This document shows, piece after piece, positions 1-49,998 of a stretch of DNA of 49,998 nucleotides. The notes below the pieces were generated by a model. The model saw nothing but the letters and a program-made list of their open reading frames with translations, did no database searches and was not told the origin of the DNA. The stretch's first letter is position 1, and each line of letters starts with the position of its first letter. The translations under genes and the position numbers were made by a program. The DNA is from a virus, in the IMG/VR virus record IMGVR_UViG_3300015360_001243, positions 1-49,998 of that record; one strand, given 5' to 3'.

Positions 1-2
1 CT

Positions 3-233
3 CCGCTACAAAAGCATGTACCCTGGTATTACTGGTTAGCTTCTCACGCTTTTACACACGGTGGGGCTGTAGCTCTAATTACAGGCTCTCCTTGGTTAGG
101 TATGGCTGAAACAGTCGCCCACTTCACAATTGACTACTTCAAGTGTATGAATAAGTACACGATTCATGGCGATCAACTTTTACATTTGGTTTGTAAGATT
201 CTTTGGTTAGTCATCTGGATTTTCATTAGCTAG
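3..233 (+). CDS. DUF3307-like membrane protein, C-terminal part
   Basis: This is the 3' end of a gene that begins before the window. The reading frame from base 3 is open to TAG at 231-233 and encodes about 76 residues. The translation contains AFTHGG, then a hydrophobic stretch, VAHFTIDYFK, and GDQLLHLVCK followed by a hydrophobic C-terminus. The spaced H, H-x(4)-D-x(2)-K and DQ-x-LH pattern is what I recall of DUF3307 proteins, which are small membrane proteins of unknown role found in phages and bacteria. The family assignment is from memory of the motif. The next gene starts 11 nt after the stop. Confidence 0.65.
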   Translation, partial: PLQKHVPWYYWLASHAFTHGGAVALITGSPWLGMAETVAHFTIDYFKCMNKYTIHGDQLLHLVCKILWLVIWIFIS

Positions 234-244
234 GAATAAATCAC

Positions 245-1039
245 ATGCAAGCAACGACTGTCGCCGCCCAAGGTTCGGCTGAGACTGATTTCAATTTGGC
301 CGCTTTCTCCGCCTCTCTTTCTGCGGAAGGTAAGACTGCACCTGCTGCTAAGACAGCTCTTAAGAGGCAAGTTGATGAACTTACTTCTGCTATTGATGCT
401 ATGAGAAAAAATCTGAATCTTGAATTCGTCAAGCATTCTGTTCGTGCATCTTCTAATATCCAAGAAAATTGGGAGTATGTTAAGCAGGAAAGAAAATTTC
501 AAGGCTACATTGCTACCTACGGTTATTCTTTTCATATTGATGATCTAGAGAAGATTAGTCAGGTTTATGACGCTCTTACCTCTATTGAAGAGGCAACTAT
601 AGCTTCTCCGACCTTTGCATTGAAGAGTCGTGACCGAATCAACAAGAAGTCATTGAAGGATGCTTTTGCAAAAGTTTCTGAAAGATTTGAGACAGAATGT
701 AAAGTTCTTGGATTGAATCCATCTGATTTCGAAATTGCTAGCTGGGAAGCTTCTTATAGCGATTCTCAGCGAAGTGACCGAGTGGCGGCCCATACTGGTC
801 GTGTTGGAGCTGCTAGGGCCATGTCCGCCGCAGCAACCACCTACTCCGCCGATGTAGCGATTGAATCTGCTATGGGCGGTGGAGCACCACGCGGAAACGA
901 CGAACCACTTGAATTAGTGGTTGGTAAAGCCCGAGTTACCGTTAACCTAGAAGTAGGTTATGCGCGTAGAGTTTCTCAAACAATTAGAGCTAAAGTGGTG
1001 AAAGAATCACCATTATCTGAGGAGATGACACATGCCTGA
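245..1039 (+). CDS. hypothetical protein (264 aa)
   Basis: I do not recognise this protein. The first ~60 residues are Ala/Ser-rich and helical (two Lys/Ala-rich helices, residues 30-60). A charged helical middle follows (85-165), then a low-complexity Ala/Gly segment (185-220), then a beta-rich C-terminus. The gene overlaps the next by 8 nt (start codon at 1032), so the two are probably translationally coupled. An Ala-rich, linker-containing protein could be a structural or scaffold component, but nothing in the sequence proves that. Confidence 0.8.
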   Translation: MQATTVAAQGSAETDFNLAAFSASLSAEGKTAPAAKTALKRQVDELTSAIDAMRKNLNLEFVKHSVRASSNIQENWEYVKQERKFQGYIATYGYSFHIDDLEKISQVYDALTSIEEATIASPTFALKSRDRINKKSLKDAFAKVSERFETECKVLGLNPSDFEIASWEASYSDSQRSDRVAAHTGRVGAARAMSAAATTYSADVAIESAMGGGAPRGNDEPLELVVGKARVTVNLEVGYARRVSQTIRAKVVKESPLSEEMTHA

Positions 1040-1547
1040 TGATAAATTGTCTATTGCCCAAGCGCTTCGTAGAATCAAGAAGCTGAAGGGTTTGATTGCT
1101 GAGCACCAACAACGTGCTCAAGTGGGTGTCAGCTATGACGTCACTAAAATTCCAGCTTTCCGTTATAAGGATGCTGTTGAAGGAATGTTTTCTACTCAAG
1201 ATGAAGTAGTTGCATTAGAATCTCGCGTAGCTGTTGCTAATGCGAAAACAGTTGTCACCATTCCTGGGGGCGCTCAAGTTTCGATGGCATTAGCTATTCG
1301 CACTCTTCAAGAGTTGAAGGGCCGCATTGCTTTCCTAAAGGGATTGCATTTGCGTAGTGAGACCGTCAAAGAGCGTACCAATGATTGGGACGACACTGAG
1401 ATGAAGCATATTGCTCGTGTTACTGAGACGACTTTCGTTTCAGACTTGAGCGAGCAAGACCGTGACCAACAGGTCAAGGCATTGCAAAATCAATTTGAAG
1501 CATTGAACAATGCTGTTGAAGACACTAACCACTTAGTGGTTGTGTAA
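1032..1547 (+). CDS. hypothetical coiled-coil protein (171 aa), possibly DIP1984-like
   Basis: The protein is mostly helical. An N-terminal amphipathic helix (residues 5-30, SIAQALRRIKKLKGLI) and a central segment (residues 70-115) share the form 'AN..T......M.LA.AI..L..LKG.I..L..L'. That layout resembles DIP1984-family proteins as I remember them, but the match is tentative. The start codon lies inside the 3' end of the upstream gene. Immediately downstream are two structured RNAs, so this may be the last coding gene before an RNA-only stretch. Confidence 0.8.
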   Translation: MPDDKLSIAQALRRIKKLKGLIAEHQQRAQVGVSYDVTKIPAFRYKDAVEGMFSTQDEVVALESRVAVANAKTVVTIPGGAQVSMALAIRTLQELKGRIAFLKGLHLRSETVKERTNDWDDTEMKHIARVTETTFVSDLSEQDRDQQVKALQNQFEALNNAVEDTNHLVVV

Positions 1548-1570
1548 AAGTTTGCCCGTAAGGGCGCAAG

Positions 1571-1836
1571 GCTAGAGTACGAAACTAGCGTGAACAAGTT
1601 GGGATCCCCATTTCTCCACTGGGAATTATCTTCGGATAATTGTTAGAGAGCAAACCGGACATCCAATTAACAAGGATACAATCCGCTACTGATGCCGATA
1701 TCGCCCCAACGTTTTAAGTTGGTTAGCATTTAGAGTTTATAGCATCTTTAGCAGTCAGCCATTAGCCATAAGCTATTAAGGCTCAGCATGTAGCACTTGT
1801 CAAACCAGCTTTTAGCGGGACATTTTGTACTCTATT
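1571..1836 (+). ncRNA. structured non-coding RNA candidate upstream of RNase P RNA
   Basis: About 300 nt lie between the 171-aa gene and the RNase P RNA with no credible ORF. An 8-bp closing helix pairs 1573-1580 (TAGAGTAC) with 1827-1834 (GTACTCTA). Inside it are an AATTATC/GATAATT hairpin with a UUCG tetraloop, a CCAAC/GTTGG hairpin, and an AGCC...GGCT hairpin enclosing TTAGC/GCTA. A GCCC-GTAA-GGGC hairpin precedes the domain. UUCG and GNRA-type tetraloops are typical of stable RNAs. I could not match it to tmRNA, 6S or SRP RNA, because there is no T-loop and no CCA end. It could be co-transcribed with RNase P RNA as a leader. Confidence 0.5.
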
Positions 1837-1847
1837 AATTAGGATTT

Positions 1848-2334
1848 GGAAGGAGTCATCTAGGTAATCGCGATAGGAAACTATCGAGGAAAGTCGGAGC
1901 AGCGCACAACAACTCACTGGCTAACGGCCAGGCACCGTGAGGTGACGGAAAGTGCAACAGAGAATAGACCGCCATTAGAATTAAAGACCAGCGTGGTAAG
2001 GGGTAGGCCCATTTTGTCCCCCTGTCGGGTCTCGGGAAAAAACGCAAGTGATGTTAAAGGGTATAGGCATCCCGTTGTCACGAGTAGCTAAATGACCGAA
2101 TAGCAAGAGACTCAGTTCTAATGGTAAGGGTGAAACGGCGGTGTAAGAGACCACCACATTTATAGTGATATAGATGGTATGGCAAACCCTGAGTGCTGCA
2201 AGCTAAATAGTAAGCGTCTGAGCCTTGTTGGGGCGAGCTTACGGGTTAGCGCTAAAGCTGTTAGGTAACTATCAGCGTAGATTAATGATTGCCTGGAATT
2301 ATACACAGGACTCCGCTTATTGATGACTCCTTCC
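1848..2334 (+). ncRNA. rnpB: RNase P RNA (bacterial type A), phage-encoded
   Basis: This is the catalytic RNA of RNase P, which removes 5' leaders from pre-tRNAs. The ends form a perfect 13-bp P1 helix (1848-1860 with 2322-2334). P3 is CGATAG-GAAA-CTATCG (1871-1886). Conserved blocks occur in the right order: GAGGAAAGTC (1886-1895), AGTGCAACAGAGA (1951-1963), the GGTAAGGGTGAAA region (2123 on), GCAAGCTAAATAG (about 2196-2208) and AGATTAATGATT (2279-2290). ACTCCGCTTAT near 2310 provides the 3' strand of P4. The P11/P12 arm has a perfect 9-bp stem (1972-1980 with 2116-2124) enclosing ~135 nt, much larger than in E. coli. The usual L15 GGU that binds the tRNA CCA end is not obvious. No RnpA protein gene is seen, so the host protein is presumably used. 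Confidence 0.95.
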
Positions 2335-2352
2335 ATTTTTATTGAGGACAAC

Positions 2353-2580
2353 ATGGATATTAAACTAGAACATATTATTGGTTGCATTATATCTACTTCT
2401 ATTGAGGCGGCTAAAACTGCTAATTCAATAGATGCACAAGATAATGGAATTAAATCGTTAGCTAATTGCTTGCGACATTCTGATTTATATTCTTCTGATT
2501 CTTTGGAAGAAAGATTAAAAGTAGCAGATTATTTAGATAGGCTTTGCGTCAAAAATGAAAATAGATCTAATTTATCCTAA
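2353..2580 (+). CDS. hypothetical protein (75 aa)
   Basis: I do not recognise this small, acidic, probably helical protein. An upstream in-frame ATG at 2320 lies within the P1 helix of the RNase P RNA, so I place the start at 2353, preceded by a GAGGA ribosome-binding sequence. Its 3' end overlaps the start of the RNA ligase gene by 26 nt, which suggests translational coupling. Confidence 0.65.
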   Translation: MDIKLEHIIGCIISTSIEAAKTANSIDAQDNGIKSLANCLRHSDLYSSDSLEERLKVADYLDRLCVKNENRSNLS

Positions 2581-3181
2581 AATTCCTGAGAACTCCAATA
2601 AGTTCTTGACCAAATGTCACGCTTTTGAAAAGTTAGATGGCACTAACATGCATTGGGTTTGGGCCCTGAATGAAGGTTGGCATCTCTTCGGAACACGCAG
2701 AACGCAGTTCGCTCTGACCAAAGAGGGCATTGATGATTTCACTAAGACCCATCCCGAGTTAGCTAACGCACCTCAGATTTTCAATGATAAGTTTCGTGAT
2801 AAGTTCACGACTATGCTTGCTAGAACTAAAACCTGGTGCCTCCAGAAATGGACTGTGTTCACCGAATTCCATGGCCCCAATTCATTTGCAGGGGGTCATG
2901 ACATGCAAGATGCTCGGATTAATGCTCAAACCTTAACCATCATTGACATCATGATTAATGATGAAATGATTACTCCACAACAACTAGTTCAAGATTTTAG
3001 TGATTTCAACATTGCTAAACTTGTCTACACTGGTAAGTACAGCGGACAGTTCGCTGAAGACGTTAGGAACGGCAAGTATGGCGTTAATGAGGGCGTTGTG
3101 GTCAAGGGAGTAGTTGATGCTCAAGTTTTTATGACCAAGGTTAAAACCAAAGACTATTTAAAACGTTTAGAGAAAAGATGA
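2555..3181 (+). CDS. ATP-dependent RNA ligase (T4 Rnl2-like nucleotidyltransferase), copy 1
   Basis: This is a covalent nucleotidyltransferase that would seal RNA nicks, for example in cleaved tRNAs. Visible motifs are motif I FEKLDGTN (Lys ~26 is the adenylated residue), a following FGTR, motif III FTEFHGPNSFAG, motif IV EGVVVKG and motif V MTKVKTKDYL. At 208 aa it is a catalytic core only, with no obvious accessory domain. It overlaps both neighbours: it starts inside the 75-aa gene and ends with ATGA shared with the cupin gene. A diverged paralog lies at 28838-29458. Proximity to the RNase P RNA and tRNA clusters supports a tRNA-repair role, which is inference. Confidence 0.88.
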   Translation: MKIDLIYPKIPENSNKFLTKCHAFEKLDGTNMHWVWALNEGWHLFGTRRTQFALTKEGIDDFTKTHPELANAPQIFNDKFRDKFTTMLARTKTWCLQKWTVFTEFHGPNSFAGGHDMQDARINAQTLTIIDIMINDEMITPQQLVQDFSDFNIAKLVYTGKYSGQFAEDVRNGKYGVNEGVVVKGVVDAQVFMTKVKTKDYLKRLEKR

Positions 3182-3498
3182 AAACGGCAGATCTTAAAAC
3201 TTTTATTAAGGGATGGTTCGTTGGTAATTTTGATCCTTCTCTTATTAAAACAAATGATGTCGAAGTAGCAATCAAAAGATACAAAGCTGGTGATTATGAA
3301 TCAGCTCACTATCATAAGATAGCAACTGAGATTACAGTAATTGTTTCAGGGACTGTTCTAATGAATGGTATCAAATACTTTGATGATGATATAATTGTTA
3401 TTGAGCCTCTTGATAAAACAGATTTTGAGTGTCTCACGGATGTGATTACGGTGGTCGTCAAGTACCCCGGAGCTAATGACGATAAGTACGTTGATTGA
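3178..3498 (+). CDS. small cupin-fold protein
   Basis: A single-domain cupin of 106 aa. The metal-binding cupin motif is recognisable as AHYHKIATEITVIVSG, with HxH and a downstream Glu, followed by a hydrophobic/acidic beta pattern ending VVVKYPGANDDKYV. Short stand-alone cupins are common in large phages; their substrates are generally unknown. The start overlaps the ligase stop (ATGA), so the two are probably translated together. It could be a sugar or metabolite-binding accessory to the ligase operon; no substrate can be inferred. Confidence 0.75.
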   Translation: MKTADLKTFIKGWFVGNFDPSLIKTNDVEVAIKRYKAGDYESAHYHKIATEITVIVSGTVLMNGIKYFDDDIIVIEPLDKTDFECLTDVITVVVKYPGANDDKYVD

Positions 3499-3520
3499 AT
3501 TTTCTATAATTCATAGCGTC

Positions 3521-3548
3521 TTGACTTGTTATAAGTCATGTTTACATT
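3521..3548 (+). promoter_or_regulatory. sigma70-like promoter
   Basis: TTGACT (3521-3526), a 16-nt spacer, then TACATT (3543-3548). The same architecture and the same -10 hexamer occur before EF-Ts (23473-23500). It would drive the gene at 3595. Confidence 0.5.
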
Positions 3549-3594
3549 CGTAATATTCAGAGGTAGAGTACCTCAAAATTTATGGAGAATTACT

Positions 3595-3909
3595 ATGAAC
3601 AGAACACCTAATGTAACTAAGATGACTGAGACGGCTGGCGAATGTTTCGATGCTGCCGATAAGATTGTGACTGAAATGGCAGACGGATCTCGCATTCAGA
3701 TTAAGGACTTAGCCACTAAGGTAAGTGCTGAAGTTGGAATGGAAGCTAAGCGAGTTCTTGGTTTCATCAATCACTACGTCCACGCAACTGACATTGCTTA
3801 TGTGACTCGTGGTAAGAAGGGCGGCCTTATCAAGGGCGTCAGACCAGCCAAGGTTGTCAAGACGCCCCGCGTCAAGAAGATTTCAGCTCCTGCTGATATC
3901 ACCCAGTAA
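3595..3909 (+). CDS. hypothetical basic protein (104 aa)
   Basis: I do not recognise this protein. Residues 20-75 look like a compact helical or winged-helix-type domain (IKDLATKVSAEVGMEAKRVLGFINHYV), followed by a Lys/Arg/Pro-rich tail (residues 75-100). A basic tail on a small helical domain suggests nucleic-acid binding. I chose the ATG at 3595, preceded by GGAGA, over an earlier in-frame ATG at 3538, which would sit within the putative promoter region. It is not RnpA: the RNR motif is absent. Confidence 0.75.
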   Translation: MNRTPNVTKMTETAGECFDAADKIVTEMADGSRIQIKDLATKVSAEVGMEAKRVLGFINHYVHATDIAYVTRGKKGGLIKGVRPAKVVKTPRVKKISAPADITQ

Positions 3910-3923
3910 ATCCTTTTCTGTTA

Positions 3924-3932
3924 GGATATAGT
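3924..3932 (+). promoter_or_regulatory. GRTATAT-type element
   Basis: GGATATAGT in the gap 21 nt before the ATG at 3953. It is one copy of a recurring AT-rich motif described in the findings. Confidence 0.35.
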
Positions 3933-3952
3933 TCCTAATTGAAGTAGGAATA

Positions 3953-4288
3953 ATGGTGACTAGAGATAGAAGATTACTTGAGCAAATAATCAAGCAATGG
4001 GCCCAGGATCATACTCCTGATTACCAAATTGCTGATTATTCGGCCGGTGAAGCGGCTATGAAAAAGACCGAGGGGCATTTTATTTGGGCTGTTCAAGAGG
4101 GCCATTCTGGAATTGATTTGCTTGCTTTGGCCGATCGTATTGAACTATTTTTAGACAATCGTAGAAATCGAAAGCATCCTGATGGAATGCTTTGCGATAA
4201 ATGTAAATCATTTTATCAGTTTGCGGAGCCTAACCAACCTGATGGATCTATGATTTGTTATTCCTGTCGAAACAATCCATTCGGGTAA
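3953..4288 (+). CDS. hypothetical protein with C-terminal zinc ribbon (111 aa)
   Basis: The N-terminal 75 residues are helical and unassigned. The C-terminus has CDKC at about 81-84 and CYSC at about 102-105, two CxxC pairs about 20 residues apart, as in zinc ribbons. The function is unknown; zinc ribbons of this type mediate protein or nucleic-acid contacts. The next gene starts 4 nt after the stop. Confidence 0.75.
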   Translation: MVTRDRRLLEQIIKQWAQDHTPDYQIADYSAGEAAMKKTEGHFIWAVQEGHSGIDLLALADRIELFLDNRRNRKHPDGMLCDKCKSFYQFAEPNQPDGSMICYSCRNNPFG

Positions 4289-4292
4289 GACT

Positions 4293-5582
4293 ATGAAAAC
4301 TATTGAGATTATTGGTGGCGGTACGGTTTCTCATGTTCGCAACCATCTTGCTCTCACGGCACCTGCCTATGGCAAGACAGCTAAAGTGATTGAAGCTCTA
4401 TGTTGGGAAGAAGCAGTTGACCATTATACTATTAATACCCATCTTACCAAGATGGCTAATAGTGGTAGGGGTTGTTTAGAAACCAACGAAGATGTATCTA
4501 ATCTAGTAGATAGACTAATTGCTAATCCAGATACTCGAATCATCTTCTTCAATCCAGCTCTGGTGGATTATGAGGGCTCCGTTATGATAGATGGGGTTTG
4601 GGAGCATCATTGGCTACAGAATATAGCCGAATCTACCAGCGGTAAGTATGAGCAACGCCTCAAGACTTCTGAGGGACAGAAGATGATGAAGCTAACTCCT
4701 GCCACAAAGATTGTTCAGAAGATTCGTAAAGAACGTAAGGATATCTTTCTAGTTGCCTTTAAGACAACTTGCGGAGCAACTGAGGATGAGCAGTTTTTAA
4801 CTGGGTTGCACTTACTCAAAAGTTCCTCCTGTAACCTCGTTCTAGCTAATGATACCAAGACTAGAACTAATATGATCATTACTCCTGAGCAGGCCCGATA
4901 TACCGTCACGACTAACCGAGAGGCCGCTCTAGAGAGTTTAGTGAAGATGGCCGTATCGAGAGCAGATGCTAAGTTCACTCGATCCACAGTAGTGGATGGT
5001 GATGCCATTCCTTGGAATAGCCACCTAATTCCGTCTAGTTTACGTGTAGTTGTCGATCATTGTGTTGATGAAGGTGCCTATAAAGTTTTCAATGGTGCAA
5101 CCGTTGGACACTTCGCTGTCAAGGTTAATAGTACTGACTTCATTACATCTAAGCGCAAGGCTAACTTCAATAAGCTTGGTGGCGTAGGTATGGTTCTCTG
5201 TCGCGCTGAGACTGCTGATTCGGTTATTGCGTACGGAGCCAAGCCTTCAGTAGGTGGCCAGTCTCAACGAATCATCTTCAAAGATCATCCGGAAGCAGAC
5301 TGCATTGTTCACTTTCACTGTCCTCCTAAGCCGGGCTCAGTGGTTGCAGTAAGGGAACAGCGGTATTTTGAATGTGGTAGCCATGAGTGTGGTAAGAACA
5401 CTAGTATCGGACTCAAAGAGGTAGCCCCAGGGATCAAATGTGTCTATCTAGATAACCATGGCCCCAACATTGTTTTCAACCGTAAGGTTCATCCTTACGA
5501 TGTTATTAAGTTTATCGACGAGAACTTTGACTTGTCCAAAGCAACTGACCAGGTGGATCGTAATGTTCATTCACTTCAATAA
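4293..5582 (+). CDS. fusion: CoaB/DFP-like domain plus class II aldolase/adducin-like domain
   Basis: A 429-aa two-part protein. Residues 1-225 resemble the CoaB (phosphopantothenoylcysteine synthetase, DFP) fold. They begin with a Rossmann-type IEIIGGGTVSHVRNHL, then IIFFNPALVDY, LTPATKIVQKIRKE, a strand FLVAFKTTCG and NLVLANDT, in the order seen in CoaB. Residues ~240-420 resemble class II aldolase/adducin proteins, with HPEADCIVHFHCPP carrying the HxH metal-site pattern and a later LDNHGPNIVF. I know of no host enzyme with this pairing. CoaB joins cysteine to phosphopantothenate with CTP, whereas class II aldolases act on sugar phosphates. The combined substrate is unknown. Confidence 0.65.
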   Translation: MKTIEIIGGGTVSHVRNHLALTAPAYGKTAKVIEALCWEEAVDHYTINTHLTKMANSGRGCLETNEDVSNLVDRLIANPDTRIIFFNPALVDYEGSVMIDGVWEHHWLQNIAESTSGKYEQRLKTSEGQKMMKLTPATKIVQKIRKERKDIFLVAFKTTCGATEDEQFLTGLHLLKSSSCNLVLANDTKTRTNMIITPEQARYTVTTNREAALESLVKMAVSRADAKFTRSTVVDGDAIPWNSHLIPSSLRVVVDHCVDEGAYKVFNGATVGHFAVKVNSTDFITSKRKANFNKLGGVGMVLCRAETADSVIAYGAKPSVGGQSQRIIFKDHPEADCIVHFHCPPKPGSVVAVREQRYFECGSHECGKNTSIGLKEVAPGIKCVYLDNHGPNIVFNRKVHPYDVIKFIDENFDLSKATDQVDRNVHSLQ

Positions 5583-5886
5583 GAGTATTTACAATACCAC
5601 TGAAGTTAAGTGGGTAGATTGTTCTGACTATGTAGAGAAGGGTATTGTTAGAGTTCATCTAGCATATCGTATGGAGATAATTTCAGGCCCTGAAGCTTTC
5701 AATGTTATCCAAGTGTTATGTCCTGCGATACTAGAAGGTAAGCGAGCCAAGTATGTGCGTCATGCCTGGGCAATTCATAATTTAATTGGCCACCCCTTGA
5801 TGCAAGTTTTTTCATGGCTACGTTTGCCAGCCCTCGGTATAAAGATTCATGATGCCACAGTCCCGGTGCCCAATGAAGAGCGGTAG
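5563..5886 (+). CDS. conserved phage-type hypothetical protein (107 aa)
   Basis: I do not recognise a function. The C-terminal half, RHAWAIHNLIGHPLMQVFSWL followed by a GIKIHDATVP segment, is striking and looks conserved. I chose the ATG at 5563, which overlaps the previous gene by 20 nt, rather than an in-frame ATG at 5458 that would give a 125-nt overlap. The HNLIGHP segment is amphipathic, and the protein could associate with a membrane. Confidence 0.65.
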   Translation: MFIHFNKSIYNTTEVKWVDCSDYVEKGIVRVHLAYRMEIISGPEAFNVIQVLCPAILEGKRAKYVRHAWAIHNLIGHPLMQVFSWLRLPALGIKIHDATVPVPNEER

Positions 5887-6190
5887 AGAAATTATCAATC
5901 TTCCTCAAGAAGAGTTGGCTGAGATTCTGGAAGCACCAATTGAAAACCTTAATAGGTTTATTATTTCGGCAATCATTCATCATGACTCTCGTATAATTAG
6001 TTTGTGGCTGGGAGATGAATCGCATTTGAGGCTTCATTTCAATTTCTTTACACCTGGTGGAAAGGAAACCCCTGACTTCGATCAGGTTGAAATCATTGAT
6101 CATGGTCTAACTCTCAAGCTTGGAAACTATGAGGCGGCTACTGATTGGATAGTAGAAGAACATGAAAAACTTAACCTAGATATCAATTAG
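5873..6190 (+). CDS. hypothetical protein (105 aa)
   Basis: I do not recognise it. It is acidic, with helices at 10-35 and a beta-rich centre (RIISLWLGDESHLRLHFNFF). The ATG at 5873 overlaps the end of the preceding gene by 14 nt; an upstream in-frame ATG at 5849 is an alternative. Neither has a strong ribosome-binding site. Confidence 0.65.
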   Translation: MKSGREIINLPQEELAEILEAPIENLNRFIISAIIHHDSRIISLWLGDESHLRLHFNFFTPGGKETPDFDQVEIIDHGLTLKLGNYEAATDWIVEEHEKLNLDIN

Positions 6191-6204
6191 CTGACAAGGA
6201 TAGT

Positions 6205-6741
6205 ATGACAACCAAATTAGAGATTGAAAGAAAGTTCTTGGTCAAGTTCCCAACTTCCTGGTCTACCCTTTCAGAGATGTTCGACCAGCTAGTGGATGTG
6301 AAACGTATCTCTCAAACCTACCTTGAGCCCAAAGGTGATGCACCTTCAGCTAGGGTCCGTAAGACTGTAGAGGGTCTAACTGGTGATACTCAAACAGTTT
6401 TTCATTACAATCAAAAGAAGCCAGTTGATTCGGGAGTTCATGAAGAGACCGAAAGAGAAATCTCTAAAGCTAAGTACGAAAACTATTTAAAGGATGCTCA
6501 TCCTAAGAAGTCTTCGGTTGAGAAAACTAGGTTTGTTTTTAAATTCAATGACCAGGTTTTTGAGCTAGACGTATTCAAGGGTGAGCTGAAGGGTCTGGCA
6601 ATCTTAGAAATTGAGCTAGAGGGCAAGGATGACAAGGTAGAGTTGCCTGGCTACCTGGAAATCGTCAAGGAAGTTACGGACGATAAGAAGTATACTAACT
6701 TCGCTTTGGCTGATAAGAAGTATCATAAAACTGAGGAATAA
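6205..6741 (+). CDS. CYTH-domain phosphatase (triphosphate tunnel superfamily)
   Basis: The protein opens with EIERKFLV, the ExExK signature of the CYTH superfamily, which includes inorganic triphosphatase, thiamine triphosphatase and class IV adenylate cyclase. Alternating charged strands follow, as expected of a tunnel fold: ARVRKT, a KK-rich strand, ETEREI, KTRFVF, FELDVF and AILEIELE. At 178 aa it is a typical single-domain length. These enzymes act on triphosphates using metal ions bound by tunnel Glu residues. The most likely activity is inorganic or nucleoside triphosphatase; cyclase activity cannot be excluded. Confidence 0.85.
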   Translation: MTTKLEIERKFLVKFPTSWSTLSEMFDQLVDVKRISQTYLEPKGDAPSARVRKTVEGLTGDTQTVFHYNQKKPVDSGVHEETEREISKAKYENYLKDAHPKKSSVEKTRFVFKFNDQVFELDVFKGELKGLAILEIELEGKDDKVELPGYLEIVKEVTDDKKYTNFALADKKYHKTEE

Positions 6742-6754
6742 ACTAGGAATAACA

Positions 6755-6763
6755 GGATATATA
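6755..6763 (+). promoter_or_regulatory. GRTATAT-type element before tRNA cluster
   Basis: GGATATATA ends 10 nt before tRNA-Cys, the spacing expected of a -10 element with transcription starting just upstream of the tRNA. Confidence 0.4.
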
Positions 6764-6773
6764 CATACGCTAA

Positions 6774-6849
6774 GTCGCGGTACCCAAATGGTTAAGGGGC
6801 CTGTCTGCAAAACAGGTATTCGTGAGTTCGAACCTCACCTGCGACTCCA
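6774..6849 (+). tRNA. tRNA-Cys (GCA)
   Basis: A cloverleaf with acceptor GTCGCGG/CTGCGAC, anticodon loop CTGCAAA (anticodon GCA), a T-arm with TTCGAAC and an encoded CCA. Confidence 0.95.
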
Positions 6850-6861
6850 GAGATTCATTAA

Positions 6862-6953
6862 GGAGATTTGCGTGAGTCTGGCTGAAACGGCTACCCTGGA
6901 AAGGTAGTGGCCCTGTAAAGGGTCCGAGGGTTCGAATCCCTCAGTCTCCTCCA
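6862..6953 (+). tRNA. tRNA-Ser (GGA)
   Basis: Acceptor GGAGATT/AGTCTCC, anticodon stem CTACC/GGTAG with anticodon GGA, a long variable arm and an encoded CCA. It reads UCC and UCU. Confidence 0.95.
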
Positions 6954-6975
6954 TAAGTAAGATGAAGTATATTAA

Positions 6976-7065
6976 GGAAGTGTGCTAGAGTGGTTTATTA
7001 GACTAGTCTTGAAAACTAGAGGGGATGAAAGTCCTCCGTGAGTTCGAATCTCACCACTTCCTCCA
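6976..7065 (+). tRNA. tRNA-Ser (UGA)
   Basis: Acceptor GGAAGTG/CACTTCC, anticodon stem CTAGT/ACTAG with anticodon TGA, a long variable arm and an encoded CCA. It should read UCA and probably other UCN codons. Confidence 0.95.
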
Positions 7066-7084
7066 GAATAAGAAAGACCTATTC

Positions 7085-8008
7085 ATGATTAAAATTGCAA
7101 CGTTAGTTGGTTGTGCTATTGGAGATGCCCTTGGTAATCCCTTCGAAATGAAGCTTGCCAACTACGAACCACTAGAGAAGTGGGGCGGTAACTTCATTGA
7201 AGGCGGAACCTTCTGGTGGGGCCAGCCCGGTCAGTATACCGATGATACTCTCATGAGTATTGCATTAGGTTCTAGTCTAGTTGAGTTTCAAGGTTTCAAT
7301 CCCGAAGATGTTGGCCAGAAGTATTTAGCCTGGATGGAATCAGGTAATACTCGTGGTATTGGCGGGACAACCGCCAAAGCCCTGACTAGGTTGAAGCTTG
7401 GGGCTACTGTCTTTGAAAGTGGCGTCACACTCAATCCAGATGGCACAGCCTGTGGTGGTAACGGTACCGCCATGAGAGCCTCTCCTATTGGCCTAGTCTA
7501 TCGTCATGATCTACCTAAGCTAATGGAAGTAGCTATTCATGATGCAGTCATCACTCACAAGTCTCTTGAGCCCAAGGTTGGGTCAGTGGCTGTGGCTTTG
7601 GGTACTGCACTTTTAGCCGAGAGATTTGCAGGTCCTAAGGACCTTCTAACTGAAGTAAGTTTTGTATTATCTGATTCTTTGGTAAAAGATAAGATACTTC
7701 AAGCAGCTTTTTTCATTGAACAGGAAACCGATCCTATGGAGGCTTTAGCTCAGATTGGGACTGCTGGTTATGTTCCAGAGACTGTGGGAGCTGCCTTCTA
7801 CTGTCTGGGTGCCACACAATCGTTCCAGGACGCCGTTATCATGGCGGTCAAGGGCGGTGGAGACACTGACACTACAGCGGCGATTGTAGGGGCAATGGCG
7901 GGCACTTGGTACGGTTTAGAGGGCATTCCTCAAGAGTACAAAGATGAAGTTGAGAACTTCCAATTACTTCAAGATTTGACTGACGAACTTATCAATATCG
8001 AGTTATAA
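7085..8008 (+). CDS. ADP-ribosylglycohydrolase (ARH/DraG family), copy 1
   Basis: This enzyme would remove ADP-ribose from proteins or nucleic acids, or hydrolyse ADP-ribosyl compounds. Family motifs are present: IGDALGNPFE near the N-terminus, GQYTDDTLMSIALG (metal-binding Thr-Asp-Asp), GNGTAMRASPIG, and near the C-terminus KGGGDTDTTAAIVGAMAG, which supplies further metal ligands. All key Asp/Thr positions are intact. An in-frame ATG at 7025 falls inside the preceding tRNA-Ser, so I start at 7085 (307 aa). It sits between two tRNA blocks. A paralog is at 40307-41224. The likely context is reversal of ADP-ribosylation or NAD metabolism. Confidence 0.92.
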   Translation: MIKIATLVGCAIGDALGNPFEMKLANYEPLEKWGGNFIEGGTFWWGQPGQYTDDTLMSIALGSSLVEFQGFNPEDVGQKYLAWMESGNTRGIGGTTAKALTRLKLGATVFESGVTLNPDGTACGGNGTAMRASPIGLVYRHDLPKLMEVAIHDAVITHKSLEPKVGSVAVALGTALLAERFAGPKDLLTEVSFVLSDSLVKDKILQAAFFIEQETDPMEALAQIGTAGYVPETVGAAFYCLGATQSFQDAVIMAVKGGGDTDTTAAIVGAMAGTWYGLEGIPQEYKDEVENFQLLQDLTDELINIEL

Positions 8009-8020
8009 GAGATACGTTAC

Positions 8021-8112
8021 GGAGAATTGGCAGAGTGGCCGATCGCGTCTGTTTGCTAAACAGAAGGGGGTGTTAAAGCCTCCCACAGGTTCGAATCCTG
8101 TATTCTCCGCCA
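8021..8112 (+). tRNA. tRNA-Ser (GCU)
   Basis: Acceptor GGAGAAT/ATTCTCC, anticodon stem TCTGT/ACAGA with loop TTGCTAA, a long variable arm and an encoded CCA. It reads AGC and AGU. Confidence 0.95.
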
Positions 8113-8116
8113 TCAT

Positions 8117-8201
8117 GGATGATAAACCAGTTTGGAACTGGCACTGTTTCGAAAACAGATGGACCCCTTGGGTTGGAGTTCGATTCTTCTATTTTCCGCC
8201 A
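8117..8201 (+). tRNA. degenerate tRNA-Ser-like (CGA)
   Basis: The D-arm is CCAG/CTGG, the anticodon loop TTCGAAA gives CGA, and the variable arm is ACCC-CTT-GGGT; an encoded CCA is present. The acceptor stem GGATGAT/ATTTTCC has a T-T mismatch and a wobble, the anticodon stem has an A-A mismatch and the T-stem is imperfect. It is either a decaying gene or a marginal tRNA for UCG. Confidence 0.65.
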
Positions 8202-8281
8202 TATGAAAGATAAAGGCGCTACGATTGCATTCATTATTGTTGCTGTAGGTCTTATTACTCTTTTAGAAGTATATTGTAAAT

Positions 8282-8352
8282 AGGCTTGAGCACAGGGTGC
8301 AATGCGGTCTCCAAAGCCGTAGAAGAGGGTTCGATTCCTTCCAGGCCTGCCA
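8282..8352 (+). tRNA. tRNA-Trp (CCA)
   Basis: Acceptor AGGCTTG/CAGGCCT, anticodon stem GCGGT/GCCGT with loop CTCCAAA (anticodon CCA), T-loop TTCGATT and an encoded CCA. The D-arm is short. Confidence 0.85.
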
Positions 8353-8359
8353 AGCTGGT

Positions 8360-8440
8360 TTTAGTATTCATGGTCAGGCGGCTATGCATTCCGAGCAGGA
8401 ATGATTCGGGAGAATGAGGTTCGAGTCCTCTACTGGACAA
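8360..8440 (+). tRNA. tRNA-like remnant (no CCA end)
   Basis: An acceptor-like pairing TTTAGTA/TACTGGA (7 pairs with two wobbles), anticodon-arm-like CATTC/GAATG with loop CGAGCAG (no U33; AGC at the anticodon position), and an intact T-arm GAGG-TTCGAGT-CCTC. The 3' end is CAAG instead of CCA. It is probably non-functional or a tRNA mimic. Confidence 0.5.
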
Positions 8441-8448
8441 GCAAACAG

Positions 8449-8490
8449 GGCGCTGTCAATCTTAAAGATTGGTGGCGCCTTGACTTTTTA
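8449..8490 (+). terminator. intrinsic terminator closing the tRNA cluster
   Basis: A long stem GGCGC...GCGCC enclosing CAATCTT/AGATTG, followed by a T-rich tract (TTGACTTTTTATT). Confidence 0.8.
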
Positions 8491-8507
8491 TTCCACATGA
8501 TTATCTT
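8480..8507 (+). promoter_or_regulatory. sigma70-like promoter overlapping the terminator tail
   Basis: TTGACT (8480-8485), 16 nt, TATCTT (8502-8507). It is placed to restart transcription for the gene at 8531. Confidence 0.4.
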
Positions 8508-8530
8508 TTCTTGAAAGCGAGGATTATAAA

Positions 8531-9046
8531 ATGGTTGATATGAGCCCTGATAGTTGGCTTCACGAGCAGTTCAAAGATAGAGAGTGGTTTCACTCCGTTG
8601 GACGAGATCAGTATAATAGACTTGTAGTCTACATCAAATTCTCATGCCATGAGACCCTTCATGACGTTCCTGATCGAGTAGAAGGCATTCAGGTTCTTTG
8701 TCATTTTTCTGGTAGTAAGACGGCTACTGCTACGCAGTTTGCTTCTTCCCCTACCGCTCAACCAGTCCCAGCTCCCAAGCTAGAGCTTCTTATTCAAGAA
8801 GAAGATGACGTTGAGGAATTGGATTCTTCCTTACTGGAAAGTGATCTTAGTGAACTGTGTAAGAAGCTTGATTATTTGGAGAGACAGTGTGGAAGCAATT
8901 GCCTTCAAGACATCTTCTATGAAGTTCATGATGGCAAGAATTCCGTTACGAATCTTTCGGCCAAGTATCCTGAGGTGAGGCGGGTTTTGGAAGAGCTGTA
9001 TGATGAGTATGGTTTTGATGTTATCTATGAAGAATTAGATGGCTGA
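8531..9046 (+). CDS. hypothetical protein (171 aa)
   Basis: I do not recognise it. It has two parts: an N-terminal domain (residues 1-65) with aromatic-rich strands (REWFHSVGRDQYNRLVVYIKF), then an Ala/Pro/Thr linker (65-85), then an acidic helical C-terminal domain (95-170). The N-terminal pattern resembles short phage proteins of unknown function. It is separated from upstream RNA genes by its own terminator/promoter pair and from the HNH gene by 5 nt. Confidence 0.75.
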   Translation: MVDMSPDSWLHEQFKDREWFHSVGRDQYNRLVVYIKFSCHETLHDVPDRVEGIQVLCHFSGSKTATATQFASSPTAQPVPAPKLELLIQEEDDVEELDSSLLESDLSELCKKLDYLERQCGSNCLQDIFYEVHDGKNSVTNLSAKYPEVRRVLEELYDEYGFDVIYEELDG

Positions 9047-9051
9047 TCGTT

Positions 9052-9381
9052 ATGAGTAATCAAAAGAAACAAGTTAGATCTTTGTTCCGTGACTCCTGTT
9101 ACAAGCGTGATGGGTATCGTTGTGCCATGTGCGCTTACAAATCTTCAGCAGAACATGCTCAGGAAGAATTGGATGCTCATCACATCACGGACAGAAATCT
9201 AATGCCCAATGGTGGATATGTAAGAGAGAATGGCATCTCTTTGTGTCCGGAATGTCACATTAAAGCCGAAGTGTACCATTCAACCGGCGTGGCTCATCCT
9301 GGGTACGCACCAGAGGATCTATACAAAGCAATCAAGTCCACTTTAGAAAAAGCAATTGAAGCGAGTGAAAAATTAGGCTGA
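9052..9381 (+). CDS. HNH endonuclease (109 aa)
   Basis: A free-standing HNH nuclease. Features are CYKRDGYRCAMC (first Cys pair), LDAHHITDR (catalytic HH), then GGYVRENGISLCPECHIKAE, which supplies the Asn, the second Cys pair and the final His. No DNA-binding domain is fused, so it is a minimal nuclease. It could be a homing-type selfish gene or a phage DNA-processing nuclease. A second, different HNH protein is at 27321. Confidence 0.88.
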   Translation: MSNQKKQVRSLFRDSCYKRDGYRCAMCAYKSSAEHAQEELDAHHITDRNLMPNGGYVRENGISLCPECHIKAEVYHSTGVAHPGYAPEDLYKAIKSTLEKAIEASEKLG

Positions 9382-9510
9382 TATATTCTTATTACGTAGT
9401 TTTTATTACTAAAACTACATTAAGTAATAACTATATTACCGAGGAGGGAACTCAGCTATTTTTACATTATTGATCGCTTAAAATTGAATTTTATAAAATG
9501 GAGTTGCATA

Positions 9511-9867
9511 ATGAATGCACACGAATTAGATACCCTTACTTTAGTTAGTTCCCCAACTTCAACCGACGAAGAAGAATACAGCATACCTCTAGATATCTCT
9601 GACATTATTGCAGTTTGCAGAGAGTTTAATAAGTTAGGCTGGAATATTCAAAATCAAGTTGAACAAATACTAGAAGTCGGAGTGGAAGAATCCATTAAGA
9701 GCGGCAATGTAAAACGTGAGTCCTTGCCTCATATTAAATCTTTCTTGAAGAGTATTGGACAGAACGCTTACTTCGGAGATGCAGTCAGCCAAGCTCACAA
9801 CTGTATTAAGCTGATTCAGAATTATGAATCAAAGCATAAGCTAAACGCGAACCCAAGTTCAAATTAA
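9511..9867 (+). CDS. hypothetical protein (118 aa)
   Basis: I do not recognise it. It is acidic at the N-terminus and then helical (residues 30-105). I chose the ATG at 9511 with an upstream GGAG over an in-frame ATG at 9484. It is followed directly by a strong terminator, so it ends a transcription unit. The ~100 nt upstream hold only AT-rich sequence with a GTAGTTTT/AAAACTAC hairpin. Confidence 0.7.
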   Translation: MNAHELDTLTLVSSPTSTDEEEYSIPLDISDIIAVCREFNKLGWNIQNQVEQILEVGVEESIKSGNVKRESLPHIKSFLKSIGQNAYFGDAVSQAHNCIKLIQNYESKHKLNANPSSN

Positions 9868-9869
9868 TA

Positions 9870-9900
9870 AAATGGGAGGCCTTGACCTCCCATTTCTTTT
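9870..9900 (+). terminator. intrinsic terminator
   Basis: A perfect 10-bp stem AAATGGGAGG/CCTCCCATTT with loop CCTTGA, followed by CTTTT. Confidence 0.85.
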
Positions 9901-9907
9901 GGTTACT

Positions 9908-10312
9908 ATGGAAGACATTAACGAAAATGTAAAAAACCTTTACGTCATCAGGCGCAAACTGGCTGAGTTACGTCCAAGGAATAATACTGTTTACGAATAT
10001 GATGTTGGTAACTTTGCAATTCATATTTTCCCTTTTGAAATTCAAGATGGTGGCCAAGTTCTCGCGGATACCATTCTTAAATATAAAACCGTTAATATTA
10101 CCTTATGGGAAATAAATAAGAACAAAGTTGAGTCTATAATCAGGTTAACAACTGATCCTAGATTTAAAGATTACGAACCTATCATATATGATTCTTTTAG
10201 ATCGCCAAATGGTCTGATTAATTTCAGTAATGGCGATAAAATGCCAATCCATCACTTATGTGAATTAATAAAATATCTACACCGTTTATCAAACCTAACT
10301 GCATTTATGTGA
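9908..10312 (+). CDS. hypothetical protein, paralog of the 25463 gene
   Basis: I do not recognise a function. The start at 9908 is chosen because the earlier in-frame ATG (9872) lies in the terminator stem. The C-terminal half shares a pattern with the protein at 25463-25864: 'T.DPRF...', a middle D-S segment, and a closing 'LCELIKYLHRLSNLTAFM' versus 'ICKILKLLHKINGLKAFI'. It is therefore one member of a small phage-specific duplicated family of ~134 aa with a beta-rich N-terminus and a helical end. Confidence 0.7.
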   Translation: MEDINENVKNLYVIRRKLAELRPRNNTVYEYDVGNFAIHIFPFEIQDGGQVLADTILKYKTVNITLWEINKNKVESIIRLTTDPRFKDYEPIIYDSFRSPNGLINFSNGDKMPIHHLCELIKYLHRLSNLTAFM

Positions 10313-10323
10313 AGGAGAGCGCT

Positions 10324-10533
10324 ATGTTGCCGGAAGATAAAGAACTTCTTAAGGAATTGATGATGAATTACTCTGCTGATATCTTTCTCAAGGAGATGGC
10401 AGAGGTTGCATTGGAAGTGGCTGGGGACCTTGCTGATCTGCATGAAGGTTCGCCTCCGCCTGTTGCTAAGCGTTACACGCAAATTGCTGTATCGTTGGAA
10501 GACATTGTTGCTGGTAGACCATACCTGCTGTGA
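10324..10533 (+). CDS. hypothetical small acidic protein (69 aa)
   Basis: An acidic helical protein with no recognisable domain. An in-frame GTG at 10309 overlaps the upstream stop, but the ATG at 10324 is preceded by GAAGGAG at good spacing, so I start there. Confidence 0.65.
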   Translation: MLPEDKELLKELMMNYSADIFLKEMAEVALEVAGDLADLHEGSPPPVAKRYTQIAVSLEDIVAGRPYLL

Positions 10534-10544
10534 GGGGCTAAGAT

Positions 10545-10554
10545 AGTATATTAG
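10545..10554 (+). promoter_or_regulatory. GRTATAT-type element
   Basis: AGTATATTAG immediately before the ATG at 10556. It is a weaker copy of the recurring motif and could alternatively belong to the AT-rich leader. Confidence 0.25.
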
Positions 10555-10555
10555 T

Positions 10556-11056
10556 ATGGGCGCTTTTTTACTTACAATCCTAATTACTTTCCTAGTTGTA
10601 ACTCTATTTGGGTATATTGTTCATTGGTCTTTGCACCAACCTTGGGTTGGTCGCTTTAACCAAGCACATATGACTCACCATGAAAAGTTGTATCCTCCTG
10701 AGGATTTCACCTCTGAAACCTATCGTCATGCAGGAAAAGATAACACCGTAGTTACTTTTGCTGTAGCCTCTATTCCAATGGTCCTGGCACCTATCGTGCT
10801 GGGATTTTTGGGTATTTTGTCGTGGCCCCTGGTTGTTACAGTGGTGTTAGTTGAGTTGGGACTTGGTCTCCTTCACGACTACATTCATAATGCTTTTCAT
10901 ATTAAAGATCATTGGATGTCCCGAGTCCCGGTTCTGAAAGATATATTCCAGGTGTGGGTGAAGTTACATTATCTTCACCACGTGGATATGACAAAGAACT
11001 ATGGCATCTTCGTGTTTCATTGGGACAGAGTATTCGGAAGCTTCTGGAAGTCTTGA
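10556..11056 (+). CDS. membrane fatty acid hydroxylase / sterol desaturase-like di-iron enzyme
   Basis: A 166-aa integral membrane protein. Transmembrane segments lie at ~3-24 and ~75-115. The histidine clusters of the fatty acid hydroxylase superfamily are all present: HWSLH (~23), HMTHHEKLY (~38), HDYIH (~112) and HYLHHVDM (~138). These would bind a di-iron centre for O2-dependent hydroxylation or desaturation of a lipid. It is shorter than most bacterial homologues, but the catalytic histidines look complete. In a phage it could modify host lipids during infection; the substrate is unknown. It is followed by ~130 nt with no convincing gene. Confidence 0.82.
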   Translation: MGAFLLTILITFLVVTLFGYIVHWSLHQPWVGRFNQAHMTHHEKLYPPEDFTSETYRHAGKDNTVVTFAVASIPMVLAPIVLGFLGILSWPLVVTVVLVELGLGLLHDYIHNAFHIKDHWMSRVPVLKDIFQVWVKLHYLHHVDMTKNYGIFVFHWDRVFGSFWKS

Positions 11057-11187
11057 AAACCTTCTAAAGTCATCTATCCAAAAAGTTTACCGTAAAACTA
11101 TTGGCCCGCGTTATCTTGTTGTTGGACTTGATTATGCTTGGGCTCGTCCAAGTTGTAGGATTCCTGTAGTCATTGGAGATTGGCGCG

Positions 11188-11970
11188 ATGAGTGAAGAGC
11201 AAGACTATAGCAACATTTCTTTTGAAGACTTCAACAAGCTAGTTGATGACTCTCATGATGATGGATGTAGTCATTGTTTCTCTTTTGCACACTACAAACA
11301 TCTTGACCAATCAACTCGTAAGGTAGCTTACTTTGCCTTCTTAGGTAAAGAAGATGAGCGAGTTAAGCTGTTAGCCAGCGAGTTAGATCGTTTACAGTAC
11401 CGCGCCCTCGACGATAACATTTACTTCTTAGTTATGCAGGCGGAGATGCTAGATACCAATGATCTCAAGTCGTATATTACGATTCGAGATCTAGTTTTGC
11501 TTCGTGCCCATGAAATGGTAGATAAGAATCTACCTAATGCTTGGGTTGCTATCCGAGCTTATGCTTGGATTAAAGACACTAACTCAAGCGTCCTACCAGA
11601 TTTTATGTCTAGGTCTAAGGATTTAGACGTCTGGCAAGTATGTCTTCAGTGTATGTCGAGCCACTTGCTTAGCCTGCCCGATTTGTTCTACTGTCGAGAC
11701 AGTACCTATAAATATACTGTTAAAGCCATTGAAATGGGTGATGCTGTCAAGCCTTATGTAGTGGCCGCTAATGGTGTACAAGCTTTGATGCGACTCTCAG
11801 ATGAGAGGGCGTTAGAGTTGTTTCACAAGTTACCTATGCGCTCTCTTAATAGAACGATTGGCGAACAGGCCGACCTACTGATTAAGAAGTTAACTAAAGA
11901 TCGAATGACTCAATACCTCCCGGTGTTGATGGAAATTAAACAATTGTGTGAAAAGCCCAAGGCCCCTTGA
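11188..11970 (+). CDS. hypothetical helical protein (260 aa)
   Basis: I do not recognise it. It is almost entirely helical, with several ~35-residue units that could be HEAT- or TPR-like (for example residues 55-85, 95-130 and 185-225). An N-terminal CSHC sits near residue 30. The ATG at 11188 is preceded by GGAG; an earlier in-frame start at 11173 is less likely. It lies 48 nt upstream of the J-domain kinase gene and may be part of the same transcript, so a scaffolding role for that cluster is possible but unproven. Confidence 0.7.
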   Translation: MSEEQDYSNISFEDFNKLVDDSHDDGCSHCFSFAHYKHLDQSTRKVAYFAFLGKEDERVKLLASELDRLQYRALDDNIYFLVMQAEMLDTNDLKSYITIRDLVLLRAHEMVDKNLPNAWVAIRAYAWIKDTNSSVLPDFMSRSKDLDVWQVCLQCMSSHLLSLPDLFYCRDSTYKYTVKAIEMGDAVKPYVVAANGVQALMRLSDERALELFHKLPMRSLNRTIGEQADLLIKKLTKDRMTQYLPVLMEIKQLCEKPKAP

Positions 11971-12018
11971 CGAAGCGACGATCAAAGGTTAACTTGGCTC
12001 AATAAAGGTAAGAATAGA

Positions 12019-13017
12019 ATGAGCAGCTTTGATCCGTATAAGACCCTTGAAATCTCGAATAGAGCAAGCTCAACTGTCATCAAGGCGGCATATCACGCCC
12101 TCATAAAACAATTTCATCCTGATTACTCTGGACATGATAAAAGGGCTAAAGAACTGAATGCTGCTTATGAAATTCTTTCTGATTCAGACAAAAAGAAGAA
12201 ACACGATAAGCTGGCCAAAGACCAGAAGGGCACCATTATTGGTAGCTACCGAGTCCTTGAATCAATCGCTGAGGGTGGCTTCGGCTCTACTTACAAAGGA
12301 GAGCATATCCTTACCAAGGATCCTGTCTGCATTAAGCACTGCTCCATGGTATCCCCTGCCCATGATGCAATTCTCATCCAAGAGATGAAGTCTATCTGGG
12401 ATTTGCGCCACTACGCCATGCCCGTCATGCGTGACCTTCAAAGACTAGAAGATGGTAGCCTTGCTCTCATCATGTCTTACATACCTGGTTTCACTCTGGA
12501 ACAGATTGTTGAGAAGGCCGGAAAGATTGAACCAGAGACTACCGCTTGGATTACTGAGCGTATTCTTAATGCTCTACTTTATCTTCATCACCATGGAGTT
12601 ATTCATGGCGACATCAAGCCACAGAACATTATTATTCAACCTAAGACTCACTCGGTAGTTTTAGTTGATTTCGGTTTGGCAATGGTTAGACCGGGAAGTT
12701 CGGATAAGTCGATTGGTTATACACCAGTCTTTGCTTCTCCTGAACAGATTGATGGTAAAGCTTTGCTCCCAGCTTCCGACTATTACAGTCTTGGAATGCT
12801 GATGGTCTATGCTTTGAATGGTGGTAAGAGAATGGAAAAGAAGGAAGTTCCTTCTTCGGTTCCCGATCCAATGGCCAATTTCATTGGGAGCTTGGTCAAG
12901 AAAGATGTTCTTTCAAGACCACAAGACAATCTGTTTGAACAGTTTGTCAAGGTACGTCAGGACTCATTTGGACGTACTCGATCCGGAATGAAAGACATTC
13001 CAGGGTTCAACAGTTAA
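12019..13017 (+). CDS. J-domain / serine-threonine protein kinase fusion
   Basis: A 332-aa protein with two domains. Residues 1-65 form a DnaJ J-domain: YKTLEI, a helix ending FHPDYSG with the essential HPD, then AAYEILSDSDKKKKHD. Residues ~75-300 form a Hanks-type kinase: glycine loop IAEGGFGSTYKG, ATP-binding Lys in VCIKHC, catalytic loop HGVIHGDIKPQNIII (HGD in place of HRD), DFG in LVDFGLAM, and an APE-like SPEQ. All catalytic residues are present, so it is probably active. The J-domain would recruit DnaK, so the kinase may act on chaperone clients or on DnaK itself. It heads a cluster with vWA, pyruvate-kinase-like and ATP-grasp genes. Confidence 0.92.
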   Translation: MSSFDPYKTLEISNRASSTVIKAAYHALIKQFHPDYSGHDKRAKELNAAYEILSDSDKKKKHDKLAKDQKGTIIGSYRVLESIAEGGFGSTYKGEHILTKDPVCIKHCSMVSPAHDAILIQEMKSIWDLRHYAMPVMRDLQRLEDGSLALIMSYIPGFTLEQIVEKAGKIEPETTAWITERILNALLYLHHHGVIHGDIKPQNIIIQPKTHSVVLVDFGLAMVRPGSSDKSIGYTPVFASPEQIDGKALLPASDYYSLGMLMVYALNGGKRMEKKEVPSSVPDPMANFIGSLVKKDVLSRPQDNLFEQFVKVRQDSFGRTRSGMKDIPGFNS

Positions 13018-13076
13018 TCTATCAAATATGATAGCTTAAGTCGATATTTGGCACTTAAGCAATCAAAAATGATAGA
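13018..13076 (+). promoter_or_regulatory. nested repeat element upstream of the vWA gene
   Basis: Two direct copies of ATCAAAWATGATAG (13021-13034 and 13062-13075) flank an inverted pair CTTAAGT (13035-13041) / ACTTAAG (13053-13059). The outer TCTATCA (13018-13024) and TGATAGA (13070-13076) are exact reverse complements. This could be an operator or an RNA switch controlling the downstream cluster. Confidence 0.5.
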
Positions 13077-13094
13077 TAAGATCAGGAGAATATC

Positions 13095-14039
13095 ATGTCA
13101 GAAACAGCAGATTACAGCCCAGGCGATTGGAAAGGTTATGACTTCGGAGCAGCTCGTAAGAGTTACGACCAGCATGCAGGTCGAGCGTACGATGCAGCCA
13201 AGGTTGCCAACAAGAAAGCTTCGGACATGGTGCCGAAGCAACTCAAGACCGATAGTCCTGCGCCACTAGTCATTTTGTGTGACGTTACTGGATCAATGGG
13301 TGATTGGCCTGCTACTATTTTCTCCAAGCTTCCCTACCTTGATAACGAAGCTAAGGAATATCTGGGACCTGATTATGAAATCAGTTTCGCTGCAACCGCC
13401 GATCAAGACGACACCTATCCTCTTCAAGTGAGAGAATTCACCAAGGGTCTAGGTCTAGAGAAAGAGTTGAAGGAGTTTGTCATCGGCGGAGGTTCTGGGC
13501 CCGAAGGTGCTCATGAAGCTTACGAATTATCTGCGCTTTACTACGCACGTAATGTGGAGATGCCTAAGGCTAAGCATCCAATCCTCATCTTCATCTCTGA
13601 TGAGCACTTCCATAAGAACATTGAACCAGGTCTAGCCAAGCTAGCTCACATTGATATCGAGTCTAAGATGACCACCAAAAAGGTCTTCGAAGCATTGCGA
13701 GAGAAGTTTGCAGTCTATTGTATTCGTAAGCCTTACGGCGGTGAAGACAAGCAGATTGTCAAGGAGTGGTCTGACGTTTTGGGTGATGACCACATGGCCG
13801 AACTTCCCTCTGCTGACCGAGTGATTGACGTTATCTTTGGTATCTTAGCTAAGGAAACTAACAAGATTGATTACTTCCGCGATGAGATCGAAGATCGTCA
13901 GAGGAAAGATCAAGTTGATACTGTTTACAAATCACTTAAGACTATCCATGCTCTTCCGAAGAATGTGGATGACGGTTCTGGTAAATCGTTGATGCATACC
14001 CATATGAAGGGTGCGAAGACTAAGCGTCTTCTCCCTTGA
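13095..14039 (+). CDS. von Willebrand factor A (vWA) domain protein
   Basis: A 314-aa protein with a vWA fold. The MIDAS metal site is visible as VILCDVTGSMGDWP, where DxTGS replaces the usual DxSxS. A later GGGSGPEGAHEAYELSALYYA supplies the second MIDAS element, and PILIFISDEHF gives the third strand with Asp. The first 50 residues are charged and helical, and the C-terminal ~60 residues are charged and may be flexible. vWA proteins pair with kinases and AAA+ proteins in bacterial stress modules. Here it follows the J-domain kinase and precedes the pyruvate-kinase-like gene by 8 nt. Confidence 0.88.
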   Translation: MSETADYSPGDWKGYDFGAARKSYDQHAGRAYDAAKVANKKASDMVPKQLKTDSPAPLVILCDVTGSMGDWPATIFSKLPYLDNEAKEYLGPDYEISFAATADQDDTYPLQVREFTKGLGLEKELKEFVIGGGSGPEGAHEAYELSALYYARNVEMPKAKHPILIFISDEHFHKNIEPGLAKLAHIDIESKMTTKKVFEALREKFAVYCIRKPYGGEDKQIVKEWSDVLGDDHMAELPSADRVIDVIFGILAKETNKIDYFRDEIEDRQRKDQVDTVYKSLKTIHALPKNVDDGSGKSLMHTHMKGAKTKRLLP

Positions 14040-14047
14040 GATGAACA

Positions 14048-15064
14048 ATGAGAGATTCAAACGCTAAGGTCCTGATTAACCATCAACTGATTGCTGACAT
14101 GAAAGCAGCGGCTACTATCAGAAGGATCCCGGAGCTAATGGTCACTATGTGTCCAAGCTTCGGGCACTTCAGTAAGTTTGCTAATGACCAAAGAGTTGAT
14201 GGTGTTCGCTTCAATAGTGCTATGATTACCTTGCCTGAGCTTGATACTGAGCTTGGGATCCTCACCACTAAGCCTCCCAAGGCCCCCGTCTACTATGACG
14301 TCAAAGGCCGACAGATGAGAATCTTGAAGGTAGAGACGGTAGATAAGAACCTTGTCTTGACCATTAACCATCCGATTCGAGTGAAGACTCCTACGGTGGT
14401 TCTGTTTAAGGCAGGTGCTGACGTAGCCATGCTCAATCGCATTGAAGAGACTGATCAGGGCCAACGTTTGGTCTTTGATGGTGGTCCGCAATACAATTTG
14501 GTTGCAGGCGAGTCACTTCACATTCGAGACGAGAGCTTCAAGAATCTTCGCGGTTCCACCAAGGAAGACAACGTTTACACTGAGTTGGAGCAAAAGAAGA
14601 TTGTCAAGGTCAAGGCCGCAGGGATCAATCGATTCTTCCTATCTTACGTTGAGAACCAGTACGACGTTGACCTATTTAGAGAAATGGTTGGCAAAGATGC
14701 TGAAGTCTGGCTCAAGATTGAAAGTGTCGCTGGTTTGAAGTATGTCAACCAGACTTTCAAAAAAGAGGATAACCTTGTCCTAGTAGCCGCCCGAGGTGAC
14801 ATGTTTGTTGAGGTCGAGCAGCCTCATCACATCATTCAGGGCCTTAGAGACATCATTAATAAGGATCCTAAAGCTTCTGTTGGCTCTAGGCTTCTACTGT
14901 CGATTGTTGATGCTCCGGTTCCTTCATGTGCCGACCTTCTAGAGATTCAATGGCTACATGACATTGGTTATCGTCGTATGATGTTGTGCGATGAGCTTTG
15001 TTTGAAGGAGCATATGCTCAATGCTGCCGTGGCTTGCTTCAATGGAATTAAAAGTGACCTATGA
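14048..15064 (+). CDS. pyruvate kinase-like protein
   Basis: The 338-aa protein follows the order of pyruvate kinase. An N-terminal strand LMVTMCPSF leads to DGVRFNSA (compare the enzyme's opening barrel strand and ARLNFSHG). YYDVKGRQMRI corresponds to the LDTKGPEIR segment that enters the B domain. RFFLSYVENQYDV corresponds to the 'LSFVRS' strand. WLKIESVAGL carries the catalytic-type KIE, and VLVAARGDMFVEV matches VARGDLGVE. The C-terminal allosteric domain is absent, and several substrate residues differ. It is a catalytic barrel that may have a new substrate. TIM-barrel enzymes of this general type occur in Ter-linked biosynthetic modules. Confidence 0.72.
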   Translation: MRDSNAKVLINHQLIADMKAAATIRRIPELMVTMCPSFGHFSKFANDQRVDGVRFNSAMITLPELDTELGILTTKPPKAPVYYDVKGRQMRILKVETVDKNLVLTINHPIRVKTPTVVLFKAGADVAMLNRIEETDQGQRLVFDGGPQYNLVAGESLHIRDESFKNLRGSTKEDNVYTELEQKKIVKVKAAGINRFFLSYVENQYDVDLFREMVGKDAEVWLKIESVAGLKYVNQTFKKEDNLVLVAARGDMFVEVEQPHHIIQGLRDIINKDPKASVGSRLLLSIVDAPVPSCADLLEIQWLHDIGYRRMMLCDELCLKEHMLNAAVACFNGIKSDL

Positions 15065-15840
15065 TTTTGATTACTCAACCGAGAGTCGGCAAATCTCACA
15101 ATGAGATTCTGGCTTTACAGATGGCGGCTCGTGAATTGGGGTGGGAAGTGCTTCCCGCACCCTATGGTTGGCGTTTGGATGAAGAGCTGACGGCTAAAGG
15201 CCTCAAAGGAGTTCCTTATGGATCTTGGACCTTCGGCGAAGTTATTGCTCAGCAGATGGGGTGGGAGTTGAAGCGTAATGCTTTTGATTGGCTTGCCAAG
15301 CTTCCCATTGAATATACTAAACGTAAAGTTGAATTCATGACCTTGGGCGAGGCCAAGAAGATTACTGAGCGCAAATTCATTAAGCCGGCCGATGATAAGT
15401 GCTTTGATGCTAAGGTGTATGAGCCTGGCACATTCAATCCAGCTAGTGTCATTGAAGATAATTACCCCACTCTTGTCTCTGATCCAGTTGAATTTACTAT
15501 GGAGTATCGTTGTTTTGTAGAACTTAATAAGTTCGTTCAAAGGCCACAGGTTACTACTTGGTCTAATTATATTTACCATGAACACCTAGCTGACCCGAAA
15601 TATTGGGACGCGGTTCCAGCTAATGCTGGCTGCCTGCCCAATGAATTTGTTAATAATATGTTAAGCATAACTCATAGAAATGGTTTGGAAACTGTTCCAT
15701 CAGTAGTGGATGTTGGTTATATTCCTGGTAAGGGCTGGGCAATTATAGAAACCAATGAGGCGTATGCTTCAGGCCTTTATGGTTGTGATCCGACTGAAGC
15801 CCTATTAGTCATGGGGATGGCCTGCGAGAAATCATCTTAG
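15061..15840 (+). CDS. ATP-grasp domain protein (DUF4343-like)
   Basis: A 259-aa protein resembling ATP-grasp proteins. RKFIKPADDKCFDAKVY gives an ATP-binding Lys region; EYRCFV lies in the central sheet; VVDVGYIPGKGWAIIETNEAYASGLYG contains the acidic residues and Asn expected to bind Mg-ATP. The start overlaps the previous stop (ATGA). ATP-grasp enzymes ligate a carboxylate to an amine or thiol. Together with the upstream pyruvate-kinase-like barrel it suggests synthesis or modification of a small molecule. DUF4343 is named from memory of the family. Confidence 0.75.
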   Translation: MILITQPRVGKSHNEILALQMAARELGWEVLPAPYGWRLDEELTAKGLKGVPYGSWTFGEVIAQQMGWELKRNAFDWLAKLPIEYTKRKVEFMTLGEAKKITERKFIKPADDKCFDAKVYEPGTFNPASVIEDNYPTLVSDPVEFTMEYRCFVELNKFVQRPQVTTWSNYIYHEHLADPKYWDAVPANAGCLPNEFVNNMLSITHRNGLETVPSVVDVGYIPGKGWAIIETNEAYASGLYGCDPTEALLVMGMACEKSS

Positions 15841-15861
15841 ATGATAGAATAGTGTGGGGTT

Positions 15862-16284
15862 ATGAGTGCTCTTCTTCTTTTTCTCTGTGTAGTATTGTGG
15901 GGAATAAGTACTTTCCTTAATAGATTATCGGTAGAGCACCTACCCCCTTTATTAATGCAAGTGATTGTTGGATTAGTCTTTGTGGTATACATGCCACTTG
16001 CTTTTAGATTAGAGGGTGTAAGTAACCCTTTAACTTATAAATGGGCAATACATAGCGTTATACTTACAGTCTTGGCCACGATCATATCGATTGCGGCCAA
16101 CGTCTTCTTATATATGTACCTCAAGGGGAACAGCGCAACCGGATCATCAACAATGGTTCTTTCATTGTATCCGGTAGTTACCTTGATTTTATCTTACTTT
16201 TTCTTGCACGAGCAGTTCTCTGGGACCAAAGTTGCTGGAGTTGTTGCAATGATTATTGGTTCAATTCTATTATGTTGGAAGTGA
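15862..16284 (+). CDS. half-size EamA/DMT-type membrane transporter
   Basis: A 140-aa protein with about five membrane segments. The sequence ends with a classic EamA-repeat pattern: SSTMVLSLYPVVTLILSYFFLHEQFSGTKVAGVVAMIIGSILL. It contains one repeat rather than the two found in full-length drug/metabolite transporters, so it may function as a dimer like small multidrug resistance proteins. It could export or import a metabolite, perhaps linked to the enzymes encoded just upstream. The substrate is unknown. Confidence 0.82.
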   Translation: MSALLLFLCVVLWGISTFLNRLSVEHLPPLLMQVIVGLVFVVYMPLAFRLEGVSNPLTYKWAIHSVILTVLATIISIAANVFLYMYLKGNSATGSSTMVLSLYPVVTLILSYFFLHEQFSGTKVAGVVAMIIGSILLCWK

Positions 16285-16287
16285 AAT

Positions 16288-16950
16288 ATGGCCACGCTTG
16301 AAGAGATTGAAGCATCAACCAAGGGATTCCATCTTGGGGTGGATGAGGTTGGTAATGGTGCTCTAGCTGGTCCCGTCGTGGTTGGTGCTGTTCGCGCCCC
16401 CAAGGATTGGTCCCTAGAAGGCCTCAATGATTCTAAGAAATTGTCTGAAAAGAAGCGCGATGCCATGCGCCTCAAGCTGCTTGAATTGATTGAGAAAGGC
16501 GTCATCAGTTACCATTTGGCCGAGCGTTCCAATATTGAAATTGATAAGCTTGGTATTGTTGGCGCTCTGAACGCTGCGTATGTTGAGTCCTTCCACAAAC
16601 TTTACCAACCTGATACCCTAATTATTATGGATGGTATTTTTAAATTTGACAATCTTGGAGTGGATGCTTATGATAAAACCTGGCTTATTAAAGCCGACTC
16701 CAAGATTCCAGCCGTCATGGCCGCCAGCATCTTAGCTAAGACCTATCGTGATGGTTTAATGAAGCAATACCATTTACAGTATCCGGTATATGGATGGGAT
16801 ACTAATGTAGGTTACGGAGGTAAGGCCCACCTTAATGGTATCAAGGAACACGGACCATGTCCTTTGCATAGGTATTCTTATGCGCCAATGAAAAACATTG
16901 AGGTTGCTACTAGTATTCCACAATTAGGATTTGATTTTTATGAGCAATGA
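16288..16950 (+). CDS. rnhB: ribonuclease HII
   Basis: This enzyme cuts RNA in RNA-DNA hybrids and removes misincorporated ribonucleotides. The active-site segment is GVDEVGNGALAGPVVVGAV, where Asn replaces the common Arg in DE.GRG. A second acidic site is in LIIMDG, and IKADSKIPAVMAASILAKTYRD matches the conserved C-terminal catalytic helix. At 220 aa it is normal length. It starts 3 nt after the transporter stop. It probably removes primers or R-loops during phage replication. Confidence 0.93.
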   Translation: MATLEEIEASTKGFHLGVDEVGNGALAGPVVVGAVRAPKDWSLEGLNDSKKLSEKKRDAMRLKLLELIEKGVISYHLAERSNIEIDKLGIVGALNAAYVESFHKLYQPDTLIIMDGIFKFDNLGVDAYDKTWLIKADSKIPAVMAASILAKTYRDGLMKQYHLQYPVYGWDTNVGYGGKAHLNGIKEHGPCPLHRYSYAPMKNIEVATSIPQLGFDFYEQ

Positions 16951-17164
16951 AATAAAAGTAAAGCAAGCTGCTTTCCGAGTGGCATTCTTGATGCCTCATC
17001 AGAAAATTGGTTCTATTATTGAGCTAGAAGCTTCGGCTCTTGCATTAGTTAATCCTTGTGTAGAGGTTTCAATCAATAAAGAGTCGCCCGAATATTTGGC
17101 CGGAGCCAATGACGCCCTAATGTTTTTAATTAAGTTTCTAAGGGAAAAGGGTCCACAAATCTAG
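16940..17164 (+). CDS. hypothetical protein (74 aa)
   Basis: I do not recognise this small helical protein. The ATG at 16940 overlaps the end of rnhB by 11 nt. It is followed by the Met/Val tRNA block. Confidence 0.65.
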   Translation: MSNEIKVKQAAFRVAFLMPHQKIGSIIELEASALALVNPCVEVSINKESPEYLAGANDALMFLIKFLREKGPQI

Positions 17165-17171
17165 GGATAAT

Positions 17172-17188
17172 GGTATATATATATATAG
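17172..17188 (+). promoter_or_regulatory. GRTATAT-type element before tRNA cluster
   Basis: GGTATATATATATATAG ends 10 nt before tRNA-Met. Confidence 0.4.
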
Positions 17189-17197
17189 AACACACCA

Positions 17198-17273
17198 TCG
17201 TGGTATAGCGTATTGGATGTGCGCCCGTCTCATAAGCGGGACAGAGTGGGTTCGATTCCCACTACCACGACCA
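17198..17273 (+). tRNA. tRNA-Met/Ile (CAU)
   Basis: Acceptor TCGTGGT/ACCACGA, anticodon stem CCCGT/GCGGG with loop CTCATAA (CAT), and an encoded CCA. The T1-A72 pair and the lack of three G-C pairs in the initiator orientation argue against an initiator. It could be elongator Met or a lysidine-modified Ile tRNA. Confidence 0.9.
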
Positions 17274-17276
17274 TTT

Positions 17277-17351
17277 GGCCGATTAACTCAGCGGTAGAGT
17301 ATTGCCTTTACAAGGCGAGAGTCGGGGGTTCGAATCCCTCATCGGCTACCA
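17277..17351 (+). tRNA. tRNA-Val (UAC), copy 1
   Basis: Acceptor GGCCGAT/ATCGGCT with a G-T first pair, anticodon stem TTGCC/GGCGA with loop TTTACAA, and an encoded CCA. Confidence 0.92.
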
Positions 17352-17358
17352 GTTTCAT

Positions 17359-17433
17359 GGGAGATTAGCTCAATGGTAGAGCATCGGTTTTACACTCCGA
17401 AGACTTAGGGTTCGATCCCCTTATCTCCTACCA
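17359..17433 (+). tRNA. tRNA-Val (UAC), copy 2
   Basis: Acceptor GGGAGAT/ATCTCCT, anticodon loop TTTACAC, encoded CCA. The inner pair of the anticodon stem is a T-T mismatch. Confidence 0.88.
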
Positions 17434-17441
17434 AATACCAT

Positions 17442-17515
17442 GGGCGGTTAACTCAATGGCAGAGTGCTAGTATGACTTGCTAGCTACAGGGGTTCGATTC
17501 CCCTACCGCCTACCA
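17442..17515 (+). tRNA. tRNA-Val (GAC)
   Basis: Acceptor GGGCGGT/ACCGCCT, anticodon stem CTAGT/GCTAG with loop ATGACTT (GAC), and an encoded CCA. Its last base is the first base of the next ORF's ATG. Confidence 0.9.
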
Positions 17516-17727
17516 TGCGAAAACTGAGTATTTTTGATGATGGGCAAAGAATTGCTACTATCTCTTATGTAGATGGTAGCGTTTTTATTTTTGCCCGAAG
17601 CTCCTCCGAATGGAGCCAAATGAAAAGGTTGACTAGTTATATTAATCTTAATGATAAAGAATTTCTTGAAAAAGTTGCTAGCAAGGCCCACGAGTTCAAC
17701 TATAGTGCCGAGCTATCCGATTTTTGA
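17515..17727 (+). CDS. hypothetical protein (70 aa)
   Basis: A small protein with a beta-rich N-terminus (LSIFDDGQRIATISYVDGSVFIF) and a helical end; not recognised. The ATG begins at the final A of the tRNA-Val CCA and has no Shine-Dalgarno sequence. A shorter in-frame start at 17620, preceded by GGAG, is an alternative. Confidence 0.5.
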   Translation: MRKLSIFDDGQRIATISYVDGSVFIFARSSSEWSQMKRLTSYINLNDKEFLEKVASKAHEFNYSAELSDF

Positions 17728-17914
17728 TATTGGCTCAGCATATCATAAACTATATGAAGCTAATGGTCAAAAGGAAGTTACATTGACTGTTGCCGAAGCC
17801 GACGCACTATTAGATTATCTACAATACGTAGCGTGGCTTACTAATCCTCCTAAGGATACAGAGTGGTATAAAACTTTAGCAAAGAGATCAAATGTCTTCA
17901 GTCGAAAATTATGA
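17651..17914 (+). CDS. hypothetical protein (up to 87 aa)
   Basis: The part after residue 25 looks like a real protein (an Ala/Leu-rich helix followed by a WLTNPPKDTEWYK segment), but the only ATG lies 77 nt inside the previous gene. The start is therefore uncertain, and a non-ATG start or coupling by frameshift is possible. It overlaps the next gene by 23 nt. Not recognised. Confidence 0.5.
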   Translation: MIKNFLKKLLARPTSSTIVPSYPIFDIGSAYHKLYEANGQKEVTLTVAEADALLDYLQYVAWLTNPPKDTEWYKTLAKRSNVFSRKL

Positions 17915-18161
17915 CGGGCTGTGTGGGATTATTCCTACGTTCTCTCATTCTGGATTGCAGATACGTTGTACTCATGAGTTAGGCCATGGTGGACCTTGCA
18001 CTTTTGAAAAGTATCGAAGGTATTTTTATTCTACGGCCGGAAGTTTTGCCGCCCCACCTCTCCCTGAAGAGGGGTTTCTTAATTCTGTTATGGGAAGTTT
18101 ATCCTATGATCATCATTCAATAATGATTGAGTCAGATAATAAATTCAAAATTAGAAAATGA
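17892..18161 (+). CDS. hypothetical protein with Cys/His cluster (89 aa)
   Basis: It contains CTHELGHGGPC near residue 27, a compact C-x-H-x(3)-H-x(3)-C cluster that could bind zinc. The rest is unassigned. It overlaps the next gene by 4 nt (ATGA). Confidence 0.65.
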   Translation: MSSVENYDGLCGIIPTFSHSGLQIRCTHELGHGGPCTFEKYRRYFYSTAGSFAAPPLPEEGFLNSVMGSLSYDHHSIMIESDNKFKIRK

Positions 18162-18469
18162 AAGAGTCTGAACTAAAACTTTTAGAGACGTTAGTTTCTC
18201 TTTTTGAAAGAGAAACTATGTTCTCTTCCCGCCCAGAGTATGATCACCCTTATTATAAAACAGTGGTGGCTTGGGGCAAGCAAAGACCGAATGACATTAT
18301 TCCTTGGTTATTGAATCATATCAAGACCAACTGGCATTGGTGTGGAGCTTTATGGATGATTGTGGGCAAAGAAAAAGCCCCGCATGTTCCAGAGGAACAT
18401 GCAGGGCGGGGGGTCTTTATCTCACAAGCTTGGACCACATGGGGTCAAGCTAATGGGTATATATTATAG
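18158..18469 (+). CDS. hypothetical protein (103 aa)
   Basis: I do not recognise it. It is helical at residues 1-20, then Trp-rich (WLLNHIKTNWHWCGALWMI). The coding sequence for residues ~72-84 contains the minus-strand terminator hairpin, and its stop overlaps the end of the convergent Kelch gene by 6 nt. The reading frame remains open through the hairpin, so I consider the gene real. Confidence 0.7.
   Translation: MKESELKLLETLVSLFERETMFSSRPEYDHPYYKTVVAWGKQRPNDIIPWLLNHIKTNWHWCGALWMIVGKEKAPHVPEEHAGRGVFISQAWTTWGQANGYIL
18371..18407 (-). terminator. minus-strand intrinsic terminator inside the convergent CDS
   Basis: Read on the minus strand: GCCC, then a 9-bp stem GCATGTTCC/GGAACATGC with loop TCT, then GGGC and a run of five T residues. 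It would end the minus-strand Kelch transcript. Confidence 0.8.
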
Positions 18470-19366
18470 TTGAGTCCAAGTGAAGGCTGAACCGTCAAAT
18501 GCCCAAGTATCTTGGAACGTATCGTTACCGTTAGTTCCACCCATAAGAAGAGTCTTGCCGGTTTGTGCATCATAGCACATCTGAGCGCCCTTACGAGCTG
18601 ATGGAGAAGTTGCTGGGGCTCTCTTGGTCCATGCAGTTGCACCAGTGTTTAGAGTCCAAGTTTCATTGTTTACATCGTATCCATTACTTCCACCGAATAG
18701 AACGTATAGGTTGTTAGCTACGTTGTAGACTAAGCTTGCACCTTCACGGGCTGGAGGTGGGGTAGTTGGAGATGCTTGAGTCCATTGGGTACCGTCGAAG
18801 GTCCAAGTGTCACCTAGTAACTCAGCGCCGTTTTTTCCACCGAATAGAGCAGCCTTGGTTACTCCGCCAGCCAAACCGAAGTCAGTTCTAGCAGATGGGT
18901 TGTTGGTAGAAGCGGCCTTGGTCCAGGTAGCAACGTAGCCGTCCCATACCCAAGTCTCATTAGTAAGGTCAAGCATAGATGCTCCACCGAACATAACAGT
19001 CTTTAGAGATCCTGAAATAAGGGCCATCTCAGCTTGGAAGCGAGCGAAAGGAACAGTTGCTGGGGCTAGCTTTGCCCAAGTAGTTCCGTTCCAGGACCAA
19101 GTGTCTTGGCAAGGGCCAGCGGCTTGTTCACGTCCACCGAACATGATTACGTTGTAACCATCGTAAGATAGAGCGAAGTCAGAACGCTTTGGAGTTGGTG
19201 AGGTTGCTGGAGCTGCTTGAGTCCAATCAGTACCGTTCCAAGTGAAAGTAGCATTTTGTAGCTTAGCAAATCCTGGAAAACTACCAGTATCTAATAGGGC
19301 TACTTCATTGGCTCCACGTTGGGCCATGGCAGAAAAAGAGCAACGAAATGGGTTATTAGCAGGCAT
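18464..19366 (-). CDS. Kelch-type beta-propeller protein (300 aa)
   Basis: The protein is built from about five to six repeats of ~50 residues with the pattern 'FGG....TW.W.G..WT...P...P..R'. GG motifs occur in VIMFGG, TVMFGG, AALFGG, YVLFGG and LLMGG, each followed by an aromatic DTW or ETW motif. That is the galactose oxidase/Kelch propeller signature. No signal peptide or catalytic site is evident. A GGAGAAT ribosome-binding site precedes the ATG. It is probably a ligand-binding or virion surface protein. A sequence-distinct Kelch propeller is encoded at 43856. Confidence 0.85.
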   Translation of the reverse strand: MPANNPFRCSFSAMAQRGANEVALLDTGSFPGFAKLQNATFTWNGTDWTQAAPATSPTPKRSDFALSYDGYNVIMFGGREQAAGPCQDTWSWNGTTWAKLAPATVPFARFQAEMALISGSLKTVMFGGASMLDLTNETWVWDGYVATWTKAASTNNPSARTDFGLAGGVTKAALFGGKNGAELLGDTWTFDGTQWTQASPTTPPPAREGASLVYNVANNLYVLFGGSNGYDVNNETWTLNTGATAWTKRAPATSPSARKGAQMCYDAQTGKTLLMGGTNGNDTFQDTWAFDGSAFTWTQL

Positions 19367-19447
19367 AGTGATTCTCCAAAAATTGGGTCAAGTTAATTGT
19401 TCTAAACTTACCTTAATGTAAAAGAATACATAGAAATTGATAGATGT

Positions 19448-21547
19448 TCAACTGATTACAGATAGGTACTTTAGATATAGTTTTCTAGCTGTTTTGTAAA
19501 GTTCAGTGGCCTTTTTTGCTTCCTTCTCAAAGAACTGTCCCTCTAAGCCGAAGGGCTTATTTTCAGAGGGGGTAAAGAAATTTTCCTTGGGAGTTTTATC
19601 ATACAATGATTTGGGCGGCTCATTTTGTTTAAGAGCCATGCCGCTCTCGTAGGTGTGCCAGAAAATCTTTTTGAAATTGTTACGTTTTGCAAACCTAGAT
19701 ACGGCCTGTGAAGCTATGTTAGGGAAATCATTAAGTATACCGGAATAGACTGTAAGCAAATTATTTAGTCCAGCATCATCTAAACCGTATTGGTTTTTCA
19801 AACCAGTTCTAATTTGATCTATTTCTTCACCAGAAGATTGAAGTTCTAGATCAGGAGGGATCTGGCCCTTTTCAAGAGCTTGAGTAAGTTCTTCGCCAGT
19901 TTTCATTTTTCCAAGGCGCATATAAATTTCGCGAAGTCTCATAACATCTTCATCATTATGATATTGTGGATTTTTCATAACCGCAATAGGATCGTCGATG
20001 TCTGGATATTTTTCATCCAATTTATCTTCAAGTTGTTTTTTTACCATCTTGTCGGCTAAAATTAAATCAAGTTCTTCATCGGTTCTTTGATATTTTCTTT
20101 TGTAAATAGCCCTGAGAGTTTGAATATCTTCGTCTTGTTGCAGGTCTTTATTAATTAATAATTGATTAACTCCAAGATCATTTGTATGATATTTCTCTAT
20201 TAAAGAATTTTTAATGGTTGTAACTTTACTATATTCTTGAGCGCCTTTAAGTTGGAAGGCGGCATTAGAATGGTCACTTTGGATTTCATCGACAAGAAGA
20301 TATTCGCCTTCGGGATCTAATTCAACTCTAATCCAACCAATTTGATCTTTGACATAAGGATGAGTAGATTTATCAGAAACAGTATTTACTTTATCAAATA
20401 GGTCATATAGAGCAGGATTTGCGTTCATCTTGGAAAGCATTTCTGGACTGGCCACAACGTTGATAACTAGTTGTGCATTATTATTGGGCCTATTGCCTCT
20501 AGTCAAACTATCAATAGAACGTTGAACACCATCCCAAGCAGTGTAATCCACGGGAAATTCTTCTGGCGATAATGACTCTCTATACGCTTTAACTAATTCA
20601 ACTGTTATTGGTTTTCCTTTGGAAAAAGCAATTAAATCAGCTAAACCATTAGCAAGGGCAGGATGTTTAGATTTTAATTCTTTTACTGTAAGCGGTAAGA
20701 GTTTGTAAAGAGGATTTATGAATCTATCTTTCTTTGTATAAGTAAATTCAGAGAAGTTCCCGGTGTACTTGACATAAGCGGCTGGGCCATGCTTCGTGGC
20801 GCACTCTTCGCAATAATAGTCTCCGTCCACTTCTTCGGTGTCTGACTTCTCAATTTCTTTATCGCAATCTTCGCACTTGGTAAACTTTTTACGATAACAG
20901 TAATCACAAAACTCTCCTACGTTATCAACATAAGTTACGCTATCGTTATCATGCGTTTCTCCGCATTCTTCACAAGTTCTAAAGTTTTCGGAGTGACAAT
21001 CCTCGCACCAATCTTGATCTTGTTCATGGTACGTGTTGTCTTTATCAACAATCTTGCTACATCCACTGCACTCTTCACAGCACCTTTTACAGCCACCCTG
21101 CTTCATACTCCAGGTGTTACGACGTGTTGGCGGAAGAAGTTCTTTTACATCAATAGTCTCATTACAATTAGGGCATTCTGTAAATTTGTTGCTATAGCAT
21201 TCGTCACAGAACCATTCTCTTTGGCTCCATCTATCTTCTTTGTACTCATGCATACTGTATTTCATATGCTTGGTGTAGCAATCTTCACACTCTGCAACGT
21301 GAGCAGAGCAGACCTGAGTACCAGTTTCTGGATCGGTAAAAGCTACCGCAGGATCCATTTTACTAGGACAAGTCTCTCCATCATGGTTGTATCCACAAGG
21401 AGCATTACGAGCTTTAACCCAATCTGGAGTCATACCAGTGTTTGGGACGTAGGGAGCTTGCTGCGGCGCTTGAATAGGCTCAGAGACAGGGGCAACGGGT
21501 ATTTGCTCTGGCTCCTCGACAATTTCTGGATTTTGTTCGTCTGTCAT
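19448..21547 (-). CDS. multi-zinc-finger protein with DEIQSD polyvalent-type domain (699 aa)
   Basis: Residues ~1-50 are Pro/Glu/Gln-rich. Residues ~50-275 contain at least eight CxxC or CxxH pairs arranged like tandem LIM or treble-clef units, for example CEDCDKEIEKSDT...YYCEEC. Residues ~340-480 include VDEIQSDHS, a motif I associate with large polyvalent phage proteins. The C-terminal FKKIFWHTYESGMAL and YDKTPKEN also fit that class. Between them lies a charged helical region. I start at 21547 (MTDEQN), because the longer frame would run through the divergent promoter. Polyvalent proteins are often injected with the DNA; that role is inference. Confidence 0.75.
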   Translation of the reverse strand: MTDEQNPEIVEEPEQIPVAPVSEPIQAPQQAPYVPNTGMTPDWVKARNAPCGYNHDGETCPSKMDPAVAFTDPETGTQVCSAHVAECEDCYTKHMKYSMHEYKEDRWSQREWFCDECYSNKFTECPNCNETIDVKELLPPTRRNTWSMKQGGCKRCCEECSGCSKIVDKDNTYHEQDQDWCEDCHSENFRTCEECGETHDNDSVTYVDNVGEFCDYCYRKKFTKCEDCDKEIEKSDTEEVDGDYYCEECATKHGPAAYVKYTGNFSEFTYTKKDRFINPLYKLLPLTVKELKSKHPALANGLADLIAFSKGKPITVELVKAYRESLSPEEFPVDYTAWDGVQRSIDSLTRGNRPNNNAQLVINVVASPEMLSKMNANPALYDLFDKVNTVSDKSTHPYVKDQIGWIRVELDPEGEYLLVDEIQSDHSNAAFQLKGAQEYSKVTTIKNSLIEKYHTNDLGVNQLLINKDLQQDEDIQTLRAIYKRKYQRTDEELDLILADKMVKKQLEDKLDEKYPDIDDPIAVMKNPQYHNDEDVMRLREIYMRLGKMKTGEELTQALEKGQIPPDLELQSSGEEIDQIRTGLKNQYGLDDAGLNNLLTVYSGILNDFPNIASQAVSRFAKRNNFKKIFWHTYESGMALKQNEPPKSLYDKTPKENFFTPSENKPFGLEGQFFEKEAKKATELYKTARKLYLKYLSVIS

Positions 21548-21576
21548 GCTACAGAAATATTGTTTTATTGCCCGAC

Positions 21577-21604
21577 TTGACAAGATAATAATCAGACATA
21601 TCCT
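21577..21604 (+). promoter_or_regulatory. divergent promoter region (plus-strand -35/-10)
   Basis: TTGACA (21577-21582), 16 nt, TATCCT (21599-21604). The predicted start of transcription falls at or beside the ATG at 21609. The -35 overlaps a TTGTCA on the minus strand that could drive the opposite gene. Confidence 0.45.
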
Positions 21605-21608
21605 TAGG

Positions 21609-22946
21609 ATGAAGAGCCCCAATTACTCAAGATTATTAAAATTAGCTGATACTTTTCTTACAGCCGCCCTTAAAATAGAGGAACGCTATTGGGTATTAGG
21701 CAGTTTATTTTCTTTAGCTGAGGATGAATCTGTTCTTCCTCCACCCAAGTTTCCTAAGTTTAGAGGGATGTTAGGTTATCTTGGAGTTGTCGCCAGTGAT
21801 GAGGATTGGAATACCTGGTTCAGTACTAACGCTTCGGTTTTAGGCGACCTGCCCTACAAACATTGGGCAAGAGAGGGCTCTCCGTTATCTATTTTTTGTG
21901 AAGTCATTTCTCCTTCAGGAAACAAATACATTCAGGTTTATATTAGAAATGATAGTCAAGAGCCTGATAAAATTGATGTTACTTCAGCATCTCATCTTAA
22001 AGGTATAGGCGCTATTCCTCAGCTATGGATGTTCTCTGGGCCATATATTGGCGAGCAATCAGCACCTTTGTCCAAGCAAGTTGCTTACTACGATTGGTTT
22101 TCTCAAAGTGTTTCAAATATTACGGGAGGTCAATTTGATTTTGATTTCTCAACTAATATGGAGGCTTTTGTCATTGGACACAAATTAAAACTAGATGCTC
22201 TTCGAAAATGGTTTAAGTATGAACCAAAGTTGTTGGGTGGAGGATCAGACGGTACTGCTTGGGATATTGGTAATCGTCGAATTCTAAAAATCTTTTCTGA
22301 TCCTGTTTCTTATAATCACGCGCTTCAAGCGGTAGATCGTATTCACAATAATCCTTCTCTTGCTAAAACTGAAGCAATGATTTACGATGTAGGTGAGATT
22401 GGAAAGTTTGGTAATCATCCAATCTATTTTTATATTATGGAAAGAATGGCCCCAGTTACTGAAATCAATGGCCTTAAAGAAGATTTAAGACATATTGTAA
22501 GTACTATTGTTAGTAAAATCTACAAAGAAAGAGATTACTGGCGAGATATCAAAAAGAAAGATATCAAAAAAGATTCAAAATTAATCCAATCTAAAGTAAA
22601 AGAAGCGGCCAGCAGATACGCAAACGAAATCAAAACTAAGAATGGACCTTTCGTTCGAGGTGTAGAAAATACTTATTTATTAAATAAAGTAAAAGTAGAT
22701 AAGAAAGATCCCAATGAACATGACGTTCCTCTTAATAAAAATTGGCTAACTTCGTTAGCTGAAGAAGTAATTGTAAAATACTTAACTGGTCGAACAGATT
22801 TACATATGGGTAACCTTGGGGTAACTGCATATGGTGATTTTAGATATTTTGATCCTGCTTTTGAGAGCTGGACTTCTAATGTCAATATGGGCGGGGGTGT
22901 AGTGCCGAACCCAGAAGCAGATCCAATTGATTGGGGAGATATTTGA
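21609..22946 (+). CDS. protein-kinase-fold protein (445 aa)
   Basis: The N-terminal ~200 residues are unassigned. From ~210 the sequence resembles an atypical kinase: LLGGGSDGTAWDIGNRRILKIF has a Gly-rich loop followed by a Lys in a beta strand, YFYIMERM fits the hinge strand, and TGRTDLHMGNLGV...FRYFDPAF matches a DLHxGN catalytic loop followed by a metal-binding D. It therefore looks catalytically competent. The substrate is unknown. It diverges from the zinc-finger/DEIQSD gene, so the two may be coordinately regulated. The start at 21609 is chosen because the earlier ATG at 21546 lies upstream of the promoter -10. Confidence 0.68.
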   Translation: MKSPNYSRLLKLADTFLTAALKIEERYWVLGSLFSLAEDESVLPPPKFPKFRGMLGYLGVVASDEDWNTWFSTNASVLGDLPYKHWAREGSPLSIFCEVISPSGNKYIQVYIRNDSQEPDKIDVTSASHLKGIGAIPQLWMFSGPYIGEQSAPLSKQVAYYDWFSQSVSNITGGQFDFDFSTNMEAFVIGHKLKLDALRKWFKYEPKLLGGGSDGTAWDIGNRRILKIFSDPVSYNHALQAVDRIHNNPSLAKTEAMIYDVGEIGKFGNHPIYFYIMERMAPVTEINGLKEDLRHIVSTIVSKIYKERDYWRDIKKKDIKKDSKLIQSKVKEAASRYANEIKTKNGPFVRGVENTYLLNKVKVDKKDPNEHDVPLNKNWLTSLAEEVIVKYLTGRTDLHMGNLGVTAYGDFRYFDPAFESWTSNVNMGGGVVPNPEADPIDWGDI

Positions 22947-22963
22947 AAAACATAGCGATAATA

Positions 22964-22974
22964 TGATATATATT
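22964..22974 (+). promoter_or_regulatory. GRTATAT-type element before Gly tRNAs
   Basis: TGATATATATT ends 11 nt before tRNA-Gly(UCC). Confidence 0.4.
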
Positions 22975-22985
22975 AACGCAACCAC

Positions 22986-23059
22986 GCGGGGTTGGCATAT
23001 TGGCTGTGTCCTAGCCTTCCAAGCTAGTCAAAGGAGTTCGATTCTCCTACTCCGCTCCA
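22986..23059 (+). tRNA. tRNA-Gly (UCC)
   Basis: Acceptor GCGGGGT/ACTCCGC, anticodon stem CTAGC/GCTAG with loop CTTCCAA, and an encoded CCA. Confidence 0.93.
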
Positions 23060-23087
23060 GGTAAGATGATAATTGAAGTAAGTGTAA

Positions 23088-23162
<75 letters not shown>

Positions 23163-23168
23163 AGACGA

Positions 23169-23242
23169 ATGCCGATGTGGATTACATGGTAAACAATCAG
23201 GCCGCAATCCTGATCTAGCTGGTTCAATTCCAGCTCGGAAAC
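23169..23242 (+). tRNA. degenerate tRNA-like remnant (GCA)
   Basis: A clear anticodon arm TCAGG/CCTGA with loop CCGCAAT (no U33) and a strong T-arm GCTGG-TTCAATT-CCAGC. The acceptor stem pairs at only 5 of 7 positions, no normal D-arm forms and there is no CCA. It is a decayed or non-canonical tRNA. Confidence 0.5.
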
Positions 23243-23291
23243 TCGCAAGAGGATCTTAAATAAAAATCTCATCATTTTAGTCGTCTATTAA

Positions 23292-23365
23292 GCGGTTGTA
23301 ATTCAATGGTAGAACTTGTGGTTGCCATCCACAGAACATCGGTTCGATTCCGATTAACCGCTCCA
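23292..23365 (+). tRNA. tRNA-Gly (GCC), copy 2
   Basis: Acceptor GCGGTTG/TAACCGC, anticodon stem TGTGG/CCACA with loop TTGCCAT, and an encoded CCA. Confidence 0.92.
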
Positions 23366-23390
23366 GGTAAGTGCAAAGCAGTTAAATTTC

Positions 23391-23419
23391 AACCATCTTC
23401 TAGGTGGTTTTTTATTTTG
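23391..23419 (+). terminator. intrinsic terminator after Gly tRNAs
   Basis: An 8-bp stem AACCATCT/AGGTGGTT (one wobble) with a 3-nt loop, followed by TTTTATTTT. Confidence 0.85.
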
Positions 23420-23472
23420 TACATTTAGAGTCACGATATATGTTTGACGACCGCAAAAAAATGCGGGCCGCC

Positions 23473-23500
23473 TTGACAACTATTTTTTAAGATTTACATT
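23473..23500 (+). promoter_or_regulatory. tsf: sigma70-like promoter for EF-Ts
   Basis: TTGACA (23473-23478), 16 nt, TACATT (23495-23500). The upstream hairpin CCGCA-AAAAAA-TGCGG and a CGATATATG element (23434-23442) sit in the same gap. Confidence 0.55.
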
Positions 23501-23516
23501 TCAACGAGGACGCAAA

Positions 23517-24419
23517 ATGAGCAACATGGAATTGATTAAGGAGCTTAGGGCTCTGACGCAAGCTGGTATGAAGGACTGCAAAGAGTCGCTTGAAGAAGCA
23601 GGCTGGGACTTGCAGAAGGCTGTGGATATCGTCAAGACCAAAGGACTCAACGTTGTCTCCGGTCGTGCAGGCAAGGTAGCCTCTGAAGGCGCTGTTACCG
23701 TTTGGCATTTCGCTGAAGGTGTGGCAATGGCAGAAGTCAATTGTCAAACAGATTTCGTTGCTAATAGTCCTGACTTCAGGGGATTTGCCCAGAATGTTAC
23801 TCGTGAGATTGCAGATGCAACTCTTAACGGCGAGATGTTTTCTGTTGATACAGTTGAGCAAGAGAGACAAGGAATTGTTTCTACTACTAAAGAAAACGTA
23901 GTTGTTCGTAGATGGTGGGTTGAACAACCTATGTCTCCAGGATCGGCAACATACTCTTATGTTCACTCCAATGGTAAAATTGGTGTTCTAATTACTTTGC
24001 TCGCGCCATCTGCTGACGCTGCAAAAGACTCTGCGTTCCGTGAGCTTGGAGATGATCTTGCTATGCAGATTGCCGCTATGGGCCCGCTAGCCATCTCTCC
24101 AGATCGTTTGGATCCAGTTGAGGTTGAGCGTCAAAAGAATATTTTTGAGACTCAGCTTACTGAGTTGAAGAAGCCACAGGCGGCTTGGCCGAAGATTCTT
24201 GAAGGAAAATTCAACAAGTGGCATACTGAAACCTGTTTGCTTAATCAGGAGTCCGTCGTTCATGCGAAGACTTCGATTGCGCAGGTTATAAAGAATGTTG
24301 GTGTCAAGTTGGGTGGAGACGTCACTGTTGTGAACTTCATCCGTTGCCAGGTCGGCGAAGGCATCGAAAAAGCAAAAGAGAACTTGGCCGATGAAGTCGC
24401 CAAGATGATTAAGGAATGA
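23517..24419 (+). CDS. tsf: elongation factor Ts
   Basis: EF-Ts recycles EF-Tu from its GDP to its GTP form during translation. The N-terminal UBA-like domain MELIKELRALTQAGMKDCKESLEEAGWDLQKAVDIV is intact, with the TQAGMKDCK signature. It is followed by VNCQTDFVANSPDF (the TDF motif that displaces Mg from EF-Tu). The C-terminal dimerisation region ends with an 'R.QVGEGIEK' segment. At 300 aa it is close to bacterial length. It has its own promoter after the Gly tRNA terminator and is followed by two overlapping small genes. Phage EF-Ts probably keeps host EF-Tu active or binds it; EF-Ts is also a Qbeta replicase subunit, but no RNA replicase is seen here. Confidence 0.95.
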   Translation: MSNMELIKELRALTQAGMKDCKESLEEAGWDLQKAVDIVKTKGLNVVSGRAGKVASEGAVTVWHFAEGVAMAEVNCQTDFVANSPDFRGFAQNVTREIADATLNGEMFSVDTVEQERQGIVSTTKENVVVRRWWVEQPMSPGSATYSYVHSNGKIGVLITLLAPSADAAKDSAFRELGDDLAMQIAAMGPLAISPDRLDPVEVERQKNIFETQLTELKKPQAAWPKILEGKFNKWHTETCLLNQESVVHAKTSIAQVIKNVGVKLGGDVTVVNFIRCQVGEGIEKAKENLADEVAKMIKE

Positions 24420-24712
24420 AAATGACTACCGAACAATTAATGGATAAGTTGACGCAGGCTGCTAGCTATCAATATCGTGATGACAAGACTTCGCCCAGTG
24501 TTGTTATCTCTGCTCTCAAGAAGGGTTACTACTGCTCTGTCGTTCGCTACAGCCAAGCTTTTGCTAAGGGCAAGCAAGTTGTGTGTAACGCTAGGGGTGA
24601 CAGCCTTCCGGTTGCGTTGAAGGAACTTGCTAACAAGTTTTTGGTTATTAATAACGCTCCTCGTGATCCTGTTCAGGAGTTGGGCGACTTGCTTGGTAAG
24701 GATAGCAAATGA
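24416..24712 (+). CDS. hypothetical protein (98 aa)
   Basis: I do not recognise it. It is a basic alpha/beta protein with a beta-rich core (SPSVVISALKKGYYCSVVRYSQAF) and a C-terminal helix. It overlaps the tsf stop by ATGA, so it is translationally coupled to EF-Ts and may be functionally linked; it also overlaps the next gene by 4 nt. Confidence 0.7.
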   Translation: MKMTTEQLMDKLTQAASYQYRDDKTSPSVVISALKKGYYCSVVRYSQAFAKGKQVVCNARGDSLPVALKELANKFLVINNAPRDPVQELGDLLGKDSK

Positions 24713-25044
24713 ATCGAGACACTCTGCTTAAGGAGATGAAGGACTCAGTTGGAACTAAAGATCCGGTTGAGTTTTTTGCTAAGTTTACTGATGTCTTTGC
24801 TCTTTTATTTGATCGCATGGATCGTTTAGAGAGGCAAACGGCCTTGGCTATTCATTGGGATTCCAAGATTGCTTCTGATATGATCTCTAAGCAAGTTATC
24901 GTTTTGCGAAAAGATAAAGATACTTATGCTAATGAAATTACTGAACTTAAGAAAGCTTTTGCAGAAGATATCGTAACTCAAAACTATGTTGAGTTTTGTG
25001 CCTTCTGGCAAGACACTTTAGGCTTTCATCCTTTCTTGGACTAA
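24709..25044 (+). CDS. hypothetical protein (111 aa)
   Basis: A helical protein with heptad-like Leu/Ile spacing (residues 30-85), unassigned. It overlaps the upstream gene by ATGA. The same frame continues open after its TAA to 25275, which is discussed under the frameshifted gene. Confidence 0.7.
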   Translation: MNRDTLLKEMKDSVGTKDPVEFFAKFTDVFALLFDRMDRLERQTALAIHWDSKIASDMISKQVIVLRKDKDTYANEITELKKAFAEDIVTQNYVEFCAFWQDTLGFHPFLD

Positions 25045-25045
25045 C

Positions 25046-25275
25046 ATGAACGCCAAAGAAATCTTTGGGCCAGTAGTTCATTACGTCGTAAGCCAGTCGG
25101 CAAGCCCGGAGAGTTGGTTGAAAGATTGGCTCCTGAAGAGCGTGAGGAGTTAAAAAATCTTACCTCTAAAGATGTAAAAGAAGCTGATCGCAATATTCTA
25201 CTTTACATGACGGGTACGTACCCTGAGTCTACAGTGACAGTTCATACTCATTCTGATAAGAAGAAGGAAGAGTAG
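25046..25275 (+). pseudogene. probable frameshifted small gene
   Basis: An ATG at 25046 opens a 35-codon frame ending at a TAA near 25151. A second frame open to TAG at 25273-25275 encodes a hydrophilic peptide that looks protein-like (VGKPGELVERLAPEEREELK, later VKEADRNILLYMTGTYPEST). No good start codon exists for the second frame. A one-base indel near 25070-25080 would join the two into a ~75-aa protein. It may be a pseudogene, a sequencing error or programmed frameshifting. Confidence 0.45.
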
Positions 25276-25287
25276 GCTGGTAATAGT

Positions 25288-25298
25288 TTAATATAATT
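25288..25298 (+). promoter_or_regulatory. AT-rich promoter-like element before Gln tRNA
   Basis: TTAATATAATT, 6 nt before tRNA-Gln. It is an imperfect match to the recurring motif and also -10-like. Confidence 0.3.
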
Positions 25299-25304
25299 GT
25301 GCAT

Positions 25305-25378
25305 TGGAGAATCGTCTAACGGCAGGACAAGCGACTCTGACTCGCTTTATCTAGGTTCGAATCCTTGTTCTCCAGCCA
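25305..25378 (+). tRNA. tRNA-Gln (CUG)
   Basis: Acceptor TGGAGAA/TTCTCCA, anticodon stem AGCGA/TCGCT with loop CTCTGAC (CTG), and an encoded CCA. Confidence 0.93.
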
Positions 25379-25384
25379 CAAACT

Positions 25385-25458
25385 TCTGGAATCGTCTAAT
25401 GGTAGGACGGGGGACTCCGACTCCCCAAATATTGGTTCGAGCCCAATTTCCAGAACCA
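25385..25458 (+). tRNA. tRNA-Arg (CCG), Gln-like body
   Basis: Acceptor TCTGGAA/TTCCAGA, anticodon stem GGGGA/TCCCC with loop CTCCGAC (CCG), and an encoded CCA. The D-arm and the anticodon-loop flanks are nearly the same as in the neighbouring tRNA-Gln, suggesting a duplication with a changed anticodon. Confidence 0.85.
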
Positions 25459-25462
25459 GGAT

Positions 25463-25864
25463 ATGAAATTTAGGTATGATTTCGGTGAAAAGCTAGATTT
25501 ATCTAGATTTGTAAAGCAAGCTCCGCATTACATTAATTTGGGCAGAGAGATTGACTTTGAACTTTATGTTCATGATTTCAAAATTAATTTGAATATTGCT
25601 ACTCCTGATCGGCAGACTGCTCATACCGTTTCTCTTTTCATTGAAGAAATCAAAAGGGATACAGATGGCAACATAAAAAGCAGTCGAATAGTTACCCCAT
25701 TAACTGATACAAGGTTTCAAGAGATTCAATCTATTCAGGCTGTGTTTGATAGTACGAGTTACAAATGTCATTTTAATTCTAACTCAAGCGCCGCCACTGT
25801 TGATAAGATTTGTAAAATCTTAAAACTTCTTCACAAAATAAATGGTTTAAAAGCATTCATATGA
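25463..25864 (+). CDS. hypothetical protein, paralog of the 9908 gene
   Basis: A 133-aa protein of unknown function. It has a beta-rich first half and a C-terminal helix ending LLHKINGLKAFI that matches the other family member. It starts 4 nt after tRNA-Arg with little room for a ribosome-binding site, and its stop overlaps the next start (ATGA). Confidence 0.7.
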   Translation: MKFRYDFGEKLDLSRFVKQAPHYINLGREIDFELYVHDFKINLNIATPDRQTAHTVSLFIEEIKRDTDGNIKSSRIVTPLTDTRFQEIQSIQAVFDSTSYKCHFNSNSSAATVDKICKILKLLHKINGLKAFI

Positions 25865-26265
25865 AATCACTTGGTAAGTTGGTGTATTCTCCAAGAACAC
25901 ACCTATCATCATCAGAGCGTTGGCTCGTACTGATGTGTGACGATGAAATCTCAAAGTACTACAGGCACCTATATAGTAAGGATTATCCTTACCTGAATGG
26001 TGGGCAAAGCACTAAGTTAACTAGACCTGTATGGGGCACGCACATCTCGGTTATTCGAGGCGAGCGAATTCCTAACATGAATCTATGGGGTATAGATGCT
26101 AATAAGCTTATTGAATTCGAATATGAATCTGGTGTTATAGACAATGGTGAATACTATTGGTTGAAAGCCAAGTGCCCTTATCTTTCTGAAATTAGAGAGA
26201 AGTATGGCCTTTGGAAGGAGCCAAGATTTGGTTTTCATTTAACCATTGGAAGGACAACAGAATGA
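25861..26265 (+). CDS. 2H phosphoesterase-like protein (134 aa)
   Basis: Two H-x-[ST] motifs are placed as in the LigT/2H phosphoesterase fold: THISVIRGE near residue 60 and FHLTIGRTTE at the C-terminus. These enzymes act on 2',3'-cyclic phosphates or related ends in RNA. In a genome with two RNA ligases and many tRNAs, a tRNA-end-processing role would fit. The assignment rests on the paired motifs and size. Confidence 0.68.
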   Translation: MKSLGKLVYSPRTHLSSSERWLVLMCDDEISKYYRHLYSKDYPYLNGGQSTKLTRPVWGTHISVIRGERIPNMNLWGIDANKLIEFEYESGVIDNGEYYWLKAKCPYLSEIREKYGLWKEPRFGFHLTIGRTTE

Positions 26266-26636
26266 GTGAAGCGAGACCTACATCCACCGTAACGGTAACA
26301 TGCTGGGGTTGTAATGCCTCTGAAACTCATCCGATGAGAAGCCGGTTGGAATACTTTGCTGAGGTAGAAGATCTATTTAGTAGGGGTTGGATGAGGCGAG
26401 CCTTCACTCAATCCTCATGGGATCGGGGCCCTTGGTTTTGTAGTGAAGAATGTGCTTACGAATCTTTCAACGCTAAGCGCGCTGAAGAGTACGAGAAGAA
26501 TAAAGAGCTGGATCGAGAGCGGAGAGAATTTGAAAAGTATTGTAGAGACACTGCAATACCAAGAACTTACTTCGCCGTCTTTGGGTTACTAGTAGCTGGG
26601 TTGTCAGCCTATTTGTTGCGGGGATTCATTCAATGA
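26262..26636 (+). CDS. zinc-binding protein with C-terminal membrane anchor (124 aa)
   Basis: CWGC near residue 11 and CSEEC near residue 60 could bind one zinc ion. A charged helix follows (residues 65-95, EEYEKNKELDRERREFEKY), then one transmembrane segment (about 100-120). Both ends overlap neighbours by 4 nt. The function is unknown; the topology suggests a cytoplasmic zinc domain tethered to the inner membrane. Confidence 0.72.
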   Translation: MSEARPTSTVTVTCWGCNASETHPMRSRLEYFAEVEDLFSRGWMRRAFTQSSWDRGPWFCSEECAYESFNAKRAEEYEKNKELDRERREFEKYCRDTAIPRTYFAVFGLLVAGLSAYLLRGFIQ

Positions 26637-27313
26637 TTGATTATCATGAGTTTTATCTAACTCTTATTCGTCACGGACAATCTACAACCAATCAGAATCC
26701 GGATCTGATGGGTCAGGAAGCTGACACGCCCCTTAGTGAGAAGGGTGAGAAGCAAGCCGCTCGCTTGTATGAGAGGTTGAAGCTTAAACCCTTTGATGTG
26801 GTTTATTCTTCTACTTATACTCGTGCTCTGGAGACGGCTCGTATTGCAACTAACTTCAATCGTGACATCATTCAGGTCCCTGACCTTCGTGAGTATAGCG
26901 CTGGTGATTGGACCGGAGCTAGTCGCAGCGAAACAATAACTCTACCAGTAGCAGCCCGCATGAGCCTACTGAACTATTCTTTCTTGCCGCCCAATGGCGA
27001 ATCTTTGGCTCAAGTAGAGCGCAGAGCTTCCTTGTGGGTAGAGAATGAAATTCTTTATAACAAAGAAAAGCAAGACAAGGCTAAGGAATTAGCTAAGACA
27101 AAAGATGTAGCTAATTATATTTGTTTTAGTCACGGAATGACTATTAAGTGTTTGTTACATTACATTCTAGGTTTTGATAAATCAATGGCTTGGAAGGTAA
27201 CTATTGAGAATACTTCAATCTCTCAATTGTATTTTGGAAAGGAAGGATGGAGACTTATTAGTATTAATGATCATGCGCATCTCTCGACCTTATGGTCACC
27301 TAGCGAAATATGA
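26633..27313 (+). CDS. histidine phosphatase (phosphoglycerate mutase-like)
   Basis: The catalytic motif LIRHGQSTTNQ carries the phospho-accepting His; SSTYTRALETA carries the second conserved Arg; and CFSHGMTIK supplies the C-terminal catalytic His. LREYSAGDW provides the acid residue region. At 226 aa it is a complete branch-1 histidine phosphatase. The substrate could be a sugar phosphate, nucleotide or protein. It overlaps the previous gene by 4 nt and is followed 7 nt later by an HNH gene. Confidence 0.88.
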   Translation: MIDYHEFYLTLIRHGQSTTNQNPDLMGQEADTPLSEKGEKQAARLYERLKLKPFDVVYSSTYTRALETARIATNFNRDIIQVPDLREYSAGDWTGASRSETITLPVAARMSLLNYSFLPPNGESLAQVERRASLWVENEILYNKEKQDKAKELAKTKDVANYICFSHGMTIKCLLHYILGFDKSMAWKVTIENTSISQLYFGKEGWRLISINDHAHLSTLWSPSEI

Positions 27314-27320
27314 GGAAATA

Positions 27321-27851
27321 ATGGGCGCTCAAGAACGAAAACGTCAAAAAAGAATCAAAGAATATGTAATTAATCGAGACGGAATGATCTGTTGCTACTG
27401 CGATCAGGTCCTTACGCCAGAGACTGTTACTATGGAACATATTGTTCCAGACAGTCGTAGAGGGACGTTTAACACTACAAATCTTACTGTATCTTGTTCA
27501 GAACATAATAATAAGAGAGGTAACAAACCTTTTTTTGATTATTGTAAGAAGTTCAATTGGTCAGAGGAGAAAATTGAGAAGTATAAGAAGTTATATTTCA
27601 ATAATCTTAAAATCAAGATTTTAAATATCTCTAAGGAAGAATGTTTACCTAAAGTAGTTAATGCCGACGCACAAGCTGTTCCGCTTGATATAATTCAGCA
27701 GGCCTGCCATGTTCTCAAGATTCGAGGTATGGATTTTTCAGATTATGAAAAGATGTATCAGTTTGAGATTAAGTTTGCAGAGATGGCCGATAAGAAAAGA
27801 ATCAAGTTTTGCTTTGAGCAATTGATTAGAATAATCGAATCGGATTGCTAG
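27321..27851 (+). CDS. HNH endonuclease (176 aa)
   Basis: A classic HNH domain occupies residues 10-70: VINRDGMICCYCDQ (first Cys pair), VTMEHIVPDSRRGTFNTTNLTVSCSEHNNKRGNK (catalytic His, Asn and His, with R-G-N-K closing the domain). A C-terminal helical region of ~90 residues may recognise DNA. I start at 27321 with GAGG upstream; an earlier in-frame ATG would overlap the phosphatase extensively. Confidence 0.87.
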   Translation: MGAQERKRQKRIKEYVINRDGMICCYCDQVLTPETVTMEHIVPDSRRGTFNTTNLTVSCSEHNNKRGNKPFFDYCKKFNWSEEKIEKYKKLYFNNLKIKILNISKEECLPKVVNADAQAVPLDIIQQACHVLKIRGMDFSDYEKMYQFEIKFAEMADKKRIKFCFEQLIRIIESDC

Positions 27852-27859
27852 GATATATT
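27851..27859 (+). promoter_or_regulatory. GRTATAT-type element before groES
   Basis: GGATATATT, 18 nt before the groES ATG. Confidence 0.4.
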
Positions 27860-27877
27860 TCAGTTTAAGGAGTTACT

Positions 27878-28162
27878 ATGAGCGTTCATCCAATTAGAGA
27901 TCAGATTGTTGTTAAAGTCGAAACCGTTAAGAAGCAAGAAGGGCTTATCATTAGACCAGATACTATCGAAGAGAAGTCTGTTGTGGGGAAGGTAGTTGCC
28001 ATTGGTTCTGGTCGCGTAACAGCGAGTGGAACTATTATTCCACTTGATGTAGTCGCGGGAGATCAAGTCAAGTTCAATAAGAACTTGGCAACGGAAGTTA
28101 CCCATGACGGAGAGACCGTCTTCGTTCTTCGTGAAGAACACGTCACCTGCGTTCTTCGCTAA
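27878..28162 (+). CDS. groES: GroES-like co-chaperonin
   Basis: A 94-aa protein with the GroES fold. It opens with VHPIRDQIVVKVE (compare the usual 'PL.DRV.V'). A mobile-loop segment KKQEGLIIRPDTIEEKSVVGKVVAIGSG follows, then IPLDVVAGDQVKFNK and a C-terminal VLREEHVTCVL. It would cap host GroEL, possibly to help fold large phage proteins, as T4 gp31 does. It forms a single-gene unit between a promoter-like element and a strong terminator. Confidence 0.9.
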   Translation: MSVHPIRDQIVVKVETVKKQEGLIIRPDTIEEKSVVGKVVAIGSGRVTASGTIIPLDVVAGDQVKFNKNLATEVTHDGETVFVLREEHVTCVLR

Positions 28163-28184
28163 GCTTTTTAACAAAGCACTTTAC

Positions 28185-28224
28185 AAGCCGCCCGTCATGG
28201 TTATGATGAGGCGGCTTTTTATTA
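28185..28224 (+). terminator. intrinsic terminator after groES
   Basis: An 8-bp stem AAGCCGCC/GGCGGCTT with an inner TCAT/ATGA pairing, followed by TTTTTATTATTT. Confidence 0.85.
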
Positions 28225-28229
28225 TTTCT

Positions 28230-28841
28230 ATGAAAAAAGAACCTATTTACGTCAAATGCAATAGCTGTTCTTGGCAACTTGAAAATTATCCCGACCGAAA
28301 TTGGGAAGTAAACCCTTGCCCGCATTGCAAAAATACTCGATTAGTAATTGATCCAAAAGAGATTCTTTGTAATCTCTGTGGAGAATGTATGTGCCCTCTT
28401 GGAACTATGAATGAGCAATGCCCTCATGGCCTTCATGAGGCGCAGGTAACTGGTGGATATGATTCATATCACTTACTAGATATGAATGTATATACTTTCT
28501 CTATCTGTGAAGAATGTCTTCGCAAATTATTTATGGTTGCAAAGATTCCTCCGCAGGTTCATGATGTCCAGGAGCGAGCCCGTGAAGACTATACTTTCGA
28601 AGATGATCAAAAAGCTTATGAGTATCGGGAGTGGAAGTCACTGGGAGGCTTTCATCAGGCATATCTGAATAAGAAATGCAACGCCGAGACCCTCTGCCCC
28701 AAAAAAGCCCTTTACACTGTAATGCTGAATGACGAGTTTACCGAAGACTCCTGCTGCGAAGAACACAAAGATAAATGGACCTTATGCATCAACGCTGATC
28801 TAGTTCCCTTTATTTCCAACGTATTGAAACCATTCCTATGA
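28230..28841 (+). CDS. zinc-ribbon protein (203 aa)
   Basis: At least five Cys pairs: CNSC, CPHC, CNLC with a nearby CMC, CEEC and a final CCEEH. The N-terminal pair looks like a rubredoxin-type zinc ribbon. The central GGYDSYHLLDM segment is distinctive, but I cannot name its family. I chose the ATG at 28230, since the longer frame would start inside groES and read through the terminator. The gene overlaps the RNA ligase start by 4 nt. Confidence 0.72.
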   Translation: MKKEPIYVKCNSCSWQLENYPDRNWEVNPCPHCKNTRLVIDPKEILCNLCGECMCPLGTMNEQCPHGLHEAQVTGGYDSYHLLDMNVYTFSICEECLRKLFMVAKIPPQVHDVQERAREDYTFEDDQKAYEYREWKSLGGFHQAYLNKKCNAETLCPKKALYTVMLNDEFTEDSCCEEHKDKWTLCINADLVPFISNVLKPFL

Positions 28842-29458
28842 AATCCTATCCTTCTATTACAAAAGAAATCCGTCATGACATCCACGTCTATGCTTTTGAT
28901 AAGCTAGATGGATCCAATATTAGGGCCGAATGGAATTCCAAAAAGGGATTTTATAAGTTCGGAACTAAGAACCAGCTCATTGATGAAGCTTCCAAACCGT
29001 TCGGTCGAGCCATCCAACTCCTGCGTGACAAGTACGAGTCAGACATCGCTATGGTCTTCAAAGAGCAGAAGTGGCGTGATATTATTTGCTTTTTCGAATT
29101 ACATGGGCCTAGCTCTTTTGCCGGTAATCATAATTTCGAAGAGGATGACCTGACTGTCACCTTGATTGATGCCAATCCTTACAAGGAGGGTATCCTGGAG
29201 CCTAAGGAATTTATAAAGTACTTTGGTCACCTAGACATCCCGAAGGTCCTTTTTGAGGGAAAGGTCACTACAGTTTTATTTGATAAGGTTAAACAATCAA
29301 CCTTGTCCGGTATGACTTGCGAGGGTGTGGTCTGTAAAGGTGCTAGTGACTCGAACGCTAAGATGCCAGTTATGTTCAAAATTAAATCTCAAGCTTGGCT
29401 CGATAAACTACGCCTTTATGTAAAAGGTGATGAAAACTTGTTTAATCTATTATCTTAA
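28838..29458 (+). CDS. ATP-dependent RNA ligase, copy 2
   Basis: A 206-aa nucleotidyltransferase core that parallels the protein at 2555: motif I FDKLDGSN (catalytic Lys), then YKFGTKNQ, motif III FFELHGPSSFAG, motif IV CEGVVCKG and motif V MFKIKSQAWLDKL. Motif spacing is the same, but overall identity looks modest, so the duplication is old or the two were acquired separately. It would seal 3'-OH/5'-phosphate RNA ends after ATP activation. It is coupled by ATGA overlap to the zinc-ribbon gene. Confidence 0.88.
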   Translation: MKSYPSITKEIRHDIHVYAFDKLDGSNIRAEWNSKKGFYKFGTKNQLIDEASKPFGRAIQLLRDKYESDIAMVFKEQKWRDIICFFELHGPSSFAGNHNFEEDDLTVTLIDANPYKEGILEPKEFIKYFGHLDIPKVLFEGKVTTVLFDKVKQSTLSGMTCEGVVCKGASDSNAKMPVMFKIKSQAWLDKLRLYVKGDENLFNLLS

Positions 29459-29505
29459 ATAATTGAATAATAAGACATAAGTGCATAATGCTTTAAGGAG
29501 TATAT

Positions 29506-29784
29506 ATGCGCCCAAGAAATGAACAAGGTGGAGAATTAGTCGTAACTAACTCAGGTCACGTAAAAATTCACCTAAAAGATAATCCACATAGAGTTGAAGT
29601 CTTCTTTAAAAAGAAGAATGCCCCACCACCATGCGACCCTCATCATGGTCATCATCATGATAGATTAGAATGGAGAATTCAACGTTCTCATCATGGTCAT
29701 CATGGTCATCATTATGCATTTGAATTGCATATTAACTGGCACGTTCACGAAATTAGAGAAATTTTCTATATAGTTTATTATTGA
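29506..29784 (+). CDS. histidine-rich protein (92 aa)
   Basis: An unusual composition: residues ~40-75 contain HHGHHHD and HHGHHGHH, followed by ELHINWHVHE. The flanking sequence is beta-rich, so the clusters may sit on loops. Histidine-rich regions bind Ni, Zn, Co or Cu. The coding DNA repeats CATCATGGT units, so the cluster could expand by slippage. A strong AAGGAG ribosome-binding site suggests high expression. The function is unknown. Confidence 0.75.
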   Translation: MRPRNEQGGELVVTNSGHVKIHLKDNPHRVEVFFKKKNAPPPCDPHHGHHHDRLEWRIQRSHHGHHGHHYAFELHINWHVHEIREIFYIVYY

Positions 29785-29791
29785 GGTCTTA

Positions 29792-30757
29792 ATGAAGATC
29801 TTAGTCTATGGCTACTATGGTAAGTCTAACTTAGGCGACGATCTATTTGCGGATGCTTTTAATAAATTATTTCCTACTTTTCAATTTGTATTTTCTGATA
29901 ATATTAAAGTAGATCATCTCAAAGATATTGATGCCGTCTTTTTTGGAGGCGGCTCTTTTCTTGCCGAATCCTTAAAGGCAACGCCCGAAGCATTTGAAGA
30001 GCTAAAGAAGCGCAAGCTCTTCTATATTGGTGTAGGAAGTGAAACGGCTCTTGATCCTAGACATCAAGAGTTAATGGCATTGGCACAATTGGTTGCAGTT
30101 AGAACTGATCAAAATTTTGATAGTATCAAAGAATTAAATTCTAATTCTATGGTTATTCCTGATTTAGTTTATTCACTAAACGGGAAACTATCAGAAAATA
30201 AATTAGATAAATCCATTTTAGTTATTCCAAATATCTTAGTAGTCCCTAAATGGAATGATCCTCATTGGAAACATGCCTCTTGGGAATATTTCAAAATTGA
30301 GTTTGCCCAAGTAACTGATCAATTAATAAGAGATGGATACAGGGTTGACTTTCTTCCATTTTGTGAGAACATCTATCTTAATGATTCTTATGCTGCCGGC
30401 GAGTTGATATCTAGAAGCAACACCATTACTGAGAAGAAGTTGCATGACAAACCCAACAATTTTCAAGCCGCTCTAGACATTATCTCTCAGTACAAATTGG
30501 TAGTTACACAAAGATTTCACGGGAAGATTTTGGCAGACTTGGCCGAGGTCCCTAGTTTAACCATTTATCATCACGATAAATTGAAAGGCGTCAATAGTGT
30601 ATCAACTCCTTACTATGGTGCATCTAAAGCAACTCTACTAGATAATATAAAAAGAGTAATTGCTAATTATGGGGTCGTTCTACCAATAGATCGAGATATA
30701 TTTAGAGAACTTAGCCGAAGGGTGGAATATGCGTTATGTCGGAGCCAAGAACAATAA
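29792..30757 (+). CDS. polysaccharide pyruvyl transferase family protein
   Basis: A 321-aa protein matching the family that adds pyruvate ketals to surface sugars (also CsaB-like). The N-terminal MKILVYGYYGKSNLGDDLFADAF is a typical start, followed by AVFFGGGSFLAESL and LFYIGVGSE. The C-terminal LVVTQRFHGKILADLAEVPSLTI matches the conserved 'R.H..I.A...G.P.I' segment. It overlaps a glycosyltransferase gene, so the pair could modify a host surface glycan or a phage-borne glycan. Confidence 0.85.
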   Translation: MKILVYGYYGKSNLGDDLFADAFNKLFPTFQFVFSDNIKVDHLKDIDAVFFGGGSFLAESLKATPEAFEELKKRKLFYIGVGSETALDPRHQELMALAQLVAVRTDQNFDSIKELNSNSMVIPDLVYSLNGKLSENKLDKSILVIPNILVVPKWNDPHWKHASWEYFKIEFAQVTDQLIRDGYRVDFLPFCENIYLNDSYAAGELISRSNTITEKKLHDKPNNFQAALDIISQYKLVVTQRFHGKILADLAEVPSLTIYHHDKLKGVNSVSTPYYGASKATLLDNIKRVIANYGVVLPIDRDIFRELSRRVEYALCRSQEQ

Positions 30758-32012
30758 AATCTGTGTAATATCAGATGAAATGATTGAGAATGATCAATTA
30801 GAGGTTATTGAAGTTCCAAATGAGTTATCTCATGTACCTTCCATGGAATTGGTTACCAATTGTAGGATAAAAAATGGTAAGATAACTTCTAAGTTGGCTC
30901 GTAAGTCCGCTAAGAATATGAAGGTTGCCTTAATTGGCAATTGGAAAATGAAATGTGGAATCGCTACTTATTCTGAGAATTTGTGGGCAGAAGTAGTGAA
31001 ACATGTTGGCGATTTCAAGATGTTCATTGAGAACAATGAGCATTCCCTTGGCGCTCTTAACGAAATTGGTGGTGAAACTTTCTCCCCTGACAAAGTTTCG
31101 GCCTGTTGGAAACGCGGGCACTCCCTTCAAGAACTAGTTAGACAACTTAAAGAGTATGATCCTGATGTCATTTGGATTCAACATGAATTCGGGTTATGGC
31201 CTAACGCCATGCACTGGCTTTCTTTTATGAACCAAATGGCAGACTATCGAGTCATCGTTACCATGCACTCTGTCTTTCATCATAAAGACAAGACTATTGT
31301 TGAGGCTGCTATGCCCGAGATAGTTGTTCATCTTGATGGGGCTAAGCAAGTTCTCAAAGAAGAGAAGCAAATTCCTGGCAAAGTTTATGTTATTCCTCAC
31401 GGATGTTTTCCTTGTACTAATCGTGAAAAGCTTTGGAATTTCTATAAGTCAGAAAAAACATTTCTACAATTTGGATTTGGTTTCCGTTATAAAGGTTGGG
31501 AGAATGCTATCAAAGCCACCGCCGAACTAAAAAAGAAGCATCCCGATGTCTTCTTCACTGGGTTATTCTCTGAGTCGCCTCATAATAAATCAGAGCATGA
31601 GCTTTACTATAATGAACTAATGGAACTAGTTCAGCAGTTAGGTATCGAAGAAAACGTAGCAATCCTCCGTGGTTATCAATCTGAGGAGACGCTAGACAGC
31701 TACATGAGAACTAATCAAGCAACCTTGTTCCCTTACATCTCTCATCCTCAGCATGAAGTCTTTGGAGCATCGGGTGCTGCTCGCATTGCAATGGCCAAAG
31801 GATTGCCGGTTGTTACCTCTTCTGTTAATCATTTCTCGGACTTACCAACTATTAAGGCCGATACCGCAGAGGAAATCGCAAAAGCCCTTGATCAACTATT
31901 TACTGACAAGCAATTTCGTCAAGATCAAGTAGAGAAACAAATAGAGTATCTTAAGGAAAACACCTGGGAAAACATTGCCAAGAAGTACATCTGTTTGTTT
32001 GAAAATGGTTGA
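30729..32012 (+). CDS. GT4-like glycosyltransferase with N-terminal extension
   Basis: Residues ~65-427 form a GT-B glycosyltransferase. ALIGNWKMKCGIATYSENL is the N-terminal loop; YDPDVIWIQHEFG, VIVTMHSVFHH and YVIPHGCF follow in the family order; the C-terminal HEVFGASGAARIAMAKGLPVVTS supplies the EX7E-type donor-binding segment. Residues 1-60 form a small extra domain of unknown role. The start codon overlaps the previous gene by 29 nt. It probably transfers a sugar to a surface glycan or protein. Confidence 0.87.
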   Translation: MRYVGAKNNKICVISDEMIENDQLEVIEVPNELSHVPSMELVTNCRIKNGKITSKLARKSAKNMKVALIGNWKMKCGIATYSENLWAEVVKHVGDFKMFIENNEHSLGALNEIGGETFSPDKVSACWKRGHSLQELVRQLKEYDPDVIWIQHEFGLWPNAMHWLSFMNQMADYRVIVTMHSVFHHKDKTIVEAAMPEIVVHLDGAKQVLKEEKQIPGKVYVIPHGCFPCTNREKLWNFYKSEKTFLQFGFGFRYKGWENAIKATAELKKKHPDVFFTGLFSESPHNKSEHELYYNELMELVQQLGIEENVAILRGYQSEETLDSYMRTNQATLFPYISHPQHEVFGASGAARIAMAKGLPVVTSSVNHFSDLPTIKADTAEEIAKALDQLFTDKQFRQDQVEKQIEYLKENTWENIAKKYICLFENG

Positions 32013-32057
32013 TTTCTGCAATTACTGATAAAAAGTGATAATTTCTATGAAAGATAT

Positions 32058-32066
32058 GATATATGT
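32058..32066 (+). promoter_or_regulatory. GRTATAT-type element before the 32101 gene
   Basis: TGATATATG, 34 nt before the ATG. It is followed by an AAGG/CCTT hairpin and an AAGGAG site. Confidence 0.4.
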
Positions 32067-32100
32067 GTGATTGAAGGTTTATTGCCTTTAAGGAGTACAA

Positions 32101-33060
32101 ATGTCAAATCAAAGTTATTCACTAGAAATTATTAGTCACCACCCAACATTCAAAAGCAAAAGCCTCCGTAAGTATTACGTTGAGGGTATTGAGACTGTTG
32201 GTGCATGGGGTGACGAGCCATTCGAAATCAAATTTACCAATTATACCTGGCAGAAGGTTGAAGTTAAGTTAAGCGTTGATGGAACCGATGTTTTATCAGG
32301 AGACCCAGCTACTACTGATGCGACCGCTAAGATGTGGGTTGTTAATGGGTATGGTACACTATCTCTCAAGGCCTGGCCTGAGAACAACAATGGCGGAGCC
32401 CAGTTCGTCTTTACCAGCGGCAACAATAGTGTAGCTGCGCATACTCATGGCGACATGTCAAGCCGTGGCATCATTGCTGCTGCCGTCTATACTGAGGGTC
32501 ATGTCGAACCAGCTCGTATCAATCACAACTTCTATTATACTGGTTATCCAATTCATAGAAGAAGCATTGTAGATTATTCTGCTTACCCAAGTTGGGGAAG
32601 TAACACCATTGGCGGAGATCTTATCGGCGGAGTAACCTATGGTACTAATACAACTACTACTGTTTGCTCTGCTGGAGGGGCCGGGGCCACTATGGATAGT
32701 CTAAGTTTTAATGCTTGTGACGTCGCAGCGGCCAGCGGTGAAACTCCAGTTACTAAGAGTCTAGAGAGTTTAGTTGCTGTTGGAGCAGGACAACATGTTG
32801 ATCAGAAGATTACTTATGTTGCCGGTTTAATTAAGCCAACCTTCTCTGAAACGATTAGAGTGAAGTACATGTGGTGGGATGAGCTTGTCGCCAAGTTGCG
32901 CGAGCACAATGTCCCAGCTCCTCAGCCATCTGGCTTCCCAGCAGATCAGAAAAGAGCAAACATTAATCTTGGAGGTACCCCAAGAATTGGAACTTATGCA
33001 GGCAATGCATTTCCAAGAACCAAACAATCAGAACCATACCAGTCCTATATGAGGGTCTAA
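32101..33060 (+). CDS. probable structural protein (319 aa)
   Basis: A beta-rich, Gly/Ser/Thr-rich protein. Residues ~30-115 look like an immunoglobulin-type fold (EIKFTNYTWQKVEVKLSVDGTDV). The middle contains a low-complexity Gly-rich region (residues ~175-205), and a C-terminal helix carries a Trp/Leu/Lys-rich motif. It is expressed alone: own promoter-like element, strong AAGGAG site, then a strong terminator. That arrangement is typical of abundant virion or decoration proteins. I cannot name the family; the role is inferred from composition and layout. Confidence 0.65.
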   Translation: MSNQSYSLEIISHHPTFKSKSLRKYYVEGIETVGAWGDEPFEIKFTNYTWQKVEVKLSVDGTDVLSGDPATTDATAKMWVVNGYGTLSLKAWPENNNGGAQFVFTSGNNSVAAHTHGDMSSRGIIAAAVYTEGHVEPARINHNFYYTGYPIHRRSIVDYSAYPSWGSNTIGGDLIGGVTYGTNTTTTVCSAGGAGATMDSLSFNACDVAAASGETPVTKSLESLVAVGAGQHVDQKITYVAGLIKPTFSETIRVKYMWWDELVAKLREHNVPAPQPSGFPADQKRANINLGGTPRIGTYAGNAFPRTKQSEPYQSYMRV

Positions 33061-33082
33061 AATCATAGGCTGATGGCGTTGG

Positions 33083-33119
33083 GGCAGCACATGGAAACTT
33101 GTGCTGCCTTTTACTTTTT
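33083..33119 (+). terminator. intrinsic terminator
   Basis: A 9-bp stem GGCAGCACA/TGTGCTGCC followed by TTTTACTTTTT. Confidence 0.88.
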
Positions 33120-33301
33120 AGTTGAACCATCTGCGTCACACAGTGGCTTCCAATAAATAATTCGCCTTTGGTATTTTAATTTAATCGTCTTTATTTTATG
33201 TTCGATATAGAATGGTTCATAGAAATTGCTACGTCAATTTTTACCGAACTGTAGACGCTGACTCCGCTTTTGAGTCAGCTATCGAATTTATGAAGGAGTA
33301 T

Positions 33302-34468
33302 ATGATGAATATACCATTTGAAGACGTTCTAGCTTTCGCCGCATTTTGTTGTGCTAAAAATATCACCTCGATCAAAACTGATCTTGAAGAAGAGTTATTG
33401 TATCAAAACTTTAAACTTACCCAACAGTTTAAAATCAGTGGGACTATTCCCGAGTTTAAAGACTGGGCTGACACTGCTGTTGTTGTCACTACCAAAGACG
33501 CTGTCATTGCCAAAGCAGCAAAAAAGGTTCCGAGCGGCAGCTTGATTACTGGCCGAACTCTCAAAGACGGACCATATGATCTTTATGGTCGTATTACTCA
33601 CATTTTAGCTGGCGGTCAGGACTATAAAGTAGTTCTGAAAGGCCTCGACTTGAAAGAAGTGGGTCGTGCTTATGCTCCCGCTAAGTCTTGTAAGAAGTAT
33701 CCTAAGATTGAAAGTCATCTTAGAAAATTGCAAAAAACAAGTAAAGAATCTTTCCAAAAAATGGAGTGTCATATTGATAAAGCTACGGGTAGCGTCATCC
33801 GTGGATATGAAGACACTTTCCAACCTATTGGAAAAGCCATTGTATCTTTTAAGGATAATTCTATCTATAAGATAACCAAAGTAGAACTGAATGCAATTCC
33901 AGTTGCGACTGCTGCTGCTCCTGTTCCAACCCCTGCGGTGGTCATTCCTATCACGGCAGCTAAGCCCAAGAGTGTAGCTCCTGCCGGGCTTAAAGCAGGC
34001 AGCATCTCTATTGATAAGAATGATCCTATTCTTATCGATGACCCCATGCTATCTTTATACAGGTACAACCCAAATAATTCAAGAGTCTTGAATATTAAGG
34101 AAGTGCTGGGTAGAATTGGTGAGGTCGCATTTAATCATCACTTCAAGAATTGGAAATGGAATAATACCAATACCAATAATGCGGATGCTTATGATTTTGA
34201 AAATCAAGCAGCTCAATACACTTTAGATGTGAAGACTACCAATCACATCGACAATAATCTTTTAATTGAGAAAAAAAAGGTTGAACGTAATAATATGGCT
34301 GACATTTTTGCATTATGCATTGTGTTAGATGGTGGCAATCATTTTGACGTTAGATTCGTGGGATTCATCAATAAGAAATCAGCTCTAGCTTATATTGGAG
34401 CCTTTCCTGCTTGTTTGATGGGCGAGACTTATAAAATTCATCGTCAGTATTTAGTTTCAGAGATTTAA
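33302..34468 (+). CDS. hypothetical protein with nuclease-like C-terminus (388 aa)
   Basis: The N-terminal ~220 residues are unassigned and helical. An Ala/Pro/Val linker follows (~210-245). The C-terminal ~130 residues fit a PD-(D/E)XK-type nuclease: GRIGEVAFNHHF supplies a Glu in a helix, then NADAYDFENQAAQYTLDVKTT has an acidic residue followed by D-V-K-T. I chose the ATG at 33302 with AAGGAG five nt upstream, over an in-frame ATG at 33212 lacking a ribosome-binding site. Confidence 0.6.
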   Translation: MMNIPFEDVLAFAAFCCAKNITSIKTDLEEELLYQNFKLTQQFKISGTIPEFKDWADTAVVVTTKDAVIAKAAKKVPSGSLITGRTLKDGPYDLYGRITHILAGGQDYKVVLKGLDLKEVGRAYAPAKSCKKYPKIESHLRKLQKTSKESFQKMECHIDKATGSVIRGYEDTFQPIGKAIVSFKDNSIYKITKVELNAIPVATAAAPVPTPAVVIPITAAKPKSVAPAGLKAGSISIDKNDPILIDDPMLSLYRYNPNNSRVLNIKEVLGRIGEVAFNHHFKNWKWNNTNTNNADAYDFENQAAQYTLDVKTTNHIDNNLLIEKKKVERNNMADIFALCIVLDGGNHFDVRFVGFINKKSALAYIGAFPACLMGETYKIHRQYLVSEI

Positions 34469-34476
34469 TCTCTATA

Positions 34477-34507
34477 AATGGTCAAGTGTTTGATTGTACT
34501 CGACCAT
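34477..34507 (+). terminator. weak hairpin terminator
   Basis: AATGGTC/GACCATT stem with an 18-nt loop, followed by CTATTT. It is less convincing than the others. Confidence 0.45.
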
Positions 34508-34530
34508 TCTATTTAAAAAATAAATTTGGC

Positions 34531-34559
34531 TTGACAAAAGCGGGCAGCAGACCTAAATT
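34531..34559 (+). promoter_or_regulatory. sigma70-like promoter
   Basis: TTGACA (34531-34536), 17 nt, TAAATT (34554-34559), upstream of the small membrane protein at 34576. Confidence 0.5.
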
Positions 34560-34575
34560 GAGCAACGGAGATAAA

Positions 34576-34737
34576 ATGTCTTACGAAACTTCGATTGCTA
34601 TCCTCAATTTTATTCTTTTAATTTGCGGCGGAGCCATTATGATTGTGGCGGTTGCAGACCTAATGAACAAAGATTATTGGGGTGCTTTCAAAAATTTTTG
34701 TTGGGCGACGGTAGTGATTATAAGCAGCTTCGCCTGA
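34576..34737 (+). CDS. small membrane protein (53 aa)
   Basis: Two hydrophobic segments (residues ~8-25 and ~37-52) separated by a short polar loop (NKDYWGAFK). A CGGAG ribosome-binding site precedes the ATG at 34576; a longer frame from 34486 would run through the promoter. The function is unknown. Confidence 0.65.
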   Translation: MSYETSIAILNFILLICGGAIMIVAVADLMNKDYWGAFKNFCWATVVIISSFA

Positions 34738-34753
34738 AAATTAGTAGGCATAT

Positions 34754-34762
34754 CGATATATC
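34754..34762 (+). promoter_or_regulatory. GRTATAT-type element before the NMNAT gene
   Basis: CGATATATC, 54 nt before the start. A hairpin (TAGG...CCTA around GGACCC/GGGGCC) lies between it and the gene. Confidence 0.35.
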
Positions 34763-34815
34763 TTAGTATAGGACCCAGTGAGGGGCCTAAACATTATCAC
34801 ACGGAGAGTGTAATT

Positions 34816-35814
34816 ATGAAGTCATTTGAATATTGCGTTTGCATTGGTCGTTTCCAGCCGTTTCATCATGCTCATCATGAGCTGATTAAAGAGGCCCTTA
34901 GTCACGCCGAAACTGTTTTGGTTGTCATTGGTAGTGCCCAGAGAGCACCCAATATTCTCAACCCCTTTACCGCTGAGCAGCGAGAAGCTATGATCTTGAG
35001 CGCTCTCTCCGATGATGAGAAGACGCACATCAAGTTCCTTCATGTTCGCGACTACTACTACACCAACAACCGTTGGTTGACCGAAGTTCAACAGCTTGTT
35101 TATGATGCTACAGATGGCATTGATGATAACAAGATTTGTGATATCGGAGAGTATAGCTGGTTCCCTCAGTGGAAATTCTTCAAGATGCGTAATCTTGATC
35201 GTATGCCACATGCAACCATTGTTCGTGGACTGTACTTTACCCATGACAATGCTTACAAGAGTCATGTGAGTCCTGGTGTTGTCGACTACCTTGAGAGCTT
35301 CAAGCAGACCCAGTTTTTCAAGAATTTGAAGGAAGAGTACGATTATGTTCGTAACTACCGAGCTTCTTGGGATGGCGCTCCCTTTCCTCCAACTTTTGTT
35401 ACTGTTGACTGCGTAGTTATCAAGAGTGGTCACGTCTTGGCAGTTCGCCGTAAAGGAAGTCCTGGCCGAGGATTGATTGCTCTTCCGGGCGGTTTTCTCA
35501 ACCAAAAGGAAACCATCTTGGATGGTGCTCTTCGAGAACTAAAGGAAGAGACTGGTATCAAGGTTTCCAAAGAAGAATTGGAAAAGGCAGTTACCGAAAC
35601 CAAAGTCTTCGATTATCCTGAGCGTTCTATTCGTGGACGTACCATTACTCATGCTTTCTTGATTGACCTTGGAGATGGCCAGCTTCCTCCAGTCAAGGGT
35701 TCGGATGATGCGGATAAGGCTTGGTGGATGTCACTGAGCGACTTTGCTACGAGAGAGCCTGAGTTCTTTGAAGATCACTTCTACATCATCTCTCACTTTA
35801 TCAATAAGTTCTAA
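34816..35814 (+). CDS. nadM: bifunctional NMN adenylyltransferase / Nudix hydrolase
   Basis: Residues 1-170 are an NMN adenylyltransferase, which makes NAD+ from NMN and ATP. It has GRFQPFHHAH (the HxGH-like nucleotidyltransferase site), a conserved FPQW, and ATIVRGLYF in place of the usual ISATxIR loop. Residues ~195-330 are a Nudix hydrolase with LPGGFLNQKETILDGALRELKEETGI, matching GX5EX7REUXEEXGU. The Nudix domain could cleave ADP-ribose to recycle ribose-5-phosphate. The leader ends GAGAGTGTAATTATGAA, almost the same as the leader of the next gene, so the two are probably co-regulated. Confidence 0.93.
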   Translation: MKSFEYCVCIGRFQPFHHAHHELIKEALSHAETVLVVIGSAQRAPNILNPFTAEQREAMILSALSDDEKTHIKFLHVRDYYYTNNRWLTEVQQLVYDATDGIDDNKICDIGEYSWFPQWKFFKMRNLDRMPHATIVRGLYFTHDNAYKSHVSPGVVDYLESFKQTQFFKNLKEEYDYVRNYRASWDGAPFPPTFVTVDCVVIKSGHVLAVRRKGSPGRGLIALPGGFLNQKETILDGALRELKEETGIKVSKEELEKAVTETKVFDYPERSIRGRTITHAFLIDLGDGQLPPVKGSDDADKAWWMSLSDFATREPEFFEDHFYIISHFINKF

Positions 35815-35817
35815 ATA

Positions 35818-35836
35818 CTATTCTCAGAGAGAGAAT
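35818..35836 (+). promoter_or_regulatory. leader hairpin before Nampt
   Basis: A perfect TATTCTC/GAGAATA stem with loop AGAGA, 25 nt before the ATG. It could act as an mRNA stability or processing element between the two NAD genes. Confidence 0.4.
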
Positions 35837-35861
35837 ACATACACATACAGAGAGTATAATT

Positions 35862-37271
35862 ATGAAAACGAATAGATTAAGTTACTTGTTTGACGCCGAC
35901 AGCTATAAGGTTTCCCATTACTTGCAGTATCCTCCGGGAACTACAAGCATGTTCTCGTACATTGAGAGCCGAGGTGGTGAATACAATGAGACCGTCTTCT
36001 TTGGGCTACAGTATTATCTTAAGGAGTATCTTACTCACCGCGTGACAGTGGAAGAGGTTGAGAAAGCCAAGGAGTTTTATGCGGTTCATGGAGAGCCTTT
36101 TAACTACGAAGGCTGGCTGTACATTGCTAAAGACCTTAAAGGTAAGCTGCCGGTTCGTATCCGAGCCGTGCCTGAAGGCAGCGTGGTCTCTACTCATAAC
36201 ATTCTCGTCAGTATTGAATCGACTGATCCTAAAGTCTTTTGGATTGTGTCCTGGATTGAAACTATGCTACTTAGGGTCTGGTATCCTATCACAGTAGCTA
36301 CCAGGAGCCGCTACATCAGACAAATCATTCTAGAAGCCCTGGAAACCTCGGCGGATGATCCTCAAGGTGAAATCGCATTCAAGCTGCATGACTTTGGTAG
36401 CCGTGGCGTTAGTAGCCAAGAATCTGCCATGATTGGTGGTGCATCTCACCTTGTCAATTTCATGGGCAGTGATACTGTTGCAGGTGTCCTGATGGCTAAT
36501 GAAGTTTACAACACGCCGATGGCAGGGTTCAGTATCCCTGCGGCCGAGCACAGCTCCATTACCTCTTGGGGTAAAGAGAATGAAGTTGATGCTTATCGTA
36601 ATATGCTCAAGCAGTTTGCTAAGCCCGGCGCCTTGGTGGCCTGCGTGTCTGACTCCTATGATCTTTGGAATGCATGTACTCACCTTTGGGGAGAGGTACT
36701 TCGTCAGGAAGTCATCGACTCTGGTGCAGTTGTCATCATCCGTCCTGACTCTGGGCATCCTCCGGCTGTTGTTCGTAAGTGTGCTCATCTTCTTGCTGAG
36801 AAGTTTGGTTACACCCTTAATAGCAAGGGCTACAAGGTTCTCAACAATGTCCGCATTATTCAGGGTGACGGCATCAATGAACACTCTATCCGAGCTATCT
36901 TGAATGACTTGCTGGATGCAGGATTCAGCGCAACCAACATTGCATTCGGAATGGGCGGAGCTTTGCTTCAGATGCTTAACCGTGATACGCAGAAGTTTGC
37001 CATGAAATGTAGCCATATTTTCATTGGAGATAAGTCGGTGGATGTCTTCAAGAATCCTGTGACTGACCCTGGCAAAATGAGCAAGCCGGGCCGATTGGAC
37101 CTAGCTTTTGTGGATTCTGGTCCTAATATTGGAGAATACGAGACGGTCCCTTTGTTCGATGATGAAATTGCTCACAAGCGTAGCGTAATGCATACTGTCT
37201 ACGAAAATGGCGAAATCATTAACGAAACGACCTTTGAAGAAGTTCGTGCTCGTGCTAAAGCTGCCAAGTGA
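35862..37271 (+). CDS. nadV: nicotinamide phosphoribosyltransferase (Nampt)
   Basis: This enzyme converts nicotinamide and PRPP to NMN. The 469-aa length matches the family. The N-terminus has LFDADSYKVSHYLQYPPGT. HDFGSRGVSSQESAMIGGASHLVNFMGSDT is the conserved central block, AEHSSITSWG carries the phosphorylated His, and IRPDSGHP provides the ribose-phosphate-binding Asp. Together with NMNAT immediately upstream it forms a two-step nicotinamide-to-NAD+ salvage pathway. Such a pair was recently described as a phage route that restores NAD+ after host NAD-depleting defence. Confidence 0.95.
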   Translation: MKTNRLSYLFDADSYKVSHYLQYPPGTTSMFSYIESRGGEYNETVFFGLQYYLKEYLTHRVTVEEVEKAKEFYAVHGEPFNYEGWLYIAKDLKGKLPVRIRAVPEGSVVSTHNILVSIESTDPKVFWIVSWIETMLLRVWYPITVATRSRYIRQIILEALETSADDPQGEIAFKLHDFGSRGVSSQESAMIGGASHLVNFMGSDTVAGVLMANEVYNTPMAGFSIPAAEHSSITSWGKENEVDAYRNMLKQFAKPGALVACVSDSYDLWNACTHLWGEVLRQEVIDSGAVVIIRPDSGHPPAVVRKCAHLLAEKFGYTLNSKGYKVLNNVRIIQGDGINEHSIRAILNDLLDAGFSATNIAFGMGGALLQMLNRDTQKFAMKCSHIFIGDKSVDVFKNPVTDPGKMSKPGRLDLAFVDSGPNIGEYETVPLFDDEIAHKRSVMHTVYENGEIINETTFEEVRARAKAAK

Positions 37272-37276
37272 TTAAG

Positions 37277-37316
37277 TAGGTGGAATCACCTAATAATTTG
37301 TTATTTCATTAGGTGA
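37277..37316 (+). promoter_or_regulatory. candidate Shine-Dalgarno-sequestering switch
   Basis: TAGGTG/CACCTA (37277-37282 with 37287-37292) competes with a 9-bp pairing TCACCTAAT/ATTAGGTGA (37286-37294 with 37308-37316). The second helix buries AGGTGA, the ribosome-binding site of the gene at 37321. It could also just be a terminator-like hairpin after Nampt. Confidence 0.4.
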
Positions 37317-37320
37317 TAAG

Positions 37321-37731
37321 ATGAAAATCAACGAAAAACTATATAGAAAGTATGGAACTAATGCAGTAATTCTACCTCCTCCTCCAGAGGAAGAAGAAAT
37401 TACCGAGGATGCAAATGTAGAAAATGAGGGCGCTTGGCGTTCTCACGTTTCTCCTTTTCTATCTCAATTCACCCTAGAAGAGGGTGATGACGCTCTTGAT
37501 CCAGAAGCTTTTGAAAAGTTTGAGCCCAATTCTCTTAAAGAAACTCTTCCAAGATATTGGCAGAACGAGGCCGTTCTTAATGATCTTGAGAAGGTTAAAA
37601 TGGATCTAGGTGGAGAAACGAAGGCACCTGCCACTGATTCCACTATTCCGCCACAGAGAAGGGCTCATCAAACCTCTGCCCAGATTTTAAAGTTATGCAA
37701 CAAATATTACGATCTTTGTCGCAAATTCTAA
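37321..37731 (+). CDS. hypothetical acidic protein (136 aa)
   Basis: The N-terminus contains a PPPPEEEE stretch, then acidic segments and a predicted C-terminal helix with three Lys/Arg residues. No recognised domain. Its ribosome-binding site lies in the hairpin described above, so its translation may be conditionally blocked. Confidence 0.7.
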   Translation: MKINEKLYRKYGTNAVILPPPPEEEEITEDANVENEGAWRSHVSPFLSQFTLEEGDDALDPEAFEKFEPNSLKETLPRYWQNEAVLNDLEKVKMDLGGETKAPATDSTIPPQRRAHQTSAQILKLCNKYYDLCRKF

Positions 37732-37751
37732 AACATAAATAATGGGAGCAT

Positions 37752-37760
37752 GGTATATAG
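37752..37760 (+). promoter_or_regulatory. GRTATAT-type element
   Basis: GGTATATAG, 14 nt before the ATG at 37774, with a GAGGA ribosome-binding site between. Confidence 0.35.
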
Positions 37761-37773
37761 GCCGTGAGGAACC

Positions 37774-38022
37774 ATGAAAATTATCAAGCCATCTATTGAT
37801 TTGGACACATGGGTTTTTGAAACTAAATGTCCTACTTGTAAATCTGATATTGGTATTGAGGCCATAGATCTCCGTTACAAATGGAATACTAGTGGTTGTT
37901 ACTACTATGTATGCGAGCTGTGTAATACTAGGCATCTCATGAAGGATGTAGACGTCCCGCCTATCGTTGAGGCTGATGTAAAGAAACATCGCTCCGATCC
38001 AATTGTCTATTCGGAAGATTAA
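37774..38022 (+). CDS. zinc-ribbon protein (82 aa)
   Basis: CPTC near residue 19 and CELC near residue 47 form a single zinc ribbon with aromatic residues between (NTSGCYYYV). The role is unknown. Its stop codon overlaps the next gene's start by 1 nt. Confidence 0.72.
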   Translation: MKIIKPSIDLDTWVFETKCPTCKSDIGIEAIDLRYKWNTSGCYYYVCELCNTRHLMKDVDVPPIVEADVKKHRSDPIVYSED

Positions 38023-38585
38023 TGATTCATATCCTTGGTCCTGGTTACAAGATACCAGAGGGCGTTACCGTTATCAATACAACCTCTCGTTCCGACAATT
38101 GGGGCCGAGGTCTCAGTCCATTCTTTGCAGGGCCAGTTGAATTGTATGACGGCTATAAGTCTTACAATGTAGAGAATGCTTGGCAATTTAGTAAAGTCTA
38201 TGAGTATTATCTTGAGGAAGATGGCTCAATAGGTGAGAGATATTTCAATTGGGCAACAGACGGATGGCGCTCCATTAGGGCTCACCGTTACCCAATGGGC
38301 AAAGAAGCTAAGCCGCTTTACTCTTATTGGGATGGACAAATCCATACTTATGTTGAAGCTCGTTCAAAGATTTATATTCCTTTGTATGCTAGTGCAGTTC
38401 AAAAAACTTCTGCATTTAGGCAATTGAAAAATTTATACGAATCAAATATTGATCTTTACTTGTGGGATTTCGATGGTTATAATCACAGGGCACTAGGACT
38501 AACTTATGATCAGGTAATTAATGATCCGGTTAGGAAAATGGGCCACGCTTTTGTGCTGGCTATGATTTTAGAAAACTACTTGTAA
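38022..38585 (+). CDS. DUF6939-like protein
   Basis: A 187-aa protein. The combination INTTSRSDNWGRGLSPFF, NVENAWQFSKVYEYY, RYPMGKEAKPLYSYWDG and MGHAFVLAMILENYL fits my recollection of DUF6939. It slightly resembles NADAR-type proteins (ENAWQFSK), which act on ADP-ribose compounds, so a link to the nearby NAD genes is possible. Both ideas are inference; I rate the DUF name moderate and the NADAR link low. Confidence 0.55.
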   Translation: MIHILGPGYKIPEGVTVINTTSRSDNWGRGLSPFFAGPVELYDGYKSYNVENAWQFSKVYEYYLEEDGSIGERYFNWATDGWRSIRAHRYPMGKEAKPLYSYWDGQIHTYVEARSKIYIPLYASAVQKTSAFRQLKNLYESNIDLYLWDFDGYNHRALGLTYDQVINDPVRKMGHAFVLAMILENYL

Positions 38586-38596
38586 GCGAGACGATT

Positions 38597-39664
38597 ATGG
38601 AAGATTTGAATAGTTTCTATCTAAAAAGATTGAAAGGCTTATTGACTTTTCAACAGTGCGATCCTTATACTCTAACCATTAAATTTGGTATGTCTGGAAA
38701 TGTTTCCAAAAGAGGAGTTAAGGCTGAATATCACTTGTATGCCAATTCTTCTACAAGAAGAAACCCTAGCGTAAAACATGAAGTAAGCGTTGAAATTGAT
38801 CTGCTAACTATTACGGGCAAACATTCTGAGTGCGTTGCCCCGAACTCTTTTATTGTTAGTTTTGAAGACTTCGTTCATACAAAATTCTATGATAGGTGCC
38901 CTCGCCTTTTTGAAGGTTCAGGAATGAAGGGTTCGAAACATGAGTATCTTGATGCCACACCTGAAACTGATGCTAGGACAGAATATCTTGTTAAAGTTAT
39001 CAAAAAGTATTCGCCTAGATTAATCGAATTAAAACCACAATATCTAGAGCTGACAGACGGCCAGACGATCTTGATTAAGAAGATTAGTGAAGAGTATCAA
39101 GTAATTTTCGACAGTATGAAAAGAGCATTGCTTAGTTATGGCATGAAATCAGCCAAAAGAATTATGAAGACTACGGTTGCCAGGGCCTCAGTAGATGTGC
39201 AAGAAGCACAAGAGATAGAAGATGTTCTTGTACCTAAAAACATATTTCTTACTCTAGATTCTGGTTGCTGGAGGCTTTGTATTTTCACAGGTTCTTCAAT
39301 TGTTGGATTGCAACATAACAAAGTGCACGTTAATAAAGATGGTTCTTGGAAAGACCCAAACAAAGATTTTAACGTTTTGCTTGCTAATCCGGCAGTGCCT
39401 CATGCCAGATTTCAATTCCATTCTAATACATTTTTGAAAGCTCGATTCGAGCCATATAATGCCGATGCTGTAAGAATCATTGAAGGACTCCAAAAAGCTG
39501 GAAAAGTTCAAACATTTGATGCAAGTGAGCTGCCACCTAAAGCGAAGAAGATGAGGCAAGGCGCTTCAACCAAACAGTTGGTGTCAACCGCAGCGCCTGG
39601 GAAACTTAAGCTAGTAGCGAATGGCGTTAATCATACTTCATCTGTAACATTTACAAATCGATAA
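38597..39664 (+). CDS. hypothetical protein (355 aa)
   Basis: I do not recognise it. The N-terminal ~90 residues are beta-rich (TLTIKFGMSGNVSKRGVKAEYHL). The middle (~120-200) is helical with Lys-rich segments. A second beta region follows (~215-270), and a Lys/Ala-rich tail (~310-355). The modular appearance suggests a nucleic-acid-binding or capsid-associated protein, but nothing is diagnostic. Confidence 0.7.
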   Translation: MEDLNSFYLKRLKGLLTFQQCDPYTLTIKFGMSGNVSKRGVKAEYHLYANSSTRRNPSVKHEVSVEIDLLTITGKHSECVAPNSFIVSFEDFVHTKFYDRCPRLFEGSGMKGSKHEYLDATPETDARTEYLVKVIKKYSPRLIELKPQYLELTDGQTILIKKISEEYQVIFDSMKRALLSYGMKSAKRIMKTTVARASVDVQEAQEIEDVLVPKNIFLTLDSGCWRLCIFTGSSIVGLQHNKVHVNKDGSWKDPNKDFNVLLANPAVPHARFQFHSNTFLKARFEPYNADAVRIIEGLQKAGKVQTFDASELPPKAKKMRQGASTKQLVSTAAPGKLKLVANGVNHTSSVTFTNR

Positions 39665-39684
39665 AATTTCCGAAGAGGATGTTG

Positions 39685-40314
39685 ATGATTAAAGGAACCA
39701 GACTTCTCATTGGTGATGAAGCCAATTTATATTTTGATATTTGCCAAGATCTTAGATTTAAGCTAAGAGAGCTAGATTTTCAAGAAGTATATTTGCCTTC
39801 TATGTGGGATCAGCAAACCTTTATTGATAAGGCTGGCCCCGAAATCATCAATCAAATGTATACTTTTAAAGACAAAGGAGATAGAGATATCTGTCTTATT
39901 CCAGAGTGTACGGCCCTCATCCAGAAAATGTGGAATGAAGAATGGGTTAATCGAATTAAACAACCTTTGAAAATTTTTTACATTCAAAGGTGCTATCGTT
40001 ATGAAAGCCCGCAAGCCGGGAGGTATAGAGAGTTCACTCAAGCTGGCATAGAAATTCTTGGAAATAAAGCTTCCAAGGAAGAGGCTGTATCTTCTTTGAA
40101 AGAATGTCTAGACATATTTAACATTGACTATTCTTTTTCTGATACGGTTAAACGTGGCCTATCTTATTATGTAGAAGATGGATTTGAAGCTGAAGTTTCT
40201 TATTTGGGTGCGCAAAAACAAGTAGCTGGTGGTGGCCGATATAAAGAAGGCATTGGCTGGGCTATTGGTGTAGACAGATTAATGTTGGCATTGCAAAGGA
40301 AAAATAATGAGTAA
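39685..40314 (+). CDS. mini histidyl-tRNA synthetase-like catalytic domain
   Basis: A 209-aa class II synthetase core. GTRLLIGDEANLYFDICQDL matches the HisRS N-terminus (RGTRDLLP), MYTFKDKGDR matches MYTFEDRGGR, and motif 2 is FYIQRCYRYESPQAGRYREFTQAGIEI. The histidine-specific RGLDYYT appears as KRGLSYYV, keeping the Arg but with Ser for Asp. AGGGRYKEGIGWAIGVDRLMLAL covers motif 3. The ~100-aa insertion domain and the anticodon-binding domain of normal HisRS (~420 aa) are missing. I start at the second ATG, which has better ribosome-binding-site spacing. It overlaps the next gene by 8 nt. Confidence 0.85.
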   Translation: MIKGTRLLIGDEANLYFDICQDLRFKLRELDFQEVYLPSMWDQQTFIDKAGPEIINQMYTFKDKGDRDICLIPECTALIQKMWNEEWVNRIKQPLKIFYIQRCYRYESPQAGRYREFTQAGIEILGNKASKEEAVSSLKECLDIFNIDYSFSDTVKRGLSYYVEDGFEAEVSYLGAQKQVAGGGRYKEGIGWAIGVDRLMLALQRKNNE

Positions 40315-41224
40315 TGTATTACTTGGTACAGCAGTTGCGGATGCCCTCGGCGTTCCTTTTGAGAAGAAGCTTGTCAATTTTGAAGGACTTGTTGAGTGGG
40401 ATGGTAAAACCTATCTCGGTAGCGAACATCATAAGCTAAAGCCAGGACAATACTCGGATGATACTCAGATGAGTCTCATGGTTGCTGAATCTTTGATTAA
40501 GAACCAAGGATTCAATCCAGATGACTTGGCCGCTCAGTATATGGACTGGCTAGTTTCAGGGCGCGCTAGAGGTTATGGCAAGACTACTTTGATGGCTGTT
40601 CAGAATCTTCAGGCCGGAAAACACTGGAGTGAATCAGGTATCGCTGGTTCAATGGGAAATGGAACTGCCATGAGGGCAGCGCCATTTGGCGTCTATTTCC
40701 GTAATGACCTCTATTCTTTGGTCAATATTTGTAAGATTGACAGCGCAATCACCCATGCCTCCGAAGATGCCGAAGCGGGGTCAATTGCTATTGCTTTGGC
40801 CGCAGCTTATGCTGTCAATGATGAAACGGATGGTCTGCTAGAGAAGATCTGGAAGGCATTGCCTGATTGTAAAGTCAGAAGCACTATCTATAGTTTGGAC
40901 TCTCTTATCTCTTCCGAGCATATTACACCGCAGCAAGCGTTGCGAGTACTGGGAACCAAGGCGGACGTCCGTGAGACGGTCCCAGCGGCCCTGTACTGCT
41001 TCTTGAAGTTTGATAATTACCATGAGGCTATCGTGGCAGCAATCAAAGCTGGAGGCGATACAGACACCACAGCGGCCATCGTGGGTGCCCTATTTGGAGC
41101 TAAGGATGGTATGAAGGCCATTGACTCAGAGATTGCTCATGGTGTTGAAGATTATGATAAGTTGATTGAGCTAGACAGCCAACTTTACAATCGCTCTAGT
41201 ACTTCATTTTTCCCGAGGAGTTAG
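40307..41224 (+). CDS. ADP-ribosylglycohydrolase (ARH/DraG family), copy 2
   Basis: A 305-aa paralog of the protein at 7085, with the same motif series: AVADALGVPFE, GQYSDDTQMSLMVAE (Ser replaces Thr before DD), GNGTAMRAAPFG and KAGGDTDTTAAIVGALFG. All metal ligands appear retained. It starts within the HisRS-like gene's last codons, so the two are co-translated. Tight pairing of a HisRS-like core with an ADP-ribosyl hydrolase is unusual and may indicate a tRNA or RNA ADP-ribosylation link. Confidence 0.9.
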   Translation: MSNVLLGTAVADALGVPFEKKLVNFEGLVEWDGKTYLGSEHHKLKPGQYSDDTQMSLMVAESLIKNQGFNPDDLAAQYMDWLVSGRARGYGKTTLMAVQNLQAGKHWSESGIAGSMGNGTAMRAAPFGVYFRNDLYSLVNICKIDSAITHASEDAEAGSIAIALAAAYAVNDETDGLLEKIWKALPDCKVRSTIYSLDSLISSEHITPQQALRVLGTKADVRETVPAALYCFLKFDNYHEAIVAAIKAGGDTDTTAAIVGALFGAKDGMKAIDSEIAHGVEDYDKLIELDSQLYNRSSTSFFPRS

Positions 41225-41226
41225 TC

Positions 41227-42345
41227 ATGGGTTGTTGGAATGAAACGTGCGGCATTACTCAAATGCCGATTTGTGGTGGCGATCCGGTCCGAATGTTTCT
41301 CCTTGTAGAGGCTGAGCATTGGGACGAAGGTGGTGCGCTTTACTACTCGACAGACCTTTGGAAGCCATTTGGTTTGCCCCTCAAGGGAACCTATGACGAA
41401 TACGGTCGTATTGAGAACATCGAAGAAGACGCTCTATCTGATTTGCTTTTGCAATCTCTAAAAGAAATTATTGTAGAAGTTCCTAATAGAATGGGCGACA
41501 TCTTCAAGCGTGAAGAATTGACCTGGGAAACGGCAATCGACTTCCTAACTGACGAAGGGTTGAAAGTAACTGACCCTAATCACATTAGTTTTATTGGTAA
41601 GAAGCTAGAAGATTTACTTGCTTCAATGAAGGAGAAGTTTCCTGATTTGCCAGATAATGGCTGGTCTTCAGAGAGATCCGACCTTTCCGAGCAACAGAAA
41701 AAAGTTGTCAAGGATGACCCTGCCGTAGTCCGCATGTACCATGTAATGGTGCATGAAGAGGTTTATCAGGCCTTGGTTAACTATAAAGTTCCGTCCACTC
41801 GCTTTAGTTCTTGGACCGAGGGTAACTTGCGAGCTGAGCTTGAATTAGGTGCACAAAAATATATTGCAGATGTTCGATCTGAAATGGATGCAGTCAAAGG
41901 AACTCCAGAAGTTGAGGCTACTATTCAGCGTATGACAAGACAGTTACGTCGATTTGATACTGGTAATCGTTTTGTTTCTGCTACAAATCATTTGACTGGA
42001 AACTATGGGTCCGGCGAATATCTTCGGAAGTATCTTGATTTTGTGGAGAAGCGAATCAATGAAGGCGCACCGGATGACGATGCGGCCATCAAGATCTTGA
42101 CAGATCAATTTATTGATTTCGTTTGTCTTAGTCGGGCAATGAGCCTATTGCGTAAGATGTGGCATCCGCAATGTGGCAAGGGCGGCCAGGACAGAGAGTA
42201 TGTTCTTCACAAATACTTGGGAGAAACTATTGCTGCATTTTCTGAAAAGAAGATGAAAGAATGGGATGAAGAGATGGCTAAATACGAAGATGAAGATGAG
42301 GATGGGGAGGAAGAAGATGTCCAAGACGAGCAAGTTTCCTCCTAA
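41227..42345 (+). CDS. conserved phage-type hypothetical protein (372 aa)
   Basis: The first ~65 residues (MGCWNETCGITQMPICGGDPVRMFLL) look like an N-terminal segment I associate with conserved phage and bacterial proteins of unknown function. The middle is helical, and the last ~25 residues form an acidic tail of Asp/Glu repeats. The gene overlaps the helicase start by 29 nt. It could be an accessory to the helicase. Confidence 0.7.
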   Translation: MGCWNETCGITQMPICGGDPVRMFLLVEAEHWDEGGALYYSTDLWKPFGLPLKGTYDEYGRIENIEEDALSDLLLQSLKEIIVEVPNRMGDIFKREELTWETAIDFLTDEGLKVTDPNHISFIGKKLEDLLASMKEKFPDLPDNGWSSERSDLSEQQKKVVKDDPAVVRMYHVMVHEEVYQALVNYKVPSTRFSSWTEGNLRAELELGAQKYIADVRSEMDAVKGTPEVEATIQRMTRQLRRFDTGNRFVSATNHLTGNYGSGEYLRKYLDFVEKRINEGAPDDDAAIKILTDQFIDFVCLSRAMSLLRKMWHPQCGKGGQDREYVLHKYLGETIAAFSEKKMKEWDEEMAKYEDEDEDGEEEDVQDEQVSS

Positions 42346-43828
42346 AAGACCCGACAACTCTCACATCATTCAAGTAGCTCCCAAAAGAAATTGGTCCGAT
42401 TTTCAGAAAGATATCTTCCGAGATATCGCTAAGGGAACGGGCCATACGGTCGTTATTGCTCGTGCAGGATCCGGAAAGACTTCTACTATCGTAGAAGGTT
42501 TCAAGTATATTCCACGTGGTAAAAAGACGTTGATGGTGGCCTTCAATAAGTCAATCGCTGATGAGTTGAAGCAACGCGCTCCGTCCTATGTTGACGTGAT
42601 GACTCTACATTCACTTGGCTTTCGTGCTATCAAACAGAGTTTTGGCAATGTCATTCTAGAGAATGATAAATGCTCTACTTTGGTTAAGGATATCATTGGA
42701 GATGACTATGAGTTATGGGAGTTGAATCAAAACATCTGCAAATGCGTTTCTCTTTGTAAGGGATTCTTGTTTGACACCCCGGCCAAGATTGAAGATTTGA
42801 TTGAACGTTTTGGTATTGAAACTTTTGATTTAGACCGCCCTACATTCATTCAACATACTATCAAGGCTCTTGCTAAATGCAAAGAAACCAAGATGGTTGT
42901 CGATTTTGATGATATGATTTGGTTTCCCTTTGTCTTTAGGCTCAATGTCGGAAAGTTTGATGTTGTCTTTGTCGACGAAGCCCAAGACTTGAATGCGGCG
43001 CAGATTGCCATGGTCCTTTCAGCCGTCAAACCAGACGGAAGGATCATTGCCGTAGGCGACCCAGCCCAGAGTATTTATCAGTTTCGAGGGGCCGACAGTG
43101 ATGCTATCCCGAACTTCATTAACAAGCTTAAAGCAAAGACACTTCCTCTTTCGGTTACTTACCGTTGCCCCAAGAGAGTCGTTAAGCTGGCTCAAGAGAT
43201 TGTTCCAGACATCGAAGCTTTTGATGGAGCTGAAGAAGGTTTGGTTGCTGATCTCGATGTTCTAGAGCTTCTCAAGAAGGTTAGACCAGGAGATTTCGTT
43301 CTTTCAAGAACCAATGCTCCTCTCATCAAACATTGTCTCGCTCTTCTCAAATCTGGCGTCCCAGCTAATATTCAGGGGCGAGATATTGGGGCTAACCTCC
43401 TGTATTTCATCAAGAAATCAAAAGCAAAAACCATCAATGCATTCATTACTTACGTCAATACTTGGCGTGATAATGAGGTCAAAAGATTGATGACAGAGAA
43501 GAGAGATACGACCATTTGTATCGATAAAGCAGAATGTTTATTGAATCTTTCTGAGGGAATTCTTACAATTAAGGATCTCAAAGAAACAATCGAAAGCCTT
43601 TTCAATGATACTAATGACTCTGCTAAAGTTATATTTTCAACAACTCATAAGGCCAAAGGTCTCGAAAGAGATCGTGTCTTTGTTTTGGCCGACACCTACC
43701 GACAAAGAAACGGCGGAGAAGAAGCCAACCTCTGGTACGTAGCCGTAACTAGGGCCAAGAAAGAACTGTATCTAGTTAGAAAAGCTAGTAAATACACAGA
43801 GTATGATGATCCTCCTAAGGTAGTTTGA
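42317..43828 (+). CDS. SF1 UvrD/Rep-like DNA helicase
   Basis: A 503-aa ATP-dependent DNA-unwinding enzyme. The N-terminus has a Q-motif-like NWSDFQKDIF; Walker A is ARAGSGKTST; motif Ia, MVAFNKSIADELK; motif II, VDEAQD; motif III, GDPAQSIYQFRGA; motif IV-like TYRCPKRV; motif V, TTHKAKGLERDRVFV; motif VI, VAVTRAKKELYLV. It is shorter than UvrD (~720 aa), with reduced 1B/2B insertions. I start at 42317 with an upstream GGGGAGG; a longer frame would enter the previous gene's acidic region. It is probably for phage replication or repair. Confidence 0.92.
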   Translation: MSKTSKFPPKRPDNSHIIQVAPKRNWSDFQKDIFRDIAKGTGHTVVIARAGSGKTSTIVEGFKYIPRGKKTLMVAFNKSIADELKQRAPSYVDVMTLHSLGFRAIKQSFGNVILENDKCSTLVKDIIGDDYELWELNQNICKCVSLCKGFLFDTPAKIEDLIERFGIETFDLDRPTFIQHTIKALAKCKETKMVVDFDDMIWFPFVFRLNVGKFDVVFVDEAQDLNAAQIAMVLSAVKPDGRIIAVGDPAQSIYQFRGADSDAIPNFINKLKAKTLPLSVTYRCPKRVVKLAQEIVPDIEAFDGAEEGLVADLDVLELLKKVRPGDFVLSRTNAPLIKHCLALLKSGVPANIQGRDIGANLLYFIKKSKAKTINAFITYVNTWRDNEVKRLMTEKRDTTICIDKAECLLNLSEGILTIKDLKETIESLFNDTNDSAKVIFSTTHKAKGLERDRVFVLADTYRQRNGGEEANLWYVAVTRAKKELYLVRKASKYTEYDDPPKVV

Positions 43829-43855
43829 AACTACTCCATAATGTAGCATATTCAC

Positions 43856-45058
43856 ATGGTACGCTACAGAATGGTGGGCAGAGATGTTAATGCATTTCCA
43901 ACACAATATAGAGTTTGGGTTGTTGAGGATGAGCCTGATTTTGACGGGTATTACTATACTGGTCTAAAGTCGGGCCCTGAGCCATTTATTGATGTAGTTC
44001 CTTATGAAATAACAGACGACGGTTACGTCGTAGATTTTCTTCTACCAGAGCCTTTACACTGGCAGGGTGTTGAAGGAACTATGCCTGAGGCTGTAAATAA
44101 CAGTCAGCTTGCCATCATTGATGGGTACTCCTATTTGTTTGGTGGAGAGGGCAGCAATAGAATTCTACGTGCTGACATCAATAATCCCGCTGACTGGGAA
44201 GTTACCGAAGGCATCCTACCAACAACGCTTTCTGGTTCCAGCTTAGCAATTGTTGATGGCTACATCTATTTATTCGGAGGGAAAGGCGGGTCGCCTGACG
44301 AAGTCAGAGATACAATCTATTCAGCTCCAGTTGCTGATCCATTAACTTGGACTAATCATGGCAATCTTCTCCCTGAAGTAATTCAAAAATCATCTCTAGC
44401 TATTGTAGATGGGTACATCTATCTATTTGGCGGAGACGGATATGATCATGCCAGAGAGTTTATCTTCCGAGCCCCAACCACTAATCCACTAGCTTGGGTA
44501 GACACTGGGTCCACCCTACCAGTTCAGTTGTATGGCTCTCAGATTGCCATCATGGGCACCAAATTATACTTGCTTGGCGGATTGTTCTTACCCCTTTCAC
44601 CAACTAAGAATATCTATTCTGCTGATCTATCAAACCCATTGATATGGGGCATTGCCGGATCTCTTCCATACGCTTGTTGTTATGGACAATTTCTAACTAT
44701 TGGTGGTCAAGGGTTCTTATTTACTCAGGCTTCTGTGACAGTTACTCAGCCATATTTGACTAGAATTTTTCGTTGTGATTTGACTCAGCCAGTTAATTGG
44801 GTTGATACTCAGTCAGTTATACCTGGAGTCCTTACTCAATCACAATTTGCAATTATCTATGATAGGATATTTGCATTTGGTGGAAATGGAATCAGCCAGA
44901 TTTTCTGCTGTGATCAAACTATAAAGTACATTCCATCCAATGTTAGAGTTGTTGCTTATGGCGAGGTTACTAGAACTGAGTACGATGCAATCTCAGATCC
45001 ATTTGAGAAGACTCAATTATTAGGCTTTCCTTATTGGAAGACAGATTACGAATCCTAA
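43856..45058 (+). CDS. Kelch-type beta-propeller protein (400 aa)
   Basis: Residues ~80-360 contain at least five blades with the repeat 'SLAIVDGYIYLFGG.G.......I..A...NPL.W': YLFGGEG, YLFGGKG, YLFGGDG, YLLGGLF and FAFGGNG. The repeat sequence differs from the minus-strand Kelch protein, so they are separate lineages. The first ~70 residues and the last ~45 residues are extra domains. No signal peptide is seen. It may be a virion or receptor-binding component; this is inference. Confidence 0.82.
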   Translation: MVRYRMVGRDVNAFPTQYRVWVVEDEPDFDGYYYTGLKSGPEPFIDVVPYEITDDGYVVDFLLPEPLHWQGVEGTMPEAVNNSQLAIIDGYSYLFGGEGSNRILRADINNPADWEVTEGILPTTLSGSSLAIVDGYIYLFGGKGGSPDEVRDTIYSAPVADPLTWTNHGNLLPEVIQKSSLAIVDGYIYLFGGDGYDHAREFIFRAPTTNPLAWVDTGSTLPVQLYGSQIAIMGTKLYLLGGLFLPLSPTKNIYSADLSNPLIWGIAGSLPYACCYGQFLTIGGQGFLFTQASVTVTQPYLTRIFRCDLTQPVNWVDTQSVIPGVLTQSQFAIIYDRIFAFGGNGISQIFCCDQTIKYIPSNVRVVAYGEVTRTEYDAISDPFEKTQLLGFPYWKTDYES

Positions 45059-45078
45059 TTTTTAGAATTAAACGTGAC

Positions 45079-45107
45079 TTGACTTTTGAACAATAAGACG
45101 TTATATT
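45079..45107 (+). promoter_or_regulatory. strong sigma70-like promoter for Pth2
   Basis: TTGACT (45079-45084), 17 nt, TATATT (45102-45107). The predicted transcription start falls at or beside the ATG at 45114, which would give a leaderless mRNA. Confidence 0.65.
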
Positions 45108-45113
45108 ACGCGC

Positions 45114-45596
45114 ATGGAAGACCGTAATTCGCCTGAAGCTATGGCAGCTCGTGCTAGCCAACCAGATCCTATTGTAATGTACCTTGTTGTCAGGGAGTCG
45201 CTAGGAATGGGGGTTGGCAAAACTGCCGCTCAATGTGCTCATGCATCTCAAATGTTGCAGCTCAAGTTTAATACTCTCGAAAAAGAGTTAGATAATTTCA
45301 AAGGATTAGAAGAGTCCTTTGGAAGTTTATCTCCAGCCGAAGCCGCCTCGTGGGCAGAAATTCACCCGCAGTATTATGTTTTTCAGCAGTGGCTAGATAC
45401 TTCTTTTCGCAAGGTAGTTCTTCGAGCAAGCGACCATCAATTTGAAAGACTGAAGAGTGAAGTTATCAATCATATCGTAGTAATCGATGCCGGTATTACT
45501 GAAATTGCACCAGGTTCTCAAACTGTTATTGGTCTTTGGCCAATGTATAGAAGTCTGGCTCCCAAATTCGTACAGAAACTACAGGTTTTGAAATGA
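45114..45596 (+). CDS. pth2: peptidyl-tRNA hydrolase, Pth2 (archaeal/eukaryotic type)
   Basis: This enzyme frees tRNAs from stalled peptides. The Pth2 signature MYLVVRESLGMGVGKTAAQCAHAS is at residues ~21-45, and DAGITEIAPGSQTVIGLWP is near the C-terminus. The ~50-residue middle insert is longer than usual. Bacteria generally use the unrelated Pth1, so this type is unusual. The ATG at 45114 may be leaderless; an in-frame ATG at 45141 is the alternative. The following gene overlaps by 4 nt. Confidence 0.9.
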   Translation: MEDRNSPEAMAARASQPDPIVMYLVVRESLGMGVGKTAAQCAHASQMLQLKFNTLEKELDNFKGLEESFGSLSPAEAASWAEIHPQYYVFQQWLDTSFRKVVLRASDHQFERLKSEVINHIVVIDAGITEIAPGSQTVIGLWPMYRSLAPKFVQKLQVLK

Positions 45597-46144
45597 GGCT
45601 CTCACTTATTCTTGTTCTAGCATTGGTCGGCTGTCATGCCGGCCCCACTGTTTCATTAGATGAAGCTCAAAACTCTTGTCCCATGCCTCCGCCTCGCGTT
45701 TGCAATGGGGCCGAATGGGAGGTTCACTTTTCTCCTAAAGGCGGAACTACACAATCTCTTGTAGAGAGCATTAGTAATGCTAATGAAAGCATCTATGTTC
45801 AAGCCTATTCGTTTACTTCAGCCCCTATTGCGGAGGCTTTAGTTGCTAAAAGCAAACAAGGTAAACGTGTTGAAGTTTTACTAGATAAGAGCGATTTGAC
45901 TGGAAAGGGCACTCAAATTCACACTCTAATTCAGGGTGGCGTGACTGTGCTAATTGATGATAAACACGCTATTGCTCATAATAAGATTATTATCATCGAT
46001 AAAAAAACTGTCTTTACAGGTTCGTTTAATTTTACTAATGCTGCCGAAAACAGTAATGCGGAAAACAGTATTAAGTTAACCGATGCTAAATTGGCCAAAG
46101 TATATTTAGATAACTGGCACCTTCATAAGGTTCATTCAAAATGA
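45593..46144 (+). CDS. secreted phospholipase D-family nuclease, lipoprotein signal
   Basis: A 183-aa protein. The N-terminal MRLSLILVLALVGCHAG is a lipoprotein signal peptide with lipobox LVGC, so the mature protein would be anchored at Cys ~14 outside the cytoplasm. Residues ~45-180 form a single PLD domain: the catalytic motif is HNKIIIIDKKTVFTGSFNFT (HxK, with downstream Asn). Related Nuc-type enzymes are secreted DNA nucleases. In a phage it could digest extracellular DNA or stop superinfecting phages. It overlaps Pth2 and the next gene by 4 nt each. Confidence 0.85.
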   Translation: MRLSLILVLALVGCHAGPTVSLDEAQNSCPMPPPRVCNGAEWEVHFSPKGGTTQSLVESISNANESIYVQAYSFTSAPIAEALVAKSKQGKRVEVLLDKSDLTGKGTQIHTLIQGGVTVLIDDKHAIAHNKIIIIDKKTVFTGSFNFTNAAENSNAENSIKLTDAKLAKVYLDNWHLHKVHSK

Positions 46145-46647
46145 ATATCTTTGCAGTTGATGAAAGCCCTAAAGAAGCGGCATATGCACTTTGCGATAAG
46201 CATGTAATTAAGATGATTCTGGAAAGTACTCAAATGCTTTCCACCGTCGCTCAGCTTCGTGGGTTTGCCGGCCCTTATAAGCCTACCCACGCGAAACATC
46301 CATGTACGCAATGGGTGGCTAGTCATCCAGCTAATTGGGCATGGTTAGTTCGACATGCGACTTTTATGGCTTACGAGTATAGTGACAGATATGGCAAGCG
46401 CCATAAATGTCATGATTTGATTGATGAGTTGGATTCTCGCTCATCCATTATTTGGGCCAACACGCAGTTTGAGGATCATTCAGATTACTATGCTGAACAC
46501 ACTCCTTTTGAGCAGTGTATGCCCGATCAATATAAGCGAGAAGATGCCATCGAGGCGTATCGTGCTTATTACATCGGCGAGAAAGCCAGATTCGCTACCT
46601 GGAAAATGAACAAACCTTCTTGGTTTCCGGAGATTCAACATGTCTAA
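46141..46647 (+). CDS. conserved phage-type hypothetical protein (168 aa)
   Basis: The sequence MNIFAVDESPKEAAYALCDKHVIKMILESTQML, followed by THAKHPCTQWVASHPANWAWLVRHA, looks like a family I have seen in phages but cannot name with certainty. It is rich in conserved His, Trp and Cys. Some relatives are loosely annotated as DNA repair proteins; I see no DenV-type catalytic sequence, so I give no function. The next gene's start overlaps by 8 nt. Confidence 0.7.
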   Translation: MNIFAVDESPKEAAYALCDKHVIKMILESTQMLSTVAQLRGFAGPYKPTHAKHPCTQWVASHPANWAWLVRHATFMAYEYSDRYGKRHKCHDLIDELDSRSSIIWANTQFEDHSDYYAEHTPFEQCMPDQYKREDAIEAYRAYYIGEKARFATWKMNKPSWFPEIQHV

Positions 46648-47509
46648 CGATTCACTTGGCGATAGAATGAAGTCCTACGAGGACTGTTACCGTACTCAAC
46701 TACCAATCCGCATGCCACTCATTCTACGAATTGACGGCAAGGCTTTCCACACTTATACTAAGGGCTGCAAGCGGCCCTGGGACTCCAACCTTGTGGAATG
46801 TATGAATTTGACTGCCATTGAATTGTGTAAACGAGTTCAGGGTTGCCAGGTTGCTTACGTTCAATCTGATGAGATTTCTTTGCTGATAACTAACTACGAA
46901 GATATCGATACTCAGTCTTGGTTCGATAATAACCTACAAAAGATGGTTAGTATTTCTGCGGCTCTTGCGAGCGTAACTTTCACAATGAACTCTCACCTTA
47001 TTTGGGTGCCTGAGAAGATTGATCCAAGTTGCGATCCTATGAGTGAATCTGATTTCAACAAGCCGGCCTATTTCGATAGTCGCGCTTTTGTCATGCCCAA
47101 GGAAGATGTCAACAACTACTTCCTATGGCGTCAGCAGGACGCAACCCGAAACTCAGTTCAAATGCTAGCTCGTAGCCTGTATTCTCACAAGGAGCTTGAG
47201 GGTAAGAACAACTCTGCACTCCAGGATATGTGCTGGTCTAAAGGCCAAAATTGGAATGATGTACCGACCTCTCAAAAGAGAGGTCGTTGTATCGTTAAAG
47301 TCAGCTCTGTCAAGGAAGGAAAGAACCCTAAAACGGGTGAAGTCTTCTCCGCAGAACGCTCTGATTGGGTTGTAGATAACGATATCCCCGTATTTTCTCA
47401 GGATAGAAACTATATTGAGAAATTCGTTTATCCTCTTAGAGAGGAAGTCGGTATTAAACCCGGCGAACTAGTTGGGATGTCAACGTTAGGACCGATTTAT
47501 GGAAAGTAA
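46640..47509 (+). CDS. thg1: tRNA-His guanylyltransferase family protein (Thg1-like)
   Basis: Thg1-type enzymes add nucleotides in the 3'-to-5' direction, normally G-1 on tRNA-His; Thg1-like proteins can repair truncated tRNA 5' ends. The catalytic LRIDGKAFHTYTKG carries the first metal-binding Asp, and VAYVQSDEISLLI supplies the second (SDE). FNKPAYFDSRAF and WRQQDATRNSVQMLAR are conserved blocks. At 289 aa it is full length. It sits between the 168-aa gene and PheRS. No tRNA-His gene is in this window, so tRNA 5'-end repair is at least as likely as G-1 addition. Confidence 0.93.
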   Translation: MSNDSLGDRMKSYEDCYRTQLPIRMPLILRIDGKAFHTYTKGCKRPWDSNLVECMNLTAIELCKRVQGCQVAYVQSDEISLLITNYEDIDTQSWFDNNLQKMVSISAALASVTFTMNSHLIWVPEKIDPSCDPMSESDFNKPAYFDSRAFVMPKEDVNNYFLWRQQDATRNSVQMLARSLYSHKELEGKNNSALQDMCWSKGQNWNDVPTSQKRGRCIVKVSSVKEGKNPKTGEVFSAERSDWVVDNDIPVFSQDRNYIEKFVYPLREEVGIKPGELVGMSTLGPIYGK

Positions 47510-48566
47510 TATTCCGCCCAGCATTACTAGTAAGATGGGGGAAACTCTCTACAAAACTGTAGGGCATCCTATTTGCACCGTCAAAGATATGGTTTTCGAG
47601 TATTTCGACGATCTTGCTAGGATTGAAATTGATAATCCATTAGTTCCTGTTGAATACAACTTCGACAGATTGCGCGTGCCCCAGAATCATCCTTCTAGAG
47701 CCCGTAGTGATACGTTCTACGAGAATGAGAATACGGTACTTCGTACCCATATGACCTGTTATCTATACCCGATGGGGAAATCAGAGACAGGTCACAGCCA
47801 ACTCAAGTACATTACATGCGGTGATGTGTATCGAAAAGATGCTATTGATGCTACACACTATCCTGTATTCCATCAAATTGATGCTTTCTGCATCGTACCA
47901 GATGGCGTAGATGTTAAACAAGATCTGCGCAATAGGCTATCAGGGCTTGTTACTCATCTATTCGGGCCAGATGCCAAGCATCAATTCTTAGAAGACTCAG
48001 AACATGAGGACGTTTACTTCCCTTTCACCGTGGATTCTCTTGAAGTGAATGTAGAATTCAAGGTTGAGGGGGTCGTTAAGCATCTTGAAATCCTGGGTGC
48101 AGGTACCGTTCACCCAGATATCATGAAGGATTTGGGTTTAGAGAATCATCAAGCTTGGGCTTTCGGCCTAGGTATTGAGCGTTTAGCTATGGTTATGTAC
48201 GATATTCCAGACATTCGTTTGTTCTGGAGTCGTGATTCTAGATTTCTTGACCAGTTCACGGCCGGGAAAGTCACTAAATTTAAACCATACTCTAAATATG
48301 AGTCTTGTTACAAAGATGTTTCGTTCTATAGTAGTCCTGAATTCAATTATAATGACCTTTGTACTATTGCTAGAGATGAAGATAAGGGCAATATTATTGA
48401 GTCAATTGTTCTACGTGACGAGTTTCATCATAAAGGACGGCTTTCTCATTGCTATAGAATGAACTATCGCTCTATGGAAGCTACTCTTAAAAATTCTGAA
48501 GTGGATAAAGTTCAAAAAGCTATTCGTAAAAGAATGGTTGATGAACTTAAAGTGGAGATTAGGTAA
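47499..48566 (+). CDS. pheS: single-chain phenylalanyl-tRNA synthetase (mitochondrial-type)
   Basis: A 355-aa class II synthetase. Residues ~20-250 form the PheS catalytic core: GHPICTVKDMVFEYFDDL, FDRLRVPQNHPSRARSDTFY (motif 1/2 area), GDVYRKDAIDATHYPVFHQIDAF, LGAGTVHPDIM and FGLGIERLAMVMYDIPDIR (motif 3). Residues ~265-355 form a ferredoxin-like anticodon-binding domain: FKPYSKYESCYKDVSF, then FHHKGRLSHCYRMNYRSMEATL. This domain is normally on bacterial PheT, whereas fusion to PheS is the layout of mitochondrial PheRS. No pheT is visible. It overlaps Thg1 by 11 nt. Confidence 0.93.
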   Translation: MESNIPPSITSKMGETLYKTVGHPICTVKDMVFEYFDDLARIEIDNPLVPVEYNFDRLRVPQNHPSRARSDTFYENENTVLRTHMTCYLYPMGKSETGHSQLKYITCGDVYRKDAIDATHYPVFHQIDAFCIVPDGVDVKQDLRNRLSGLVTHLFGPDAKHQFLEDSEHEDVYFPFTVDSLEVNVEFKVEGVVKHLEILGAGTVHPDIMKDLGLENHQAWAFGLGIERLAMVMYDIPDIRLFWSRDSRFLDQFTAGKVTKFKPYSKYESCYKDVSFYSSPEFNYNDLCTIARDEDKGNIIESIVLRDEFHHKGRLSHCYRMNYRSMEATLKNSEVDKVQKAIRKRMVDELKVEIR

Positions 48567-48865
48567 TGGGAGTTGATTTTTACGCCTGTGAGAATTGTGG
48601 GGAAACCTTCTGTGATGCTGGATACTACTTCCGTTGTGAATGTGGTAGTCGATTTTGCTCTGATGTATGCGGAGATAAAAAACTGATTCAAGCAGAATCC
48701 GAGGATGAAGTTTGCGATGACGAATACTTAGATGAAATCAGCTCTTGCATTTTCTGTAGAGTTGAACAGGTATGTGATGCGGACATGGTTCGATTTTTGC
48801 TTAAGAAATTGGGCTTGACACACGAGCACGCGGTGGATATCTTTAGGGAAGAGACTAAGGATTGA
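48566..48865 (+). CDS. zinc-finger protein (99 aa)
   Basis: Cys residues cluster as CENCGETFC, CECGSRFC and later CIFC, enough for two zinc sites. The C-terminal ~40 residues are helical. The start codon shares one base with the PheRS stop. The function is unknown. Confidence 0.75.
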   Translation: MGVDFYACENCGETFCDAGYYFRCECGSRFCSDVCGDKKLIQAESEDEVCDDEYLDEISSCIFCRVEQVCDADMVRFLLKKLGLTHEHAVDIFREETKD

Positions 48866-48869
48866 TGCC

Positions 48870-49998
<1,129 letters not shown>

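What the first reader, a model, noticed from the sequence alone, without database searches (positions are those of the whole stretch)
1848..2334. Phage-encoded RNase P RNA
A complete bacterial type A RNase P RNA sits in a phage-like genome with many tRNAs. P1 is a perfect 13-bp helix, P3 has a GAAA loop, and all conserved blocks are in order. The P12 arm is enlarged by ~135 nt and the L15 GGU is not obvious, so it may have a changed substrate preference. I am not aware of many such cases. Its presence means the phage could mature its own tRNAs if host RNase P were shut off or degraded.
Basis: partly seen in the sequence, partly recalled or inferred. Interest (0 to 1): 0.92.

Follow-up and report, generated by a model that had tools for sequence, protein, structure and literature searches.

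The report
Jumbo-phage gene for RNase P RNA
A giant virus of bacteria carries its own copy of the ancient catalytic RNA that trims transfer RNAs, kept intact by natural selection in many related viruses, which suggests that these viruses bring part of their own tRNA-processing machinery rather than relying wholly on the cell.

Summary
Window 1848-2334 (+) is a complete type A bacterial RNase P RNA (RF00010, 262.5 bits, E=1.5e-84, model 1-367). Its catalytic core is intact: P4 pairs fully with its bulged U, and every deviation from near-universal bacterial positions is a compensated base pair. The 149-nt P12 arm is large but within the bacterial range sampled (7-154 nt).
The contig (153 kb, IMG/VR) is a phage fragment. 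Contigs of 267-481 kb with a 74-77% identical DNA polymerase carry the same RNA, several of them beside the same RNA ligase gene. Two viral-contig scans gave about 25 large phage contigs with such RNAs; 19 form a phage-only clade with massive covariation (378 double-changed cells vs 125 in shuffles). None of the 28 viral records checked encodes the protein subunit RnpA. Full-length tmRNA co-occurs in 15 of 25, and in about a dozen contigs the gene lies 0-12 nt from tRNA genes.
Most likely it forms a hybrid enzyme with host RnpA and matures phage tRNAs and tmRNA. Activity and the reason for carrying it are inferred. I found no report of a phage RNase P RNA in the open literature searched.

The parts
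1848..2334 (+). RNase P RNA, bacterial type A (rnpB-like ribozyme gene), 487 nt
   Evidence: RF00010 262.5 bits, E=1.5e-84, model 1-367; only such match in the 153-kb contig; fold z-score -3.55
1848..1860 (+). P1 helix 5' strand (perfect 13 bp with 2322-2334)
   Evidence: sequence; pairs
2322..2334 (+). P1 helix 3' strand
   Evidence: sequence
1871..1886 (+). P3 hairpin with GAAA tetraloop
1886..1899 (+). CR-I and P4 5' strand; U1894 is the universally bulged U of P4
   Evidence: P4 8/8 pairs in window; P4 99.3% paired over 18 phages with changes on both sides at 4 of 8 pairs
1952..1973 (+). CR-II/III (GUGCAACAGAGAAUAGACCGCC)
   Evidence: alignment; all nucleotides as in bacteria
1974..2122 (+). 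enlarged P12 arm (149 nt); shared with phage contig G029 (about 80% identity), absent from close relative G033
   Evidence: arm range in bacteria 7-154 nt
2123..2155 (+). CR-IV (GGUAAGGGUGAAA...GUAAGAG...CACC)
2244..2246 (+). L15 GGU, the site that pairs with tRNA 3' RCCA
   Evidence: aligned to consensus CGGGU
2305..2319 (+). CR-V and P4 3' strand (ACAGGACUCCGCUUA)
1573..1834 (+). conserved structured RNA of unknown kind just upstream, closed by helix 1573-1584/1823-1834; found in five related phages
   Evidence: no Rfam family
1032..1547 (+). upstream gene (weak phage tail-fibre-family match), syntenic in G046, G029, G033, G020, G012
2555..3181 (+). RNA ligase-like protein, downstream neighbour of the RNase P RNA in seven or more related phages
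   Evidence: phrog_548 E=3.4e-7; tblastn synteny; Pfam RNA_ligase 24.5 bits, below its cut-off of 27
6774..8352 (+). tRNA genes Cys, Ser, Ser, Ser, Trp (candidate substrates; CCA encoded)
17199..17515 (+). tandem tRNA genes Met, Val, Val, Val (spacers 3-8 nt; CCA encoded)
22986..23365 (+). tRNA genes Gly, Gly, Cys-like, Gly
25305..25458 (+). tRNA genes Gln, Arg
46640..47509 (+). Thg1-like tRNA-His guanylyltransferase (tRNA 5'-end enzyme)
   Evidence: PF04446 101 bits

Best explanation
The gene is a functional, vertically inherited type A RNase P RNA of a jumbo-phage lineage. Shown: it has the full sequence and secondary structure of the ribozyme; it has evolved for a long time within phages under selection for that structure; it travels with tRNA genes, tmRNA and an RNA ligase gene; no RnpA gene lies in the contig. 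Inferred: after infection the transcript folds, binds the host's RnpA, and the hybrid holoenzyme removes 5' leaders from the phage's tRNA precursors (29 of about 32 have encoded CCA, which the L15 GGU would clamp) and from the phage tmRNA precursor. Where the gene lies inside a tRNA array, as in other phages, the same activity would free the ribozyme's 3' end wherever a tRNA follows directly, since cutting the tRNA's 5' leader releases it. The probable benefit is processing capacity for dozens of phage tRNAs when host rnpB RNA is limiting or no longer made. The reason is the least certain step.
For: RF00010 262.5 bits over the full model. All 6 deviations from 100 columns that are at least 97% conserved in 70 bacterial RNAs are compensated helix changes. 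In 18 phage RNAs 89.3% of cells pair (slid controls 31-43%), 72 of 106 pairs show change on both sides, and 378 double-changed cells compare with a shuffled mean of 125, 0 of 500 shuffles reaching it. Phage-only clade of 19, ultrafast bootstrap 100. DNA polymerase 74-77% identical in G005, G007, G020, G035, G047 (267-481 kb), all with the RNA; RNA ligase synteny. tmRNA over the cut-off in 15 of 25. RNase P gene 0-12 nt from tRNAs in G031, G036, G038, G016, G039, G021, G028, G048, G068, G040, G059, G070. CCA encoded in most phage tRNAs. No RnpA in 28 viral records.
Against: No expression or activity data. No promoter or terminator consensus near the gene. The absence of RnpA could reflect fragmentary records, although nine of the searched contigs exceed 250 kb. 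In the window's own subclade the gene is not inside a tRNA array. The bacterial comparison set was chosen by an exact 22-nt motif and is not a random sample.
Confidence: 0.78

Rival explanations
1. The RNA is an active ribozyme but works alone or with a phage protein unrelated to RnpA, giving an RNase P independent of the host.
For: No RnpA in any of 28 viral records, and type A RNAs are catalytic without protein at high salt (established knowledge). Most phage proteins near the gene are of unknown function.
Against: Protein-free activity needs unphysiological salt. RnpA is highly interchangeable between bacteria, so host RnpA is the simplest partner.
Confidence: 0.1
2. The RNA is a decoy or takeover factor: it titrates host RnpA or changes host RNase P specificity, and its catalysis of phage tRNA maturation is incidental.
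For: No RnpA is encoded; phages often inactivate host functions.
Against: A decoy would need only the RnpA-binding part, yet the S-domain, L15 and P4 catalytic helix are all kept and covary. Placement within tRNA arrays points to tRNA processing.
Confidence: 0.06
3. A recently captured host rnpB or a decaying passenger without function.
For: One divergent group in tRNA arrays (G071, G066, G064) has an RNase P-like RNA with a damaged 5' half, so decay does occur in such elements.
Against: Dozens of compensatory changes in the window's clade, and all core nucleotides kept; deep phage-only clade.
Confidence: 0.03
4. Assembly chimera or bacterial contamination at the contig end.
For: The gene lies only 1.8 kb from the contig's left end; deposited 'phage' records can be contaminated.
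Against: The same gene order occurs internally in G029, G033, G046 and G012, and the neighbours are phage-family genes.
Confidence: 0.01

Closest known systems
Bacterial RNase P RNA, type A (RF00010; E. coli M1 RNA, rnpB)
   Same: Same fold, conserved regions, P4 with bulged U, L15 GGU; scored 262.5 bits
   Different: Carried by phages without rnpA; forms its own clade; beside tRNA genes or an RNA ligase gene rather than bacterial rnpB neighbours
Phage T4 tRNA maturation by host RNase P
   Same: Phage tRNA precursors cleaved by an RNase P
   Different: T4 relies on the host's RNA; E. coli RNase P RNA stays relatively stable during T4 infection (PMC9697503). Here the phage supplies the RNA
Theta ribozymes beside phage tRNAs (PMC10879173)
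   Same: Phage-encoded ribozymes tied to tRNA processing
   Different: Self-cleaving HDV-like RNAs acting in cis, proposed for the 3' trailer; RNase P acts in trans on the 5' leader
Megaphages with tRNAs and tmRNA (PMC8172020; huge phages PMC7162821)
   Same: About 0.5-Mb phages with many tRNAs and a tmRNA
   Different: The Rfam scan in PMC8172020 detected only tRNAs and a tmRNA, no RNase P RNA
Jumbo-phage RNA-repair and tRNA-provisioning systems (PMC7824862)
   Same: tRNAs, RNA ligases and RNA repair in jumbo phages
   Different: No mention of ribonuclease P in that survey of 224 jumbo phages

Membership tests
Bacterial RNase P RNA, type A (RF00010) | Full-length covariance-model match over the curated threshold | tested here: met
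   262.5 bits vs 100, model 1-367
Bacterial RNase P RNA, type A (RF00010) | Conserved regions CR-I to CR-V present and in order, with universal unpaired nucleotides kept | tested here: met
   6 of 100 near-invariant columns differ, all in paired, compensated positions
Bacterial RNase P RNA, type A (RF00010) | Long-range P4 helix with bulged U | tested here: met
   8/8 pairs, U1894 bulged; covariation in 4 of 8 pairs over 18 phages
Bacterial RNase P RNA, type A (RF00010) | L15 GGU that binds tRNA CCA | tested here: met
   2244-2246, aligned to consensus CGGGU
Bacterial RNase P RNA, type A (RF00010) | P15/P16/P17 stack of type A RNAs | tested here: met
   2202-2250; helices 14-16 paired 100, 97 and 77% across phages
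Bacterial RNase P RNA, type A (RF00010) | P6 pseudoknot | not tested
   not part of the structure counted
Bacterial RNase P RNA, type A (RF00010) | Cleaves pre-tRNA 5' leaders | not testable with these tools
   needs biochemistry
Bacterial RNase P holoenzyme | RnpA protein subunit encoded by the same genome | tested here: not met
   PF00825 absent from G000 and 27 other viral records; the control search rings in 10 of 14 reference genomes

The most novel reading that the evidence does not exclude
A large jumbo-phage lineage has carried its own RNase P ribozyme for a long evolutionary time and uses it, in trans with host RnpA or without it, to run a phage-owned tRNA and tmRNA production line. 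In some relatives the ribozyme is cut out of a tRNA-RNase P-tRNA polycistron by its own activity. The structured RNA directly upstream may be a partner or precursor.
Probability: 0.5. Interest if true: 0.85.

Novelty: new variant of a known kind. Interest (0 to 1): 0.76.

Why it matters
RNase P RNA is a near-universal ribozyme of cells, and I found no report of one encoded by a virus in the open literature searched. A phage clade that keeps it without the protein subunit shows that phages can own a central step of tRNA biogenesis. It provides natural hybrid RNase P enzymes for study, and makes testable the question of why phages carry so many tRNAs and whether host RNase P becomes limiting during infection. 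The arrays in which RNase P RNA abuts tRNAs suggest a ribozyme that takes part in its own maturation.

Tried and rejected
Changed specificity through loss of L15 GGU: rejected, GGU is present. P12 insert as a duplication of the J11/12-J12/11 element (shared AGACC..TGGTAAGGG): rejected, 329 of 1000 shuffles score as high. P12 insert as a known RNA family: no Rfam match to the insert (weak sub-threshold chance matches only). P12 insert as a repeat elsewhere in the phage: none; its fold energy alone is unremarkable (z about -1). Deposited phage with RNase P RNA: blastn of the window found none; with other phage RNAs as queries the hits were a Salmonella WGS record, an Acinetobacter prophage contig with host coaD, Microcystis phage MaAM05 beside fabI/engB/glyS (probably contaminated) and unannotated fecal fragments, so no clear isolate; blastn is insensitive for this RNA. 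Small IMG/VR contigs with an enterobacterial-type RNA (about 334 bits) look like host flanks of prophages and were not counted. One pattern scan had a typing error and gave nothing. A Thg1 search for relatives found none. Literature searches for phage RNase P RNA.

Full report
Observation. The window carries one strong RNA gene at its left end. cmscan with all of Rfam gives RF00010 at 1852-2334 (+), 262.5 bits against a gathering score of 100, E=1.5e-84, the whole model and no truncation. It is the only RF00010 match in the 153,198-base virus record. P1 is a perfect 13-bp helix (1848-1860/2322-2334) and P3 a 6-bp stem with a GAAA loop. 93 of 98 consensus pairs and 8 of 8 P4 pairs are standard. 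The fold of the whole RNA is 3.6 sd below dinucleotide shuffles.

Is the core intact? In an alignment with 70 bacterial RNase P RNAs, 100 columns are at least 97% conserved. The window differs at six (1896, 2142, 2150, 2178, 2211, 2212). All six lie in helices and remain paired: 1896-2314 is G-C, 2142-2150 U-A, 2156-2178 A-U, 2211-2241 U-A, 2212-2240 A-U. No near-invariant unpaired nucleotide has changed. The bacterial set was drawn by an exact 22-nt motif, so it is not a random sample of bacteria.

Is it phage? The contig holds an rIIA-like gene, a DnaE-type DNA polymerase, a UvsX-like recombinase, SbcC/SbcD-like nucleases, an NAD-dependent DNA ligase and a T4 Rnl1-type ligase. The polymerase is 74-77% identical over its length to those of contigs of 268, 481, 447, 267 and 359 kb (G020, G005, G047, G035, G007), each of which has an RF00010 match. 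The window is therefore a fragment of a jumbo phage. Gene order around the RNA is conserved: the gene 1032-1547 upstream in G046, G029, G033, G020 and G012, and the RNA ligase 2555-3181 in G017, G046, G033, G005, G007, G020 and G012.

How common? Two degenerate motif scans of IMG/VR gave 39 and 51 contigs. 37 of 39 and 31 of the 32 new ones pass the RF00010 cut-off. Many small ones look like host flanks of prophages. About 25 are large contigs (46-481 kb). In a maximum-likelihood tree of 338 aligned positions, 19 phage RNAs, the window's among them, are separated from all others with ultrafast bootstrap 100. Other phage RNAs (G031, G016 with G068, G036, G070/G048/G040) fall elsewhere, which suggests several acquisitions. 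The tree is of a single short RNA, so deep placements are weak.

Selection. Over 18 RNAs of the phage clade, the window's structure gives 89.3% paired cells (31-43% when the partner is slid), 72 of 106 pairs with change on both sides, 378 double-changed cells against a shuffled mean of 125, and a covariation score of 0.543 against 0.206; 0 of 500 shuffles reach any of these. P4, the catalytic helix, is 99.3% paired with changes on both sides at four pairs. Relatedness inflates such numbers, but the slid controls keep relatedness and collapse.

Partners. No RnpA (PF00825) was found in G000 or in 27 other viral records, including nine of more than 250 kb, while the control search rings in 10 of 14 reference genomes. 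G000 has about 32 tRNA genes, 29 with encoded CCA, and a tmRNA at G000 99179-99530. Full-length tmRNAs over the cut-off occur in 15 of 25 phage records with RNase P RNA. In a dozen of these phages the RNase P gene lies 0-12 nt from a tRNA gene on the same strand; in G038 and G048 tRNAs abut it on both sides. Cutting the downstream tRNA's 5' leader would set the ribozyme's 3' end. The window's own subclade lacks adjacent tRNAs.

P12 arm. The 149-nt arm is shared with G029 at about 80% identity, the same as the core, while the close relative G033 has a minimal P12. Bacterial arms in the sample range from 7 to 154 nt, so the size is not unprecedented. A resemblance to the J11/12-J12/11 element did not beat shuffles. 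Its role is unknown; nothing here supports a changed substrate preference.

Mechanism. Shown: identity, intact core, long selection in phages, genomic association with tRNA genes, tmRNA and RNA ligase, absence of RnpA. Inferred from established RNase P biochemistry: the RNA joins host RnpA, which is exchangeable among bacteria, and cleaves phage pre-tRNAs and pre-tmRNA. Least certain: why. Host RNase P RNA is fairly stable during T4 infection (PMC9697503), so degradation of host rnpB cannot simply be assumed; extra capacity, or independence when host transcription stops, are equally plausible.

Prior knowledge. The open library gave no report of a phage RNase P RNA. A survey of 224 jumbo phages and a 2026 review do not mention ribonuclease P, and an Rfam scan of megaphages reported only tRNAs and a tmRNA. 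Subscription literature was not searchable. Filed as a type A RNase P RNA; the phage-borne, RnpA-less setting is the new variant.

Noticed in passing
window 1550-1836 (+); L034:2762-3063, L030:1494-1795, L257:1190-1491, L013:6708-7069: A conserved structured RNA directly upstream of the RNase P RNA in five related phages; the closing helix 1573-1584/1823-1834 covaries (16 of 53 predicted pairs have compensatory change). No Rfam family. Contains AGC-rich short repeats.
   Followed up: partly
L090:10179-10530 (G000 99179-99530): Phage tmRNA, 123.6 bits, tag ANDNAFAPLALAA, CCA encoded; tmRNAs also in most phages that have the RNase P RNA.
   Followed up: partly
window 47499-48566: Phenylalanyl-tRNA synthetase-like protein with tRNA-synt_2d and FDX-ACB in one chain, as in mitochondrial-type PheRS, next to Thg1.
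   Followed up: no
L088:4277-5767; window 7025-8008 and 40307-41224; window 34816-37271: A PARP with WGR and PARP regulatory domains in the phage, two ADP-ribosylglycohydrolases, and a NAMPT plus NadM/Nudix pair: an ADP-ribose/NAD system.
   Followed up: no
L089:7382-8494, L089:18513-19775, window 2555-3181: RlaP-type nucleotidyltransferase and two RNA ligases: RNA-repair genes alongside tRNAs and RNase P.
   Followed up: no
L090:15550-15624: tRNA with CUA anticodon, called Pyl by ARAGORN and possibly an amber suppressor, without encoded CCA.
   Followed up: no
L260, L261, L262 (about 1501-1882, -): RNase P-like RNA of about 110 bits in a tRNA array, its 5' half damaged (CR-I lost) and overlapping a tRNA-Pro; probably a decaying copy.
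   Followed up: partly
L266 (MW495066.1, 115320-115473): Microcystis phage MaAM05 record has RNase P RNA similarity beside fabI, engB, mtgA and glyS; likely bacterial contamination of a deposited phage genome.
   Followed up: partly
window 12019-13017: DnaJ domain fused to a protein kinase domain.
   Followed up: no
G047:280034-283555: The 74% identical DNA polymerase has one in-frame TAA; possible recoding, intein/intron remnant or sequencing error.
   Followed up: no
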